A DNA stretch of 64,000 bases from an uncultured Verrucomicrobiae bacterium. Its GTDB lineage: Bacteria > Verrucomicrobiota > Verrucomicrobiia > Limisphaerales > UBA1096. Within the stretch, counting starts at the first letter, position 1. Each line of letters begins with the position of its first letter. A model generated the notes under the pieces. That model was not told the origin of the DNA. It saw only the letters and a program-made list of their open reading frames with translations, and searched no databases. Below, one piece after another: positions 1 to 64,000 of this stretch. The translations under genes were made by a program, and so were the position numbers. The stretch is from positions 1 to 64,000 of the forward strand of contig CALJHX010000042.1 of assembly GCA_937770485.1 (NCBI GenBank), read 5' to 3'.

Positions 1-73
1 ACCCCGGACGGGACTCGAACCCATAACATTCTGCTTAGAAGGCAGACGCTCTATCCAGTTGAGCTACCGGGGC
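1..73 (-). tRNA. tRNA-Arg (anticodon TCT)
   Basis: The reverse complement folds into a cloverleaf: a 7-bp acceptor stem (first pair G-U), a D arm, a 5-bp anticodon stem around the loop CTTCTAA, a 5-base variable loop and a T arm with TTCGAGT. Loop positions 3-5 give anticodon TCT, which reads AGA (and AGG) arginine codons. The discriminator base and any encoded CCA lie just outside the window, so the gene is complete except for its last base. No integrase or duplicated tRNA end is visible next to it. Confidence 0.93.
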
Positions 74-587
74 GGCCTTGGTTTGCTGCCAAGGCGAGGG
101 TTGCCAATTAAACCCTCGAACGTCAAGACTCCACGCGCGGAATCCTTTGCCACTTGAGCACCGAGGGTGATGCCAATGGTGTTCTTTTTGAAATGGTTTG
201 AACTTTGCTGACGTTGCGGGTGCGGGGCTAGAGGTTGCTCGTCTACTGATAGCACTTGCTGACGTCTTCCTTTTTAGACTGTTACTCGTAGCCAATGGCG
301 CGGGCCGTGTTCGGGGTGACCTTTTCTGTGCCAACGCTCGATGATGACCTCCAAGCCATCAGGGCCATCAGATAAATGGGCCCAATGAGAACCCTTCCCT
401 CGAACAGGAGGCTAAGCGCTCTGTAATCGGGAAAAGCGTCAATTGCAGATGAACCCTCTGCAGCTTTGTCGGTTATGCCCGGTAGACTGTTGGTGCCGGG
501 GGAGGCTTGAGCCAGAGTAAAGACGGGGTTCTTCATCGGTATTGCTTCGGGATACCAAGCAATTCTGGCAAAGCGAATCAAAATTGA
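74..587. other. Intergenic region with one doubtful small ORF
   Basis: No convincing gene lies between the tRNA and ftsY. On the minus strand an open frame at 282..536 would encode 84 residues starting MKNPVF and ending AIGYE, with a hydrophobic patch (LIGPIYLMALMA) in the middle. It has no clear ribosome binding site and resembles no family I know. It could be a small gene, or a decayed gene end downstream of ftsY. Confidence 0.3.
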
Positions 588-612
588 GCGCTTATTCTTC
601 GAAGAATAGCGC
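588..612 (-). terminator. Hairpin overlapping the ftsY stop codon
   Basis: A near-perfect palindrome, GCGC(T)TATTCTTC followed by GAAGAATA-GCGC, covers the last codons and stop of ftsY. In the ftsY direction it is followed by a short T-rich stretch (TCAATTTTGATTC). This could be an intrinsic terminator whose stem is partly coding. The T run is weak, so it might instead be an RNA-stabilising hairpin. Confidence 0.4.
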
Positions 613-1503
613 CCGCGCGTAGTCGGCCGCAGAGAAGGGTCGGAGATCGTCGGGTTGCTCGCCCAGCCCGATGAACTTGACCGGCAAATCAAGTTCGTGC
701 TGGATAGCCACGACCATTCCGCCCCTAGAGGTACCGTCTAGCTTGGTGATGACCAGCCCCGTCAGCGGGACGGACTTGTTGAATTCCCGCGCTTGGGTCA
801 GCGCGTTCATCCCGGTCGAGGCATCGATCACGAGCAGCGTTTCGTGCGGCGCGCCTTCGACCTTGTCGCCGATCACGCGGTGCAGTTTCTCGAGTTCGCG
901 CATCAGGTTGTGCTTTGTGTGGAGTCGGCCGGCGGTGTCGATGAATAGATAATCATTGTCCTTGCCAAGCGCTGATTTGGCGGCGTCGTGGGCGATTGAG
1001 GCGGGGTCTGCACCGTAGTTGCTGCTGACGACCGGGATGTCGAGCCGCGTACCCCAGAGGTTCAACTGCTCGATGGCGGCGGCGCGAAAGGTGTCGCACG
1101 CGGCTAACATCGGCTTGCCGCCGGCGGCCTTCACGCGGTGGGCGAGCTTGGCGGCGGTGGTGGTTTTGCCGGCGCCATTCACTCCGACCAGCGAGACGAC
1201 CGTCAACCCGTCGTGCTTGGCCAAGCCGGTGGTGTTGTCGCCGAGGCACGACATGACTTCTGCCTGGGCGACCTCGAGCACGCTTCCCGAATTGCCGCCG
1301 CTCGACTCGTATTTTTCTCGGACGGCATCGATGACGCGTCCAGTGACCGCGAGGCCCATGTCGGAGGCGACCAGGGCGGCTTCGAGTTCCTCGATATCGT
1401 CCTCGGTGAGCTTGGGTGAGCGGGAGATGATCCGGCGGATTTCGGTCGACAACTTGGACTGCGTATTCTTGAGCCCGGAAAAGAGTTTTGTGAATAAACC
1501 CAT
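592..1503 (-). CDS. ftsY: Signal recognition particle receptor FtsY
   Basis: FtsY is the SRP receptor: a GTPase that docks ribosome-SRP complexes at the inner membrane for co-translational insertion. The 303-residue product has a four-helix N domain (about 1-95) and a G domain with the P-loop GVNGAGKT (107-114), DTFRAAA near 137, DTAGR (189-193), TKLD (253-256) and the C-terminal GLGEQPDDLRPF. The acidic A domain of E. coli FtsY is absent, as in many other phyla. The PHP gene ends 4 bp upstream, so ftsY is the last gene of a nusB > PHP > ftsY run. Confidence 0.97.
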   Translation of the reverse strand: MGLFTKLFSGLKNTQSKLSTEIRRIISRSPKLTEDDIEELEAALVASDMGLAVTGRVIDAVREKYESSGGNSGSVLEVAQAEVMSCLGDNTTGLAKHDGLTVVSLVGVNGAGKTTTAAKLAHRVKAAGGKPMLAACDTFRAAAIEQLNLWGTRLDIPVVSSNYGADPASIAHDAAKSALGKDNDYLFIDTAGRLHTKHNLMRELEKLHRVIGDKVEGAPHETLLVIDASTGMNALTQAREFNKSVPLTGLVITKLDGTSRGGMVVAIQHELDLPVKFIGLGEQPDDLRPFSAADYARALFFEE

Positions 1504-1507
1504 CTGG

Positions 1508-2344
1508 TTAAATTTGACTGCTCGCGGTGGAGCGAGGGAGGCGGCGTTTCATTTCATCGAGGATTTCGTACGGCACACGAACAGTCCCGATGAGGGGGTG
1601 CCGGCCCCTGGAAGGTCCGTGGCAATCCGACCCGCCGGTGATGAGAAGGCCAAGGCGTGTGGCCATTTCGCGGTAACGCTTGGCGGTGCTCTTGGGATGA
1701 CTGCTGTGCCAGCACTCGAGACCGTCGAGACCAGCCTCAACTAGGCGGGGGATCAAGTGGTCGATCTTGTTTAGGCCTGGATGAGCCATCACAGCCAAAC
1801 CGCCAGCTTGGTGGATCAGCCGGATGCCCTCATCGACGCCGGCGTTGACCTTCGGAACCCAGCCCGGCGCACTCTTCCGCAGATAACGGGTGAATGCCTC
1901 GTCCATTGTGCTGCAAAAGCCGTGCTTGACCAGTGCCCGAGCCACATGGGGCCGGCCGGGGGCCTTGCATTTCGCCAGGTCGAAAACCTGATCGGCGTGC
2001 AGGGCCACACCGATCGAGTTGAGTTGGCGAACTAGGCCGTGTACGCGATCGGTTCGGTTTTTTTGGTAGCGGGTAGTTTCACGGATTAGTTCCTCGTTGT
2101 CCGTGTCGAGGTAGTAGCCTAGTAGGTGCATCTCGTGTCCATCGATATCGGTTGAAAGCTCGGTGCCGGGGATGAACTCGATATCGCGCTCGGCACAGGC
2201 CTTGGCCAAGCGGGGGCAACCTTCGATGGTGTCGTGGTCGGTCAGCGCAATGGCCGCAAGATTCATTTTCTGCGCCTCCTCGGCCACTTGCTCGGGGGTG
2301 GAGACGCCGTCCGAGTAGACGGTGTGTAGGTGCAGGTCGATCAA
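1508..2344 (-). CDS. PHP-domain metal-dependent phosphoesterase
   Basis: The 278-residue protein begins MIDLHLHTVYSDG, the first metal-binding motif of the PHP superfamily (HxH with a downstream Asp), followed by ALTDHDTIEG, a PGTELS stretch, AVMAHPG and GGSDCHG. This is the layout of the stand-alone YciV/TrpH-like family, whose characterised members hydrolyse 3',5'-nucleotide bisphosphates or act as 5'-3' exonucleases on short RNA. The sequence does not settle the substrate. The gene sits between nusB (34 bp upstream) and ftsY (4 bp downstream), suggesting co-transcription. Confidence 0.9.
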   Translation of the reverse strand: MIDLHLHTVYSDGVSTPEQVAEEAQKMNLAAIALTDHDTIEGCPRLAKACAERDIEFIPGTELSTDIDGHEMHLLGYYLDTDNEELIRETTRYQKNRTDRVHGLVRQLNSIGVALHADQVFDLAKCKAPGRPHVARALVKHGFCSTMDEAFTRYLRKSAPGWVPKVNAGVDEGIRLIHQAGGLAVMAHPGLNKIDHLIPRLVEAGLDGLECWHSSHPKSTAKRYREMATRLGLLITGGSDCHGPSRGRHPLIGTVRVPYEILDEMKRRLPRSTASSQI

Positions 2345-2378
2345 TGGCTTGATGAAGCGTTTCTCCCGGTGAGTTTGC

Positions 2379-2882
2379 TCAGTTGGCGGAAGTTCGGGCC
2401 GGGCGCATGAGGTTGCCCTTGACCTTGTCGAGAATGCCGTTGACGAATCGTCCGCTGTTCTCGGTGGAAAACTTTTTGGCGATGTCGATCGCCTCGTTGA
2501 TGCTGACGACCGGGGGGATGTCCTCCCTGTGCAGCATCTCGTAAATGGCCAGCCGCAGAATGTTTCGATCTACCTTGGCGATCCGGGCAATATCCCAGTT
2601 GCGTGTCTGTTCCTCAATGATGCCGTCCAACTCGCTGAGTTTTTCCAAGACGCCGCGTATGAGGGGGTCGCCAAACTTCCGGACTTCATCGTCCTCAGAG
2701 GTCGACGTCGTCGGCTCGGATGCCTCACCCCAGGTGGATGCCTTGTGATCCTCGGCGATTGCAGCGCTGGTTTGGGATTCCCAAAAGCGCTCAAGATCCT
2801 CCTCGATTGCCTCGGGAGGGTTCATCTCATGTTGAAAAAGGAACTGGATGGCCCGTTCGCGGGCCAGACGGCGAAATCGCAT
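2379..2882 (-). CDS. nusB: Transcription antitermination protein NusB
   Basis: NusB forms part of the rRNA antitermination complex and binds boxA RNA with NusE (S10). The product has the family's all-helical pattern: MRFRRLARERAIQFLFQ at the N-terminus, then a C-terminal half with LRLAIYEML, SINEAIDIAKKFS and RFVNGILDKV. I use the ATG at 2882 (167 aa), because an upstream in-frame start at 2930 would add 16 residues not seen in NusB and would run into the preceding gene. A Ser/Glu/Thr-rich insert of about 30 residues (around 55-85) makes it longer than E. coli NusB. Confidence 0.93.
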   Translation of the reverse strand: MRFRRLARERAIQFLFQHEMNPPEAIEEDLERFWESQTSAAIAEDHKASTWGEASEPTTSTSEDDEVRKFGDPLIRGVLEKLSELDGIIEEQTRNWDIARIAKVDRNILRLAIYEMLHREDIPPVVSINEAIDIAKKFSTENSGRFVNGILDKVKGNLMRPARTSAN

Positions 2883-2926
2883 CGACGGGATAATGGATGA
2901 AAACGGTTTTAAGGAAAATGCAAAAA

Positions 2927-4342
2927 TCACCCAGAAGCTGAAATAGCCCTCAAATCAGCTCGAACCGTCTCGTAGGATGTGCTGAAACGCATTACGTTTG
3001 GGTCGGGCTCGATATTCTGGGCCTTACAGGCGGCGCTATAGAGGTCGGGCCACCAGTTGCGATGCTCCGTTTTGCTGTCCTTGCGGTATTGATTCCAGTC
3101 CATCAACACACGAGACCAGCAGTCATCACCGTAGTCGATTGCTGCTTTGGTGTTGTCAAATTCCGGGAGGTACCAGTTGCGGCCGATGCGGGCATGCAGC
3201 ACCTCGTCAGCCCAGTCATAATCCTGAAAGAGCGCGGACAACGGGTTGCTGGAATCCAGCGCTACTTCCCACTCGAAGCGTTTCCCCGTTCGTGGCATCA
3301 ACCCCTGTTCGATGAAGTAGAGGACGGCATGCCGTTCCATCGGGGTGAGTTGGGTGTTGAGAGCGTGCGACCAGTTAAAGTTGACCATGACTGTTTTGGG
3401 CCAGTCGATGCCAAGGTTCACAAAGCCCACTTCGCCCATCATGGCGTGCCGTGCTTCGTCCCAAAGTTGGCGAGTCATATCGCGGTAGTAACCCCACGGC
3501 TTACCTGTTGTTTCGGCGATGATACTTGACATCATCTCCGGCACATCAATTTCCCGAAGCCGTTTGTAAAACATTATTAGCGTCTTGGGCTCCGGTGGAT
3601 ATTGCTCGTCATAAAGAAACGACTCCGCATTGACAGCCATGTTGTATGGGTCGGGAAAGCGCTCATCGCGCCTGGGTGCACCATCGTACTGGTATGGTGT
3701 GGCTGAGTGTTGACGTTTGACTATTTGCTGGGCTTCTTCACTAGAAGCCTCGGTGTTGGACAGGCATTGGCTTAACAGGCCAAGCCAGGATTGAGATTCC
3801 GCACGCTGTTTTTCAGCAACCAATTCGTCAATGGTGGCTTGACCAATTGCAAGCATTTCGCCGATCTCTAGCAGGGCAAAACGGATAATTCTCACACTCG
3901 GGTGGTCGGCCAGCGGGTTGGTGTCGGCCAAGTGCTGTTGAAGGGCACTCTGCAGTGAAGGGAGTGCCGTCTCGTAAACTCCAAGTAAAAATTCAACAGT
4001 TGTTGGGGCGGCGAGAATCTCATCAAATAAAATCTCAAGGTGTTTGTCTGGCACTGACTCGAGTCCAAGCGGCGGCTCTCGCATTTCACCAACGCGCTGT
4101 CGAAGGGCTGCGACATGCTCAGTGCAATAATAGGAGTGCAGACTGTAAGTCATTTTAAGCTCATAAATCGGCTCAGAGGAGATACGGTTATTGAAAATCT
4201 GATGCAGCCTCTTGAGTGAATAGTGATAGCACTTCAGCCGATAAACACATTCTTCCACAGATAGACCTGGGCGCTGCGCCTCATCAAAGGTGCAGATACC
4301 TGCAAGCGGCGGAAGTTTTCCGGTCGGGAGGTTCTTTGTCAT
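2927..4342 (-). CDS. Ferritin-like fold protein of unknown function
   Basis: The 471-residue soluble protein has no signal peptide. A DEARHAMMGE motif near residue 298, with helical segments around it, is typical of ferritin-like di-iron or DUF455-type proteins, where such an ExxH supplies metal ligands; a matching acidic helix upstream (MMSSIIAETTG) fits. I do not recognise a named enzyme. Its ATG overlaps the stop of the CotH-type gene by four bases (ATGA), so the two are probably translationally coupled; nusB starts 44 bp downstream. Iron storage, oxygenation and redox roles all remain possible. Confidence 0.6.
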   Translation of the reverse strand: MTKNLPTGKLPPLAGICTFDEAQRPGLSVEECVYRLKCYHYSLKRLHQIFNNRISSEPIYELKMTYSLHSYYCTEHVAALRQRVGEMREPPLGLESVPDKHLEILFDEILAAPTTVEFLLGVYETALPSLQSALQQHLADTNPLADHPSVRIIRFALLEIGEMLAIGQATIDELVAEKQRAESQSWLGLLSQCLSNTEASSEEAQQIVKRQHSATPYQYDGAPRRDERFPDPYNMAVNAESFLYDEQYPPEPKTLIMFYKRLREIDVPEMMSSIIAETTGKPWGYYRDMTRQLWDEARHAMMGEVGFVNLGIDWPKTVMVNFNWSHALNTQLTPMERHAVLYFIEQGLMPRTGKRFEWEVALDSSNPLSALFQDYDWADEVLHARIGRNWYLPEFDNTKAAIDYGDDCWSRVLMDWNQYRKDSKTEHRNWWPDLYSAACKAQNIEPDPNVMRFSTSYETVRADLRAISASG

Positions 4343-7300
4343 GGTGTTGAAACACGGTAGAACTGCTGCCCTTCGCCATCATTAGGCGAGACGACGAATT
4401 CCACGACTTTCGTTTTTGTTACGAATTCATTTTTCTCCAGTTTCCTCCACTTCCCTGAAGCGAGGTCGTCGCTGGTATGAAGGGAATACGTGTTTCCGGG
4501 AAGCCCCAGGAATCGGATGGCCATTCTTCCACCCGTTAGACTTAATTCGCTGGATAAAAATAGAATGTCGCCTGGGGTGCCACCGGGTACGAGGCTTGCG
4601 CGCCAGTTGGTTGGGTCGTGTTCATTGCCAAGGTTCTTGGTAAGCTCGAGCGATGAGCCATTACCACTTGCTTCATTTGGCCAAGGCGGTTCGTCGGAAT
4701 AGTTTACAGAGTAAATAACTTGGCCGTCAGGATCAATCAGTTGGATTTCCTCGCCGGAGTTTGAAAGACTCCCTCCGTAGGTGCCTAGGATTGGAGCATT
4801 CGGGTATTTGGCGATAAATGCGGCTGGATCGTCATTTGGTATAAGAAGGCCAGATTCCCAGGGGGCTAGCGTTCCCTCCTCGAATGCAAAGTTAACTCCA
4901 GACAACGTGATTCCTTCTAAATTAACAGAGAAGCCAGTTGTATTCTTGAGTTCAATAAACTCAAAAAGTTTCCCGTCTATCGGATTATACATCAACTCTG
5001 TGACCTTGAGCGCTGCCGAGGGGGAAATAATAATCGACGCAGTGGTTGGCGCACTCCAGGTTTCCCCGCTTTTTGCGCGGACAGTAATGGTGGATGTCTT
5101 GTCGATGGTGACTGGTATGCCGGATGAGTCCAGGGCGGAAGCAGCAAAATTGAAGCTCAGATCCTTGTCGGACCGGGAGCCGCGATGCACCTCGACGGCG
5201 AAGACATTTTTGCCCGTTCTAAACTTGGGAACTTCAACAAAGTAGGGGAAAAAGATGCGGCTGTTCCTGCTGGAGTTTCGTGTAATAGAGTAAGTGGCAT
5301 AACGAATCGTTCCCAGTTTCATGTTACTTCGGAATAACTCCCGTCCGTTCAGGTAAACAGCGGCACCATCATCTCGCAACAAATTGATAAGCAGTGACTT
5401 GTCGGTTGATTCGCCCATCTGGAACTCCTTCCGGAAATAGATTGTTGTGTGGAATTTCGAACTGGGCTCTGAACCGCGATCAACTGCGGTGCCCTCGTCG
5501 CCGTCGCCATAGCCAAGCTCGGCCTTGCCGCTTTTCCATTCACTGTCGTTGTACTCGATAGCGGTCCAATCGACCCTGTCGAGCCTGGTTCCCGTGTCGA
5601 GATACTTCCACTCGGAGTTTATCGGTATGATCGGTTCAGTTTCTGCTTGGCTAAGCCGGGTGGCTTTTGGGTTGATGTCGCCGTTTGACATGCGCGGATC
5701 CGTGCCATCCGTCGTGTAGTACACCTCATCACTTTGTGCGCTGACGCCAAGTTTGAAGCCGGGAAGAGCTGCCCCTTCAGTCATGCTCAAGAGGGGAGAT
5801 TGGATGGAATCAAACTGGGTGTCCATCCAGTTCAAACGTTGGGAAATCCAAGCCTTTAACTGCCCAATTTCCGTCTTGAAGCCGGTCTTTGAGTTTACCA
5901 GGCGCCACTTGGTGAAGTTGCGCTGAGCTGCCTCATCAAGTAGTTCCTCCCATTCGCCTATAATTTTAAATATGTTTTTCTGGGACATTACATTGCCTCG
6001 CACCTCACCCCAGCGCTGGGCGTACTCTTCCTTGAATGACTTATTGCTCATGACACGCGACCACCACCCGTGTCTATAAGAGCCAGACCAGCCGACGGGG
6101 TCCGCAGCCCTCCCGTCATCGTCGCAACCCATCGTGCGGTCAAAGTCCCACACCGGGCCGTACTCGATGCGCTTGTTGCGGTCCTTGAAAAAATAAGTGC
6201 TCAACCGGAGACCGTCCGGGTTTTTGGTGAACTCGTTGAGCATGTGGTGGTCGATCCACGACAGTGGGTCAATGTAGTCTCGGTACTTTGTGGTGTGGCT
6301 TAAAGTCTTGTACATCGCGTTAATATAGGCGCGTGCATAGCCGCTTTGCTTGGCGGTGATGTCATCCTCCTTGGGCTCCAGCCACTTGATGCCCTCCCCG
6401 CCGGCGCTAAATCCGGAGTCACCTGGATCGGGTCGGTCGATTTTAAAGATGTAGCCCCCTGTGATTTCAGGGTCGGAATTATCGTCCGGAGCCATGCGGG
6501 TTATGTTGACCCGGTTTTTGTCCCGCTTGATTTTTTCCATAAACGAGTAAACGCCAACGTAATCGTTATAGCTCAGGGCTCCGCCGTTCGTGTTAACGAA
6601 CACCTCGCAAAACCGAGTGCGAACGGCGTAACGACCGATCTGGTTGCTCAGTTCGTAAACCAACGCATTGCGGATGAGCGCACGGTCGAAATTATACGGG
6701 GCGTATAGAATCCAGTCCGATTCTTCCGGCATTCCCAAAGGGGAGATATCCCTGTCATCTCCAAAGTCGTCACGAGCTTCGACGGCGAACGCTTTTTTGG
6801 CGCGATTCAGCGAACTGGAACCCCGTATTCTGATCCCAACGCGGGTGTCAAGGGTCGGGCCGTCCATCAATTTGGTACGGCCATCTTCGCCGGGTTCGTA
6901 AATGGACATGTGAGCATTCTTATAAGGGTCGGACGGGATGGTTCCACCCTTAAAATTTTCAATCACGATGACAGGCAAGTTTGACGAAAACTTTCGCACG
7001 TTCGATGCGAGTTGCAGATACTCCCGAGTAACCGGTGCTCCACCGTAGCCATCCTCGGTGAAACACCGGGCGCAAACGAGGGTGGATTTTGTAATCCTGA
7101 TGGCGCTAGTGTATTTTTTTGAGGATGCGGTGGGTACTGATCCGTCGGTGGTGTAGCGGACAATCTCCCCCTCTACAGAAGGCTTGAGGGTGATTGAACT
7201 GGAAGAGGGAAAACTACCGCTTGGCTTTGAAAAAACCGGATCACCCGGTTGGGGCGGGGATTGGCTCGTGTTCGGACTCCCCGGCGTCGGAGTGGACAGA

Positions 7301-8304
7301 AACACCTGCTTGGTCGAGTCGAACGCAGTGACTCGTCCGGCGAGAAGAGTGGGCATGACAAAGAACTGATTGCGGTCTGTGCGATGGTTTAAAGCGTGCA
7401 CAGACAGCACATTGTTCGCGCCGGGTTTCAAAAGGCGAATATGGTTCGTCAAATCAAAATCAAAAAAGGTAAGATCTCGATTGTCGTTGGTCGCATAGGA
7501 GCTGTACTTCGGCTTCTCGATAGAATTGAAAGTGGCGACTTTTTCACCGTTTAGGTAGGCAATAAAGCCGTCATCAAATTGGATTCTGAGAATTAGGTAA
7601 TCTAGTGTGTCTTGATTTTTTATTGAGAATTTCTTGCGAAGCCAAATGGCCCGCTTCGAGGTGCTTATCTTGGTCTTGATCAAGCTCTTTAGAACGGTTC
7701 CGGATTTTTCAAAACCAAAACCAGAACGTCCATTACTCCAGTTACTTGTTAACTTGAAGTTTGTCTCAGTCCACTTTTCCTGTGCGTTAATGCTCGCTGG
7801 TGCCAGGTAACTAAAAGTTGAGTGTGCGGGTATGACTTCAGTCGGGGCCTCCATCATTGGAACCCCGTACGATTGGTTGTCGTTCAACGCCGGAAAACTG
7901 GGGGTATACTTGTCTGCAAAATTGCCATCCGGCTTGGCCAAACCGAGGAATTCGCCAGCCCGCGATAACCTGAAACTGGTGTGCAAGGGCCGGCGGGGGT
8001 CGGCGATGTTGTTTCCGGACGCATGCACCAGCAGGAATCCGCCGGGGGGGATGCTCACATCGGGGAATGTCCACTTCAGCGGGCTCTCCAGTTCGTCACT
8101 CAAGCCCCATCCCAGTAGTTTGGCCGGTTCGTTGCCGGGATTGTGCAGTTCGATCCAGTCGGAGTCCTCGCCGAAGTTGTCTTTCAGCGACTTGTCGTTG
8201 GCGGCAACAATCTCGCTGATGAACGGGTCGCTTGCCTCGCTGGTAATAGCTAGGGCAAGCCACAAAAAACCGGTCAGTATCGTGATGGGTAATTTTAGTC
8301 GCAT
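4339..8304 (-). CDS. Secreted CotH-family protein with lamin-tail domains
   Basis: The 1,321-residue protein starts with a signal peptide (about 1-24, ending SEA). It then shows an N-terminal lamin-tail domain (FISEIVAAN...WIELHNPG), a module with DDGFIAYLNGE, a chitobiase C-terminal-like segment (IVRYTTDGSVPT), a CotH domain with VWDFDRTMGCDDDGR near 715-730, a second TTDGTDP segment, a second YLNG module (DDGAAVYLNGRE), and a C-terminal lamin-tail domain (VTELMYNP...FEFIELKN). Known CotH proteins are atypical protein kinases of spore coats; in Verrucomicrobia and Planctomycetes they are large secreted proteins of unknown role. An extracellular structural or degradative role is inferred. Confidence 0.85.
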   Translation of the reverse strand: MRLKLPITILTGFLWLALAITSEASDPFISEIVAANDKSLKDNFGEDSDWIELHNPGNEPAKLLGWGLSDELESPLKWTFPDVSIPPGGFLLVHASGNNIADPRRPLHTSFRLSRAGEFLGLAKPDGNFADKYTPSFPALNDNQSYGVPMMEAPTEVIPAHSTFSYLAPASINAQEKWTETNFKLTSNWSNGRSGFGFEKSGTVLKSLIKTKISTSKRAIWLRKKFSIKNQDTLDYLILRIQFDDGFIAYLNGEKVATFNSIEKPKYSSYATNDNRDLTFFDFDLTNHIRLLKPGANNVLSVHALNHRTDRNQFFVMPTLLAGRVTAFDSTKQVFLSTPTPGSPNTSQSPPQPGDPVFSKPSGSFPSSSSITLKPSVEGEIVRYTTDGSVPTASSKKYTSAIRITKSTLVCARCFTEDGYGGAPVTREYLQLASNVRKFSSNLPVIVIENFKGGTIPSDPYKNAHMSIYEPGEDGRTKLMDGPTLDTRVGIRIRGSSSLNRAKKAFAVEARDDFGDDRDISPLGMPEESDWILYAPYNFDRALIRNALVYELSNQIGRYAVRTRFCEVFVNTNGGALSYNDYVGVYSFMEKIKRDKNRVNITRMAPDDNSDPEITGGYIFKIDRPDPGDSGFSAGGEGIKWLEPKEDDITAKQSGYARAYINAMYKTLSHTTKYRDYIDPLSWIDHHMLNEFTKNPDGLRLSTYFFKDRNKRIEYGPVWDFDRTMGCDDDGRAADPVGWSGSYRHGWWSRVMSNKSFKEEYAQRWGEVRGNVMSQKNIFKIIGEWEELLDEAAQRNFTKWRLVNSKTGFKTEIGQLKAWISQRLNWMDTQFDSIQSPLLSMTEGAALPGFKLGVSAQSDEVYYTTDGTDPRMSNGDINPKATRLSQAETEPIIPINSEWKYLDTGTRLDRVDWTAIEYNDSEWKSGKAELGYGDGDEGTAVDRGSEPSSKFHTTIYFRKEFQMGESTDKSLLINLLRDDGAAVYLNGRELFRSNMKLGTIRYATYSITRNSSRNSRIFFPYFVEVPKFRTGKNVFAVEVHRGSRSDKDLSFNFAASALDSSGIPVTIDKTSTITVRAKSGETWSAPTTASIIISPSAALKVTELMYNPIDGKLFEFIELKNTTGFSVNLEGITLSGVNFAFEEGTLAPWESGLLIPNDDPAAFIAKYPNAPILGTYGGSLSNSGEEIQLIDPDGQVIYSVNYSDEPPWPNEASGNGSSLELTKNLGNEHDPTNWRASLVPGGTPGDILFLSSELSLTGGRMAIRFLGLPGNTYSLHTSDDLASGKWRKLEKNEFVTKTKVVEFVVSPNDGEGQQFYRVSTP

Positions 8305-8383
8305 ATCGAACTCAAAGTCGCGCCATCCCCTCTAAGGGCGCGTGGAAATCTACCCTGCTTGGCCAAGCGGCAAAAGCTGAATA

Positions 8384-9649
8384 TCATGCGGCCCGATCAC
8401 CCGGATTCAAGTCTTTCAGGGCAGATTCGCGCTCAAGCAATGCCGGGTGATCGTAATGAAAGCCGCTGTACCACGGGTGAGGGGTGAGATTGCTCAGGTT
8501 TTCTCGATTGAGTTTTCGAAGCGCTGTGATCATGGGCTCACTGGAGTTCACCGCGTCTGCCGCGAAGGCGTCCGCCTCGTATTCGAACTTACGGGACCAA
8601 AGGCTCGACAGAGGTGATAGCCAAAACGTCACCGTCCCGGCGAGAAGGCTAAACAGCAAAAAGGCCGGTGCGATTCCGGCTTCGCTACTAAAACCAAAAG
8701 CACCCGTGAACCAGGACTGCCCTGCCAGCAAACTCAACCCCCAAAAACCAGCTAACGTGGTGACAAACGACCACGTGATCATTTTCGGCACGTGGCGGAG
8801 TTTGTAATGGCCTATCTCATGAGCCAAGACGGCTTCAAGTTCCTGCTCGCTCATCTGCTCCACAAGCGTGTCAAACAGCGCAATTCTCCGTCCCTTGCCT
8901 AACCCGGTAAAAAATGCGTTCGAATGTTTGGACCGCTTGCTGCCGTCCATCACTTGGATGCCGGCGTTGATAAACCCGGTGCGCTCGGCCAGTTTTTTTA
9001 ATCGCTCTTTCAGCGAACCATCCGGCAGAGGCGTGAACTTGTTAAACAGGGGAAGAATGAAAATTGGCGCCAACACACTCATCAAAAGTTGAAAAACCAC
9101 GACAACACCCCACGCCCACAACCACCAGTAATCGCCGCCTGCCCGGACCAGCCAAAGTATCAGAGCCAGCAGAGGTACCCCGATTGCAAAACTTAGCGCG
9201 ACCCCCTTGACCTGATCCGACCACCAAGTGCGCTGTGTCGAGTTGTTGAAACCAAACTGCTCCTCAAGCCGAAACTGCGACCACCATGAAAACGGCAGGC
9301 TCAACAACGACATCAGCAGTATCACTGCCCAAAGCGTGATGGCCAGTCCCCATGCGGATTGACCGGTCCGTTCCACGACTTGGGCAAAGAGCGATGCCAG
9401 CAAACCGCTGAAGAGCAGGGCGCAGAGTGCCGCCGTGCTGTAGCTGTCTGAGATCGTGCCAAAGCGGGCCTTGGCCAGAGTGTACTGAACCGACTTTTTG
9501 TATGTCACCGCATCCATGGTTTCCCGAAACGACTCCGGGACTTCAGCGGAATGTTTCCGCACGTGCGCGGCATTCACCCCATCGAGCCAAAGCTCAAAAA
9601 AATAGCGTATTAAAATCAGCCCAAGGGCAACAAAGGCGAAAGAGCTCAT
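8384..9649 (-). CDS. M48 family CAAX-prenyl-protease-like metallopeptidase (Ste24 type)
   Basis: This integral membrane zinc protease (421 aa) has several hydrophobic helices and the zinc motif HEIGH (in VLAHEIGHYK, near residue 276). A downstream glutamate in FEYEADAFAADA would be the third ligand. The N-terminal half follows the Ste24 pattern (ELWLDGVN, FGFNNSTQRTWWSDQVKG) rather than the short HtpX form. Bacterial homologues are thought to act in membrane protein quality control; prenylated substrates are not expected here. The start overlaps the bioA stop by four bases, so it is probably co-translated with bioA. Confidence 0.92.
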   Translation of the reverse strand: MSSFAFVALGLILIRYFFELWLDGVNAAHVRKHSAEVPESFRETMDAVTYKKSVQYTLAKARFGTISDSYSTAALCALLFSGLLASLFAQVVERTGQSAWGLAITLWAVILLMSLLSLPFSWWSQFRLEEQFGFNNSTQRTWWSDQVKGVALSFAIGVPLLALILWLVRAGGDYWWLWAWGVVVVFQLLMSVLAPIFILPLFNKFTPLPDGSLKERLKKLAERTGFINAGIQVMDGSKRSKHSNAFFTGLGKGRRIALFDTLVEQMSEQELEAVLAHEIGHYKLRHVPKMITWSFVTTLAGFWGLSLLAGQSWFTGAFGFSSEAGIAPAFLLFSLLAGTVTFWLSPLSSLWSRKFEYEADAFAADAVNSSEPMITALRKLNRENLSNLTPHPWYSGFHYDHPALLERESALKDLNPGDRAA

Positions 9650-11058
9650 GGTTTGTTCAGGGTTTCTTCAATCGAGTCGTGCAGCGCAGAGAAGATTTTT
9701 TTGACCTGTTGCTGCGTCGTGCAGAACGGCGGCATGATGACGATCACGTTGCCGACCGGCCGAGTCAGCACGCCGCGCTTGGCCAAGCCGTCGCAGACGC
9801 GGATTCCAGCCTGCTCGGCCATCTTAAACGGCTCGCGAGTCCGCCAGTCGCGAACTAATTCAATCGCCAGGACACATCCTGCCTGACGGATGTCACCGAC
9901 TTGAGAGAGGCTCCAAAGCCGCTTGGCTTCTGTGTGGAGATTCGCGGCAAGTTTTTTGCGCCTACTTGCGGCGGTCTTTAGCAAGCCGATACTGGTCAGG
10001 CTGGCGGCACTGCCGAGTTGGTTTCCGGTGTAGCTGTGTCCGTGAAAGAAAGTCTTTAACTCGGAATAGTCCCCAAGGAACGCATCGAACACTTCCTGCG
10101 TTGTCAGCGTGGCGGCCATCGGCAGATAGCCGCCGGTTAGTCCCTTGGCAAGGCAGAGGAAATCCGGCTGCACGCCTTCGTCATGACTTGCAAAATGCCG
10201 GGAAGCAGCGCGGCCCAAGCCGGTCATCACTTCGTCGGCGATGAGTTGGGTGCCGTGTCCCCGTGCAATCTGAGCGACGCGGCCAAGCCACCCCTTCGGC
10301 TGTGCGATCATTCCAGCCGCCCCCTGCATGCCCGGCTCGACCAGCAGCGCAGCGTAGTTGCTCCCGCGTTTTTTGCGGGTGGCGAATCGCTGCTCTACTT
10401 TGTCAACGCACTCGAAGTTGCACTTACGGGTGTCGCGCGCGTCGCCGCGTTCCGGCTTGGCCTTGTTGAACGTGCATCGGTAACAGTATGGCGACATCAC
10501 CTTGTCGGTCTTGAACAGTAAGCCGGAGTACGCCTTGTGAAAAAGGTCGATGTGCCCGGTGCTGACCGCCCCGACCGTGTCGCCGTGATACGCGCCATCG
10601 AGTGAAAGGAATCTTGGCTTGCGGGCGCGCCCCGTGCGACGTGCGAACTCATAGGCTAGCTTGAGCGCCACCTCGACAGAGGTCGATCCGTCGTCCGAAT
10701 AAAACACCTTGGCCAAACGCCGCTGTTGCTTGGTGACGCCGGCTCGAGGGTTGGCCAATTGCACCAGCTCCCGCGCAAGCAGTGAGGCCGGTTCGTTGGC
10801 CAAGCCAAGCGCAGAGGTGTGAGCGACTCTGCCCAATTGACGCCGAATAGCGGCGTTGATTTTTGGATGATTATGCCCGTGAAGGTTGGTCCAAATAGAC
10901 GAATTGGCGTCTATGTACTCCCGTCCGCGGACGTCCCAAAGAAGCGCATTCTTCCCGCGCTCGATGACCAGCGGTTCGCCCTTGATCCAATCGCGCATCT
11001 GCGTGAACGGATGCCACAAAAGCCGTTGGTCGAGTTTAGCGAGGGGATGCTTTTTCAT
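9646..11058 (-). CDS. bioA: Adenosylmethionine-8-amino-7-oxononanoate aminotransferase
   Basis: BioA transfers an amino group from S-adenosylmethionine to 7-keto-8-aminopelargonate, giving 7,8-diaminopelargonate in biotin synthesis. The product fits this class III, PLP-dependent family: LLWHPFTQM at the N-terminus, IDANSSIWTNLHGHNHP, DGSTSVEVALKLA, LDGAYHGDTVGA, LIADEVMTGLGR, and the lysine in LAKGLTGGYLP near residue 302, the expected PLP Schiff base. I chose the ATG at 11058 (470 aa) because it overlaps the upstream stop as ATGA and gives the family N-terminus. No other bio gene is in the window. Confidence 0.93.
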   Translation of the reverse strand: MKKHPLAKLDQRLLWHPFTQMRDWIKGEPLVIERGKNALLWDVRGREYIDANSSIWTNLHGHNHPKINAAIRRQLGRVAHTSALGLANEPASLLARELVQLANPRAGVTKQQRRLAKVFYSDDGSTSVEVALKLAYEFARRTGRARKPRFLSLDGAYHGDTVGAVSTGHIDLFHKAYSGLLFKTDKVMSPYCYRCTFNKAKPERGDARDTRKCNFECVDKVEQRFATRKKRGSNYAALLVEPGMQGAAGMIAQPKGWLGRVAQIARGHGTQLIADEVMTGLGRAASRHFASHDEGVQPDFLCLAKGLTGGYLPMAATLTTQEVFDAFLGDYSELKTFFHGHSYTGNQLGSAASLTSIGLLKTAASRRKKLAANLHTEAKRLWSLSQVGDIRQAGCVLAIELVRDWRTREPFKMAEQAGIRVCDGLAKRGVLTRPVGNVIVIMPPFCTTQQQVKKIFSALHDSIEETLNKP

Positions 11059-12545
11059 ACAGCGGTAAGGCCGATTTCGTCGAACGGCGACAAGTCGAGT
11101 TCGAAGCCGGTACCAAATGGCTGCTCGTTGACACTTAGCAAGTGAATTTGCCCATCGTGAATATCGAGCGTCGGCCAGCCCTGGTCGCTCGTGCGATAAA
11201 GCCCTGGGTGCGCGGCGATCACCTGCTGCTGTGTAGCTTTCGGAAACTGCGACAGCCCCGCCATGTAATGATGCCCGTTCCTCTCGACGCTCTCGATACC
11301 GAGCGCTGACATCACCGCCAAGTCCTGTATCACGGCAACCGGGCCGACGTTGCATAAATCCTCGCCGCTCATGACTGCCGCTTGCCCGGCTTCCCGCCGT
11401 GCATTGAGCAGGCATGCGTTGGCGGCTCCCTTGAAAATGCCCTTGCAGTTTTTGTGGCTTGTCCCGGCGTAGCCAAGCTCCAGTGCCAGCGGTAGGCTTT
11501 TTATCGTGGCATCGGATTCGTCGATGATGATCGGCGGTCGATCGGGCCAGTCGCCAAAACCGTCGCCCACGGAATCCTTCAGCGCGATGTCGCGGTGTAA
11601 CGGTTGCTCGATAAAAATCAGGTGCTCAAAAAAGCAGGTCAACTCAGCGTCAGCGGAAAGACTCGCCCAGTGGTTCCGGAAATCGTTCACGGACTTGAAC
11701 TGCTCATTACCGTCGAGGCTGAATGCGTAGTCACTCGGTGCGTTTTGCCCAATTGTGACAGCAACACTGCGGAGGCGCTCGTGATCGGCGTTGAGGTTGC
11801 CGTTGATCTTGATTTTAAAATGTCGCAGACCATAGGTGCGAATGCACTGGTCGAGCGATTGAGGCAGTGAGTCGTTGAGTAACTCATCGGCCGGGATACC
11901 GGCGGCGGACAATGGATCAGCCAAACCAACCGTGTGTCGAGCGAGTACTTTGGTCAACGGTTTTTGGGGGAGCAGTTCAGCGGCTGAGCGCTTGGCCAAG
12001 GTAGGGTGAATCGCACCGGGCTCAAAGCCCAGCATGCCGTTGCGTAGCGCTTGACCAAAAGGTTGGCCCGTGGCGCGGCAGACCGACTCTATCAATGCGC
12101 GCTCGACCAGCGACGTACCAAAGTGAGCCAGCAACGGCGCGATGTTCTCAGCTTTGCCCCAAGCCTCCTGTTGCCCGTAAATCTCTTGCCAAGCTGCAAA
12201 GGCGGTCGTGGCCTCGACGCCGATCGCATGAGCTAAGGCGCGGCGAATCACCCGGAGCATGTCGGCGATCTCCTGTTCGAGCGGGTCATCCGGCACCTTG
12301 GTGAACCACTTCGGCGGCAACAGGTCGGAGGAAATGCCCCACGATGGCCGACCATCTACCTCTGTCTCGACCCGGACAAACACCATCGGCACCTCAGTCA
12401 TGGTGGCGATGCCGTACTTGAACGGCATGCGCGTCTTGAGTTGAGTTTGCCGGATGGAGGCTCCGGTGATTTTCAGCGACACGCCAAAGTCATAATCCGC
12501 ATCGAGCCACTCTTCAAGTTTAGCGGTCTCATGAGAGCAGGACAC
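11055..12545 (-). CDS. Enolase-superfamily (mandelate racemase/muconate lactonizing-like) enzyme
   Basis: Members abstract a proton alpha to a carboxylate using a Mg2+-dependent TIM barrel. This protein shows a KxK motif (FKIKING, near 240), metal-ligand strands LDGNE (near 277), IEQPL (near 313) and DESD (near 341), then SHKNCKG. The specific reaction cannot be read from this. The start is uncertain: the longest frame uses a GTG at 12545, and another GTG at 12482 begins VSLKITG, closer to where the capping domain starts. Its stop overlaps bioA as ATGA, so it is probably co-expressed with bioA and the Ste24 gene. Confidence 0.83.
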   Translation of the reverse strand: MSCSHETAKLEEWLDADYDFGVSLKITGASIRQTQLKTRMPFKYGIATMTEVPMVFVRVETEVDGRPSWGISSDLLPPKWFTKVPDDPLEQEIADMLRVIRRALAHAIGVEATTAFAAWQEIYGQQEAWGKAENIAPLLAHFGTSLVERALIESVCRATGQPFGQALRNGMLGFEPGAIHPTLAKRSAAELLPQKPLTKVLARHTVGLADPLSAAGIPADELLNDSLPQSLDQCIRTYGLRHFKIKINGNLNADHERLRSVAVTIGQNAPSDYAFSLDGNEQFKSVNDFRNHWASLSADAELTCFFEHLIFIEQPLHRDIALKDSVGDGFGDWPDRPPIIIDESDATIKSLPLALELGYAGTSHKNCKGIFKGAANACLLNARREAGQAAVMSGEDLCNVGPVAVIQDLAVMSALGIESVERNGHHYMAGLSQFPKATQQQVIAAHPGLYRTSDQGWPTLDIHDGQIHLLSVNEQPFGTGFELDLSPFDEIGLTAV

Positions 12546-12819
12546 GGATTTTACGGATGAGCACTTATTTGTTTTTGGTAACCTCGAACGAACACGAATG
12601 GATACAAATGTACTTTATCCGCAAATTTCGCGGATGAGCGGAGATTCTCAATGAGTTTTCAGTTCTTTCACTTCAATTTGGAACATTCCATGTTCGATAT
12701 TCTATCCTGTTCCACCTGCCTGGCCGTTTCTTTTTCTCAACTGCTGACCGCTCATTGCCGACTGCTTATTGATTCGCTTGAGCTTTGCGCGGGTGGTTAG
12801 GTGTCGTAAAGTGCGGCCC
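12546..12819. other. Divergent intergenic region with relic repeat text
   Basis: This stretch separates the minus-strand enolase-superfamily operon from the plus-strand ymdB-like operon and should hold both promoters. No gene is seen. It is AT-richer than its surroundings and contains phrases such as GACACGGATTTTACGG and ATCCGCAAATTTCGCGGAT (an inverted repeat around CGCAAATTTCGCG). A similar GACACGGATTTCAC string occurs in reverse at about 58390-58404. These look like fragments of a dispersed intergenic repeat. Confidence 0.4.
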
Positions 12820-13608
12820 GTGAAACTGCTTTTCATTGGCGACATCGTCGGGAAACCGGGCCGCAAGGCGGTACGGTATTTTTTGCCTCGCCTCCGCAAG
12901 TCGTTCGGGATCGACTTCGTCGTTGCGAACGGGGAGAACATGGCCGGTGGCTCGGGCATCACGCCAGCGACCGCGAGCGAGGTTTTTGAAGCGGGAGTGG
13001 ATGTGATGACGTCCGGCGATCATTTGTGGGATCAACGCGAGGTGGAGTCGATGCTGGAGAGCGAGTCGCGTTTTGTGCGCCCTCACAACTATCCCGAGGG
13101 TACGCCGGGACAGGGGTTTTGCGTCGCCCGAAAGGAAGGACTCCCTCCGGTGGGAGTACTAAACTTGCAGGGGCAAACGTTCATGAAACCGATCGATAAC
13201 CCCTTCTTCGCTGCCGCCGAGGCAGTGGACGAGTTAAGCAAGGAGACGGCGATTATTTTTGTAGATATGCACGCGGAAACAACGTCTGAAAAAATCGCGA
13301 TGGGACGTTTTCTCGATGCTAGGGTGAGCGCCGTGGTGGGGACGCACACGCATGTGCAGACCGCCGACGAGCAGATCTTTCCGGGCGGGACGGCGTTCCT
13401 CTGCGACGCCGGTTGCACGGGGCCGCAGGAGGGCATTCTTGGGCGGGAGATCGAGCCAATCCTTCGGCGGTTCACGACGTACCGGCCACAGCGCTTTGGC
13501 GTCGCCTCCAAGCGCGTTACGCTCAACGGAGCGTTGATCGACATCGACGACGAAACAGGCAAGGCGCGCTCCATCAAGCGAGTCTCAGAGCAGATGCCAG
13601 AGGAATGA
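12820..13608 (+). CDS. YmdB-like metallophosphoesterase (TIGR00282 type)
   Basis: The family contains 2',3'-cyclic-nucleotide phosphodiesterases such as Bacillus YmdB. Visible metal-site motifs are LLFIGDIVGKPGR at the N-terminus, ANGENMAGG, SGDHLWD, DMHAETTSEK and VGTHTHVQTAD; the length of about 262 aa is normal. I prefer the GTG at 12820 (VKLLFIGDIVG), since the family starts directly on this strand; longer starts add a basic leader without homology. The stop overlaps the xseA start (ATGA at 13605-13608), linking the two in one operon. Confidence 0.9.
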   Translation: MKLLFIGDIVGKPGRKAVRYFLPRLRKSFGIDFVVANGENMAGGSGITPATASEVFEAGVDVMTSGDHLWDQREVESMLESESRFVRPHNYPEGTPGQGFCVARKEGLPPVGVLNLQGQTFMKPIDNPFFAAAEAVDELSKETAIIFVDMHAETTSEKIAMGRFLDARVSAVVGTHTHVQTADEQIFPGGTAFLCDAGCTGPQEGILGREIEPILRRFTTYRPQRFGVASKRVTLNGALIDIDDETGKARSIKRVSEQMPEE

Positions 13609-15014
13609 GCCGGGAGCAACAGAGCCTGTGGGACTTCGACGGGTTGCCGGAGCAGGGGGAGGCACGCAAGGTTTATGGCGTTGCCGAGCTGAACAGGAAG
13701 GCCAAGGGTCTGCTGGAAAATCAACTCGGAACCGTCTGGGTGGAGGGGCAAATCACTGGGCTGCGGAGACAATCCTCGGGTCACATTTATTTCGGCATCA
13801 AGGATGAGAAAGGCCAGTTGGGTTGCGCGCTGTTTCGCGGGACTGATGCGGAGAACCGTTCGCTGATTGAAGACGGCACGCAGGTATTGCTGCAAGGGGA
13901 TGTTACGCTGTTCGAGGCGAGGGGGCAGTACCAGTTGATCGTCCGCAAGGTGGAACCGCTGGGTCAGGGGGCGTTGCAGGTCAAGTTTGAGAAACTGAAA
14001 CGCAAGCTGGAGGCCGAGGGACTGTTTGCACCCGGGCGCAAGCGGCCGCTGCCCGGTTATCCCGCGCGCATCGGTCTTGTTACGTCGCCGACCGGCGCGG
14101 CGATCCGGGATGTACTGCATGTTGTGTTGCGACGAAATCCCTCCCTGCAAATCGTGCTGGAGCCGTGTCGTGTACAAGGCGAAACAGCCGCAGCGGAAAT
14201 CGCCAAAGCGGTTCACCGGTTGAACCAATGGAGTGCCAGGCAGAGCGAGCCGCTGGACTTAATTTTGCTGACGCGCGGCGGCGGGAGCCTGGAGGATCTT
14301 TGGGCGTTCAACGAGGAGGTTCTGGCCCGTGCCGTGCACGAGTCGGTACTGCCGGTGGTGTCCGCCGTGGGGCATGAGATTGATATTTTGATCACTGACT
14401 TCGTGGCCGATGTCCGGGCGGCAACGCCGAGTGTCGCTGGCGAGTTGATCACCGAGGACGTGTTTGCATCGCGCGGGGATTTGACCTCGACAGCGGCGTA
14501 TTTGCTCCGCTTGGCCAAGGGCGGCGTGGAATCGGCCAGGCGCGAATTGTCGAGACTTAACCACCGGCTTGGGCGGGCGCATCCGCGCCGGGCGCTCGAT
14601 GATTCCTTACAGCGTCTCGACAATCAGCTCGATGATCTGAACCGCTTGGCCAAGCAGGGAGTGGTGGCCAGGCGAGAACATCTGCGCTTGGCCAGCCAAC
14701 GCCTGCTGTCGCTCCGACCAACGACATTGCTTGCCCGGCGGAGGGATCAGGTTGGCTGGTTGCAACGCCGCTTGGCTGAGGTGCCGAGCCGTGCCTTGGG
14801 CAAACGCGCAGCAAGCCTTGAGCAGGCGGCAAGCCTGCTTGAGTTACTCTCGCCCAAGTCCGTCCTGGCCCGAGGTTACTCGATCACCCGCGACGCGGCG
14901 ACGGGTGCGGTTTTGAGGGATTCCAAAAACGCGAAGCCCGGCCAGATGCTGCGGACACACCTCCACGACGGCGAGATTAGCAGCACAGTCAAAGGGCAGA
15001 AAAGTTCCGACTAA
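13605..15014 (+). CDS. xseA: Exodeoxyribonuclease VII large subunit
   Basis: XseA is the catalytic subunit of exonuclease VII, which degrades single-stranded DNA from both ends. The 469-residue product has the N-terminal OB fold (VYGVAELNRKAKGLLE...VWVEGQITGLRRQSSGHIYF), the catalytic core (PARIGLVTSPTGAAIRDVL, LLTRGGGSLEDLWAFNEE, PVVSAVGHEIDILITDFVAD, ATPSVAGEL) and a long coiled-coil region before the C-terminal LARGYSIT segment. The ATG at 13605 overlaps the previous stop. The expected small subunit xseB does not follow; the next 500 bases hold only a doubtful ORF. Confidence 0.96.
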   Translation: MSREQQSLWDFDGLPEQGEARKVYGVAELNRKAKGLLENQLGTVWVEGQITGLRRQSSGHIYFGIKDEKGQLGCALFRGTDAENRSLIEDGTQVLLQGDVTLFEARGQYQLIVRKVEPLGQGALQVKFEKLKRKLEAEGLFAPGRKRPLPGYPARIGLVTSPTGAAIRDVLHVVLRRNPSLQIVLEPCRVQGETAAAEIAKAVHRLNQWSARQSEPLDLILLTRGGGSLEDLWAFNEEVLARAVHESVLPVVSAVGHEIDILITDFVADVRAATPSVAGELITEDVFASRGDLTSTAAYLLRLAKGGVESARRELSRLNHRLGRAHPRRALDDSLQRLDNQLDDLNRLAKQGVVARREHLRLASQRLLSLRPTTLLARRRDQVGWLQRRLAEVPSRALGKRAASLEQAASLLELLSPKSVLARGYSITRDAATGAVLRDSKNAKPGQMLRTHLHDGEISSTVKGQKSSD

Positions 15015-15023
15015 AGTTTTTGA

Positions 15024-15416
15024 GTGCGCCGTCGATACTCTTTTCGGATTCAGAATCCATTCGGGAAGAAAAAAGTAAAGGCATTCACATTAGTCAAAAC
15101 AATCAGGGACTCGCTGCAGACTCTTCTTCTGCACCAACAGTTCACCGAGACAGCCCGCGACTTTTTCAAGGCGGTGCGATCCAGAAATTTCTGCAAAGCC
15201 AAGTCGAGAATGTCGCCAGCTTGGCAGGGGGTTACCACGGGTGAACTCCGCGATATGATTCAAAATGATCTATCAATTCTGCCACTCTCGAAAGCCTCAT
15301 ATTTTGGATTGGCCATGGATGATGGAACGAACGCCGTACTGGATGCCTACCTGTTTTTCGAAGGCGGACACTGGATCTCATGTGGCATCTGCTTGGCGGA
15401 GGCAGAGGGGCAGTGA
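15024..15416 (+). CDS. Hypothetical protein, possibly a decayed gene
   Basis: A GTG-started frame of 130 residues lies 9 bp after xseA (MRRRYSF...CLAEAEGQ). It has a basic N-terminus and a hydrophobic C-terminal part (AYLFFEGGHWISCGICLAEAEG), and matches no family I recognise. The same frame stays open past its TGA for about 65 codons (SIDAVNLRLEDWLSEKL...), running into the guaA 3' end. Either this is a hypothetical gene, or the TGA marks a broken longer one. It is too unlike XseB to take that role. Confidence 0.3.
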   Translation: MRRRYSFRIQNPFGKKKVKAFTLVKTIRDSLQTLLLHQQFTETARDFFKAVRSRNFCKAKSRMSPAWQGVTTGELRDMIQNDLSILPLSKASYFGLAMDDGTNAVLDAYLFFEGGHWISCGICLAEAEGQ

Positions 15417-15530
15417 AGCATCGACGCGGTCAATCTGCGACTGGAAGATTGGTTATCTGAAAAACTGCAGCAACAACCGGACTTGGAATCGCGCCACGCC
15501 GGCGTGCCGGCACGATTAGCCGGTTTAATC

Positions 15531-17072
15531 TTACTCCCACTCGATGGTCGCCGGCGGCTTGCTGGAGATGTCGAGGCATACGCGGTTCACGCCGCTGACT
15601 TCGTTGATGATTCGGCTTGAGAGCGTCTCGAGTACTTTGTACGGCAGCTTCACCCAGTCGGCGGTCATGCCGTCCTTCGACTCCACCGCGCGCACGGCGA
15701 TCGTGTACTCGTAGGTTCGTTCGTCGCCCATCACGCCGACGCTTCGAACCGGCAGCAGAACCGCGAAGCTCTGCCAGATTTTGTAATACAAATTATTAGA
15801 CTTCATTTCCTCGACGACAATTGTGTCGGCGTTACGGAGGATTTCGCAACGCTCGGGTGTGACTTCGCCGAGGATGCGAACGGCTAGGCCGGGGCCGGGG
15901 AACGGTTGGCGCATGACGATCTCCTTTGGCAGACCCAGTTCAGCGCCGAGTTCGCGCACTTCGTCCTTGAACAGGCAGCGCAATGGCTCGAGCAGCTTGA
16001 ACTTCATTTTCTCCGGCAAGCCGCCTACGTTGTGATGGCTCTTGATTAGCGCCGCCGGATTGCCGCCGATCGGCACCGACTCGATGACGTCGGGATACAG
16101 CGTGCCCTGTGCGAGGAATTTTGCCTTGCCGACCTTACGGGTGGCTTTTTGGAAAACATCGATGAACGTGTTGCCAATAATCTTGCGCTTCGTCTCAGGG
16201 TCAGTGACGCCACGCAGTTTGCGTATGAACAAATCCGCCGAGTCTTCGTAGTGGAGCTTGACCTTGAAATTGCGCCCAAAAACTTTTTTCACAACGCCCG
16301 CCTCGTTTGCGCGCAGCACGCCGTTGTTCACAAAAATGCAGGTCAACTGCTTCCCGATGGCCTTGTGAATGAGTGCCGCCGCCACGCTGGAATCGACGCC
16401 CCCGCTCAAGCCGAGAATCACTTTTTCCTTGCCGACTTGAGTGCGGATATTCTCGATAGCCTGATCGACATAACTCCGCATCGTCCACTTGCGACCGCAG
16501 CCACAAATCTTGTGCACGAAGTTTGAAATGATGCGTTTGCCCTTGGGCGTGTGGACGACTTCCGGATGAAATTGAAGCCCGTAAAAACGGGCCTTAGCAT
16601 TCTCGATTGCCGCAAACCCGGAGTTCTCAGTGGTGGCCACCGACTTGAAACCGTCCGGCAGCTTGGTGAGTTTGTCGCCGTGTGAATTCCAAACCTGCAG
16701 TTCCCTTGGCAAGGCGTCGAAGAGTCGGCACTGGGCGTTTTTCACGCGAAGCGTTCCCTTGCCGTATTCCCGTTTTTGGCCGCGCTCGACTTTGCCCTTC
16801 AAAAACCTGGCCATCACCTGCAACCCGAAGCAGATTCCAAGAACGGGGATGCCCAGTTTGAAAACCGCCTTGTCTGGCAATGGGGCATCCTTGGCGTAAA
16901 CGCTGGACGGACCACCGGAGAGGATAATCCCGCTGGCGTTCATTTCCGCAATAACGGCGGCGGGCGTGTTGTAGTGGACAATGGTGGAGTAAACTTTGCA
17001 CTCGCGGATGCGCCGGGCGATCACCTGCGTGTATTGGGAACCAAAATCAAGGATGACAATCTGTTCGTTCAT
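15531..17072 (-). CDS. guaA: GMP synthase (glutamine-hydrolysing)
   Basis: GuaA converts XMP to GMP using glutamine and ATP. The protein has the class I amidotransferase domain with the nucleophile in GICFGLQVM (Cys81) and the His-Glu of [10 protein letters not shown], then the ATP-pyrophosphatase domain with [14 protein letters not shown], and the GMP synthetase C-terminal dimerisation domain ending [12 protein letters not shown]. The ATG at 17072 (513 aa) gives the family start [16 protein letters not shown]; the longer frame to 17156 adds a non-homologous leader. It stands alone, running towards the xseA operon. Confidence 0.97.
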
Positions 17073-17187
17073 GGTGCTGAAAAGCAGGGGATTGAAGACA
17101 AGATTCCTCGGGTTTTGCGAGACAAAAAACATTGCGAAGCAAAAACCGCTTCGCAAGCGCGGGGAAAAGAGTTTGTGGTTTCGGGTG

Positions 17188-18480
17188 TTACACCAACTCC
17201 GGGATCAGTTTACCGTGCCGTACGATCATCACCGGTCGGCCGGTCGGCGTGTGGTATTCCTTTGTGTGGTCAACTCCTAGTGCGTGGTAAAATGTGGCGG
17301 CAACGTCATCGGGTGAGATGACGCGATCCTTCGGACCCTCGCCCTTGGCGTCTGAGGCTCCGATCACTTGGCCGCCCTGCATGCCTCCGCCGGCAAGCAG
17401 GCAGAACATTGCGCGTGGATAGTGGTCGCGGCCTCCGCGTTGGTTGATCTTGGGCGTCCGGCCGAATTCGCCGGTTACAAAAACGGCGGTCGAGTTCAGT
17501 AACCCCTTCGAGTCCAAAGCCCTGAACAAACCGGCCAAGCCGTTGTCGAGGTTGGGCAGATTGCTGTCCTTGAGCCGGTTGAAGTTGTCCCTGTGGGTGT
17601 CCCAGCCGCCGAATTGAATTGAAACCAGGCGCACGCCGGCCTCGACAAGGCGAGTGGACAGCAGGCAGCTTTGGGAGAAATTGCCGTCGTCGAACAAACC
17701 AGAAATGGCTGCGGGCTCGCGCGTTAGGTCAAACGCCTCCCGGGTACGACCGGAGCGCATCATCTCGTAGGCTTTTTGGCTGAACTCATCCATGCCGCTC
17801 AGCACCTTGTCCTCCTTGGCGAACGAACCAAAAGCGGTGTCGTACCGCTTCACCAAGCTGTCTCTGCGGTCGATGTCGGCCAAGGTCAGGCCATTGGAGA
17901 GTGAGAGGCCCCGTATGTTCATCGGTTGACCGGCCTTGGGTGTGGCCCCGGTTTCGAGTGGGCCATATTCCAAGCCGAGAAAACCGGTCGGCGCTACGGC
18001 TCCTTTTGGAATGGCCACAGAACGGGGAATGTCCCTTGGGCCACCGAGTTCCTTGCTGATCACGGCGCCGTAAGTCGGATACTTCAGCGAGGGTAGGGGA
18101 CGATTCCCGGTCATCAGGTATTCAGCGCCCAACCGATGCGCCGCCAAGGTGTGGCTGACGCCTCGAAGAATGGCATACTTGTCGGCGCACCTGGCGAGTT
18201 TCGGAAGATGCTCGGAAATTCGGATGCCCGGCACGTTGGTGCTGATTTCCTTGAATTCACCTCGGTGCGTGTCCGAGGCGTCTGGTTTCATGTCAAACGT
18301 ATCCATGTGGCTGGGTCCGCCGGCCAAGCGCACGTAAATAGCCGCCTTGGCTTTGCCTGCAACGGAGCCCGCCTTAGCCAAGCTCAAGTAATCAGACAGG
18401 CCAAGCCCAGTTCCGACAAGAGCACCAGCCTTGAGGAAATCCCGTCGAAGGATTCCGTCACAACAAAGTTTATGTTTCAT
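17188..18480 (-). CDS. DUF1501 family exported protein
   Basis: DUF1501 proteins are sulfatase/alkaline-phosphatase-fold proteins exported by the Tat pathway and common in Planctomycetes and Verrucomicrobia. Here LRRDFLKAG near residue 12 is a Tat signal, followed by [18 protein letters not shown] and near the C-terminus [19 protein letters not shown], both family hallmarks. I start at the ATG at 18480 (430 aa), which places the twin arginine properly. The gene follows the cytochrome/DUF1553 gene by 17 bp, the usual pairing of these families. The biochemical role is unknown; a function in polymer or sulfated-glycan use is speculation. Confidence 0.9.
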
Positions 18481-18497
18481 GGTTCGGACGTTCGTAA

Positions 18498-21263
18498 TTA
18501 ATGGTTCGCCAGGAACTCCTTTGTGTTGAGCAGCGCCCAAAGCAGGTCTTTCACGCCGGCAATCTTGTCAATTGAGCCCCCCACATCAACACGTGCCTTG
18601 GCGAGTTCCGTCTCGGTAGGGAAACGGCTTAAGGTTCTGAGGAACGTTTCGTTGATCAGTCGGTCAAGTTCCCGCTCGGTGATTGGGCGTCGAGTGTTCG
18701 CGGGTTGTTTTGGTTGGCCTCCATTAAGATTGCGTATTTTCTGGTTTAATTCCTTGAGCGCTTGGCTGTAGCTTTTTGTGGAAATCCGATAACGCTGCAT
18801 GGCCCGTGCATTTTGCTTGTTCGCAGGTTTTTGTGGGGCCTTGGCCATGAGTTTCTTTCGCTGCCCGACCAGAACCTTATGTTGTCTGCTTTTTGCGCCT
18901 TGTGCTGTTGACTTCGTTTTACCGGAGTACCACTCGTTAATTTCCTGAATCCAGCCCTTGCTTTTCCGATTTCTGCCATCGAGCAACAAGTTCATCGCAG
19001 GGTCGTTCCGCGTGAAGATAGCTTGAAGGAGCGTGGGCTCGTTGGAGCGTTCGCAGTCGCAATTTGCCGTCCGGTCCGGCTTGCCGAAAACCGACAACGC
19101 ATAATTTAGAGAGGAGGTATTCTTCTTGTTGTTTTTGGACAAAGTGTCCGGGCCAATGGTGCGATCCTTTGAGGTGGCAGTCATGGCGTCAACCCGGGAC
19201 TTCGAGGCGGTGGCCTGTGTGATGGCATCCGCAACAACCTCGGCGGGCAACCGGCGAATGGTCATGCGACTGAAGTTGCGTTCGTCATGCCTGTTCGTGT
19301 CGTTGGGACGCCAACTGCGCTGATAGGCGTCGCTGTTAAGAATGGTGCGGTGCAGCCATTGCATGTTGTAGCCGCTTTGGGTAAAGCCCTTGGCTAGGTG
19401 ATCGAGCAATGACTTGTTGGAGGGCGGGTTGGCCAGGTTCATGTCGTCCACGGGATCAACAATGCCACGGCCAAAATAGTTGTGCCAAACACGGTTGACG
19501 AACGCCGGGGCGAAGTAGGGATTGTCCTCGGATCGAAGCCAGTCCATCAGCGGTTGGCGCGGATCATCGTACTCGGTTAAGTGAACATCCTCACCGCCAA
19601 GTACACTTGGCGTGATCACGCGTCTTGAGTAATTCTGCTTCTTTTTGTTTTTGCCGCCCTTGGATCTGGGCTTTGTGTTGACGATGTGGAGTTCCTGCCA
19701 TGGAACAGGTTTACCGGCATTTGCGCGTTTCCGGATTTCTTCACGCAATTGTTTCTTGTTGTTTTTCTTTTTCTTGTCGTAGCCGACAAACTGCTCGATT
19801 TCCTTCATCAGCGACTGGTAATTCATACCGGCACCCTTCTCATTTTTCGGCGTGTTTGCCTTGTATTGAATGGGCTCGAAGAAGGCCTGAAACTTTTTGA
19901 AATCCTGCTGTGTCCATTGGTCAAACGGGTGCTTGTGGCATTGTGCACACTGTATGCGGACGCCAAGGAAGGCGTGGGCGAAACTGAGTGCTTTTTCCTC
20001 CGGTTTGCGGACGTTTCTGCGACTCCAGTAAAAAGGCATTGACTCGCGGGTGTGAAAAGGAACCGGATTCTCTTTTTTGTAGTAATGGCTCATTCCCGTC
20101 GCAAAATGTTGAAAACTTTCGCCCTTTTGGCGGCTGGTCGCCATGATCAACCCCTCCGCAATTTGGTCATATGGCACATTGGTTTTCACGCGGTGATAAA
20201 TCCACTCGTACCACTGGCGAGCCATGTCGTTCCGGAAAACGGGATCGTTCAGATTCTGGGCGTTGTTTCCGGTGTAGTCGCAAAGCTTGGTAGTCCACCA
20301 CGCAGCATAAGCGGGCCGCTTGAGCAGTTCATCGATTTTCTTCGAGCGCTTGACGGAGGATTTGCTAGCGACGAAGGATCGAATCTCATCCGGGAGCGGA
20401 AGCGAACCGGTGAGGTCGAGACTTACTCGACGCAGGAATTCATCATCGGTGCATTTTTCGGACGGTACGATCCCCAGTGTTCTCAGCTTGGCCAGGATTA
20501 ATTGATCCACTTCACTTGTGGCGGGAACTTCGGGGTAGGCGTCGCCCAGTTTGTCGGAGACGGGCAGGTAAACCGGAACCGGTTGAATGCCGTTGTCGTA
20601 AAAGGCAATGATGTGTGTGTCACCTCTACCGGTGGCGGTGGTAACACCGATCTCGTTCACCGTGGCGATCGATTCATCGTTGCTGCGAAACCGAGTCAAC
20701 TCGGTGATGTCCTCGATTGAACCGTCCTTCCAGTGGACGATCGCCTGAAGCCGCTGTGATTGGCCAGACTCGGTGAAGCGCAATGATGGGGGGACGATTT
20801 CGAGACGCTCGAATTCCGGTGTCAGTTTTGAATCGTTTTTTGCACCATCCAATATCCAACTCAAAAGAAGCCGGTATTCCCAGCTGTTTTTTTTAAATCG
20901 CAGTTCGCCCTTGTGCCTTTCCTGCATGGTGGGTTTCATGAGGATGAGGCTATTTTCTGGCTGGTCGCGGTTGACTCGAATCTCGTCCTCGTCGCGAACG
21001 ATCTCTTCGTGATCCTTGTCGAACTCGTAGCCGAAGAGCGAGAGTTGAAAACCACCCCTGCCGGAGAAGGAACCGTGACACTCCCTCCCGTTACAGCCCC
21101 GGACACCAAGCAGTGGAATCACGTGCTTCCGGAAACTCGCTACATCTCTATTTGCCTCGTGTCCAAACCGTTGCGACGGAGTGGGCAGCGACTTGGCCTG
21201 CGGCGCGGCAATTATCGCCATCGCAGCCGCTAATGATGCGTAAATCGTCGAAGACTGTTTCAT
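18498..21263 (-). CDS. Planctomycete-type cytochrome/DUF1549/DUF1553 protein
   Basis: The 921-residue protein has a signal peptide (about 1-24) and a haem-like GCNGRECHG motif (C57, C62, H63; CX4CH spacing, known for this family). An Ig-like Big2 segment follows (DITELTRFRSND), then DUF1549 with LTGSLPLPDE, a second haem motif CAQCHKHP near 440, and a C-terminal DUF1553 domain (FAPAFVNRVWHNYFGRG). A Lys/Asn-rich insertion of about 50 residues follows the second haem site, and another charged linker lies near 780-850. It is probably a periplasmic multi-domain redox protein working with the downstream DUF1501 protein; the reaction is unknown. Confidence 0.9.
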   Translation of the reverse strand: MKQSSTIYASLAAAMAIIAAPQAKSLPTPSQRFGHEANRDVASFRKHVIPLLGVRGCNGRECHGSFSGRGGFQLSLFGYEFDKDHEEIVRDEDEIRVNRDQPENSLILMKPTMQERHKGELRFKKNSWEYRLLLSWILDGAKNDSKLTPEFERLEIVPPSLRFTESGQSQRLQAIVHWKDGSIEDITELTRFRSNDESIATVNEIGVTTATGRGDTHIIAFYDNGIQPVPVYLPVSDKLGDAYPEVPATSEVDQLILAKLRTLGIVPSEKCTDDEFLRRVSLDLTGSLPLPDEIRSFVASKSSVKRSKKIDELLKRPAYAAWWTTKLCDYTGNNAQNLNDPVFRNDMARQWYEWIYHRVKTNVPYDQIAEGLIMATSRQKGESFQHFATGMSHYYKKENPVPFHTRESMPFYWSRRNVRKPEEKALSFAHAFLGVRIQCAQCHKHPFDQWTQQDFKKFQAFFEPIQYKANTPKNEKGAGMNYQSLMKEIEQFVGYDKKKKNNKKQLREEIRKRANAGKPVPWQELHIVNTKPRSKGGKNKKKQNYSRRVITPSVLGGEDVHLTEYDDPRQPLMDWLRSEDNPYFAPAFVNRVWHNYFGRGIVDPVDDMNLANPPSNKSLLDHLAKGFTQSGYNMQWLHRTILNSDAYQRSWRPNDTNRHDERNFSRMTIRRLPAEVVADAITQATASKSRVDAMTATSKDRTIGPDTLSKNNKKNTSSLNYALSVFGKPDRTANCDCERSNEPTLLQAIFTRNDPAMNLLLDGRNRKSKGWIQEINEWYSGKTKSTAQGAKSRQHKVLVGQRKKLMAKAPQKPANKQNARAMQRYRISTKSYSQALKELNQKIRNLNGGQPKQPANTRRPITERELDRLINETFLRTLSRFPTETELAKARVDVGGSIDKIAGVKDLLWALLNTKEFLANH

Positions 21264-21388
21264 TGTTTTACATCGTTTGGCCTAAAAAGATTGTGCGTTC
21301 GCACTTACTTAAATTCTACTGGGAACTCCCGTTTTCGCAACCTGATTTTTCTGCCAGATAGCAGACAAAGACTTGTGGGTGTAGAGCG

Positions 21389-22234
21389 CTATTCAATGAA
21401 TTTTGCTCGGATCATTTCCGGTGTGAGACCGGCTTCGCGCATGGCTTTCAAACTGAGTGAGTCGTGGCGCTTGGCCAGGCGCTCGCCGTCTTCATCGGTG
21501 ACCAAGGGGCAATGATGGAACACCGGGGCTTCCCAGCCAAGTGCATGGTAAACGAGCATTTGGCGGGCGGTGCATTTGAGCAAATCCTCGCCGCGAACAA
21601 CCTCGGTAATGCGCATGTCGTGATCGTCGGCCACCACGGCCAACTGGTAACTGGGCACATCGTCGTGCCGCCAAAAAACGAAGTCGCCGAAGTCCTTGCT
21701 GGCGGTGAATGACTGTTGCCCGAGGCGGACGTCTTCAAATGCAACCGCCTCTGCGCTTGGCACGCGAAACCGCCAGTTGACTCGGGGTACAGTGTCTATT
21801 TCGAAAGTGGCTGCTTGGCCAATCGCTGGGCGGCAAGTTCCGGGGTAAAGCGGCTCTTCGCCGGTTTCGTGCGGTGCCGTTACGGCTTCCATCACATCCT
21901 TGCGCGAGCATCGACAAGGGTAAACCAAGCCGAGAGTTTTCAGTTTTTCGAAGAGTTCACGGTAACGCTCGATCCGTTGGCTTTGGATGTACGGCGTGTA
22001 TTCGCCGCCGGAGTCCGGTCCTTCGTCCCAGTCAATACCCAGCCATTTCAAATCTTCCAGAGCGGCATCCGCGAATTTAGTTTTGCACCGTTGCGGGTCG
22101 AGGTCTTCCGTCCGGTACACCAGTTTGCCGTCGGCTTGGCGTGCTCGTTGATGGGCTATCCAAAACGTCTGCGCGTGGCCAAGATGAAGCAGACCGGTGG
22201 GGGTTGGGGCGACGCGGCCGCGATACGGCTTCAT
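21389..22234 (-). CDS. gluQ: Glutamyl-Q tRNA(Asp) synthetase
   Basis: GluQ-RS is a truncated GluRS paralogue that attaches glutamate to queuosine at the tRNA-Asp wobble position. The protein has GRVAPTPTGLLHLGHAQT (HIGH-like motif), a zinc site starting PCRCSRKD, and RLAKRHDS as the KMSKS-like loop, and lacks the anticodon-binding domain, as expected. I use the ATG at 22234 (281 aa), which overlaps the SDR stop as ATGA and begins MKPYRGRVAPTPTG; the longer frame adds 27 unrelated residues. Confidence 0.92.
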   Translation of the reverse strand: MKPYRGRVAPTPTGLLHLGHAQTFWIAHQRARQADGKLVYRTEDLDPQRCKTKFADAALEDLKWLGIDWDEGPDSGGEYTPYIQSQRIERYRELFEKLKTLGLVYPCRCSRKDVMEAVTAPHETGEEPLYPGTCRPAIGQAATFEIDTVPRVNWRFRVPSAEAVAFEDVRLGQQSFTASKDFGDFVFWRHDDVPSYQLAVVADDHDMRITEVVRGEDLLKCTARQMLVYHALGWEAPVFHHCPLVTDEDGERLAKRHDSLSLKAMREAGLTPEMIRAKFIE

Positions 22235-23103
22235 GCGGGTTGTGTTGCGCTGAATCCAAGCCATTCGGACAGCCCTGTCAGCGGGAACGAAAGAAGTTGC
22301 TGGAGTTTGCTGCAATCGAGTGACGTATCGGCTGCCCTTGGCGGGCCATCGTAGTTACGCAGGCTGCAAGACTCGATTTTTGGATTCCACTCTGGATTTC
22401 TCTTGGCGATGGCCCGGCCAATTTCGAGGCGAGACATCCGCTGACTGCCGGCCAAGTGGTACAGGCCGGGTCGCTTGGCCAAGGCGAGTTCCCAAGTTGC
22501 GAGGGCGGTGACTTCTGCCGGGATGGGGCTGCGATACTCGTCGGCGAACAACTTCACGGTGTCGCCCTTGGCCCAGCGATGCCTGAGTTGTTCCTCAACG
22601 CCGCGATTGCCGCTGGGAGATTTGCCGACGGTGAGCGACGTGCGCACCACGCTATGCAGCAGATTGGCGAGAACCAACGCTTCCGCCTCCGCCTTGGTAC
22701 GGGCGTACACCGTCAGCGGCGACGGTTCGTCTTCCTCCGTGTAGTGCCCGTGTTTGCCGTCGAACACTAGGTCCGTCGAAAAAAAGATCATTGGGATGTC
22801 CTGTGCCAAGCCAGAAAGGAAAAATGTCGCCTCCCTGTTTACGAACCGGGTTTGAGCGAGTTGCGTCTCGCAAACCGTGGGGTCACTCATCGCGGCGCAG
22901 TGAATTACGAGTTGCGGCAGGTCGGCCTCGAATTGCCGTTGAACTTCCGGGAAGTCCGTCAAATCGAAGTCGTCACGCATCAATGCACGAACCCGCCAGC
23001 CCAGTGCATGCACCGAAGCGGCGCGTGCGATGTGGCTGCCGATAAGCCCACCGGCTCCGGTAATCCAAGCGAGCGGTTTTGTTTCATCGGGTGTGTCATT
23101 CAT
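22231..23103 (-). CDS. RmlD-like short-chain dehydrogenase/reductase
   Basis: The extended-SDR (NAD-dependent epimerase/dehydratase) fold is shown by the nucleotide-binding motif AWITGAGGLIGSHIAR, VIHCAAMSDPTVCE, MIFFSTDLVFDG with the YARTK catalytic stretch (Tyr and Lys), and LAGSQRMSRLEIGRAI. This is the layout of dTDP-4-dehydrorhamnose reductase (RmlD)-type proteins, but no other rhamnose genes are nearby, so the substrate is open. At 290 aa it has normal length. It overlaps gluQ by 4 bp, and its start codon overlaps the end of a decayed amidase gene (23096-23218). Confidence 0.85.
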   Translation of the reverse strand: MNDTPDETKPLAWITGAGGLIGSHIARAASVHALGWRVRALMRDDFDLTDFPEVQRQFEADLPQLVIHCAAMSDPTVCETQLAQTRFVNREATFFLSGLAQDIPMIFFSTDLVFDGKHGHYTEEDEPSPLTVYARTKAEAEALVLANLLHSVVRTSLTVGKSPSGNRGVEEQLRHRWAKGDTVKLFADEYRSPIPAEVTALATWELALAKRPGLYHLAGSQRMSRLEIGRAIAKRNPEWNPKIESCSLRNYDGPPRAADTSLDCSKLQQLLSFPLTGLSEWLGFSATQPA

Positions 23104-23218
23104 TGATCAATCTGCGGGTTGAATCTTCGTACGCATCGATGCGCCGGTCGTGAAGGAACGGCCAATGTGTGCGGGTCACTTCCACTTTGGGCAAGTGGAG
23201 CTCGCAGAGCAAGACCGT
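23096..23218 (-). pseudogene. 3' remnant of a carbon-nitrogen hydrolase (AguB-like)
   Basis: On the minus strand a 40-codon open stretch ends by overlapping the SDR start codon and encodes VLLCELHLPKVEV..., then HWPFLHDRRIDAY and a terminal RRLINE. The WPFLxDRRIDAY ending is typical of bacterial N-carbamoylputrescine amidase (nitrilase superfamily). Immediately upstream are two consecutive in-frame TAA codons, and the rest of the gene is missing: 23219-23482 holds no recognisable coding sequence up to the murA stop. I infer an aguB-like gene once headed the SDR-gluQ operon and was deleted, leaving its last 40 codons. Confidence 0.6.
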
Positions 23219-23482
23219 TTATTATTGGGCTGCATTGGCGATGGTTTATTCTGATGTGTCGCTGATTGCCTCGGCCATGGTAGAGTTTTCGTGATTCTCG
23301 GTCCGACGAAAATATTGGGAGACGAACTGTTCCTGCGTGCAGATAATTTGCCCCGTTTTTCGCCTTCCGTTCAGTCTTGGGCAGCGTGGCCTAGAGGTTT
23401 TAGATGGGAACGCCGGAGGTAGCGGCCTGGGTCAAGCCGCTGGTGAGCGGTTGTTTGGTGTTTGGCATCGGGGGCTTGACGC

Positions 23483-24745
23483 TCATTGGCCCGGCTCGCG
23501 CGAAATGTTCGCGCCGAGCGCACGGAGTTTGCCGTCGATATTTTCGTAGCCTCGATCGATGTGGTAAACGCGATTGACACGAGTGACGCCCTTGGCCGCC
23601 ATACCGGCCAAAACCAAAGCTGCAGAGGCGCGGAGGTCGCTCGCCATGACATCCGCACCGCTAAGCGGTTGGCCGCCCTTGACGATGGCGCTTGGCCCCT
23701 CGATCGAGATGTCCGCACCCATCCGCGCCAACTCGTTCACGTGCATGAAGCGCGACTCAAAAATCCGCTCGGTGATGATGCTGATCCCTGGCGACTTGAG
23801 CATGAGCACCATCATTTGTGCTTGCACATCGGTCGGGAAACCGGCGTGCGGCATGGTGGTGATGTCCACCGAGCGCAACTGTTTGGCGGGGCGAATGCGA
23901 AGGGTGTTGCGCCCGGACTCGATTCTGACACCGGCCTCACGCATTTTGTCGAGGACCGCGCTGAGGTGGCTCGGCTGGCAACTGCGCAGCGTCACGTCGC
24001 CGTTCGTCACTGCACCGGCGAGGGCGTAGGTTGCCGCTTCGATCCGGTCGGGGATCACCCGGTGCTCCGCCCCCCTGAGTCGTCGCACGCCTTGGATAGT
24101 GATTGTCGGACTGCCGGCGCCTAAGATTTTTGCACCCATCGCGTTGAGGAACTTGGCCAAGTCCTCGATCTCCGGCTCGCAGGCGGCGCTGTGAATGAGT
24201 GTTTTTCCCTTGGCCAGGCTCGCGGCCATCAGCATGTTGGCCGTGCCAAGAACCGTGGGGCCGCAACGGCCGCCGAGGAAGCTCTCGCCGCCTATCAGCC
24301 TCTTGGCCTTGGCGTGCACGTAACCGGCCTCGACGCGGACTTTTGCGCCTAAGTCGCGCATGCCTTTGAGATGCAGATCGATCGGGCGCGCGCCGATGAC
24401 ACAGCCTCCAGGCATCGACACCTTGGCTTCGTTGAGGCGTCCCATGAGTGGCCCAAGAATACAGATCGAGCCGCGCATTTTTCGGATCAAGTCGTAGTCA
24501 CCGAAACCATCTATTTTTCTTGCCCTGACACGGATCGTTCCCCGGTTCATCTCGACCGATGCGCCGAGCGATTTCAAGATCCGCGCCATGAACTGAACGT
24601 CGCTGAGGTTGGGCAGATTGCGCAAAACGCACTCATCACTCGTCAACAACGTCGCCGCCATCAGCGGCAGGGCGGCGTTTTTTGCGCCGCTGATTTTGAC
24701 TTCGCCCTTGAGCGGCGTCCCTCCATTGATTACCAGGCAATCCAT
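23483..24745 (-). CDS. murA: UDP-N-acetylglucosamine 1-carboxyvinyltransferase
   Basis: MurA transfers enolpyruvate from PEP to UDP-GlcNAc, the first committed step of peptidoglycan synthesis, and is the fosfomycin target. The product (420 aa) begins MDCLVINGGTPLKGEVK, followed by ISGAKNAALPLM and the active-site loop MPGGCVIGARPIDLH. Its cysteine is residue 115, exactly the E. coli numbering, so fosfomycin sensitivity is expected at this position. GFPTDVQAQMMVL and the C-terminal IDRGYENIDGKLRALGA are also typical. It follows prmC by 28 bp in a proA > prmC > murA run. Confidence 0.97.
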   Translation of the reverse strand: MDCLVINGGTPLKGEVKISGAKNAALPLMAATLLTSDECVLRNLPNLSDVQFMARILKSLGASVEMNRGTIRVRARKIDGFGDYDLIRKMRGSICILGPLMGRLNEAKVSMPGGCVIGARPIDLHLKGMRDLGAKVRVEAGYVHAKAKRLIGGESFLGGRCGPTVLGTANMLMAASLAKGKTLIHSAACEPEIEDLAKFLNAMGAKILGAGSPTITIQGVRRLRGAEHRVIPDRIEAATYALAGAVTNGDVTLRSCQPSHLSAVLDKMREAGVRIESGRNTLRIRPAKQLRSVDITTMPHAGFPTDVQAQMMVLMLKSPGISIITERIFESRFMHVNELARMGADISIEGPSAIVKGGQPLSGADVMASDLRASAALVLAGMAAKGVTRVNRVYHIDRGYENIDGKLRALGANISREPGQ

Positions 24746-24772
24746 GAGCGTTTGTCGGCGGGCAGTGTTGCG

Positions 24773-25624
24773 CTATTGCCCTGCGGAGGCAATCACGATT
24801 CGGGGCTTGCCAGTCAGATCATTGGAGGTTTCCACGTTTGGCCAGGCGGCTTGGGCAAACAAGCCCTCGATGGCCGATTCCTGCCCGTCACCGAACTCCG
24901 CCATCAGTTTGCCGCCGGGCTTCAAGCGGGATTGCCCCTCGGCAGCGAGCAGCCTGTAAAACTGCAGGCCATCCTCGCCGCCGTCCAGCGCGAGGTGCGG
25001 GTCGTAGTACCGAACCTCGGGTTGCAGGCCGCTGATGTCACCGGACGGAATATACGGAGGGTTCGAGACGATCAAGTCGACTTGTTCATCCTCGACCAAG
25101 GCTGCTAAGCCGTCGGCCTCGCGGAACTCTACCTGCTCGATTGCATTGAACGTCTCGGCATTTAGTTTGGCCAGGTTGAGCGCCGACTCGGACACATCAG
25201 AGGCGATGACTTTCAGGCCGGGACATCGCTTAGCCAGCGTGATGGCAATGCACCCGCTGCCGGTACCAAGATCGAAGACGATCTGGGAGGTGAGTGGTTG
25301 CAGAAAACCCAGGGCCAACTCCGCCAACGTCTCGGTCTCCGGGCGGGGGATCAGCACGTCGGAGCTAACCCGGAACTCGTAGCCGTAAAAATCGCCGATG
25401 CCGAGAATATGCTGCAATGGTTCGCGATCCAGGCGGCGCTTGATGTTTTTCAGCATTCGATCGACCTGCTCGTGAGTCGGCATCTTGTGCGCATAAAGGG
25501 CGAGTTCCGATCGGCGGCACTTGAAAATGTCAGAAGCCAACCACTCGACATCAGCCAGTGGTGACTTAATGCCAACTTCTCGAAGCATGTTAACGCATTT
25601 ATCAATTAGTCCGAGGACTGTCAT
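24773..25624 (-). CDS. prmC: Peptide chain release factor N5-glutamine methyltransferase
   Basis: PrmC methylates the GGQ glutamine of release factors RF1 and RF2. The 283-residue protein has the N-terminal helical domain, YGYEFRVSSDVLIPRPETE, the SAM motif FDLGTGSGCIAITLAK, and the catalytic NPPY (188-191) in SNPPYIPSGDI. The start overlaps the proA stop as ATGA, indicating translational coupling. No prfA is next to it, unlike in many genomes. Confidence 0.95.
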   Translation of the reverse strand: MTVLGLIDKCVNMLREVGIKSPLADVEWLASDIFKCRRSELALYAHKMPTHEQVDRMLKNIKRRLDREPLQHILGIGDFYGYEFRVSSDVLIPRPETETLAELALGFLQPLTSQIVFDLGTGSGCIAITLAKRCPGLKVIASDVSESALNLAKLNAETFNAIEQVEFREADGLAALVEDEQVDLIVSNPPYIPSGDISGLQPEVRYYDPHLALDGGEDGLQFYRLLAAEGQSRLKPGGKLMAEFGDGQESAIEGLFAQAAWPNVETSNDLTGKPRIVIASAGQ

Positions 25625-26895
25625 TTACGAATTAAACCGTCTGCGACTCCAAGCCATTTGTAACTGGTCAACTCCTCCAAGCCCATCGGGCCGCGCGCAC
25701 CGATTTTATCGGTACTAATGCCGATCTCCGCGCCCATCCCGAATTCCATGCCGTCACTGAAGCGGGTCGAGGCGTTCCAGAAAACCGTCGAGGAATCCAC
25801 CTCGGTCTGGAAACGTTTGGCCGCCGCCGGGTCGCCGGTGACGATCGTTTCCGTATGGCCCGAGCCGTGCGTGCTGATGTGCTCGATCGCCTCGCCGATG
25901 CCATCCACGATTTTCACCGCCAGCACGAGGTCGAGGTATTCCTCGTCCCAATCGTCGGCGGAGGCCGGGGTGACCTCGATGCCAGTGCCGTCGAGCAAGG
26001 ATTGTGTCGGTTTGTCGACGCGCAACTCGACGTTGGCCTTGGCTAGGCGCTTGCACAAGCGGGGCAGCACGTCGTTGGCGACGGACTTGTCAACCAGCAG
26101 CGTCTCGGCGGCGTTGCAAACCCCGGGCCGGTGTGCTTTTGAGTTCAATACGATCTCCTCCGCCATCACGGCGTCGGCGTCGGCGTCAATATAAACGTGG
26201 CAAACGCCCTTGTAATGCTTGATGACTGGCACGTGCGAGCACTCGGTTACGGCACGAATGAGACTCTCGCCGCCGCGGGGAATGCAGAGGTCAACGAAGC
26301 GCGTGAGCGAAAGCAGCTCTGGAATGGCACCGCGATCGGTCGTCGGCACGACCTGTATAGCGTTCGCAGGGAAAGCAGGCAAAGCTCCGGCCGCTGCCTC
26401 GACCATGATCTTTGCAATAATTTGGTTCGAATGAATAGCCTCCTTGCCGCCGCGAAGAATCGTTGCGTTGCCGGACTTGAAACAGAGGCCTGCCGCGTCG
26501 GCGGTGACGTTGGGGCGTGACTCGTAAATGATGACGATCACGCCGATCGGTGAAGCGACCTTGGTGAGTTTCAGGCCGCTGGGCCGTGAGCGCTCTTCAA
26601 TCACTCGCCCGACCGGGTCGGGTAATACGGCGACTTCGCGGAGGCCGGCGGCCATGCCGAAGATTCGCCCTTCGTCTAGCAGTAGACGATCTAGCATCGG
26701 CTTGGGCAATCCCATTTCCGCGCCGGCTGCCATGTCCCGGGCATTCTCCTTCTGGACCGCCGGCATGTTGGCTTCGATGGCATCGGCCATGGCAAGAAGA
26801 CATTTGTTTTTGTCGTCGCTGGACAGGCTGGACAGGCGGCGAGAGGCCGAGTGGGCGTCCTTAGCCAAGTCGGTCATTTCCTCCTTCAGACTCAT
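25621..26895 (-). CDS. proA: Gamma-glutamyl phosphate reductase
   Basis: ProA reduces gamma-glutamyl phosphate to glutamate semialdehyde with NADPH in proline synthesis. Family motifs present are VIYESRPNVTADAAGLCFKSGNA, ILRGGKEAIHSN, IPRGGESLI, RPGVCNAAETLL with the catalytic cysteine, and the C-terminal NASTRFSDGMEFGMGAEIGIST and GLEELTSYKW. I start at the ATG at 26895 (424 aa, MSLKEEMTDL); the longer frame adds seven residues. No proB lies nearby. Confidence 0.96.
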   Translation of the reverse strand: MSLKEEMTDLAKDAHSASRRLSSLSSDDKNKCLLAMADAIEANMPAVQKENARDMAAGAEMGLPKPMLDRLLLDEGRIFGMAAGLREVAVLPDPVGRVIEERSRPSGLKLTKVASPIGVIVIIYESRPNVTADAAGLCFKSGNATILRGGKEAIHSNQIIAKIMVEAAAGALPAFPANAIQVVPTTDRGAIPELLSLTRFVDLCIPRGGESLIRAVTECSHVPVIKHYKGVCHVYIDADADAVMAEEIVLNSKAHRPGVCNAAETLLVDKSVANDVLPRLCKRLAKANVELRVDKPTQSLLDGTGIEVTPASADDWDEEYLDLVLAVKIVDGIGEAIEHISTHGSGHTETIVTGDPAAAKRFQTEVDSSTVFWNASTRFSDGMEFGMGAEIGISTDKIGARGPMGLEELTSYKWLGVADGLIRK

Positions 26896-27021
26896 GGCCG
26901 TGCAGCTTAGCGTCAACCCGAGCCGATGTGAATCTCATTTAGCTGCTCGTCCAGTTCATTTTTCCTTGTGAGTGGTAGTGCAACGATTATAAGGCCATAA
27001 CCCCTTGGCTTGGCACTCGCT

Positions 27022-27240
27022 ATGGATGATCTTTTAAAACTCGAACGTAACGTCCGGGCGATCTACGCCAAAACGTTGTCGTTGCTGGCCAGTCGCTAGC
27101 GTTTCAATCTGCCTGTCAGCGACAAGGAAGTGCCGAGGTCGCCAATGGTTCTGTTTCTTGGGCAAAATCTTCGTTCATCTACGACATCACCAGGCCGATA
27201 TTCAGTAATCCAGCATGACGAATTCACGCTGATCCCTTAA
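27022..27240 (+). pseudogene. Remnant of a dynamin-family GTPase gene
   Basis: One frame reads MDDLLKLERNVRAIYAKTL, then LLASR, a TAG stop (27097-27099), RFNLPVSDKEVPRSPMVLFLG, and soon ends at a TAA. The segment MVLFLG directly before a P-loop, after a helical SDKEVP stretch, matches the N-terminus of bacterial EHD/dynamin-like GTPases; a second frame continues with GK just where the P-loop should be, so a frameshift sits there. The rest of the gene is gone. The family call is inferred from a short match. Confidence 0.5.
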
Positions 27241-27338
27241 CCGAGTACCCTCTCTTCCTCGACCCCTTCTAAAAGAATGAATTTTCGGCCAAAATCCCTT
27301 CTCGCCTATTGCGATAAGATCGTTTAAGCATCCTCCCT

Positions 27339-27800
27339 GTGAGTCGCTGCCGGTTAATTTATTCAAGCATCTCATCTAAGGAGATCGTCTCCAACGACGC
27401 TATCAAGGCGCTCGTGAAGAGATCCTCCAAGAACAATCTTCGCGATAAAATCACCGGGCTTCTTTTGCTCTCTGGAGACCGGTTCCTCCAAGTCCTTGAA
27501 GGTGACTCGAAAGCGGTGAACCGACTCTACGGCAAAATTTATCAAGATTCCCGCCACCGTGAGGTCGAACTGATTTCTTTCGAATCAATCGATGTTCCCT
27601 ATTTCGAAACTTGGGGCATGCGATTGGTCGATCTCTACGACCTCCCGACACATCCGCGTCAATTTCTGATGGATAAGTACGAGCATCTGGATGGGGATAT
27701 CCAGATTCCAAGCCGCCTTCACGAGGTTTTTTCCCTGTTGCTAGATGCAAAAGCGCTGTGCCAGTCCAATCCAACCCCTCAGGATAGCAGCACGGAATAG
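27339..27800 (+). CDS. BLUF-domain blue-light sensor protein
   Basis: BLUF domains bind FAD and switch state in blue light. From a GTG start the 153-residue protein has RLIYSS (Tyr8), KNNLRDKITGLLLL (Asn32/33), RFLQVLEG (Gln51) and YFETWGMRLVD (Trp92, Met94), matching AppA Tyr21, Asn45, Gln63, Trp104 and Met106 in order and spacing. No output domain follows beyond a helical C-terminal tail, so it is a short BLUF protein that would act through a partner. It is the only intact gene between 26.9 and 29.1 kb, amid decayed genes, suggesting it is kept by selection or arrived recently. Confidence 0.9.
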   Translation: MSRCRLIYSSISSKEIVSNDAIKALVKRSSKNNLRDKITGLLLLSGDRFLQVLEGDSKAVNRLYGKIYQDSRHREVELISFESIDVPYFETWGMRLVDLYDLPTHPRQFLMDKYEHLDGDIQIPSRLHEVFSLLLDAKALCQSNPTPQDSSTE

Positions 27801-27875
27801 CGACCGGCTCGCCATCCCGTTTTTAAACAAGCGACCGGCCAATCTGTTTTCAACTTTCCGAAATAGACTGCCGCC

Positions 27876-28390
27876 ATGCCGGCAGATCCAAATCCGGTAA
27901 ATCTTTTATTCAAGATCGCCGGGTACAAATTCAAGAGTTTCATCGAGGTCTAGTAGGTTCAGATTCTTTCTTAGTATTCTAGATTAACTTGGGACTGCCT
28001 GACTCTCGAGGTCTGAATAGACCATCCTCCCATACCAGAGCCAGGATCCGGAGATCTACTGGGAGGAAGCGGAAACGCTCGATGGGCAGACGCTGGTGTC
28101 GAACCTCTAGCTGGTTGATCATGACTTGGCCAACCTCGGCCCGAAGTTCCGCGCCAAACTCCAGTTCAAGGTTTATCGGTCATAAAACCTCCGGCAACTG
28201 ACATTGCCCAACAGTCTGGGTATGATATACTCCGCCAGTAGCTCCTACTTCTGGAAATACGTCAGGTTTACGCTGTGAGCGCCGACCTCGCGTTCTTCTT
28301 TTTTGATTCTGACTGGCCGGGTAAAACCGGTGAGGCAGTTTCCATTTTACAAGACAACTGGTCGGCATCGACCTCAAGTTGCTGACCGTG
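27876..28390 (+). pseudogene. Unidentified decayed coding region
   Basis: Several short open stretches with protein-like composition lie in line but are broken by stops and frame changes. MPADPNPVNLLFKIAGYKFKS starts at 27876 and ends in TAG at 27951. From 28045 one frame reads DPEIYWEEAETLDGQTLV, then LVDHDLANLGPKFRAKLQF, then LPNSLGMIYSASSSYFWKY, with TAG and TAA between and a TGA at the end; DLAFFFFDSDW follows in another frame. I do not recognise the family. The pattern suggests one gene with several inactivating changes. Confidence 0.4.
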
Positions 28391-28397
28391 CTAAACA

Positions 28398-28595
28398 ATG
28401 GGACTGTTCGACAGAATTGAGTCAGCGATTGAAAAGGACATACTTGCGTTAAAGCCGGAAACTGAATTGCACACGAAGATTAAGACTGACGAACCAGAAA
28501 TTCAGGAGGAAGAAACGTCCTATCAGCATGAATTACCAAAGAGAAAATGTGAGAGCACAGTGAATACCATCAATTACTTTCACAGAGCGTTTTGA
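28398..28595 (+). CDS. Small hypothetical ORF
   Basis: An ATG-started frame of 65 residues (MGLFDRIESAIEKDILALKP...) has a charged, helical composition with an acidic middle (DEPEIQEEE). No ribosome binding site is clear and no family is recognised. It lies within the decayed 27-29 kb stretch and may be part of it. After it, 28596-28892 is AT-rich with a TTGACA at about 28678, but I see no matching -10 box and no gene. Confidence 0.22.
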   Translation: MGLFDRIESAIEKDILALKPETELHTKIKTDEPEIQEEETSYQHELPKRKCESTVNTINYFHRAF

Positions 28596-28892
28596 AAGCA
28601 AGGATCGGTTTTATATTGAACTATAACGTTAACGCTTGCTGACTTGCTGCGTTATTGGTGTTTTATTTCGTTTTTTTGTTGACACTCAAACCTGCTCCCG
28701 CAAAATTCTTAGAACTCTGAGTGAGGTTTATCCTCAGTTCCTCCCGGCCCAGTGACGACTCCGCCGATTCGTTGCTGGGCCTTTTTATTCTGTTCGTTTT
28801 CGTGCGAAATTGCAATTGTTTGCAGGCACGCGGTATCAGTTGCCAAGGTCTATGAAGTCTGCTTTTCCATTGTTGATTGTCGCCCCCCGTTT

Positions 28893-29120
28893 ACCTGCGT
28901 CTCGCAGGGGGATGCCCCCACGTTGATCATCCATGGCGACGCCGACAAATTGGTGCCGATTTATTAGCAGGCATAACGGATTATGGCTAAGTTCAAGGCG
29001 GCCGGAGTCGAGACGAGACTGCTCGTTATGCCCGGTAAGGATCATAGATGGAAGGCGGAACCTTCGGAAGTGCAGACGGTCGGGGAGTGGTTTGACAAGC
29101 ACCTCTTGGCGACCCTTTAA
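28893..29120 (+). pseudogene. 3' remnant of an alpha/beta hydrolase
   Basis: One frame reads PPFTCVSQGDAPTLIIHGDA, DKLVPIY, TAG, QA, TAA, RIMAKFKAAGVETRLLVMPG, KDHRWKAEP and ends WFDKHLLATL before TAA at 29118. This is the C-terminal third of a BD-FAE/dienelactone-hydrolase-type alpha/beta hydrolase with the catalytic Asp (HGDADKLVP) and His (KDHRW). The two stops stand where related proteins carry glutamines (VPIQQAQR), consistent with C-to-T changes of CAG and CAA. The N-terminal part, including the nucleophile, is absent. Confidence 0.65.
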
Positions 29121-29127
29121 TGTGCCG

Positions 29128-30504
29128 ATGTCAGCCTCCTTACAATCCGCTTTCATGAGGCTCGTACTGGCTTGGTTTGCCTTTTCATCGCTTGCCCAAG
29201 CTGAAGATTGGCCGCAGTGGCTGGGCGCAAACCGCGATGCGGAGTGGCGCGAGGAGGGGATCATTGACCGTTTTCCTGAAGGAGGCCCCAAGCTTCGCTG
29301 GGAAAGTAAACTGGGCGCTGGGTATTCCGGTCCGGCCGTCGCGCAAGGGCGGGTGTTCGTGATGGACCGCCTGGCTGCGGAGGTGAATCCGGACAAGGCC
29401 AGATTGCTGCATGAAGGCACGCCGCCGCGCAACATTAACTTTGTCCGCAAGCTCCTGCCTGGCAGGGAGCGCCTAGTTTGCTTAAACGAAGCCGACGGGA
29501 AACTACTCTGGGTACACGAGTGGGACTGTCCGTACACGACTGTGGCGGCCTATGCGATAGGCCCCCGGGCGACTCCCACCGTGGACGGCGCACGCGTGTA
29601 TGCGCTGGGTGCGGAGGGAAACTTGTTTTGTCTTAATTCGAAGACCGGTGTGGTGCATTGGAGTCGTGATTTCAAGAAGGATTACGGGTTGGAGATTCCG
29701 GAATGGGGCACAGCAGCCCATCCGCTTGTGCACGGGGAGCGCTTGATCTGCATCGTTGGGGGAGAAGGAACTACTTGCGTTGCCTTTGACAAGATGACGG
29801 GTAGGGAATTATGGCGAGCGTTGAGCGCGGGACAACCCGGATACTGTCCGCCGATCGTCAGGCTCATTGGAGGGAAGGAGCAACTGCTGGTTTGGCACAG
29901 TGATGCGCTGGAGTCCCTCAACCCCGAAGACGGCACGGTTTACTGGTCGGTGCAGATCAAGCCGACCTACGCCATGTCGATTGGTCAGCCGGTAGTGGAG
30001 GGTAACCGGGTTTACGTTATGGGGTACAACCGCGTCTCTGCTTGTGTTGAAGTGGCTGAAGATGGTGGAACGGCCAAGTTGCTCTGGAAAGGCAACACCC
30101 GGCGCGGTATAGCTGGGGTGCACAACACAGCCTTCATCCATGACGGTCAGATTTACGCCTGTGGGCCAAACGGGAAATATTCTTGCGCACGCTTGGTTGA
30201 TGGCGAAAAGTTGTGGTCGACATTCTCACCTGCGGAAGGCGGACGACCGGTCAGTTGGGCGAACGTGTTCACGGTAAGACAAGGTAACCGGTACTTTTTG
30301 GCAAACGACTATGGCGAGTTGATCATTGCGGGGTTAAGTCCGGCTGGATATAATGAAATCAGCCGAGCCAAGCTGATTGATCCAACACATCAGGTTGGCG
30401 GTCGGACGCTGGTCTGGTCTCATCCGGCTTTTGCGAATCGAAGCGTTTATCTGCGTAACGACCGTGAAATCCGCTGTTACAGTTTAGCCAAGGGGCCTAA
30501 TTGA
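29128..30504 (+). CDS. Secreted PQQ-like beta-propeller repeat protein
   Basis: The product (458 aa from the ATG at 29128; 449 from the ATG at 29155) carries a signal peptide with the core LVLAWFAFSSLAQA. The mature part opens EDWPQWLGANRDAEW, then repeated WD-like blades such as GKLLWVHEWDCP, ALGAEGNLFCLNSKTGVVHW and CVAFDKMTGRELW. These are typical of the PQQ-binding-like family, which in Planctomycetes and Verrucomicrobia usually lacks dehydrogenase cofactor residues and has no assigned role. It starts right after the hydrolase remnant. Confidence 0.88.
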   Translation: MSASLQSAFMRLVLAWFAFSSLAQAEDWPQWLGANRDAEWREEGIIDRFPEGGPKLRWESKLGAGYSGPAVAQGRVFVMDRLAAEVNPDKARLLHEGTPPRNINFVRKLLPGRERLVCLNEADGKLLWVHEWDCPYTTVAAYAIGPRATPTVDGARVYALGAEGNLFCLNSKTGVVHWSRDFKKDYGLEIPEWGTAAHPLVHGERLICIVGGEGTTCVAFDKMTGRELWRALSAGQPGYCPPIVRLIGGKEQLLVWHSDALESLNPEDGTVYWSVQIKPTYAMSIGQPVVEGNRVYVMGYNRVSACVEVAEDGGTAKLLWKGNTRRGIAGVHNTAFIHDGQIYACGPNGKYSCARLVDGEKLWSTFSPAEGGRPVSWANVFTVRQGNRYFLANDYGELIIAGLSPAGYNEISRAKLIDPTHQVGGRTLVWSHPAFANRSVYLRNDREIRCYSLAKGPN

Positions 30505-30609
30505 CATCCAAACGCTTTGACAATTGCTGCAACTTTAGGAGTATGCTGGAGTTCAATACTTGGTTGACAACCAGCGTGGTTTTGGTACCAACCGCGCTGA
30601 CGAGACAGG

Positions 30610-30969
30610 ATGAGAGCTTTGAATAAAATGAAGATTAAACAAATGCGGGCCGGCGGATTCACGCTGGTGGAAATCATGATCGTAGTGGCCATCATCGGCC
30701 TGCTAATCGCCGTGGCTGTCCCCAATTTCAGCAAGATGCGCAAAGACGCACAAAAGACAGCCTGCCACGCCCAGTTGAAGCAAATCGATGGCAGCAAGGA
30801 AATGTGGGCCACACAGGAAAAACGGGCTGACGGCGACACGCCGAACGAGAGCCAGTTGGGGGCTTACTTCAAGGACGGTATGCCAACCTGCCCAGGTGGC
30901 GGGTCATATTCCATCGCCCCGGTCGGGACAGACGGAACCTGCTCCGTACACGCAAAACTGGCGCAATAA
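30610..30969 (+). CDS. Type IV pilin/type II secretion pseudopilin-like protein
   Basis: A 119-residue prepilin with a basic leader ending GG, then FTLVEIMIVVAIIGLLIAVA: peptidase cleavage would fall between Gly16 and Phe17 with Glu at +5. The rest of the first helix (PNFSKMRKDAQKTACHAQLKQI) and a short C-terminal domain with two cysteines (TCPGGG, TCSVHA) follow. It stands alone without secretion or pilus genes, as many such genes do in Verrucomicrobia. A strong terminator follows within 21 bp. Confidence 0.88.
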   Translation: MRALNKMKIKQMRAGGFTLVEIMIVVAIIGLLIAVAVPNFSKMRKDAQKTACHAQLKQIDGSKEMWATQEKRADGDTPNESQLGAYFKDGMPTCPGGGSYSIAPVGTDGTCSVHAKLAQ

Positions 30970-30989
30970 ACAGCTTCACCATTTTGAAG

Positions 30990-31014
30990 AGGCGGCCCAT
31001 GCGGCCGCCTTTTT
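30990..31014 (+). terminator. Intrinsic terminator after the pseudopilin gene
   Basis: AGGCGGC and GCCGCCT form a perfect 7-bp GC-rich stem with a 7-base loop (CCATGCG), followed directly by five Ts. This ends the pseudopilin transcript before the ArsC/Spx-like gene starts at 31033. Confidence 0.88.
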
Positions 31015-31032
31015 CATTTCAATCAACTAAAA

Positions 31033-31389
31033 GTGAAACTCAAGTTTTACGCCTACAAAAACTGTGACACCTGCCGGAAGGCCATAAAATATCTGGATGA
31101 GAAGGGGGTGGGATACGAACTGATCCCTATCCGGGAACAACCGCCGACTAAGGCCGAGTTGAAAACCATGCTCGCCAACCACGACGGTAACATCCGAAAA
31201 CTGTTCAACACCTCGGGCGGTGACTACAAAGATCTAAACTTGAAAGAAAAGCTCCCCAATATGAGCCAAACAGACGCCATCGATCTTCTCTCAAAAAACG
31301 GCAACCTTATTAAACGCCCCTTCGTTATCTTTGGGGATCGGGGCCTTGTCGGTTTTAAGGAAAAGGAGTGGGGCGAGCGGATTGAGTGA
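31033..31389 (+). CDS. ArsC/Spx/YffB-family thioredoxin-like protein
   Basis: The 118-residue thioredoxin-fold protein starts from GTG with KLKFYAYKNCDTCRKAIKYL. The CxxC (C11, C14), DYKDLNLKEKLPNMS and the KRPFVIFGDRGLVGFKEKEW ending match the Spx/MgsR/YffB branch of the ArsC family. It lacks the typical grx-linked arsenate-reductase arginine set as far as I can judge, so arsenate reduction is not assured. It converges on the FMN reductase gene, ending 4 bp from it. Confidence 0.82.
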   Translation: MKLKFYAYKNCDTCRKAIKYLDEKGVGYELIPIREQPPTKAELKTMLANHDGNIRKLFNTSGGDYKDLNLKEKLPNMSQTDAIDLLSKNGNLIKRPFVIFGDRGLVGFKEKEWGERIE

Positions 31390-31393
31390 TTGG

Positions 31394-31987
31394 CTACTTC
31401 CGGAGTTGGGCGAGGAAACCGGGGGCGGTACCTGCGAGGTCGGCGGCGCGCTGTTTGGCAAGAAGGCGGCCGTAAACCTGGATGTCGTGCTGCAGTATCT
31501 CGAGACGGTTGCGTAGTTCGTCGGAGGCGACTTGGTCGTTCTTGACGTCAACTTTTTCCATAAAGGATACGCCGTAAGGCATCGACCAAGCGTAGCATTG
31601 GCGGGCAACTGTGCGAAGCTGATCGTGAACGGTGAGGCCCTTTTCGTGGGAGGCAACGATAGTTGCGAAGAGTTTGCCGGTGAACTCCTTCCAGAAGTGG
31701 TCGAGGAAGTTTTTGAGCGTGCTGCTGATGCTGCCGTGGTAATCTGGTGTGCCTAGCACGATGACATCCGCCGCGACGACTCTTTCCTTCAACAAAAGGT
31801 AGTAGTCCTGCTCCCAGACAGTGTCTGGGTTAAAGAGAGGCAGGGGATCTTCAATGAAATCGAGTGTATTGACTTCGCATCCATCTGTCGACAAGTTGTT
31901 TGCGAGGTGATTAATAACAACCCTGGTGATGGAGTCATCATGGAGGCTACCCACGACCAAAAGCACATTACACGAAGTGTCCGACAT
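31394..31987 (-). CDS. NADPH-dependent FMN reductase family protein
   Basis: The flavodoxin-like protein (197 aa) has the FMN phosphate loop VVGSLHDDSITR and GTPDYHGSISSTLKNFLDHF, the hallmark of NADPH:FMN reductases, azoreductases and ArsH. It could be an ArsH-like partner of the arsC-aquaporin operon 1 kb away, but ArsH is usually longer (about 230 aa) and the motif is shared by the wider family. About 66 bp of its 5' end is duplicated inside the broken phoU gene at 35913-35978, evidence of local rearrangement. Confidence 0.8.
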   Translation of the reverse strand: MSDTSCNVLLVVGSLHDDSITRVVINHLANNLSTDGCEVNTLDFIEDPLPLFNPDTVWEQDYYLLLKERVVAADVIVLGTPDYHGSISSTLKNFLDHFWKEFTGKLFATIVASHEKGLTVHDQLRTVARQCYAWSMPYGVSFMEKVDVKNDQVASDELRNRLEILQHDIQVYGRLLAKQRAADLAGTAPGFLAQLRK

Positions 31988-32053
31988 ACGGCAAAGTGTT
32001 GTGTTGGCATTTACTCAAGTCGATCCTTAATTAGCCGTTTGGGCTAGGAGATT

Positions 32054-32851
32054 ATGCGGGATTTGACTGTCATTTGTGCGGGTGCAATATGTTTAATATG
32101 TACCAGTGGCTGCCTGATCAATGACTCAGCGATTATACAGAAGCCAGCATGGGTTGAACGAGCGTTCTTGCCAAGGCCGTCACGTTTGGCTGAAGCTGAG
32201 GATCGAATGGAGTTCGGACTTGTCGCGGAATACCGACGAAGAACTGGTGAAGAGGGTTTGCGGAAGAAGACTGCCCTCTTGCGAGAAGGAGACCTTATTG
32301 CAGCACGTTTAGGGAAAGTAGAGGCGGGTATGGATTTGTTCCTAAAGTGGCAAAAATATGCTGCTGGCTACACATTCTTAAAATATGGACATTTAGATTT
32401 GGTGATGCGTGAACCGAGCGGAGAAGATAAATTGGTATTGTTTACCTGTAATGGAATTGAAGGAGTGAACATCAAGCGTCAACTTCATGATTTAGGAAGT
32501 CGTGATTGGGATGCTTACCGAATGAAAGGTTGGGGCCGCGTTAATATAGATCGGTTGTTGGAATTTGTAAGGATAAGCATTGTTCAAGAGAAAGGAGGAG
32601 CGTCTTACGGTGACTTAAGTTCATTAGGGTTTGGGAATGCTAACCTTAAACCCAGAACACAGGCAGATATTGGTGGCGGTTATACCTGTTCGACCGTAGT
32701 TGCGGCGGCACTTTATTATGCAGGGGTGGAGCTAGATAAGACGCGGGGAAGCAGCCAGCTTGACCTTGTTTCTCCTAAGCAAATTGTCACAAGCAAAGGG
32801 CGTTTCACTGCAATCCAAACATCGAAAGAGAGTCAAGACGGTTGTCCTTGA
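32054..32851 (+). CDS. Lipoprotein with permuted papain-like (YiiX/NlpC-P60) fold
   Basis: The 265-residue protein has a lipobox-like signal (GAICLICTSGC, Cys18/19 region), so it is probably an outer-membrane or periplasmic lipoprotein. REGDLIAARLG, YGHLDLVM (possible catalytic His) and GGGYTCSTVVAAALYYAGVEL (possible catalytic Cys) fit the permuted YiiX/NlpC-P60 amidase superfamily: GD, H and C in that order. The substrate is unknown. The gene is visibly AT-richer than its neighbours, with codons such as TTA, AAA and ATA, hinting at transfer. Its 3' end overlaps arsC by 19 bp tail to tail. Confidence 0.62.
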   Translation: MRDLTVICAGAICLICTSGCLINDSAIIQKPAWVERAFLPRPSRLAEAEDRMEFGLVAEYRRRTGEEGLRKKTALLREGDLIAARLGKVEAGMDLFLKWQKYAAGYTFLKYGHLDLVMREPSGEDKLVLFTCNGIEGVNIKRQLHDLGSRDWDAYRMKGWGRVNIDRLLEFVRISIVQEKGGASYGDLSSLGFGNANLKPRTQADIGGGYTCSTVVAAALYYAGVELDKTRGSSQLDLVSPKQIVTSKGRFTAIQTSKESQDGCP

Positions 32852-33288
32852 AGGCCGTTTATTCTGCTGAGTCCGTAATCGGTGAAAACGCGCTGTATTT
32901 CGTCGCGCACCTGCTCGAAGGCATTCCGAATTTCCTCCTCTGTGCCTTTGACCTTGGCCGGGTCGGGGAATGGCCAGTGATGCCGGCACGTCTGGCCGGG
33001 GAAGGAGGGGCAGGCTCGATCGGCATTGTCGCAAACGGTGATTACCGTCTCGACGTTACTCGAAAGAAATTCGTTCATGTGCTTTGAAGTGTGGCTGGAA
33101 ATATCGATACCAATCTTGCCAAGGGTGAGGATGGCGAATGGATGAACAGAGCCGGTTGGATCTGAACCGGCGCTCTGCACATTTAGCACATTCCCTGCAA
33201 CTTCCCGAAGTATACCCTCTGCCATGTGGCTGCGGCAGGAGTTACCGGTGCAGAGAATCAGAATGAGTGGCTTGACCTGTTTTTCCAT
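32833..33288 (-). CDS. arsC: Arsenate reductase, thioredoxin-coupled type
   Basis: The low-molecular-weight phosphatase-fold ArsC reduces As(V) to As(III). The nucleophilic loop CTGNSCRS places Cys13 and Arg19; the redox cysteines are Cys85 (VCDNADR) and Cys92 (ACPSFPG), matching C10, C82 and C89 of Staphylococcus ArsC. DPAKVKGTEEE is also typical. It is the last gene of the nptA > phoU > aquaporin > arsC operon, 27 bp after the aquaporin. No arsB or acr3 pump is in the window, so the aquaporin is the likely arsenite exit, as in the AqpS-ArsC system of Sinorhizobium. Confidence 0.93.
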   Translation of the reverse strand: MEKQVKPLILILCTGNSCRSHMAEGILREVAGNVLNVQSAGSDPTGSVHPFAILTLGKIGIDISSHTSKHMNEFLSSNVETVITVCDNADRACPSFPGQTCRHHWPFPDPAKVKGTEEEIRNAFEQVRDEIQRVFTDYGLSRINGLQGQPS

Positions 33289-33315
33289 ACTAAATTTAGA
33301 TTCCGGATTGGTTGT

Positions 33316-33981
33316 TCAGGGGTCGCGCTTAGCCGGTCGGAGTGAACGCCAAGCGGGCACGGCGAGTAGGGCGCCAAGCGTGGGGGCGAAAAGGTAAATC
33401 CAAAATCCGGTAAAGTTCATGCTCACCACCGCCGGGCCCAGTGAACGCGCCGGGTTCATCGAGGCTCCCGATATGGGACCCGCGAGAATGGCCTCCATTG
33501 CAATCACCCCGCCCACTACAATACCGACCACAATTCCTTTCTCCTTTGACTCAGTTGCAACATTCAAAATAACGAACATAAGAATGAATGTAAGGATAAT
33601 CTCAAGGATAAAGCATTGGTAAAGCAATCCCTCTTTAGGAATGGTCGCGCCCATCTCGGCGTGATTGCCAAACAGAACTCGAAGCAGGAGGCTGGCCAAC
33701 AATGCCCCGGAGCATTGGGCGAGAATATAGGGTGTAACTTTCTTCCCCTTAAACTGTCCGGACGCCCAAAAGGCAAGTGTGACAGCCGGGTTGATGTGCG
33801 CCCCGGAGATATCGCCTAAGGTGTAAATCAAGGTCATGACAACAAGGCCGAAGACCAATCCAATTCCGAGCGGGGTGACTAGACCACCGGAAATATTGCC
33901 AAAGACAACCGCGCCTGTCCCGGCGAAAACCAGGATGAACGTGCCGATGGCTTCGGCGGCACATTGGCGGCTTAATCGCAT
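33316..33981 (-). CDS. MIP-family aquaporin/aquaglyceroporin (AqpS-like)
   Basis: The 221-residue channel has six hydrophobic helices and two pore motifs, HINPAVTLAF (NPA at 64-66) and SMNPARSLGPA (NPA at 176-178). The operon position directly before arsC suggests it lets arsenite (as As(OH)3) out down its gradient, as AqpS does. From the sequence alone, water or glycerol transport is equally possible. Confidence 0.9.
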   Translation of the reverse strand: MRLSRQCAAEAIGTFILVFAGTGAVVFGNISGGLVTPLGIGLVFGLVVMTLIYTLGDISGAHINPAVTLAFWASGQFKGKKVTPYILAQCSGALLASLLLRVLFGNHAEMGATIPKEGLLYQCFILEIILTFILMFVILNVATESKEKGIVVGIVVGGVIAMEAILAGPISGASMNPARSLGPAVVSMNFTGFWIYLFAPTLGALLAVPAWRSLRPAKRDP

Positions 33982-34005
33982 GGTCTAAATCCCGTAGTGG
34001 GTTTT

Positions 34006-34674
34006 TTATTTTTCGCGGTAACCAATCCGGTGGAACGGGTTAACAACGCTGGTGACGATGTTTCGGGAATGACTGGCGATGCGTTTCAGGAACCGGGCGT
34101 ATAGGGAAACGGCTGTAGCGTCCGAGCTGTTGAGGCCAGTGACTGCCCCGGACAGTATGGAGTTGGAAATTTCCTCGCAGGCGTCGGACAAGCCTTCCTT
34201 GTAGTTATTCATGATGAGCCGGGCCTTGTCTTCGTCCCGGTCCTTGAACACCTCAATCATGCTCTTGAAATCTGATGTCACCAAAGCTTCCACATTTTGA
34301 AGTTTCTCCTCAACGGGGCCTCCCTCGAGCCGTAGGGGGTGGTGGACTGCGAGGTCATAGATGTTTTTTGTGTAGTCACCAATCCTCTCAATATCGATCA
34401 CAACACTTACCAGGCCCAGGCCGGAGGCGAGGTTGGTTTCACCTGAGACGACAAGGTGAGTCATCACTTTTTTGCGGACATCGCGTTCGCTGCGGTTTAC
34501 GCCCTTGTCAGCATCGTAAATATCGAAATCAACATTTGCGGTGTCTGAGTGTCGCAACGCCTTAACCGAGGCGTCATACATGTAAGCATCGGTGTCGAGC
34601 ATCCCGGCAGCTTCCTGATAGGCCTGCTCGAACAGGTTGTCTTTCTTGAATAGTTGAATGAGTTCTTTCCACAT
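34006..34674 (-). CDS. PhoU-domain protein
   Basis: The 222-residue helical protein has the PhoU pattern of repeated three-helix units: VVSGETNLASGLGLVSVVID, IERIGDYTKNIYDLA (the conserved E/D-rich helix) and a second half ending RFLKRIASHSRNIVTSVV. PhoU proteins tune phosphate uptake and Pho signalling; stand-alone ones often pair with Na/Pi cotransporters, as here, 29 bp after nptA. Another, truncated PhoU start lies at 35940-36089. Confidence 0.85.
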   Translation of the reverse strand: MWKELIQLFKKDNLFEQAYQEAAGMLDTDAYMYDASVKALRHSDTANVDFDIYDADKGVNRSERDVRKKVMTHLVVSGETNLASGLGLVSVVIDIERIGDYTKNIYDLAVHHPLRLEGGPVEEKLQNVEALVTSDFKSMIEVFKDRDEDKARLIMNNYKEGLSDACEEISNSILSGAVTGLNSSDATAVSLYARFLKRIASHSRNIVTSVVNPFHRIGYREK

Positions 34675-34703
34675 AAGCCGGTTAGTCGTTTTGTCCGTGC
34701 ATA

Positions 34704-35852
34704 CTAGTCATTTCCGAATACTTTTGCAATCGAGTTCCATGTAAACGCAAGAGGGATAAGATAAAAAACGAGAACAATGAATACGATGGGAATGATGCGG
34801 TTCTTAAGGCATACTTCCGCCAACCATTCTGCGGCATTAACAGGTATCTCACGCATTTTCTTGAATGGTAGAAATATTATTGCCCCTGTTGCGTTAAAGA
34901 GAAAATGTGCGAAGGCGACGGTAGCACCCGCGAGCACCAGCGTGGGTGCAATGTCCGGCTGGCCCGCCACCGCCAAGGCGGCGAGAAGGCCGGTAATCGT
35001 GGTTCCGATGTTTGCGCCGATGGTGAATGGGAATATCTGTTGCAATCGGAGCACGCCAGCCCCAGCGAGGGGTACAATTAACGATGTGGTGATGGAACTG
35101 CTTTGAACCATAACGGTTAATACTAAACCGACAATAAACGACATAGCTAGGTTTCGGAAAACGTAGGTATCAAAAAATGACTCAAGTTTTTTTAGCACTA
35201 AACTCTGAAGGAGCTTCACGATACCCCAGAGCATGAAGAATGTGATGATTACAGACACCAGCAGAACAAGCCACGGAATATTGTTGAAAAGGTCCGAAAG
35301 GCCTTCGACTGCAGGCTTGGTGATTTTCTTAAGGTAGTTCTCCGGTTTCGTTATTCCGGTGACTTCGACAAAGATGCCACCCATCCAAGTGGCTGTTGTC
35401 TCAATAATGCGGAAGTAATACTCGAGCGGATAAACCAGTGCGACAGTGGTAAGGTTGAAAGTATCGTGAACGGATGAAGCGGCAAACGCCCGTCGGAACT
35501 CGGCCTTTCGCGTGATGTGGCCAAGCGAAACAAGTTTGGCAGTGACAGTCGTACCGATGTTGGCGCCCATGACCATGAAGATGGCGCTGCGAACGCCTAT
35601 GGCCTCTGCGGCTACCATGCCAATAACTATACTGGTTGTGGTTGATGAGCTTTGGACGATGGTCGTGGCCAGAACACCAATGAACAGGCCTACCATTGGT
35701 GAAGATGTCGCTTCCAGAATTTTCTGGGAAAACTCCTTGCCAAACAACTTGAAGGAATACCCCATCCCTCCGATCCCGACGAGAAACAGGTAGAGGCAGG
35801 ACGCAACGGCCAGGATCTTTACAATTGTCAGAACTCGTTCATTCATGAGCAT
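34704..35852 (-). CDS. Na+/phosphate cotransporter (NptA/PNaS family)
   Basis: The 382-residue membrane protein carries the two inverted repeats of the PNaS family: IVQSSSTTTSIVIGMV (QSSS at 67-70) with MGANIGTTVTAKLVS, and MVQSSSITTSLIVPLAGAG near 250 with TIGANIGTTITGLLAAL. It imports phosphate with sodium across the inner membrane. Phosphate importers also carry arsenate, so its place upstream of arsC makes sense. Possible starts are the ATG at 35852 or the ATG two codons later. It heads a four-gene minus-strand operon. Confidence 0.92.
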   Translation of the reverse strand: MLMNERVLTIVKILAVASCLYLFLVGIGGMGYSFKLFGKEFSQKILEATSSPMVGLFIGVLATTIVQSSSTTTSIVIGMVAAEAIGVRSAIFMVMGANIGTTVTAKLVSLGHITRKAEFRRAFAASSVHDTFNLTTVALVYPLEYYFRIIETTATWMGGIFVEVTGITKPENYLKKITKPAVEGLSDLFNNIPWLVLLVSVIITFFMLWGIVKLLQSLVLKKLESFFDTYVFRNLAMSFIVGLVLTVMVQSSSITTSLIVPLAGAGVLRLQQIFPFTIGANIGTTITGLLAALAVAGQPDIAPTLVLAGATVAFAHFLFNATGAIIFLPFKKMREIPVNAAEWLAEVCLKNRIIPIVFIVLVFYLIPLAFTWNSIAKVFGND

Positions 35853-35891
35853 TAAGGGCTGAGATGCCGGGTAATAATCTTACTGTACTGG

Positions 35892-36089
35892 TTAATGGTA
35901 CTTTGAAGGGGCGTCATCATGGAGGCATCCAACGACCGAAAGCACATTACACGAATTGTTCGGCATAAGGCAAAGTATTACGCTGTCACTCAGGGCGGAT
36001 TCGGCCAAACCAGCCATTCGTTCCACCTTTGAGCGGATCGTGTCAATGTCTCGCTGAAGCGTGGCCTCCAAATGTGTCTGCTCGCTCAT
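35892..36089 (-). pseudogene. Truncated phoU fused to a duplicated FMN-reductase fragment
   Basis: The frame starts MSEQTHLEATLQRDIDTIR and SKVERMAGLAESALSDSVI, a typical PhoU N-terminus, and then switches to MPNNSCNVLSVVGCLHDDA, close to the start MSDTSCNVLLVVGSLHDDS of the reductase at 31987. At DNA level 35913-35978 aligns with about 31932-31997 (roughly 85% by eye). So a second phoU lost all but about 36 codons when a fragment from 4 kb away was joined to it. It lies 39 bp upstream of nptA, so the junction may now serve as part of the nptA leader. Confidence 0.75.
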
Positions 36090-36370
36090 CAGATTAAAAG
36101 CATCCCCTGCTTGGGGGAAAATGACTCATGATTTTGAGTTGTCTACTGCAAGCTTATGGTGTTGCGAATTTGTGACATACAGAGGTGAGAGGAGCTTGAG
36201 TATGCAATAGCCTCTTGTAACGTAATCGTAACACTAAAAGGCTTCACTTGTTGTTTTAATTAAGTTTATTGACTTCGTTTCGAAGTTTACAATGTGACGC
36301 GAACCTAACACTGAACGAGGTTAATTAAAAAACCAATATTATTAAAAGCAAAGAAAGAACAGTTGTTAGC
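36090..36370. other. AT-rich intergenic region between divergent phoU remnant and porin remnant
   Basis: No gene is visible. The region should have carried promoters for the leftward phosphate operon and the rightward porin gene. It contains an 11-bp-spaced repeat at 36216-36233 described separately, the hairpin-like CATCCCCTGCTTGGGGG near 36110 (CCCC/GGGG), and a TTCGAAG palindrome near 36275. Confidence 0.4.
36216..36233 (-). promoter_or_regulatory. Possible Pho box
   Basis: On the minus strand GTTACGATTACGTTACA contains two GTTAC units 11 bp apart, the spacing of PhoB/PhoP half-sites. It lies upstream of the phoU remnant and nptA, and a similar GTTACA-CTACA pair at 39091-39107 lies upstream of the second porin. 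The 11-bp spacing and phosphate context support a Pho box, but the half-site differs from the E. coli CTGTCAT and two examples are few. Confidence 0.35.
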
Positions 36371-37077
36371 ATAAATAGATCAACATTATCAAAATACAAA
36401 AGCAAGGCAACAATAGCTATTGTTGTGACGGCTGCCATAGTGGTGCCAACTGTGGCAGATGACAATGAAATCAAGGTCACTTGGAAGGACACCCTTCGCC
36501 TGGAATCCGCTGACGGTAATAACAAGCTAAAATTCGGGGGGCGCATTCATTGGCAGAATGCCTTCTTCAGCGATGATGAGTTTGGCGGAAAATTGCTGGA
36601 AGACGGTGATAAGTTTCGCCGTTCTCGTATTTATGTTTCAGGGCTGATTCGGGAGAGATATGATTTTAAAATGCAGTATGATTTTGCAGGCGGTGACGCT
36701 GATTTCAAGGATATTTATTTCGGAATCAAGGATATCCCGGTCTTAGGTAATCTACGAGTCGGTCAATTCAAGGAGCCTCTTAGCCTTGAGGAATTGAATA
36801 GTAGCAACAGCAACTCCACAATTGAGCGGGCGAATGTAAATCTTCTGGTTCCAAGCCGAAGTGCTGGCATCATGGCTTATGACAATTTTGTGGATTCGCG
36901 TGTTTCAGTTGCAGCTGGCCTGTTCCGAGGCGCTGACGATTCCTATGGAAACTATAAGGGTGACGGGTATGTCTCAACGGCAAGATTAAGCGGACTTCCT
37001 TACTTGAGCGAGGATGCCTCGCGCCTAATGCATCTTGCCATCGGTTACAGTTATCGAGGCGATGACACAGCAACATA
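36371..37077 (+). pseudogene. Truncated outer-membrane porin with lost start codon
   Basis: A signal-peptide-like stretch (KSKATIAIVVTAAIVVPTVA) is followed by DDNEIKVTWKDTL, LRVGQFKEPLSLEEL and SRSAGIMAYDNF, typical of the phosphate-selective OprP/OprO porin family. The signal peptide has no ATG, GTG or TTG upstream in frame; ATA at 36371 stands where an ATG would give MNRSTLSKYK, after a purine-rich AAAGAAAGAA. The frame then runs into the truncated IS copy near 37078 and the beta-barrel C-terminus is missing. Start loss plus truncation make this a dead gene. Confidence 0.8.
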
Positions 37078-37630
37078 CTTGCTTCAGCAGCCGTGTGATC
37101 TTCGCATATCCCAACTCCGGATGCTCATTGGATTTCCGGCGCAAAGCTCCCTTCAACTTTGCCTCCCAGGCATCCGCCTCTTTCGCCCTATACGCGTAGG
37201 TGCTACGATTCAGCCCAAAATGCCGGCAGGCCGCTCGTGCCGTACATCGATCCCCGGAGACAAGCTTCTCTGCCATCTGTCGCTTGTGTCCGGGGCTTAC
37301 AACTTTTTTTCAAGCACCTCCTTCAACAGTTCTTTACCCAGCATCTCGTCGGCCAGCATCCGCTTGAGCCGTGTGTTCTCCCGTTGGAGTTCCTTGAGTT
37401 GCTTGGCCTGATTGATCTCGAGCATCCCTAGCTCTCGCTTCCACCGGTGGTAGGTTTGCTCGCTGATCTGCCGCTCTCGGCATACATCCTGTATCGTCCT
37501 ATCACTGCTCTGCGCCTACCGTAGGATGCGTATTTTGCTTTCTATTGTGTATCGTTTTACTTTCATTTTCTGGACCCTTTCTAGGCGCCCAGACTAACTC
37601 TTTAAACGGACCAGTTTAAGTAACCTCGAC
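37078..37630 (-). mobile_element. Truncated IS3-family element copy
   Basis: This 553-bp segment matches 39862-40418 of the complete element, covering the terminal repeat, orfA and the first third of orfB. orfA' is broken: in the start MKVKRYTIESKIRILR the next codon is TAG. orfB' (83 codons) ends in porin-derived sequence. The left part of the element is missing, and the deletion joint falls in the porin remnant at CTTGCTTCAGCAG. It cannot transpose by its own product but keeps one end. Confidence 0.88.
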
Positions 37631-37738
37631 TACAAATTTTTTTGATAGTCTAAGTGTACCCGGCAAATTAATGGGTACACTCAAGCTTCAGAATCTCGTA
37701 TAAAATTTAACGGAAACTTCCGTCAAAAAAACCGGATT

Positions 37739-38995
37739 TTAGAAGTAGGTCCGCAATGCCAGCTGCCAACTTCCCGTGTTAATATCCGTGTCACTTTCCA
37801 AAAGTTCGCCCCAGGCATACTCATATCCAGCCATGAGCTTGAGGTTCTCTCCACTGAGCAAATACTGAAATCCAGCGTAACCCGAATGATAGTTCTGGAC
37901 ATTGAGACGTGCGTTTCTGTCCCCATCACCATCATTCCCAAATCGCTGGGTGCGTTGTTCACGTCCCGAGTCCATGTATTGGTAGCGTAATACACCTTCG
38001 AGCTTGTCGGTAATTTTATAGGAAGGCAATACATAGAAACCCCATGTATCATCTCCAGCCGGAATAGCTGCAGACCCCTTACTTGCTTCAACTCCCTCAC
38101 GGTTGGCTCCGTAGATGACATCAGAAATGACTTTAAATGGACCTTTTTCGTAATCGACACCCAAAGCAAATGCGTGCTCATAAGCAGACCCGAAAGTACC
38201 TACAGCAGCATCACCCCGCGCACGTTCAAGGCCACCTTCGTTGTTCACATAGTTCCAGTCGAAGTGGAGGGAGAGATCATATTTTACCGGGTAGGTGAGG
38301 TTGTAGGATACTCCTTTATTGGCGCGAAAGTCAACCCATTCTGGACCATCTTCATGGGCACCATAAACCCAGGCACCAAGCCGGTGCTCAATACCTTTGG
38401 TGAAGAATCCCACCTGGGCTCCCCAAGGACGTTGCTGACCGATTTCATTCACGATAGCGGAACGCTCGACCGTTTTGATGTGTCTCGACGATATAATGTC
38501 TTCACGGGTAATGTCCTGCTTATCTTTACCGATAATCAAATAATAATCATCGCTGGGTTTCCATTGAATGTTGAACGTTACGAAATTGTTTATAAAAGAA
38601 CCCTCGTCGCTAAGGGCTGTTCTGGCACCATGGCCATCCGAAATGTTTGCGTCGAAACCGAAGGAAAGATTGTAATCCAAATCGAAGTCCATTTGGATTC
38701 GCGCCCGGCGGTGGTGGTAGACATCGTATTCATTGTCTTTGACATCACCGATATCCTCGTCCTGGCTGATGTATTGACCATGATACCGACCTTTTAACTT
38801 AACATCTCTGATGAAGCCGCTATCGCTCTTATACAAAGTGTTTTTCTCGAATATATTCCACGGTTTGGCAGGTGTCACAGTCGGACTCTCATCAACGACT
38901 TCCACCTTGTCTTCCCCTGCATTCGCAAGGCATGCGCTGAATATACCAGCGCAAAGGAGTGTCCCGATACTTCTAGTGGTTTTTAATTGTATCAT
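37739..38995 (-). CDS. Phosphate-selective porin OprP/OprO family protein
   Basis: The 418-residue outer-membrane protein has a signal peptide (about 1-26, ending ANA) and beta-barrel strands of the OprO/P type: FIRDVKLKGRYHGQYISQ, RRARIQMDFDLDYNLSFGFD, NFVTFNIQWKPSDDYYLIIG, and a C-terminal Phe (SWQLALRTYF) needed for outer-membrane assembly. Only loosely similar to the truncated porin next door, it is not a recent duplicate. It sits between two same-direction IS copies and near the nptA operon, which suggests a role in phosphate (or arsenate) entry. Confidence 0.85.
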   Translation of the reverse strand: MIQLKTTRSIGTLLCAGIFSACLANAGEDKVEVVDESPTVTPAKPWNIFEKNTLYKSDSGFIRDVKLKGRYHGQYISQDEDIGDVKDNEYDVYHHRRARIQMDFDLDYNLSFGFDANISDGHGARTALSDEGSFINNFVTFNIQWKPSDDYYLIIGKDKQDITREDIISSRHIKTVERSAIVNEIGQQRPWGAQVGFFTKGIEHRLGAWVYGAHEDGPEWVDFRANKGVSYNLTYPVKYDLSLHFDWNYVNNEGGLERARGDAAVGTFGSAYEHAFALGVDYEKGPFKVISDVIYGANREGVEASKGSAAIPAGDDTWGFYVLPSYKITDKLEGVLRYQYMDSGREQRTQRFGNDGDGDRNARLNVQNYHSGYAGFQYLLSGENLKLMAGYEYAWGELLESDTDINTGSWQLALRTYF

Positions 38996-39090
38996 TTTCT
39001 GTTTGCTTGATTTTGTTTTAAGTATTGTTAGTTAGAACCTGAAAAGAATTTGTAAATAACTATATTCTTAAATCAGATAAAGCACTTTTT

Positions 39091-39107
39091 TGTAGCAATT
39101 ATGTAAC
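39091..39107 (-). promoter_or_regulatory. Possible Pho box upstream of porin
   Basis: On the minus strand GTTACATAATTGCTACA holds GTTACA and GCTACA half-sites 11 bp apart, about 100 bp upstream of the porin start at 38995 and just inside the IS left end (39114). Orientation and spacing match the repeat at 36216-36233. The IS insertion has cut off anything further upstream. Only pattern evidence supports this. Confidence 0.33.
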
Positions 39108-39121
39108 AGGTTGTGGTCGGG

Positions 39122-40099
39122 TTACTCAAACTGGGCCAGAGTTTGCGTTAGTCTGGATGGGTTCAATACTTGTTTAAATTCATAAAATAAGTCAAGGCTG
39201 GGCCGTAGGGAGGGCGTAGCCCGACCGAAGGCCCTGCATTGACTCTTTTCCTCTTCTCCAACTTCATCCTGTGCAAACTCATTTGGCGTTATGTACCCTA
39301 GGGACCGATGGGGCCGCACATGGTTGTACTTCCATCTCCAGTCCTCAATCACTACTCGCGCCTCTGTCAGGGTCCATAACTCTTCTCGATTCAGGCACTC
39401 CTCCCTTAGCCGCGCATTGAAACTCCCGATGTATCCATTCTGCCAAGGGCAGCGCGCTTCAATATAGAGCGTTTTGATCTCATTCTCTGCCAACCATTCT
39501 CTCAGATCCCTTTCGATAAACTCAGAACCGTTGTCACTTCGGATGTGTTTTGGGGCTCCATTCTTATCGATCAGCTTCGAAAAGATCTTCTTCACTTTAC
39601 CGGCGTTGATCTGCCGATCCACATGAATACACAGGCACTCCCGGCTATACTCATCGATGATGTTGAGCATTCGCAGTTTGCCCCCTCGCTTCGTCGTGTC
39701 ATGAACAAAATCCCACGTCCAGACATGCCCACGATACTTACCCTTGGTCGGAAGTCCCGTAGATACGCCCTGTCGCCTGCGCTTGGCCTTTTTCGCCGGC
39801 ACCGCCAACCCAAGCTCCCGCCGCAGTCTCTGAACATTGCGAGCCCCCACCTGCCAACCCTCTTGCTTCAGCAGTCGTGTGATCTTCGCATATCCCAACT
39901 CCGGATGCTCATTGGATTTCCGACGCAAAGCTCTCTTCAACTTTGCCTCCCAGGCATCCGCTTCTTTCGCCCTATACGCGTAGGTGCTACGATTCAGTCC
40001 AAAATGCTGGCAGACCGCTCGTGCCGTACATCGATCCCCGGAGACAAGCTTCTCTGCCATCTGTCTCTTGTGACCGGGGCTTACAACTTTTTTTATCAA
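39122..40099 (-). CDS. IS3-family transposase OrfB (integrase core)
   Basis: OrfB (325 aa) has the rve integrase fold with a DDE triad: Asp in WTWDFVHDTT, Asp in RSDNGSEF, and Glu in NARLREECLN, plus HVRPHRSLGYITPNEF. It has no good start of its own (TTG at 40099). It overlaps orfA at an A-rich run, read as A AAA AAA G, the kind of site where IS3 elements shift -1 to make the OrfAB transposase. It appears intact, so the element may be active. Confidence 0.9.
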   Translation of the reverse strand: MIKKVVSPGHKRQMAEKLVSGDRCTARAVCQHFGLNRSTYAYRAKEADAWEAKLKRALRRKSNEHPELGYAKITRLLKQEGWQVGARNVQRLRRELGLAVPAKKAKRRRQGVSTGLPTKGKYRGHVWTWDFVHDTTKRGGKLRMLNIIDEYSRECLCIHVDRQINAGKVKKIFSKLIDKNGAPKHIRSDNGSEFIERDLREWLAENEIKTLYIEARCPWQNGYIGSFNARLREECLNREELWTLTEARVVIEDWRWKYNHVRPHRSLGYITPNEFAQDEVGEEEKSQCRAFGRATPSLRPSLDLFYEFKQVLNPSRLTQTLAQFE

Positions 40100-40352
40100 G
40101 TACCTCCTTCAACAGTTCTTTACCCAGCATCTCGTCGGCCAGCATCCGCTTGAGCCGGGCGTTCTCCCGTTGGAGCTCCTTGAGTTGCTTGGCCTGATTG
40201 ACCTCAAGCATCCCCAACTCTCGCTTCCACCGGTGAAAGCTCTGCTCGCTGATCTGCCTCTCTCGGCATACGTCCTGTATCGTCTTATCTCTACTCTGCG
40301 CTTCCCGTAGGATGCGTATTTTGGTTTCTATTGTGTATCGTTTTACTTTCAT
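39987..40352 (-). CDS. IS3-family OrfA (helix-turn-helix protein)
   Basis: OrfA (121 aa) begins MKVKRYTIETKIRILREAQ with a helix-turn-helix (TIQDVCRERQISEQSFHRW) for end binding, followed by a leucine-zipper-like helix (AKQLKELQRENARLKRMLAD). Unlike the copy at 37078-37630 it has no internal stop. The last part overlaps orfB in another frame and is read only without frameshifting. Confidence 0.88.
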   Translation of the reverse strand: MKVKRYTIETKIRILREAQSRDKTIQDVCRERQISEQSFHRWKRELGMLEVNQAKQLKELQRENARLKRMLADEMLGKELLKEVLDKKSCKPRSQETDGREACLRGSMYGTSGLPAFWTES

Positions 40353-40437
40353 TTTCTGGGCCCTTTCTAGGCGCCCAGACTAACTCTTTAAACGGACCAG
40401 TTTAAGTAACCTCGACCATCAGTTTCTCCTAAAAGAG

Positions 40438-40466
40438 AAGGCCCGGTCGTTTGACCGGGCCTTTTA
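40438..40466 (-). terminator. Strong hairpin terminator
   Basis: AAGGCCCGGTC and GACCGGGCCTT form an 11-bp stem with a tiny loop (GTTT), flanked by T-rich sequence on both sides (TCTCTTTTAG on the minus strand, TTTAG on the plus strand). It ends the minus-strand DUF1800-DUF1501 transcript 26 bp after the stop codon and may work in both directions, insulating the gene pair from the IS. Confidence 0.88.
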
Positions 40467-40491
40467 GTATGCTGCTGAGGCAGCCTTTGGA

Positions 40492-41865
40492 TCACGCGAA
40501 CAAACCAAGCTTTTTGAAGTCCTTTGGATTCTCTTTTTTTGCTGAAGTGTAGGTCGGAATCACTTGGTTTAGCTGCTTTTGAGTGTTGCCAAAGTGATCG
40601 GTGAAAATTTCACCGAATACCGATCGAAAGTCGGTCTTTCGGAGCAGGTAGCGTTCGTTATTGGTACTGAACATGTCGCCGTTTTTCCATGTGTTCTTGT
40701 CGCAATTGTAAACGCCGCCTTTGACACCGCCTCCTGCGACAAACATGGCTGTTGCTTCGGCATGATCTGTCCCACGACTACCGTTCTCTTTAGATGTCCG
40801 CCCAAACTCGGTCATGGTAACAACCACCATGTCATCCCATTGATCCTGCATGTCCCGGTAAAACGCCTGAAATGCCATCGCTACATTCCCCAGAAGATCG
40901 CGGTGCTTTCCGTAGAGTTGACCTTGCCCTACGTGTGTGTCCCAGCCCCCTATATTCATCCCGAGTATCTTTGCGTTGGTTCTTTTAAAAAGCATGGCTG
41001 CCTCCCGAAGCCGCTCCCCGTAGCTGCCACCGGGATAGGTTGCGCTATTGGCTGGGGTATAGGTTTTTTGCGTAGCATCCTGGAGTGTCTGGATAGTCGT
41101 GCCAAGTAGTTGACCTGTCCGGTGAACCGTATCACGGTAACGTTTTCGGGGGAGATTGGGGCGCCCTCCGTAAAGCCCAAGCACACCAGAGCCAGTCGGC
41201 CAGCGAGGGTCCGTCCCCGGAAGTGTGCCCAGAAATTTCCGGTTCTGGGCCGTGCTGCCACTGAAGGCAAAATCCGACGCCTTTCGGAAATTTGGTAATG
41301 GTTTAGGGCCGCGTAGAGAAACCATCTGTGACCCGGACAGACTTGCGGCAACAAAGGCGTTCGCCTCGTCTGTAAGGTCGAGCGTTTGGGTAATCTGCCT
41401 GTAAAACATCCCCTCATCAAGTTTCTTGTCGCCGGGTGTGGCGTTCTCCCAGTAGTGCTGGCTATTGAAGTGTGAACGTGACTGCCCGGCATATCCCACC
41501 CGATGGATCACGGCCAGATTCCCGGGGCCATCTTGGCCGTTGAGTTTTTGGTTGTTGAAAATCTCCATCATAGGTTCCAGCCCAGGGTGCAACTGGGCAA
41601 AACCATTGCCAAGGTCCAGTGCCTGGTTTTCACGCAGGAACAGGGTGGGTCGGTTGGTGGTGTTGTACTCATTGTCACCGCGTGGGATGACAGCATTGAT
41701 CCCGTCATTGCCACCACGCTGAAAGATGAAGAGCATCTTCTTGTTGCTGGAATGACCGTCGGCGAACAGGTTGTTGGGAAGCCCGAGCGAGCCTAGCAAG
41801 TTAAGTCCAACTGCTCCACCGGCCAAGCCACCGGTCTTGAGGAATTCTCGTCGTTGCATATTCAT
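40492..41865 (-). CDS. DUF1501 family exported protein, paired with DUF1800
   Basis: This 457-residue protein carries a Tat signal (MQRREFLKTGGLAGGAVG) and DUF1501 features: LFIFQRGGNDGINAVIPRGD, NIGGWDTHVGQ, and VTMTEFGRTSKENGSRGTDH near the C-terminus. It is of the subtype usually encoded with a DUF1800 protein, whose gene ends 34 bp upstream. It differs clearly from the DUF1501 protein at 17188 and represents a second system. Its function is unknown; the protein is predicted to be periplasmic. Confidence 0.9.
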   Translation of the reverse strand: MNMQRREFLKTGGLAGGAVGLNLLGSLGLPNNLFADGHSSNKKMLFIFQRGGNDGINAVIPRGDNEYNTTNRPTLFLRENQALDLGNGFAQLHPGLEPMMEIFNNQKLNGQDGPGNLAVIHRVGYAGQSRSHFNSQHYWENATPGDKKLDEGMFYRQITQTLDLTDEANAFVAASLSGSQMVSLRGPKPLPNFRKASDFAFSGSTAQNRKFLGTLPGTDPRWPTGSGVLGLYGGRPNLPRKRYRDTVHRTGQLLGTTIQTLQDATQKTYTPANSATYPGGSYGERLREAAMLFKRTNAKILGMNIGGWDTHVGQGQLYGKHRDLLGNVAMAFQAFYRDMQDQWDDMVVVTMTEFGRTSKENGSRGTDHAEATAMFVAGGGVKGGVYNCDKNTWKNGDMFSTNNERYLLRKTDFRSVFGEIFTDHFGNTQKQLNQVIPTYTSAKKENPKDFKKLGLFA

Positions 41866-41899
41866 AATCTTTCCCGACTAAATAAATTTATTTTCTGGC

Positions 41900-44800
41900 T
41901 TATTGAAACTGCCACTGCGGCATGGATAATATCAAACCCACGAGTTCTTGAACCTCCTGAAGATATGAGGTCGAGGCTGGATCAAGTTTCTTGGGGCGTC
42001 CGACGGCATTTGAGTTGACGAAGTCGAGGAGAATGCCGCGCTGTTCCTCGGTAAGTGACTCCTGGAACAACAACCTGTCAAAGTAGTTCACAACCGACTC
42101 GCCGCCACCGAGTCCTCCGCGAAGTCGGGGTTGAACCAAAAAGTCCGAACTGGAGTTGGAAACGTTAAGTCCGTGGATCGCCAGGATATTCTTACCCTTT
42201 TTCAGTTCCTTAATGTGATTCGAAAGTGAAAAGGCCTGATATACTTGGGCTTCGCTGTCGCTGTGGCCTTCGGAAGCATTGGAATTCCACGCAAGGGTTT
42301 CGGGTGCGTTGGCTGCGGCAACCTTAACGCCATTCAAGTAGGCTACAAACCCATCATCGTATCGCATGTCGAGTCGTAAGTAGTCAAATTGACCGGGGTC
42401 TTCCACAAGGAAGGGGAGGCGTATGAAGACAGAGGTTCTCTTTTTGTGCATCTTCGTCTGTACATCTAGATCGATGAATTCAGTATAATCGGCATTTGTA
42501 TCATATCCGACACTGGTTCCGGTGGCGCTCCATTTTGCGTCGTTAAAATTAACCTTTGTCCAATCGAGGTTAAGTTCCCCGTTGGCCGGGACATGGTATC
42601 GGACAAGGGTGTCTGGGCCCCTTTCCGAGAAGAGGGTTTCAGCGTCCCACTTAATATATTTATCCGCGTTGTTAGCTATGGTTTGCGCAAATGTCATGCG
42701 TTCCAGCAAGGTGCCTGTGTCCATCCATTCCGATCCAATTTCCGAGTAACCGTCCGGGTCATCCCGGACGAATAACTCCATCCCGAGGTCGGAGTTATAA
42801 TCGGGTAATTTGTCTCCCGTGACATCCGCGTCTAGTGCCCGTATCGAACTGTTGATGTACTCTATCGGTGTTTTGATCTTCCCTCGATATCCGATGTCCT
42901 GCCAGAAGGCGCTCTGCTGTTTCTTGGGATCCAGAATGGTTGTCATGACTTTTCTGATATCGCCAGCAGGCTTGGTGGAGTGCCACGCCTCAATAGCCTC
43001 GTCCATGAGTTGAAGCAGTTCGGAGGGGGCGGTTCGGCTGTGGTATGTCTGCAAGCTGATTTCATCCGAGACAAACTTGTTGATGAGTTTTTGACAGATG
43101 AATTCACTTGTCGACGGGTGATCAACCATTCTATCGATAACGCTGATGGCATCGTTGACCCCGTTAATGCCACGCTGATTGGCTCGAATCCGATGTTGGT
43201 GCGCTGTTCCCTGGAAAAGGGTTTTTGTGCCGATGTGATGCTGCTCGGGAATAAAGCGGAACGTCCACTCTCCATTCGGATCCCCGTTTTCAATGCTGCC
43301 CGCAAGAGTCTTCCGTTCAATAAGTCTGGGGTGGATGGAAAGATCCGAGCTGTTCCTAGTGGTGTTATGTACTTGGATTGCGAGAATGTTCTCAGCTGGA
43401 CTAGGCTTGAGCAGCTGAAAATGGTCCTTCAGGTTGATCGTCGCCGGCTTGGCTGTGACCTCATGTCCGGCGTTGGCTTCGGTGTCAAATGGGGGAGGGG
43501 ATCCTGTGAAATTCATTGTGCTGCTTCGTCCGATTTCCTGACCATTCAGGTAGGCGATAAATCCATCGTCGTACTCTACATGAAGCATCAGGTTATCCAT
43601 TTCGTACGGCTCTCCAATGGAGAAAGCGTGGCGAAGATAAATTGAGGTGTAGCGGTTCCGCATATCGCCAAGGATCGTTTTGTCGTCATTGTCACCGTAG
43701 CCAATGCTCACCGTGCCACGAGACCATTTGGTGTCGTTGAACCCGGGTTGTGTCCACTCCAGAGTGGGGATCATGTCATTACCAACCTTCTTGGGGGAGG
43801 GCTCGGCTAGTCCCTTGAAATAACGCCACACCCGACCGGTCTTAAGCTTGTTGTCATCCTGGTATTGAGCGCTCTCTTCTGTGAAGGGGGCTCGAGCCGA
43901 CGTCGGGAACGGCTTCACATCGCCGGGCCAGGCTTTACGAATGTTCCAGCCGGAAAACGCCTTGGCTAATTCCTCAATGTCGGTCTGGTTGTAGCGATTA
44001 TCGACACCGAACCCGAACAACTCAAGAATTTCCCTTGCGTAGTTTTCGTTTGGCTCCTTTTTTTCATTCAAGACATTGTCGAGGTAAATGAGCATTGATG
44101 GGCTGGTGGCGCTGTAAAGCAGGATGTCCCTAAAATTCCCGAGTGCGTTATCGTGAAAAAACTCGTATTCCTGCCACTCCATCTGTGTGGCTTCCTGTTT
44201 GGCCTGCTTAGAAGTCATGGATTCTCGGCCGTCTGAGTTTTCCAGATCTTCAAGGTATTCAACCAACTTGTCGTAATCGGTTGTGAAGTGGTTCTCCCAA
44301 AACTCAGCCAAAACAGCCTGAAGCTGGCGCTGTGAATAGATTCCCCGCAAATGAATCAGCTGTTGTAGTGATGAAATGTCCTTGATCCGTTTCACAGGAG
44401 GCAAATCGAGCTTGGTTCGCTGGACCAGTCTAGGAATGATGCTCAAGTCATTGCTGGTAAGCTTGTCGTTGTGAACCTGTATTGCGAGAACGTTGTCGCC
44501 TTCACGTATAATGCCTAGTTTTTCAGTGATATCGAAGTCCACAGGGTCTCCGGCTTCATGGCCTTTTTTTGCTTTGGTGTTATAGCGGGCAACTCCGTCC
44601 AGGTTGGCTCGTGCAATTTCTCGCCCGTTAAGGTAGGCGATGAAACCGTCATCATAGTCTACCCGTAATATTAACTGTTTGATTTCAGCCAGATTTCTGA
44701 GCTGGAACTTACGACGAATGAAGAGGCTTAGGTAGCCGGGTTGTTCGGGTTCGTCGGCAGTTGCCTCGTAAAACCTCATGTCTGATAGTTTCGTCATGTC

Positions 44801-45586
44801 GTCGCTGTCTCCGTAGCCGAAACCGGATGGGCCTTCCTCCCACTCGCTGTCTTCAAAATTCATCGCCTTCCAGTTTGCTGGTGGCTGTTTGGTTCCCTTG
44901 AAGTAGCGCCAGATTTCTCCTTCTTCCATATGAATTTTTTCGATGGTTGGTTCATGGCTGTAAAAAAGTTCGGCTTCTTTTTTAATTTGCCTTGGAGAGG
45001 GTTGCCAATCTGCGGTTGATGGGTTCAGCTGTGACTCAATATACGATTCCACCCCAATCTCCTCTACTTTGTTGATATCCGACAAACTCGGCCCGTAGGC
45101 GATTCGGTTCAGCAAGTGGCCGATTTTTTTTGCTTGGCCGAGGCTCCAAACTGGATTCAGCCCGAACGGTGGGACTTTGGCATCCTCGTATTCTGGGAAT
45201 ACATAAAAACCGGGCTCGAACGAGAAGTGAGGCGCTACACTAAATGGAACCTTTGGTAATTCGGCAGAGGGCCCAGTCTGCACTCGCATGAAGCGAATCG
45301 GTTGATTGTCTGGGAAGGTGAATGTGACTAGTCCTTCCTCACCGGTTAACTGACCTGCGACGATCGGTTGCCAGCCGCTCGCAACATCGTTACTGATTTC
45401 CAAGACGGTGCTCATATGCCCCGCGGGCACGTGCACGCTAACGATGACCTGTTCCCCTTTTAGCTCCGTTTCGTAAATGAACGGTTCAGTGTTGCCAGCG
45501 CGCAACGTGGTTGGGCTCATGATACAAATGTTCACCAATATTGCCAGAGAGAGCAAAGTGGGAACCTTTTGCGACCGAAAAATCAT
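41900..45586 (-). CDS. Large DUF1800 protein with three YLNG modules
   Basis: From the ATG at 45586 (1,228 aa) there is a signal peptide (about 1-30). DUF1800 parts include HLLNRIAYGPS at the N-terminus, HFTTDYDKLVEYLED, and NENYAREILELFGFGVDN. Three insertions carry the same module: VDYDDGFIAYLNGREIA near 370, VEYDDGFIAYLNGQEIG near 690 and MRYDDGFVAYLNGVKVA near 1080. The CotH protein at 4339-8304 has two relatives of it. Such modules look like galactose-binding-type beta folds and may attach the protein to polymers. It forms an operon with the downstream DUF1501 gene. Confidence 0.85.
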   Translation of the reverse strand: MIFRSQKVPTLLSLAILVNICIMSPTTLRAGNTEPFIYETELKGEQVIVSVHVPAGHMSTVLEISNDVASGWQPIVAGQLTGEEGLVTFTFPDNQPIRFMRVQTGPSAELPKVPFSVAPHFSFEPGFYVFPEYEDAKVPPFGLNPVWSLGQAKKIGHLLNRIAYGPSLSDINKVEEIGVESYIESQLNPSTADWQPSPRQIKKEAELFYSHEPTIEKIHMEEGEIWRYFKGTKQPPANWKAMNFEDSEWEEGPSGFGYGDSDDMTKLSDMRFYEATADEPEQPGYLSLFIRRKFQLRNLAEIKQLILRVDYDDGFIAYLNGREIARANLDGVARYNTKAKKGHEAGDPVDFDITEKLGIIREGDNVLAIQVHNDKLTSNDLSIIPRLVQRTKLDLPPVKRIKDISSLQQLIHLRGIYSQRQLQAVLAEFWENHFTTDYDKLVEYLEDLENSDGRESMTSKQAKQEATQMEWQEYEFFHDNALGNFRDILLYSATSPSMLIYLDNVLNEKKEPNENYAREILELFGFGVDNRYNQTDIEELAKAFSGWNIRKAWPGDVKPFPTSARAPFTEESAQYQDDNKLKTGRVWRYFKGLAEPSPKKVGNDMIPTLEWTQPGFNDTKWSRGTVSIGYGDNDDKTILGDMRNRYTSIYLRHAFSIGEPYEMDNLMLHVEYDDGFIAYLNGQEIGRSSTMNFTGSPPPFDTEANAGHEVTAKPATINLKDHFQLLKPSPAENILAIQVHNTTRNSSDLSIHPRLIERKTLAGSIENGDPNGEWTFRFIPEQHHIGTKTLFQGTAHQHRIRANQRGINGVNDAISVIDRMVDHPSTSEFICQKLINKFVSDEISLQTYHSRTAPSELLQLMDEAIEAWHSTKPAGDIRKVMTTILDPKKQQSAFWQDIGYRGKIKTPIEYINSSIRALDADVTGDKLPDYNSDLGMELFVRDDPDGYSEIGSEWMDTGTLLERMTFAQTIANNADKYIKWDAETLFSERGPDTLVRYHVPANGELNLDWTKVNFNDAKWSATGTSVGYDTNADYTEFIDLDVQTKMHKKRTSVFIRLPFLVEDPGQFDYLRLDMRYDDGFVAYLNGVKVAAANAPETLAWNSNASEGHSDSEAQVYQAFSLSNHIKELKKGKNILAIHGLNVSNSSSDFLVQPRLRGGLGGGESVVNYFDRLLFQESLTEEQRGILLDFVNSNAVGRPKKLDPASTSYLQEVQELVGLILSMPQWQFQ

Positions 45587-45759
45587 ACAAGAAATATTAG
45601 CAGTGAGCAGGCCAAGTGTCAAAGTACTGTCTCCCATATATTTTGCCTTTTTTATGTTATTACATGGTGAATGAAACGTGTGAAAATCCCGCATTGAGTG
45701 TGATTTAAACACGCTTGACCAAATGTTTTGAGTTGGAGGCTAAGCGGCTTTGAGCTTGA

Positions 45760-46704
45760 ATGGGTGCCGTGAATTTTAATAAGCGTGATTTCCTGAAAAC
45801 CGTTGGAGCCGTTTCCGCAACCGCCGGTCTTGGTGTGGCATTACCGTTTTGCCTTTCGGCCGCATCGCCGATTCACCGAAAAGGCAGGCCGCGACTCAAG
45901 TTGAGTCTGGCCGCGTACAGCTTCCGGGATTACTTCAACACAGCCACCCACGCACAGAACAGGCCCGCAGATGCTAAATCTATCGACATGCACGACTTCA
46001 TCGACTATTGCGCCGATCACAATCTCGCGGGTGCAGAACTTACGAGTTATTATCTCAATCCTCTAATTCCCCAAGCCGAGTTGGTTGCGCTAAAGCGTCA
46101 CGCGTTCCTACGGAGCATCGCTATTAGCGGTACCGCCGTCGGCAACGTTTTCACTCTTCAGAAAGGCGCGAAACGCGACGAGCAAATTGCCCATGTGAAA
46201 AAGTGGATCGACAACGCCGCGCACATGGGAGCGCCACACGTACGAGTCTTTGCCGGTGGCACCAACGGTCAGTCATTGAAGCAGGCCCAGTCGCTTTGCA
46301 TAGAGGCGCTCGAGGAGGTCGGCGAATACGCCGGCAAAAAGGGTGTCTTCCTCGGAATCGAAAACCACGGGGGCATCGTCGCCGAGGCTGGCAGTCTTCT
46401 TGAAATCGTCAGGGCAACACAAAGCGAGTGGGTGGGCATCAATCTCGATACCGGCAATTTTCACACTGATGACGTTTACAGCGACATCGCCCGCTGCGTA
46501 CCGCACACCGTGAACGTGCAACTCAAGGTGCAAGTCAAATCGCGCGGCGCGAAACAAAAAAGCCCCACAGACGTAGATCGGATCGTCAAGATTCTTCGCG
46601 ATGGCCGCTATCAGGGATTCGTCGTGCTCGAGTACGAAGCGCAGGAGAACCCGTGGGTCGCTGTGCCCAAGTGGCTCGACAAAATCAAGGAAGCCATCGG
46701 TTGA
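45760..46704 (+). CDS. Sugar phosphate isomerase/epimerase-like TIM-barrel protein, exported
   Basis: The 314-residue protein opens with a Tat-like leader (NKRDFLKTVGAVSATAGLGVAL), then an AP endonuclease 2/xylose isomerase-type TIM barrel: LSLAAYSFRDYF, GAELTSYYLNP, VRVFAGGTNGQ, FLGIENHGG, VGINLDTGNFH and GFVVLEYEAQENPW. Glu, Asp and His residues in these strands would bind a divalent metal. The substrate is not readable. It precedes the debranching enzyme gene by 33 bp on the same strand and may be co-transcribed. Confidence 0.85.
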   Translation: MGAVNFNKRDFLKTVGAVSATAGLGVALPFCLSAASPIHRKGRPRLKLSLAAYSFRDYFNTATHAQNRPADAKSIDMHDFIDYCADHNLAGAELTSYYLNPLIPQAELVALKRHAFLRSIAISGTAVGNVFTLQKGAKRDEQIAHVKKWIDNAAHMGAPHVRVFAGGTNGQSLKQAQSLCIEALEEVGEYAGKKGVFLGIENHGGIVAEAGSLLEIVRATQSEWVGINLDTGNFHTDDVYSDIARCVPHTVNVQLKVQVKSRGAKQKSPTDVDRIVKILRDGRYQGFVVLEYEAQENPWVAVPKWLDKIKEAIG

Positions 46705-46737
46705 TGTTGTCTCCGGCACGCCCTGGCCAAGCGCACA

Positions 46738-49700
46738 ATGAGCGAGGCTGATTCACGAGGGGAACTCACCTCGACGCTACAACCGGCTCCAGGCAGCCAG
46801 CACCTTCGCTTCGTCGGCGACACGATTCGGTTTGAGTTGTCGTTGGCCCAGACCACGACTGCCCCCCACAAGGCGCACCTCCGCACCACGCTTGGCCAAG
46901 CTCGGGAGGTTTTGAGGTCGATCATCGAACCAGTCGAGTTCGGCAGTACACCGACCGACGAAGGCTGGCGTGACCTCGAGATGTCGCCCAACGATGGCGC
47001 ATGGCAAATCGACGTAGCGCTGAACCAAGTCGGTTTTTTTAAGGCGACTGCCTACGTCCGCGACGCGTCCGGTTTCCAGCACTGGGTTGAGGGTAAAAAT
47101 ATCACGGTCAGCGTCCACCCGGCTCACACCCGTTTTGGAAACACTATTTACTGCGCCTTCCCGCGCCTGTTCGGTGCGAGCAAAACCACCAACCAACCGG
47201 CCACCGCGCCGCTCGATGAGCGTTTGGCCAAGCTTGAGGACGGCGGCTGGACCATCATACCACCAAGTGGAACGCTGCGCGACTTGACGGCTGAGCTGCC
47301 GCACATCCTTGGCCGCCTCAAATGCAAGTGGCTGCACCTGCTCCCCGTCAACCCAGTGCCGACCACTCCCGACGCTCGCATGGGTCGTTACGGAAGCCCT
47401 TATGCCGCGCTCGACCTTACGGCGATCGATTCTGCGTTGGTTGAGTTCGACCGCGAAACAACCGGCATCGACCAGTTTGTTGAGTTGGCCGATGAGACCC
47501 ACCGACTCGGCGGCTACCTCATGCTAGACCTCGTCATCAACCACACTGGCTGGGGGAGTACGCTACAGGAGAATCACCCCGAATGGTTTCGTCGCCTCGA
47601 CGACGGAAAGTTCGAAAGCCCCGGCGCTTGGGGCGTGGTTTGGGAAGACCTCGTCGAGATCGATCCTAAGCCGGTTGCGCTTTGGAGACAGTTGCAGGAA
47701 GCATTCCTGACGTGGTGCCGCCGTGGTGTCGATGGTTTCCGCTGCGACGCCGGCTACAAGGTGCCGCTTCCGGTTTGGCGCTACGTCACCGCAAAAGTTC
47801 GCCTGGAATTTCCGGACACTGTTTTTCTGCTCGAGGGCCTTGGCGGTGGCTGGGGCGACACCGAGACACGCTTCACCAATGGTGGCATGCAGTGGGCCTA
47901 CTCGGAACTGTTCCAGGAATTCTCCGGCAGCCAAGTCGCCGGTTATCTCGACCATGCTCTCAACCAAGGCAGCCGAATCGGCCTGCTCGTTCATTACAGC
48001 GAAACGCATGACAACAATCGCTTGGCTGAAAAAGGTCGCGACTGGTCGCTGCTCAGAAACCGACTCAGCGCGCTCACCAGCATCAACGGCGCTTACGGCT
48101 ACACATGCGGCGTCGAGTGGTTGGCCAAACAAAAAATATACGTCCATGGCTGCGCCGGTTTAAACTGGGGCGCGGACGAAAACATCGTCGCTGAACTCGC
48201 CGAACTGAACGAGTTACTCGCCACGCACCCATGCTTCCGCGACGGCACAAAATTCACCCGGCTCAGCCCGGACGAGTCGCCTGTATTCGCCCTGTTGCGT
48301 GAATCCAAAAACGGCGACGAGTTACTCGTTCTCGCCAACCTCGACTGCGACAAAGAAAACGAACTTGAGTTGGCCCTGCCGCCCGCTTGGCAACAGCCAA
48401 CCGACCTCTTTGGCCAAGCGCCGTCGCACACGGACAACTCCCTCTCCCAGAGGGATAGGCCTAGGGAGAGAGCTTCGATTACCACAAGATTTCGCTTGCC
48501 CAAGGGCGCCGTTCACTGTCTGCAACACAGCAAGCCAAAACCAACCAAGCCACCGATCCTCGAACGTCTCGCGCAATGCGTTGAATCAAGCATCCATTCT
48601 GACGCTTACCTGAGTGTGATCCGTTGGACTGTCAGTAATTCAAATCAAGTCACTATGGTTCCGGCCGGTCACGACTTGCTCATCGAGCACGATTCCCCGT
48701 TCCGTTTTTGTTTAAGCGATAATGAAAGCCTATTTGATTCAATCAATCGGCAAAGCCAATTCGTCAACGGCAGCCACTTCGCGCTTCTCGAATGCCCTTG
48801 TCGAAACGAGACTTGGAATCTTGAGTTGATCGCTTACGGCAAAAAAACTCGCCGTATTTCATCGGCCATTGAGTTTCTCCCGGTCGCACCGAACGTGGCT
48901 TCGTTCTTTTCTGGTTTTGAATCGCTGGACTGCAGACAGTTGCCGATTAGCCTGCTCACCAATGGACGGGGAGCCATGTCCCGAATGAGCGCTTGGTTGT
49001 GTGAACCACAGTCCAAGTACGATTGCGTGCTGGCGGCCAATCTGCATCCGACCCTGCCGGAGGATCGGTGGGTGATGGTCAAGCGACTCCGCGTCTGGGT
49101 AGACGTGAATGGTTTTCTGGCTGAACTGGACCGTACACTCATGATCTCATTTGGCGCGGGAGAGAGTACTTGGTGGCGACTCGAAGTTCCGGCAGGCGAG
49201 GGGCGTTCCGTTCAGCTTAAAATTGCAGCAGAAATGCCTCGCGGGCAAAACGCGATCCAGTTTCGATTTGAGGCAGAAGGCGTTGAGCCAGAAGACAAGG
49301 TGGAGGCAACCGTTCGCCTGGACATTGAGGATCGAAGTTTTCATGAGGAAACGAAGCTCAACGCTGAAATCGAGAAGCATTTTCGTGAAGCGACTCGCCC
49401 GTTGGCCGAGGGCGTTGGTTTTGAGTTCCTCCCATCGAGTGAGCGTCGCTTGGTTGCCATCGCAACTTGCGGCCGGTTTTTTGCCAAGGAGGAATGGTGC
49501 CGCGACATCCCGCATCCAGTCGAAGCGACTCGCGGCCAAGTTGCCAGCGGCGATGCCTTCAGCCCCGGATGGTTTCAACTGCCCATACAGTTTGGGCAAG
49601 CGGCCGGGTTGCTGATCTCAATCAACGAGCCAACTGAGCAAACGCTTGGCCAACCGAATTGCCCAGAGGAAACTGATGGGGATGACGATTGGGATGGCTT

Positions 49701-50898
49701 TGGCCAAGCACTGAACTCTGCGATGAATGCATTTGTGGTGCAGCGTGGCGAGGGCAAGTCGATCATTGCTGGGTACCCTTGGTTTTTGGACTGGGGCCGC
49801 GACTCGCTGATTGCCGTTCGAGGCCTGATTGCCGCCGGGCAGTTGGACGATGCACGAGCCGTTGTCGGGTTGTTCGCGTCACATGAAAAGGACGGCACGA
49901 TTCCTAACGCTATTTTTGGCGATAACGACTCTAACCGCGAAACGTCCGACGCGCCGCTTTGGCTGGCGTTGGTGATCGAGGAGTTGGCGGACAAATCGGG
50001 AGAAGCTTTTTACACTCAAAAAGTGGGCGAGGGGAGTCGGACGTTCTTTTCCATCGTCAAGAGCATCGGGGAAAGTTATAGCGGAGGAACTCCCAACGGC
50101 ATACGGATGGATACTGAATCGTGCTTGGTTTTCAGCCCGGTGCATTTCACTTGGATGGACACCAATCATCCGGCCGGTACGCAGCGCGTGGGGTATCCGG
50201 TTGAAATTCAAGCGCTGTGGATTCGGCTGCTTGCTCGCTTGGCCAAGTTGGAGCCAAGCGGCGAGTGGTCTTCGCGCTTGGCCAAGGCCGAGCGAAGTTT
50301 TGTCGATCTGTTTTGGTGCGATGAGCGAGGTTGGCTTGCCGACTGTCTCCTGGCCAAGCAGGGGCAGCCCGCCGCCGAGGCGACGATTGACGCGAACCTT
50401 CGCTGCAATATCCTGATCGCTGCCAGTTTGGGAGTTGTCAGCGGCTCGGTCGCCCGGGCCAACGTCGATGCAGCCACCCGGCATTTGCTAGTTCCTGGCG
50501 CGGTGCGTTCACTCGCTTCGCTGCCAGCGCATACGCCGCACGAGGTTTGGCACGACGGCGAACTGCTCAACGACCCGGCGAATCCCTATTGGGGACGTTA
50601 CGAAGGTAACGAGGATATGCGCCGTAAACCGGCCTACCACAACGGCACGGCTTGGACTTGGTTTCTGCCGCAGTTTTGCGAGGCGCTCGTTCGTGCCTGG
50701 CCAAGCGATCCCAGCGCTGTCGAAGCGGCCAAGGGCTACTTGGGAAGCGTCGCCGGGTTAATGAACGTGGGTTGCCTTGGCCAGGTGCCGGAGATTCTCG
50801 ACGGCGACGCCCCGCACCGGCAACGGGGTTGCGATGCCCAAGCGTGGGGCGTGTCGGAAGCGCTCCGCGTGTGGCATCTGCTCGACGAGCTTACTTGA
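46738..50898 (+). CDS. Bifunctional glycogen debranching enzyme (GH13 + amylo-alpha-1,6-glucosidase)
   Basis: The 1,386-residue protein fuses two enzymes. The first half is a GH13 alpha-amylase fold with DGFRCDAGY (nucleophile Asp), FLLEGLGGGW (acid/base Glu) and YSETHDNNRLA (transition-state Asp), as in 4-alpha-glucanotransferase parts of debranching enzymes. The C-terminal half is a GH133 amylo-1,6-glucosidase with GYPWFLDWGRDSLIAVRGL, FGDNDSNRETSDAPLWLA and AYHNGTAWTWFLPQFCEAL. Together they would remove glycogen branches in the cytoplasm. A short inverted-repeat insert (48438-48472) encodes NSLSQRDRPRERASI between the halves. A GC-rich CTTGGCCAAG-dense segment codes the C-terminal half. 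Confidence 0.9.
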   Translation: MSEADSRGELTSTLQPAPGSQHLRFVGDTIRFELSLAQTTTAPHKAHLRTTLGQAREVLRSIIEPVEFGSTPTDEGWRDLEMSPNDGAWQIDVALNQVGFFKATAYVRDASGFQHWVEGKNITVSVHPAHTRFGNTIYCAFPRLFGASKTTNQPATAPLDERLAKLEDGGWTIIPPSGTLRDLTAELPHILGRLKCKWLHLLPVNPVPTTPDARMGRYGSPYAALDLTAIDSALVEFDRETTGIDQFVELADETHRLGGYLMLDLVINHTGWGSTLQENHPEWFRRLDDGKFESPGAWGVVWEDLVEIDPKPVALWRQLQEAFLTWCRRGVDGFRCDAGYKVPLPVWRYVTAKVRLEFPDTVFLLEGLGGGWGDTETRFTNGGMQWAYSELFQEFSGSQVAGYLDHALNQGSRIGLLVHYSETHDNNRLAEKGRDWSLLRNRLSALTSINGAYGYTCGVEWLAKQKIYVHGCAGLNWGADENIVAELAELNELLATHPCFRDGTKFTRLSPDESPVFALLRESKNGDELLVLANLDCDKENELELALPPAWQQPTDLFGQAPSHTDNSLSQRDRPRERASITTRFRLPKGAVHCLQHSKPKPTKPPILERLAQCVESSIHSDAYLSVIRWTVSNSNQVTMVPAGHDLLIEHDSPFRFCLSDNESLFDSINRQSQFVNGSHFALLECPCRNETWNLELIAYGKKTRRISSAIEFLPVAPNVASFFSGFESLDCRQLPISLLTNGRGAMSRMSAWLCEPQSKYDCVLAANLHPTLPEDRWVMVKRLRVWVDVNGFLAELDRTLMISFGAGESTWWRLEVPAGEGRSVQLKIAAEMPRGQNAIQFRFEAEGVEPEDKVEATVRLDIEDRSFHEETKLNAEIEKHFREATRPLAEGVGFEFLPSSERRLVAIATCGRFFAKEEWCRDIPHPVEATRGQVASGDAFSPGWFQLPIQFGQAAGLLISINEPTEQTLGQPNCPEETDGDDDWDGFGQALNSAMNAFVVQRGEGKSIIAGYPWFLDWGRDSLIAVRGLIAAGQLDDARAVVGLFASHEKDGTIPNAIFGDNDSNRETSDAPLWLALVIEELADKSGEAFYTQKVGEGSRTFFSIVKSIGESYSGGTPNGIRMDTESCLVFSPVHFTWMDTNHPAGTQRVGYPVEIQALWIRLLARLAKLEPSGEWSSRLAKAERSFVDLFWCDERGWLADCLLAKQGQPAAEATIDANLRCNILIAASLGVVSGSVARANVDAATRHLLVPGAVRSLASLPAHTPHEVWHDGELLNDPANPYWGRYEGNEDMRRKPAYHNGTAWTWFLPQFCEALVRAWPSDPSAVEAAKGYLGSVAGLMNVGCLGQVPEILDGDAPHRQRGCDAQAWGVSEALRVWHLLDELT
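48438..48472 (+). repeat. Small inverted repeat inside the debranching gene
   Basis: CTCTCCC and GGGAGAG face each other across about 16 bases, with an inner TCCCTC/GAGGGA pairing, giving a REP-like hairpin in the coding sequence. It keeps frame and adds charged residues in the linker between the GH13 and GH133 parts. Such elements are usually intergenic, so coding placement is unusual. Confidence 0.55.
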
Positions 50899-52357
50899 GC
50901 TTTTGCAACCGGGCGACACCGTAACGCTTGGCGATGCGTTGGTTGGCTTCATCCAGTTGGTCGGCCTCGAGAATTATTTTTTGAACGGAGCTTCCTTTGT
51001 TGAACAAGAAGACGTGAAAGCCATTCTGCGGGTTTTCGAGCGCAACAATCAGGTCGTCCAGCTTGGAGATTTGCCTGCCGTTCACCCGGTCGAGGACAAG
51101 GTTTTGAGACTTCCGTTCCTGATAGCCGATATTGTAGCTATCCGGCAATACCAGCGACAAAACCACCAGCGACGGCTGGTCTTTTTTGGCTTTCTGTTTG
51201 TTGTAGTAAACCAGCCGGAACGGGGCGGTACGCTGCCAGTCAGCACCCCAACTACTTAGGAATTCCGCCGAGAGAGGAACGAACACTAACCCGCCAGCGA
51301 TCACGTAGGTGGGTTCCTTGCCAACGGGGCCGTCGATGATGAGGTTTTTTGAGAAATCAGCTTTTGGCAGGACATAATCGATTTCTCTCTTTTCGCCGTC
51401 CCGCCAGATTTTGAATTTAACAATGTCGCCCGCCCATTTTTTGCGGCAGGCAAGGTATTCCATGATGACATGACCGTAATCGGGGTCGAGGTAATCCCCC
51501 TGTATGTCGATCGGGTAGCCGTCAATCTCTAGAATAATATCGTGCAGCTTAAGCGGCGACTTAGCTCCCGGGCGGGTGGACGGCTTGATGAGCAGCACGC
51601 CGCCGGTCTGGCCGCTGAACTCGAAATATTTTGTAGTAGCTGGATTTGATGCCGGCTGCCAAATGAAGTCAAAAAAACCAAGACCCCGATAATCGCCGGA
51701 GGCACGTTTCTCAAGTATGGACATGATGAATGGGGAGGGGATCACCGAGCACGTGCTGCCTGATTTACTGGCTACAAGTCCGACAACGCGACCGCCCGAC
51801 ATCATGAGTTCACCTCTGCCGGCACCCTCCATTTCCGAGCTCGTTTTCATCTCGATACGTGGTGCTTGGTTGAAATTGGCGTCCGCCACGCTAAAGCGAC
51901 TGAACTCCGCAGCGCGCCGCTCAATGTTCCCACCGCGCCAACGCACGATCTGCAGGTTTCTCTTCAGTTCATCTGCCTGGGCGAAACGCACAGGCGCCAA
52001 CCCTTCCCAAAACGCTGCGTCGCTGACGCCGACGACGGCGAGGTTTGCCTGGTAATCAACCCACTCGACGTTGCCGTTGTACCATTTGCCGCGACCGCCT
52101 TTTTGCAGTCGAACCAATGTGCGGTTGGCCAAACCCTGGGCGGTTGTGAGTATTTCGTTACCCTCGATGACAGTTCCAAGCTTGGCTGCAGTTTGCGCCC
52201 GCTTATCCCACGGGATGCGGAAGTTGAAGTTGTTACGCGTGATGTCAAAAGTGACGATGCTCGTCTGCCAGTCCGGTTCGGGGGCGTCCTGACTGAAAAC
52301 AGCGGAAGCCGTCGCGAAGATGCAGGAGGCTAAAATTAGTGGAGTTTTAATTTTCAT
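50891..52357 (-). CDS. Catalytically dead trypsin-like protease paralogue with PDZ region
   Basis: The 488-residue secreted protein (signal peptide about 1-22, AVFSQ) aligns with the protease encoded just upstream, but all three catalytic residues are replaced: His is Gln74 (LTTAQGLA), Asp is Asn105 (QANLAVVG) and Ser is Arg181 (GAGRGELMM). A PDZ-like region follows (GGVLLIKPSTRPGAKSPLKL...LKLHDIILEIDGYPID) and a second C-terminal PDZ-like stretch. It is therefore a pseudoprotease, possibly a regulator or scaffold for its active partner. Its start overlaps that gene's stop by four bases, so both are made together. Confidence 0.85.
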   Translation of the reverse strand: MKIKTPLILASCIFATASAVFSQDAPEPDWQTSIVTFDITRNNFNFRIPWDKRAQTAAKLGTVIEGNEILTTAQGLANRTLVRLQKGGRGKWYNGNVEWVDYQANLAVVGVSDAAFWEGLAPVRFAQADELKRNLQIVRWRGGNIERRAAEFSRFSVADANFNQAPRIEMKTSSEMEGAGRGELMMSGGRVVGLVASKSGSTCSVIPSPFIMSILEKRASGDYRGLGFFDFIWQPASNPATTKYFEFSGQTGGVLLIKPSTRPGAKSPLKLHDIILEIDGYPIDIQGDYLDPDYGHVIMEYLACRKKWAGDIVKFKIWRDGEKREIDYVLPKADFSKNLIIDGPVGKEPTYVIAGGLVFVPLSAEFLSSWGADWQRTAPFRLVYYNKQKAKKDQPSLVVLSLVLPDSYNIGYQERKSQNLVLDRVNGRQISKLDDLIVALENPQNGFHVFLFNKGSSVQKIILEADQLDEANQRIAKRYGVARLQKLK

Positions 52358-53799
52358 AGGCGGCGATCGGTTTGGATGCCGTAGGTTGAAAGGATTTCGG
52401 GGTTGGCCAGTTTAGCCTGGGTGTTGTCCAGGCACTCCACGGTGCCCGAGATAAACTGAATCATGTGCTGCGGTTTTGTGTTTTCTTCGAAAGCAGCGAT
52501 CACATCCTCAAGGGTTTCGATGCGTTTGCCGTTGATTGTGTCGATCATCGCCCGACTGGCCAGGCGCATGTCTGCGTTTACCGGGTGCGCCAGAGTCGTG
52601 GCAAGGACAACTGGCTCCTTGCGAACCTTGGCCGGTGTCTCGTTGCGCCGGTAGTACAGTTCGTAAATCATCTCCGAATTCGCAACACCGCGCCAGTTGC
52701 GCCCGAAGGTTTTCACGTAATCGAGAGTAAGCGGCGTAAAGACCAGACCGGCGAAAACAAAGTATCGGGGTGGGGCGTCATAAAGGTTGCCGATGTTGAG
52801 GTCATCGTCACGCACTTCCATTGGCACTGCAACATCGATTTCTTTGTGGTCACGCCAGATCTTCAGCTTAAGTTTCTCACCCTTCTGAGGCACCTGAAAT
52901 GCGGTGGTGCAGTAGACGCGATTGCCTTCCAGCAGGATCGTGCCGTCGCTGCCAACGGGGTGTTCCCCGACCGCGAGTATGACGTCGTCCTTTTTCAGGA
53001 GGCCCGCCTTCTCTGTGTAATCGGCGAGGCTGTCAATCCTCGCGCCGTCGCCGGTGACTGGCAGGCCTAGATAACGACGATACGCCGGGTTTTGGAGGGA
53101 AACAATCCGAATGCCGGCCTTGGGAAAGCCGTCGTATTTGCCATCGCTTACATCCTCGAGAAAATGATTGATCACGGCCGATGGAATGAAGAAACCGGTA
53201 TTCTCGAGTCCCGGAGTACCCATAAAAGCGACTCCCACGACCTCGTCGCCCTGGAAAACAGGCCCGCCGCTGTTACCGGGGTTGATGGCAGCATCCGTCT
53301 GCACAGACAAGAATGCCCTGTTGCCGATATGCACATAATTCTGCATTTCGATACGGGAGACAACACCCCGAGTGTAGCTGATCTGTTGGCCTCCTGCGGG
53401 GTAACCACAAGTCACTACTGTGGACTGAACTTCGGGCAATCCTCCAAGGGGCAGACTTTTCAGTCCGTCAAAAAAACCGGGAGTGTCCACCTTTAGCACA
53501 GCTAGGTCGCATTCATGGGAGATATATTCAACACGAGCAAGCCACGGTCGAGGGTCCTGAAACCGACGCAAAACAATCTGCTTGGCCCAACTGACAACGT
53601 GGGCGTTGGTCATGACACGGTCGCCGTCGATCACAAACCCGGAGCCGCTGGAGCTGGCTACTGGGTTGTTTCGCCACGGGGCATCCCAAATCGGGGTCTG
53701 GCTGTACACCGACACCTGAACGACAGATCGCCCCATGTCCGCCGCCGAGGCCAAGCCGGTCAGGAATGTAAAAAACAGGGTCGTGAAGAGAATTCTCAC
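52354..53799 (-). CDS. DegP/HtrA-like periplasmic serine protease with PDZ domains
   Basis: From the GTG at 53799 (481 aa, signal peptide MRILFTTLFFTFLTGLASA) the protein has a trypsin fold with an intact triad: His67 (TNAHVVS), Asp98 (HECDLAVLK) and Ser177 (NPGNSGGPVF), followed by two PDZ-like regions (GLLKKDDVILAVGEHPVG and RMIDTINGKRIETLED-type). The longer frame to 53895 adds a basic leader without signal and was rejected. It probably degrades or refolds damaged envelope proteins together with the inactive partner. Confidence 0.88.
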   Translation of the reverse strand: MRILFTTLFFTFLTGLASAADMGRSVVQVSVYSQTPIWDAPWRNNPVASSSGSGFVIDGDRVMTNAHVVSWAKQIVLRRFQDPRPWLARVEYISHECDLAVLKVDTPGFFDGLKSLPLGGLPEVQSTVVTCGYPAGGQQISYTRGVVSRIEMQNYVHIGNRAFLSVQTDAAINPGNSGGPVFQGDEVVGVAFMGTPGLENTGFFIPSAVINHFLEDVSDGKYDGFPKAGIRIVSLQNPAYRRYLGLPVTGDGARIDSLADYTEKAGLLKKDDVILAVGEHPVGSDGTILLEGNRVYCTTAFQVPQKGEKLKLKIWRDHKEIDVAVPMEVRDDDLNIGNLYDAPPRYFVFAGLVFTPLTLDYVKTFGRNWRGVANSEMIYELYYRRNETPAKVRKEPVVLATTLAHPVNADMRLASRAMIDTINGKRIETLEDVIAAFEENTKPQHMIQFISGTVECLDNTQAKLANPEILSTYGIQTDRRL

Positions 53800-53844
53800 T
53801 TGGGAAAAATGCTGGCCAACCCACAGGCGGTCAAGGGGAAAGAA

Positions 53845-53873
53845 AAACGCCCGGCGGGGAACCGGGCGTTTGT
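53845..53873 (-). terminator. Intrinsic terminator after ppdK
   Basis: AAACGCCCGG and CCGGGCGTTT form a 10-bp stem around CGGGGAA, flanked by T-rich ends on the minus strand. It lies 33 bp after the ppdK stop and upstream of the protease start, separating the two transcription units. Confidence 0.82.
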
Positions 53874-53905
53874 GGAATATTTTGAGCTTAGGCAAGCGCT
53901 TGGTA

Positions 53906-56617
53906 TTAGGCCAAGGCGGCCTGGGCGGCGGCTAGGCGGGCCACCGGTACGCGGAAGGGCGAGCAGCTCACGTAGTTCAGGCCTAGACTATGGCAGAACT
54001 TTACGCTACTGGGTTCGCCACCGTGCTCCCCGCAGATGCCTAGCTTGATGTTTTTACGGGTGCTACGGCCCTTAGTCGCGGCGATCTCCATCAACTGGCC
54101 AACGCCGGTTTGATCGATCACGGCGAACGGGTTGTTTGTGACGATTTCCTGCTCCTCGTAGTTCGGCAGGAAAGAACCGGAGTCGTCGCGGCTCATACCC
54201 ATGGTCATTTGGGTGAGATCGTTTGTGCCGAAGCTGAAGAACTCGGCAACCTCGGCGACCTCGTCGGCGGTGAGTGCGCCACGTGGCACCTCGATCATCG
54301 TTCCAACGAGATACTTGAGTTTCACGCCTTTTTCTTTGCTGACTTCCTTGGCTACGCGGCGGACGATCTCGGTCTGCAACTCGAGTTCCTTCTTGAATCC
54401 AACGAGTGGCACCATGATCTCCGGGTTCACTTTGATCTTTTTCTTCTGCATGTTGGCGGCGGCCTCGAAGATGGCTCGCACCTGCATCTCGGCGATCTCC
54501 GGGTAGGAGATGGCCAACCGGCATCCGCGGTGGCCAAGCATGGGGTTGAACTCGTGCAACTCATCGACGCGCTGCTTGATCTCAGATGGCTTGACCTTGA
54601 GCTTTTTGGCCAAATCGGCGATCTGCTTGGTATCGTGCGGAAGGAACTCGTGTAACGGCGGATCGAGCAAACGAATCGTGCCCGGCAGGCCATTGAGTGC
54701 CTTGAAGATGCCCTCGAAATCCTTGCGCTGGTAGGGGAGTAGCTTCTTGATTGCCTTGCGCCGGTCGGCCTCGTTGTCTGCGAGGATCATTTGGCGCACG
54801 GCGTCGATGCGGTCGCCCTCGAAGAACATGTGCTCGGTTCGGCACAGGCCAATACCTGTCGCGCCGAACGCGATGGCATTTTTCACCTGGTCCGGTGAGT
54901 CGGCGTTGGTGCGAACCTGCATCTTGGCGGCTTTGGCGCACCAAGTCATGATCTGCGTGAAGTTTTTGTACGTGCGACTGCGCTTGGCAGCGGCCTTGTT
55001 CTCGAGCAGGCCTTGGACGACTTCCGACGGGGCGGTCTTGACTTCGCCCGCGTAAATCTCGCCGCTGGTGCCGTCGATTGAGAGGAAATCACCTTCCTTA
55101 AAGTTTGTTTTGCCGATCTTCATCGTGCGCTTTGCATAGTTAATCTGCACACCGGCAGCTCCGCAAACGCAGATTTTACCCATTTGTCGGGCGACGAGCG
55201 CCGCGTGGGAACTGACGCCGCCTCGTGCGGTGAGAATGCCATTGGCTGCGATCATGCCGCGCAAATCCTCCGGGGAAGTCTCGAGACGGACGAGCAACAC
55301 TTCCTCGCCCTTGGCCTTGGCCGCCTCGGCGCGGTCGGCGTTGAAGTACACTTTACCGGTGGCGGCACCCGGGCCAGCCGGGAGGCCTTTGGCGATGGTT
55401 TTAACCTTCTTCACCGCCGCCTGGTCAAAGACCGGGGCGAGCAACTGATCCAAGTCGTCTGCCGGGATGCGTGTAACGGCGTCTTTCCAGGAGATCAGTT
55501 TTTCTTCCACCATCTCGCAGGCGATGCGTACAGCGGCCAAGCCGGTGCGTTTGCCGTTGCGGGTCTGGAGCATGAATACTTTTTCCTCCTCGATGGTGAA
55601 CTCGAAGTCCTGCACGTCGCGGAAATGTTTCTCGAGCACCTTGCAGATACGGAGCAGTTCCTTGTGCGCGCTGGGCAAAACTTTCTTAAGGTCGGCAACG
55701 GGATCCGGTGTGCGGACGCCGGCCACCACGTCTTCGCCTTGGGCGTTCATCATGAACTCACCCCAGAAAACGTTTTCGCCCGTGGCGGGGTCGCGGGTGA
55801 AGGCGACGCCGGAGCCGGAGTTGTCGCCGGAATTGCCGAACACCATCGATTGCACGTTGACCGCTGTGCCCCACTCGACAGGGATGTTATACTTGCGACG
55901 GTAAACGATGGCGCGGTCGTTCATCCAAGAACTAAACACAGCGCCTACCGAGCCTCGAAGCTGATCCCATGGATCATTCGGGAACGCTTTACCGGTGCGG
56001 CTCTTCACGAGCTTCTTGAACTCGGCGACGAGCACCTGCAAGTTCTCGGCGGAAAGATCGGTGTCATCGGCGTGAGCGTTGCCGAGGAGTTTCTTCTTCA
56101 CCTGCTCGATGAGGACCTCGAAGGGCTCCTCGTCCTCGGTCGGCAGTTTTTGAACCCCCATGACGACGTCGCCGTACATCTGGATAAAGCGTCGGTAGCT
56201 GTCCCATGCGAAGCGGGGGTTGCCGCTGGACTTGGCCAAGGCCTCGACCGTCTCGTCGTTCAGGCCAAGGTTGAGAATGGTGTCCATCATGCCCGGCATC
56301 GACTCGCGCGCGCCGGAGCGGACGGAGAGTAAGAGCGGGTTCTTTTTGTCACCGAACTTCTGGCCGAGTTGCCGCTCCATCAGGGCGACCCCTTCCTCCA
56401 TTTGCTTTTGCAGCACCTTGGGGTACGACTTTTTGTGATCGTTGTAGTAGGTGCAGACCTCGGTGGTGATGGTGCATCCCGGAGGCACCGGGAGGCCGAT
56501 GCGGGTCATCTCGGCGAGGTTCGCGCCCTTGCCGCCGAGGAGCGCCTTCATCTTGCCATTGCCGTCGGTTTTTTTGCCGAAGTGATAGACGTATTTCGTA
56601 GCTTTTTTTGCTGCCAT
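53906..56617 (-). CDS. ppdK: Pyruvate, phosphate dikinase
   Basis: PpdK interconverts pyruvate, ATP and phosphate with PEP, AMP and PPi, acting in gluconeogenesis or PPi-linked glycolysis. The 903-residue protein has the nucleotide-binding N-terminal domain ([44 protein letters not shown]), the phosphohistidine domain with [16 protein letters not shown], and the PEP-binding barrel with [18 protein letters not shown] and GICGEHGG. The start [16 protein letters not shown] follows a GC-poor leader. Length and motifs are normal. Confidence 0.97.
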
Positions 56618-56805
56618 AAACTTTGTTTTGATTGGGGGTGCCGGGTGGGAAGCCCCGGCAAAAGAGCGCGGAGAATATCAAGGAAAGTTTGGGAGTCAAA
56701 CCAATCCACCGGCGAGCCGGGGTCGGTTTGGTCTAATGTACGCTTGCCCAAGCGCTTGGCCTGTCGGCATTGGCAACCAGTGGGGGCTTGTGATAGCTTG
56801 CGTCG

Positions 56806-57864
56806 GTGAGTTCGGAAGTCGGGGAGACGCAAAGCAAACCGCTGAAGTTGGTGAACTGCATGTCGTGCGGGGCAAACGCCTTTATTCCCGGCGAACTGCG
56901 ACCGTTGGAGACAGCGGACTGTACCAAGTGCGGCGCGGAGTTGATGATGCCAATGATGCTCGAGCATTTTGAGCTGAACTCGAGGATCGCTGCGGGCGGG
57001 ATGGGCACGGTTTACCGGGCCACCGATACGGTGCTCAAGCGGGATGTTGCAATCAAGCTGATGCAACCCGAACTCGCCGACGACGAGGAGGGCCTTGAGT
57101 CGTTTTACGCCGAGGCACGGGCCGTGGCCCGATTGAACCACACGAACATCATCCATCTTTATCAGTTTGGGCGATACAATGAGCAGCTTTATCTCGTGAT
57201 GGAACTGGCCTTGGCCGAAAGCCTTGACCGCTTGATTGATCAACTCGGCACCGTCCCGGAACTGCGCGTGCTCGACATCGGGATAAAGATTTCGTCCGCA
57301 CTAGACACCGCGCTAAAGAACAAGCTGCTTCACCGCGACATCAAGCCGGGCAACATTCTTTTCAACATCAACAACGAACCGAAGCTGGTTGACTTCGGCT
57401 TGGCCTGCAAATCCGAAGCGGGGGTGGATTATTCGGAGCAGATTTGGGGCACACCGTACTACATCGCGCCCGAGAAATTAAGGCGTGAACCGGAAACGTT
57501 CCTCGCTGACATGTACAGTTTGTCGGGAACACTTTACCATTCCCTGACAGGTCGCACCCCATTCGAGGCTCCCGAGATCGACGACGTGGTTCTGGCTCAC
57601 ATGAACAAGCCCCTGACACCGCCGCATAAACTGGTACCGTCCATTACCCGCCCGACGAGCGATGCCATCGTCCGAGCCATGGACAAGTCACCGGGCAACC
57701 GTTACCAGTCGTACGATGAATTCATCATGGCGCTGACCGCCGCTCGCAGTGAGTTGCTTCGCAGTCAATTTGCCCCGCTATCTCCGTCCAAGCCGCGCCG
57801 GGCCAAGCCCGCCGCCGCCAAGGATGCCCCGCCCGCCCGCGGTTGGTTTCGACGGCGCAAATAG
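56806..57864 (+). CDS. Serine/threonine protein kinase with N-terminal zinc ribbon
   Basis: A Hanks-type kinase of 352 aa starting at GTG. A small zinc ribbon (CMSC at 18-21, CTKC at 39-42) precedes the kinase domain: glycine loop AAGGMGTVYRA, DVAIKL lysine, HRDIKPGNIL catalytic loop, DFGLA and the GTPYYIAPE activation segment. No transmembrane helix or extracellular sensor is present, so it is cytosolic; the basic tail (PSKPRRAKPAAAKD...RGWFRRRK) is striking. Its substrate and signal are unknown. It is followed 18 bp later by the MntR-like gene. Confidence 0.92.
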   Translation: MSSEVGETQSKPLKLVNCMSCGANAFIPGELRPLETADCTKCGAELMMPMMLEHFELNSRIAAGGMGTVYRATDTVLKRDVAIKLMQPELADDEEGLESFYAEARAVARLNHTNIIHLYQFGRYNEQLYLVMELALAESLDRLIDQLGTVPELRVLDIGIKISSALDTALKNKLLHRDIKPGNILFNINNEPKLVDFGLACKSEAGVDYSEQIWGTPYYIAPEKLRREPETFLADMYSLSGTLYHSLTGRTPFEAPEIDDVVLAHMNKPLTPPHKLVPSITRPTSDAIVRAMDKSPGNRYQSYDEFIMALTAARSELLRSQFAPLSPSKPRRAKPAAAKDAPPARGWFRRRK

Positions 57865-57882
57865 CCGAAGACGCTACTTTGA

Positions 57883-58311
57883 ATGCACACTTCTCCCAGT
57901 CAAAGCGCTGAAGATTATCTGGAACGCATCCTGGAACTCGTCCAGGAAACGGGACAAGCTCGGGTGGTCGACATCGCCAACTCACTCAAAATCCGTCAGG
58001 CATCGGTCACCAACATGGTCAAGAAACTCTGCGAGACGGGGTTTGTGGAGCATGAAAAATACAAGCGCGGACTGGTGCTGACCAAGGAGGGGAGGGAGGT
58101 CGCGGAGCGGATACAGCGGCGGCACGCGACCTTATCCCGCTTTTTCTCACTACTGGAACTCGATGGCGAAACACAGCAACGGGACATAGAGGGGATCGAG
58201 CATCACCTGAGCCGTGACACGGTGCGCTCGCTCGAGGATCTAGCCTCATTTTTCGAGAGCAACCCGGAGGTGTTGAAAAACTTCCTAAAAAGTCGCACTC
58301 AAGTGGAGTGA
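57883..58311 (+). CDS. DtxR/MntR-family metal-dependent regulator
   Basis: The 142-residue protein has the N-terminal winged helix (ARVVDIANSLKIRQASVTNMVKKL) and the helical metal-binding and dimerisation domain (LTKEGREVAERIQRRHATLSRFFSLL, DIEGIEHHLSRDTVRSLEDL with the EHH-type ligands) of the MntR/IdeR group. It lacks the SH3-like C-terminal domain, as MntR does. It probably senses Mn2+ or Fe2+; its target genes are not visible here. Confidence 0.9.
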   Translation: MHTSPSQSAEDYLERILELVQETGQARVVDIANSLKIRQASVTNMVKKLCETGFVEHEKYKRGLVLTKEGREVAERIQRRHATLSRFFSLLELDGETQQRDIEGIEHHLSRDTVRSLEDLASFFESNPEVLKNFLKSRTQVE

Positions 58312-58453
58312 CCGCTGAAAAAGGGACACGGGATATTTTTGGAAATAATAAAACAAAAATCCTTAAATAATTCCAAACCGGACCCACCGCCCGTGAAATC
58401 CGTGTCCCGAAGTTGACCTCTAGAATCGTTTTGAACGCTTAAAACCGGCGTCT

Positions 58454-59848
58454 CTAGCTGATCTTCGGCAGGCTGGCTGCGGCGATGGCTTGGCCGTGGC
58501 GTTTCTCGGTCTCGTCCGGGATGTGAAACTTGATACGCTTGGCCAAGTCGGGGAACTCCGCTTCCATCACTTCCTTGGAACGCTCGATAATGTGTTCGCC
58601 GCCGGGACCAGAGGTCACGCGGCCCAGCAGAAGCACGTATTCGTAGTCATAAAACTCCGCATAATGTGCCAGCGAATAACCAAGGTATATCCCGATGGCG
58701 TCGTAAATTTTCAGCGCCCGCTCGTCTCCCTGCTCCATGAGCGCCTGCACGATCTTCAGTTGTTCCGGCAATTTCAGCGTCTTGTCGTACTCGATACCGG
58801 AGGCCGGTAGAAGGCGGCCCACGGCTTGTTGCGAAAAGTATTGGGCGCCGCAGCCGAGATCGCCCGACCACTCGTCCGCCGGCGCCTCGGGGTGCAAATC
58901 GACCGGCGCAAAAGCCAGTTCACTGAGCCACGTGGTGATGTTTCCCTCCATGTCGATGTAGCCGCCGCCTTGGCTCGTGCCCATCGCGATACCAAGCACG
59001 CCGTTCTTCCCCATGGCCATCGAGCCGGCCAATGCGGTGACTTCGCCGTCGTTGATGACGTCAAGTGGCACCCCCCATTCCTCCGCAACTTTGAGAAACA
59101 TGCCTCTGACCTTTTCGTCGAATAGTTCCGGGCCAACGCCGCGAAATAGTGAGGCCCACGTCACCCGGTTGTGCGAGTAACACCCGGCGGCGCTTCCGCC
59201 GATGGCGTCCACGCGGGGCAGATGTGCGGCGGCTCTCTTGAGTGAATCCATGATGCCATTGTAGTGGTAATCCGGATTGGGCTCGAAGTAGGGGTCCCAG
59301 ACGATTTCCTCGCTAAACTTTACTTCACCATCGATGACTGCTGCCGCTTTTCGGTCGCTACCGCCGAGGTCGAATCCGATTCGGCAACCGTCGAGGTTGC
59401 GGCCTATCGGCCTGGCCTCGGAATGTTCTGCCGGCAATTCAGAGCAGCCAACCACCTCGATAGACTGTCCGTTGTTCCGAACGCCGATCACGTCGTCGTC
59501 AAATTTGCCGAACGCATTTGACCTATAATGTTCCTGAAGCCGGGGCACGAGGCTCTCGGCACCGCTCAGGTGGATTTTCCAACCGCCTCGCTGCCAGAGC
59601 AGAAACTTCACGATACGCTCGACATGCCGGAAGTTGTTTTCCGCATGGGCGTGATCTCCCGGGAAGGCAACAGTTCGATGGTGAAAGATGGAGCCGTCGG
59701 CCTGCTCCAGTGCGATCCCGATATCGACCGGCGATCCCGTGTCGCGTGCGGCCTGCTCGAAGGCGCGGTTGCCCAGGATAGCAGGGCGGTAGGTGGGGTG
59801 GAGTTCCGGGAGGAATTTCGGTTCGGGTAATAGGTTTGTCTCGCTCAT
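58454..59848 (-). CDS. ROK-family sugar kinase-like protein
   Basis: From the ATG at 59848 (464 aa) the protein has a long N-terminal part (about 1-140) and an ASKHA-type kinase domain with CRIGFDLGGSDRKAAAVIDG (ATP phosphate loop), VDAIGGSAAGCYSHN, VINDGEVTALAG and MGTSQGGGYIDM. This suggests a ROK hexokinase-like enzyme; the usual ROK zinc motif is not seen. The substrate is unknown. The longer frame to 59929 begins in unrelated sequence. It converges with the MntR gene. Confidence 0.72.
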   Translation of the reverse strand: MSETNLLPEPKFLPELHPTYRPAILGNRAFEQAARDTGSPVDIGIALEQADGSIFHHRTVAFPGDHAHAENNFRHVERIVKFLLWQRGGWKIHLSGAESLVPRLQEHYRSNAFGKFDDDVIGVRNNGQSIEVVGCSELPAEHSEARPIGRNLDGCRIGFDLGGSDRKAAAVIDGEVKFSEEIVWDPYFEPNPDYHYNGIMDSLKRAAAHLPRVDAIGGSAAGCYSHNRVTWASLFRGVGPELFDEKVRGMFLKVAEEWGVPLDVINDGEVTALAGSMAMGKNGVLGIAMGTSQGGGYIDMEGNITTWLSELAFAPVDLHPEAPADEWSGDLGCGAQYFSQQAVGRLLPASGIEYDKTLKLPEQLKIVQALMEQGDERALKIYDAIGIYLGYSLAHYAEFYDYEYVLLLGRVTSGPGGEHIIERSKEVMEAEFPDLAKRIKFHIPDETEKRHGQAIAAASLPKIS

Positions 59849-59977
59849 CACGGGGCGCGAATAATTTGACAACTCACCCAGCATTGCAAGGCCGCTTGTT
59901 GCAGAGAGGCCCGGAGAGTCGAGTTGCACCTTGCCTTAATTTTTAGGACGAGGTGAAAATCACCCCTCCCGGTTTAT

Positions 59978-60559
59978 TTATCCCTTGGCCAAGCGGAGGA
60001 TTTCAATGTGCGTGTCTCCGTGCTTGAGGGTCTTTTTTTGTTCCCATGGCGCGGCAAACTCCAGCGTGTCGCGCTTGGTGTGGCCAAGGACGAATAGGCC
60101 GCCGTGTTCCAGCAACCCGGGGAGATTCTCGTTATCGAGCATTTGCTGGGCGAAGGACTCGGAACGCTTGTTGATGTTTTTGTCGCCGTATGGAGGGTCG
60201 GCCAGGATGAGGTTAAATTTAGCCCCACTTCGACGCAGTTGGCCCAGCGCGACGAATGTGTCCATGGTTTTAAACTGCGCTTGTCCAAGTTGGCTGCTCA
60301 TCGCTCGGGCGTTGGCCTGCATGATTCGGGCGTGCTTTGCAGACAACTCGACGAATGTGGCCGAGGTCGCACCTCGACTGAGGCACTCGAGCCCCAACGC
60401 ACCGGTACCGGCAAACAGTTCAAGCACCCTTGCACCCTGAGCAAAACCGGCCAAACTATTGAAGATGGCCAGTCGCACTTTGTCCGGTGTGGGACGGACC
60501 CCTAGACCCTTAGGAACCTTGATTGTTGCGCCAGCCGATGTACCTCCAATGATCCGCAT
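59978..60559 (-). CDS. rsmD: 16S rRNA (guanine(966)-N(2))-methyltransferase
   Basis: RsmD methylates G966 of 16S rRNA in the 30S subunit. The product begins MRIIGGTSAGATIKVP and contains RPTPDKVRLAIFNSL, the SAM loop LELFAGTGALGLECLSRGA and the catalytic DPPY (121-124), all typical. The ATG at 60559 (193 aa) was chosen because the family begins at the RIIGG strand. It lies divergently from the SurA-like gene. Confidence 0.94.
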   Translation of the reverse strand: MRIIGGTSAGATIKVPKGLGVRPTPDKVRLAIFNSLAGFAQGARVLELFAGTGALGLECLSRGATSATFVELSAKHARIMQANARAMSSQLGQAQFKTMDTFVALGQLRRSGAKFNLILADPPYGDKNINKRSESFAQQMLDNENLPGLLEHGGLFVLGHTKRDTLEFAAPWEQKKTLKHGDTHIEILRLAKG

Positions 60560-60690
60560 TCCTGTCCGGAGTGTCGCGCTTGGCCAAGAGGGTTGCAACC
60601 CAGTGGGTCAAATTGGCACAAAATAATCTTTTTTGCGTTTGACCGTTCATGGCCGAGGGGAGTAGCTTCCCCGTCCTTTTTTACAGGAAC

Positions 60691-62676
60691 ATGATCGATT
60701 TTCAATATATCCGAAAAAAACAGAAGTGGTTGTTTGGGTTAATTGCCATTCCGGTAATTATTGGCTTTGTTGTCCTGTTTACCCCAGATGCAGAGGACCG
60801 TATCTTTGGCCGAGGACCCCAGTCAGAGTCAGGCCAGTACGGACAAGTGGACGGAGAGATAGTAACTCGAGCCCAATGGATCGAAGCGCGAAACATCGTT
60901 ATTGCTAACATGGGCACCCAGTCCAGAGGAATACCCGAAAGCTTTCTGAACAGTCGAGCGGTGCAGATCCTGGGAGAAAAAGCATTAATGAAACGATATG
61001 GCATCGACCCGAGCCAGAGCGATTCGGACAGCTGGATTAAAACCCTGATTGACAGTAATATCGAGGGTTCGCCCTCAGAATCCAGACTGACGCGGAAGGA
61101 GATAGTGACCAACCTGGTGCGAACAGTTGGAGGCTCGGCCCAACTGGAGGCTCTCGCCCGGTATCAGGTTGGCGTCAGGCAGCTTAGAGACTTAGCCGGG
61201 GTCGCCGGCATTCTTGTTTCGCGCAAAGAGGCTGAAATTAGATTCCGCGAGAGCAACGAGCAGTACGAGGCGGAGGCGATTTTCCTGAGCCACACCAACT
61301 ATCTCCCTCTCGTGCAATCAACTGACGAGCAAATAAAAAAACATTACACGAATACGCTCGCGAACAACCGCATCCCCGAGCGGAGGCAGGTGTCGTATGT
61401 GACTTTTCCAGCGACAAACTACCTCGACGAGGCAGAGGAAAAATTCAACGAGCTGAAGCCATCACAACGAGAGTCACTTTTGCAGGCTTACTGGGGAGGG
61501 TCAACCAATTTGGTTGGATACGAAACGAACGACATCCCCAACCTGGCTAAGGAGATAGCCACCTTGCGAACCAACGAGTACAAGGGCATGAAAGTCGAGG
61601 AAGCCGTTGCCTCCATTCGGTCAGATATCCTGAGCACTTCTAATGGCCTCAAGTCAGGATTGGCCGTGATCGAGGCGTACAAAGCGGGGTTGGATTTCCA
61701 GCGAAGTCTGGAGAAAACATACAAGGACCAGCCGGCATTAGACACCCTCGAGAAGATGGCGTTGTTGCAAAACTTAACCGCCACCACCAGCCCCCCTTTG
61801 GCTAGTCAGGACAGGGTTGTGTTCGGCTTGCCGCAGGTACGCTCGGCGCAGGTGTTCGAATTGAGCAAGACCAATGCGTTTATCATTGGCGACTCGCAAT
61901 TTTCCAGTGAGTTTTACATTGCGTCACTCAAGAAAGTGATCCCATCCCGCAACCGAACCTTCATAGAAGCCAAGACCACGGTGACGGCTGACTTCAAAAA
62001 AACAGAAAGCATTAAGCTAATGAATGAGGCGGGTGAAAAAATCCACCAATCCATCAAGACGGGGAAGGCGCTCGCGGAGGTGGCAGGGGAGAACAACTTC
62101 ACCGTGACCAAGCTTGGCCCATTTGACTCCGCGGGAGGAGCCATACCCGGCCTGGCCAAAAAGGCCAACAGCGAGGATGTACGCACGCAGGCGCTTGGCC
62201 TGGATGTGGGGGCAACAAGTGAGTTGATCACCAGCAGTCCTGAGGGTTCGGATTCCTCCTACGAGGAGGCGGCGTTCGTGGTGAAGCTGACCGGTAAAAA
62301 TGCGGTTTCCAAGGACAGGTTTGATGCAGAGTTTGACGGATACCTCAAGAGCGAGCGGTCGGCGGCGGCATCTCAATCCTACTTTACCTGGCTGCGTGAG
62401 AAAACAGCAGAACTATTCAAGTATTCACTCAAAACTTACGTTGATGGAGAGGGCGAAATTAACGTCAAAAGCGATGACGACGACGGGGGGTTTTACAAGG
62501 AGGGAACAAAAGTGACGCTTGTGGCTAAGCCGGCCGCCAACTTCGCTTTCAAGGAATGGTCCGGCGCGGTGACCATGAATACAGGCAGTGCAACCAACGA
62601 AGTGACTGTCTCGAGCAACTCGTCCGTCACGGCCAGCTTTACTAACAGCTTAGCCGTGCCGAGTGACGCCAATTAA
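60691..62676 (+). CDS. SurA/PpiD-like membrane-anchored chaperone with InlB-type repeat
   Basis: From the ATG at 60691 (661 aa) the protein has a short cytoplasmic basic segment (IRKKQKW), one transmembrane helix (LFGLIAIPVIIGFVVLF) and a periplasmic part with the SurA N-terminal domain pattern (GQVDGEIVTRAQWIEARNI). A middle region resembles PPIC-type rotamase but lacks clear active-site motifs. The C-terminus adds a bacterial InlB B-repeat-like unit (EINVKSDD...VTLVAKPAANFAFKEWSGA). PpiD-like proteins assist periplasmic folding; the C-terminal repeat is unusual for the family. Confidence 0.72.
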   Translation: MIDFQYIRKKQKWLFGLIAIPVIIGFVVLFTPDAEDRIFGRGPQSESGQYGQVDGEIVTRAQWIEARNIVIANMGTQSRGIPESFLNSRAVQILGEKALMKRYGIDPSQSDSDSWIKTLIDSNIEGSPSESRLTRKEIVTNLVRTVGGSAQLEALARYQVGVRQLRDLAGVAGILVSRKEAEIRFRESNEQYEAEAIFLSHTNYLPLVQSTDEQIKKHYTNTLANNRIPERRQVSYVTFPATNYLDEAEEKFNELKPSQRESLLQAYWGGSTNLVGYETNDIPNLAKEIATLRTNEYKGMKVEEAVASIRSDILSTSNGLKSGLAVIEAYKAGLDFQRSLEKTYKDQPALDTLEKMALLQNLTATTSPPLASQDRVVFGLPQVRSAQVFELSKTNAFIIGDSQFSSEFYIASLKKVIPSRNRTFIEAKTTVTADFKKTESIKLMNEAGEKIHQSIKTGKALAEVAGENNFTVTKLGPFDSAGGAIPGLAKKANSEDVRTQALGLDVGATSELITSSPEGSDSSYEEAAFVVKLTGKNAVSKDRFDAEFDGYLKSERSAAASQSYFTWLREKTAELFKYSLKTYVDGEGEINVKSDDDDGGFYKEGTKVTLVAKPAANFAFKEWSGAVTMNTGSATNEVTVSSNSSVTASFTNSLAVPSDAN

Positions 62677-62703
62677 CCCCGGCCGATTGAGTCGAATTGC
62701 GCC

Positions 62704-63531
62704 GTGGGTTCTGGTGGTAAAAATTTCATTCGCTTGTTCACTCCGGATGAATCTCATTCGTGGGCTTTCCCGATCCTCCTCGAGGACGAGCATTATCTCG
62801 CACTCGATAAAATGACCCATATGGCTGTCTCACACAGCCCGTCGTTCCCCGATCGCCCAAGTCTTTCCAACCTGATACAGCACGCCATCGCTACCCAGGC
62901 TCGCTGGGTAACCAAGCGCGATATTCGGAACCTCGGTTTTGCCTATCGCATAGACTTCGAGACTAGCGGCATCGTCCTGTTCTGCAAAAACAACGAGGCC
63001 CGGCAAAAGATCGGGGACTTGCTCGGGGCAAACGAGGAACAGCGGGAGTTCCACTGCCTCGTCCATGGAACGCCAGGGGAGGAATCATTTGAGGTCGACG
63101 CCAAGATCGGCTGGGTGCCGGGTCGCCCTGAAATCATGCAAGCCGGTAAGCAAGGCAAACAGGCCCGAACCCAGTTCGAGATCGCCGAGAGGTTCGCCGG
63201 TGTTACGCTGCTCAAATGCCTGCCAGACACCGACCGAAAACAACAGATTCGCGCCCACTTGCAACATGCCGGGCTGCCGCCCGTGGGCGACTCCGGCTAC
63301 GGCGGGAAGTTGCTTATGCTGTCTAAAATAAAACGTAATTACCGGCCGCGCCGTGACGGCACTGAACAACCGCTCATCGACCGTAGTGCGCTACATTACA
63401 GCAAGCTCAACTTCACTCATCCGATGACCTGCGAACCGGTCGGGATCGAGTCGCCCTTGGCAAAGGACATACAGGTCGCTTTAAAGTACCTCCGCAAGTA
63501 CGCCCCGGCCCGGGATGGTGCTAACGACTAA
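62704..63531 (+). CDS. RluA-family pseudouridine synthase
   Basis: The 275-residue enzyme, starting at GTG, has the RluA fold with the catalytic loop YRIDFETSGIVLF (Asp84 in the canonical H/Y-R-[IL]-D-x-x-T/E-SG motif), LLEDEHYLALDK at the start, REFHCLVHG and the KQQIRAHLQHAGLPPVGDSGYGG segment. It would convert specific uridines in rRNA or tRNA to pseudouridine; the target site cannot be told. It follows the SurA-like gene by 27 bp. Confidence 0.88.
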   Translation: MGSGGKNFIRLFTPDESHSWAFPILLEDEHYLALDKMTHMAVSHSPSFPDRPSLSNLIQHAIATQARWVTKRDIRNLGFAYRIDFETSGIVLFCKNNEARQKIGDLLGANEEQREFHCLVHGTPGEESFEVDAKIGWVPGRPEIMQAGKQGKQARTQFEIAERFAGVTLLKCLPDTDRKQQIRAHLQHAGLPPVGDSGYGGKLLMLSKIKRNYRPRRDGTEQPLIDRSALHYSKLNFTHPMTCEPVGIESPLAKDIQVALKYLRKYAPARDGAND

Positions 63532-63551
63532 TGAGCAGCACGGCCACTTGT

Positions 63552-64000
63552 TCATGGCGCTTGATTTTGCTGCTTAGCCTGCTGGCTGGTGAGCCGTTGT
63601 CTTTGCTTGGGCGAGGTGCTTGACTTTAGCGCTGCCGAATAAGCTGCCAAGGCTGCTTCGGCCTGTCCGGATGCGGCCAGTAACTCGCCCAGCTTTTCCA
63701 GCAGGACCGCGCTGCCCTTGGTTTCGGGCAATTGCTTCAAATACTCAATCGCCGCCTTGGGCGGGGCTCCAGCGGCCAGCCCTTGGTTTACCGACAGAAG
63801 ATGAAACCATTCCAGCATCGGACTATTTTGCTGTTCCAGTTTTGCTTTCACCTCTTCCGGCGATTTTCCGAACGGGCGGTAAAGTGGGTCGCCGACAAAC
63901 ACAGTCTGCCACGACAACGCGCGCGTCGCCGCATAACCGGCTTCGCCGAAGGTGAATCCGCTCTGGATGAGCCGCGAAAAAAACAGCGGCTGATCCGGTG
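63552..64000 (-). CDS. TIGR03790-family protein, C-terminal part (cut by the window edge)
   Basis: The minus-strand frame runs open to the right edge. Its visible end reads PDQPLFFSRLIQSGFTFGEA, GYAATRALSWQTVFVGDPLY and RPFGKSPEEVKAKLE, the conserved GDPLYRPF ending region of TIGR03790 proteins, followed by about 110 residues with helical repeat character (KAAIEYLKQLPET, LGELLAASGQAEAALAAY), TPR-like. TIGR03790 proteins are common in Verrucomicrobia and have no known function. The true start is outside the window. Confidence 0.7.
   Translation of the reverse strand, partial: PDQPLFFSRLIQSGFTFGEAGYAATRALSWQTVFVGDPLYRPFGKSPEEVKAKLEQQNSPMLEWFHLLSVNQGLAAGAPPKAAIEYLKQLPETKGSAVLLEKLGELLAASGQAEAALAAYSAALKSSTSPKQRQRLTSQQAKQQNQAP

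Follow-up and report, generated by a model that had tools for sequence, protein, structure and literature searches.

A protein module of ~165 residues occurs five times in the window, by which we mean the whole 64,000-nucleotide stretch of DNA analysed here, from an uncultured Verrucomicrobiae bacterium. Three copies (D1, D2 and D3) lie in a protein with a DUF1800 domain and two (C1 and C2) in a CotH protein, encoded ~34 kb away. The features discussed below are the following.

41900..45712, minus strand: DUF1800 gene, 1270 amino acids as the longest open reading frame
45586, minus strand: likelier start (ATG) of the DUF1800 gene, from which the protein begins MIFRSQKVPTLLSLAILVNIC..., signal-peptide-like by eye
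44924..45172, minus strand: first piece of the DUF1800 domain, helical in the model
44417..44923, minus strand: module copy D1, inserted in the DUF1800 domain
43841..44416, minus strand: second piece of the DUF1800 domain
43313..43840, minus strand: module copy D2, between DUF1800 profile positions 194 and 195
42617..43312, minus strand: third piece of the DUF1800 domain
42110..42616, minus strand: module copy D3, an extra insertion
41903..42109, minus strand: C-terminal piece of the DUF1800 domain
40492..41865, minus strand: DUF1501 gene (PF07394), 34 bases downstream of the DUF1800 gene
4339..8304, minus strand: CotH gene, 1321 amino acids
7333..7824, minus strand: module copy C1, residues 161–324 of the CotH protein
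5119..5619, minus strand: module copy C2, residues 896–1062 of the CotH protein

The DUF1800 protein matched Pfam PF08811 in three stretches (E 3.2e-81, 274.1 bits vs. a cut-off of 26.1). In the CotH protein, the CotH domain spans residues 491–827 (Pfam E 6.4e-50), and Pfam also found two LTD and two CHB_HEX_C (chitobiase-C) stretches. The DUF1501 protein gave a weak Tat-signal match (E 0.0014) that lies below the Pfam cut-off. That the DUF1800 and CotH proteins of the window, and the other carriers in the genome, are exported is at most a judgement by eye.

The copies are 164–176 residues long and share 23–38% identity in pairwise blastp comparisons, D1 and D2 being the closest pair (38%, E 2e-39) and C1 and C2 the weakest (E 6e-06). 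A profile built from D1–D3 only retrieved both C1 (domain E 1.2e-31) and C2 (3e-22); the search covered 864 six-frame stretches of at least 40 residues and, with E allowed up to 1, yielded no further match. The blastp pairs and this profile search rule out chance similarity, and C1 and C2 are, as judged from these sequence comparisons, members of the module family. Across the five copies 17 columns are invariant, and in all five the core is followed by a strand of the form N[V/I][L/F][A/S][I/V].

An earlier note on this DNA had described three copies in the DUF1800 protein and two in the CotH protein and had proposed a profile search, and both the count and the search bear it out. Its range, 41900–45586, corresponds to the DUF1800 gene read from the likelier start, but the CotH gene lies outside it. 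Of the two types of strand that it placed after the core, the N[V/I][L/F][A/S][I/V] type was recovered throughout, but the HxDxxR variant was absent from all five modules and from the rest of the DUF1800 and CotH proteins.

Insertion of the module and its carriers

All three copies in the DUF1800 protein interrupt one helical domain. DUF1800 occurs in 74 of the 288 genomes of the phylum and runs unbroken in most of the matches listed, unlike the domain in the window, which is broken by three beta modules. Among the matches listed, the module lay inside DUF1800 in the window's genome only, by a comparison made by eye. In a wider collection, the module was found within DUF1800 proteins at 12 of 80 kept loci, these loci being the nearest to D1 and no random sample. 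At the ten such loci uncut by contig ends, D1 and D2 were always present and D3 was present at three. D3 formed a clean extra block of ~170 residues in 4 of 11 aligned complete proteins (those of the window and of loci L043, L044 and L045), and is limited to the window's clade. Four other broken DUF1800 domains (L183–L186) were considered as possible carriers and rejected, none of them matching the module at E up to 10. Elsewhere in three of these four proteins, Pfam found PA14 or CHRD.

As in known DUF1800 (PF08811) and DUF1501 (PF07394) pairs, the two genes of the window are adjacent on the same strand, and a DUF1501 gene directly follows the DUF1800 gene at 9 of the 12 related loci; the remaining three loci are truncated by the end of a contig. 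Passages of a published report (PMC5122149) describe such pairs in other bacteria.

In the window's genome (3.3 Mb), a search with E limited to 0.01 gave 20 matches to the module, of which three are clearly partial and 13 lie in CotH proteins. Beyond the window, the carriers in this genome are CotH proteins, most of them with LTD, a purple acid phosphatase, a reprolysin-like protein with cadherin-like domains and two module copies, and, weakly, a PSCyt protein. In the protein L033:7072-9948, the module separates two halves of the CotH domain, and in many other carriers it neighbours LTD, Ig-like and sorting domains and does not lie within a domain.

Profile A1, cut at E 1e-05, matched 81 of the 288 phylum genomes, and profile A2 matched 37 of 145 genomes. 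The collection scan yielded at least 568 stretches, 552 of them confirmed, and the 80 kept loci come from Verrucomicrobiota, Planctomycetota, Bacteroidota and several other phyla. Among the 70 non-DUF1800 carriers, 63 have a signal-like hydrophobic N-terminus by a crude hydrophobicity test. Pfam domains were tallied for 66 of the 70, four being dropped, and CotH was found in 50, LTD in 41 and CHB_HEX_C in 30. A type IX secretion sorting tail is present in 28 of the 66, which are thus taken as surface or secreted proteins. The module recurs in unrelated proteins, inserted as a unit, as a shuffled module does.

Fold and nearest kin

An AlphaFold2 model of D1, computed from 81 aligned copies (pLDDT 96.0, pTM 0.91), is a galactose-binding-type (jelly-roll) beta-sandwich. 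A Foldseek search of the PDB gave 259 matches at E up to 0.001, all 50 matches listed being glycosidases, and in VIA-align 133 residues of the model superimposed, at an rmsd of 2.6 (Z 12.6), on the N-terminal domain of a beta-glucuronidase of family GH2. The carbohydrate-binding-type fold raised in the earlier note is therefore what the model and both structure comparisons gave. The model of the full-length DUF1800 protein was of lower quality (pLDDT 73.8, pTM 0.58), but the same strand order recurs in it three times between helical pieces; different folds, which the earlier note had named as the outcome that would count against it, did not appear for D1–D3. The Foldseek matches to this full-length model, headed by ones with very low TM-scores (0.06–0.09) and then glycosidases, are uninformative for the helical part; for the DUF1800 part, profile A3 gave one match to PDB sequences, 3w5m, at E 0.8.

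The family alignment, A2, holds 81 rows, namely the five window copies and 76 of 102 listed modules; modules covering fewer than 130 profile positions are not in the row list, and 21 of the 102 were left out, the truncated module of locus L046 among them. Searched against PDB sequences, one module profile matched 3w5m (alpha-L-rhamnosidase, E 2.9e-06) and 7cwd (beta-galactosidase, 0.0019), and in a separate search a module profile matched 6hpd (GH2, 0.0034). The best stretch in 3w5m was 257–353, the domain after the CBM67 region, and stretch 166–231 scored 5.8 bits only. The latter we take to be the CBM67 region itself. NCBIfam gave one match at E up to 0.01, the rhamnosidase model NF041573, which matched D1 at positions 157–229 (E 0.00016) and 56 of the 81 module rows (best E 3e-06); these scores are far below the whole-protein cut-off, as is expected since the module covers one domain only.

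In hhalign comparisons, the module aligned with sequences of the GH78 CBM67 region at a probability of 97.8 and with the next GH78 domain at 95.6, compared with controls of 11.1 (LTD), 0.2 (CotH), 0.1 (DUF1800), 0.2 (a reversed set) and 0.1–0.2 (eight column shuffles). The module profile itself had been used to choose five of the eight GH78 rows that make up the CBM67 set; when the comparison was limited to the remaining three rows and the 3w5m piece, the probability was 96.2, and against those four sequences singly it was 87.5, 88.3, 89.5 and 31.6.

A Pfam or NCBIfam name for the module was rejected on the weakness of the matches. The best in Pfam, with E limited to 0.1, was the CBM-like PF14683, matched by 6 of 81 rows (lowest E 0.00059). 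BetaGal_ABD2 was matched by 3 of 81 rows and the GH2 sugar-binding domain GH2_N, PF02837, by 2 of 81 (lowest E 0.0034); the window's own five copies are not listed as reaching PF02837. A literature search of titles and abstract openings did not find a description of the module.

The module belongs to the galactose-binding-like superfamily, and its nearest kin are the GH2 sugar-binding domain by fold and the CBM67-type domains of GH78 rhamnosidases by sequence. With the GH2 sugar-binding domain (PF02837) of beta-galactosidases and beta-glucuronidases, it shares a common fold over its whole length, and the NG and N-x-LA(I/V) motifs align; however, the families that were listed for the carriers (in one tally, 25 of 62) include no GH2 catalytic domain. 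A GH2 sugar-binding domain does not necessarily bind sugar by itself, and a DDG turn is not known to be typical of GH2. CBM67 is the calcium-dependent rhamnose-binding domain of the Streptomyces avermitilis alpha-L-rhamnosidase SaRha78A (PDB 3w5m/3w5n). The likeness to CBM67 is one of profile kinship, strongest in the second half of the module (hhalign 96–98), whereas the half with W...W...GYGD matches the CBM67 region poorly. The window carriers also differ in being DUF1800 and CotH proteins and no rhamnosidase, and PF08531 gave no match in the window's own genome, which is 83% complete.

Candidate polar site and possible function

The DDG turn is conserved in the 81-row alignment, but this conservation was discounted because the collection scan had selected on [YFR]DDG[FA][IVA][AV]YL. 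We therefore counted residues in 46 full-length copies selected by profile, five partial copies being excluded; the profile was itself built largely from DDG-selected rows, which leaves some bias to DDG. D91 and D92 were both present in 36 of the 46. Asparagine or glutamine stood at position 152 in 36 of 36 copies with D91–D92 and in 3 of 10 without, and D159 in 35 of 36 and 0 of 10, respectively. The link was weaker for D39 (p 0.0027) and borderline for S157 (0.055), and there was none for the G93, Y97, A147, G36, T44 and H151 columns. Of the ten copies without the aspartate pair, two are near-identical to each other and three form a related group, and this kinship means that the p-values overstate independence; together with the bias to DDG, it makes the link look stronger than it is. 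D1 and D2 keep D91, D92, N152, D159 and D39; D3 keeps the first four; C1 is without D159 and C2 without N152. The tendency of D91, D92, N152 and D159 to be retained or lost jointly suggests a predicted ligand or metal site, and is the pattern that would be expected of a site composed of several residues.

By our own count, D91/D92 and N152 of the module align with D179/N180 and N228 of the 3w5m chain. These three residues of 3w5m are presumably part of the CBM67 calcium and rhamnose site. From the fold, the kinship and the co-kept polar positions that align with 3w5m, we infer as a final step that the module may bind carbohydrate, most likely glycan, in the way of CBM67 and probably with the help of calcium, and may thereby tether exported proteins to glycan, a reading for which we see the chances as evenly divided. 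The module would then be a non-catalytic binding module in which the tip formed by the D91–D92 and N152...D159 loops holds a calcium ion and sugar hydroxyls. Its carriers, which include CotH kinase-like and DUF1800 proteins, a protease and a phosphatase, would be held on a cell-surface or environmental polysaccharide, and three copies on one DUF1800 domain could surround the helical core and give avidity. The ligands may differ between copies, considering the 23–38% identity and the loss of one polar position in each of C1 and C2.

Alternatively, the module may be a structural spacer, a GH2-type scaffold that braces domains and binds nothing, with the DD turn and N152/D159 merely holding loops in place. 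This we consider possible although somewhat unlikely. The closest fold matches are GH2 N-terminal domains, which are part of the enzyme body, the copies within DUF1800 and CotH domains could brace them, and the low identity among copies is as a scaffold would allow. However, the many carriers with the module beside LTD, Ig-like and sorting domains fit bracing poorly, and the four polar positions co-vary, unlike G93, Y97 and A147; the latter point is not decisive, as a hydrogen-bond network could mimic such a pattern.

With a shared partner, as the earlier note had it, the module would serve for protein docking: all carriers would use it to bind one surface protein or matrix component of the cell. 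Twenty matches in a single 3.3 Mb genome, spread across protein types, and the type IX sorting tails of 28 of the 66 other carriers are consistent with this idea. It is nevertheless distinctly improbable in our judgement, since the family spans several phyla, its kin by fold and sequence are carbohydrate-binding-type domains, and identities of 23–38% would not be expected for modules with a single partner.

Origin of the copies and significance

In a tree of 63 rows, hand-chosen from 119 with the truncated L046 row left out, D3 stood apart from D1 and D2 in a group supported at 100/98. Its partners there were C1, one reprolysin copy, a CotH-inserted copy, two CotH copies of the same genome and one copy from locus L075. 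Approximately unbiased (AU) tests, with groups defined after a quick tree had been inspected, rejected D3 with D2 (p 1.5e-05), D3 with D1 (3.5e-04) and C1 with C2 (p 0.006); the branch of C1 is long, and where exactly it belongs in the tree is unsure. As D3 groups with modules of other genes, at least this copy seems to have come from another gene by shuffling between genes, and D1 and D2 may have arisen by duplication of one another. That within-gene duplication made all of D1–D3, with the likeness to the CotH modules reflecting distant superfamily kinship only, is highly improbable: D1 and D2 are indeed the most similar pair in the window, but the AU tests reject D3 as a sister of either, and its group in the tree holds C1 together with reprolysin and CotH modules from this genome. 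Mobility between unrelated proteins, which the earlier note had suggested, is thus upheld by the insertions inside domains, the tree and the AU tests.

Returning to the carbohydrate-binding reading, a broader form of it would make the module a family of calcium-dependent, lectin-type domains, so far uncatalogued, by which exported proteins of Verrucomicrobiota, Planctomycetota and Bacteroidota are generally anchored to glycan and which can enter the interior of folded domains, with DUF1800 as a three-armed, multivalent protein acting with its DUF1501 partner. This form we hold to be unlikely.

Taken together, the module is real, has been shuffled and belongs to a known superfamily, and neither Pfam nor NCBIfam gave a clear model for it. 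To our knowledge, environmental bacteria commonly encode CotH/LTD proteins and DUF1800/DUF1501 pairs, both of which are unexplained. The CotH and DUF1800 families are linked, and made testable, by a widespread module whose fold can be named and which has a candidate ligand site. The triple insertion into DUF1800, with its clade-limited third copy, is a clear case of domain insertion in bacteria, and a family model built from the module would annotate many CotH-type proteins, as CotH is present in 50 of the 66 scanned carriers.

CotH proteins of the same genome

Seventeen CotH matches were found in the 3.3-Mb assembly from which the window derives, two of which are the halves of one split domain. 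On contig C7, the module, a galactose-binding-type beta-sandwich of ~165 residues, splits the CotH domain of the protein at L033:7072-9948, and a run of ankyrin repeats follows the split domain. In a CotH protein on contig C17 (L040:5340-9962), the module itself is apparently split: a weak match to profile positions 12-46 lies at residues 172-206 and a match to positions 52-166 at residues 523-637. Between the two pieces, residues 383-479 match F5/8 type C. This arrangement is perhaps a nested insertion.

Other module carriers and neighboring genes

Two features of the window were noted alongside these proteins:
18498-21263, PSCyt2-PSD1 protein with a Big_2-like match
39122-40352 (-), two overlapping ORFs, a putative IS3-type transposase pair judging by the look of their translations alone

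The PSCyt2-PSD1 protein gave no module match; a similar protein of the same genome (L041) gave a weak one. The ORF pair lies immediately downstream of the DUF1501 gene. Among module carriers, dockerin-like calcium-loop repeats were recognized by eye in the N-terminal region of L097:4327-7413 and in the C-terminal region of those in L072 and L103.

Interrupted DUF1800 domains lacking the module

In four verrucomicrobial DUF1800 proteins (L183-L186), the domain match is interrupted after profile positions 193, 194, 219 or 311, and the module is absent from all four. Because these matches are broken without it, the DUF1800 loops at the break points may be general insertion sites.
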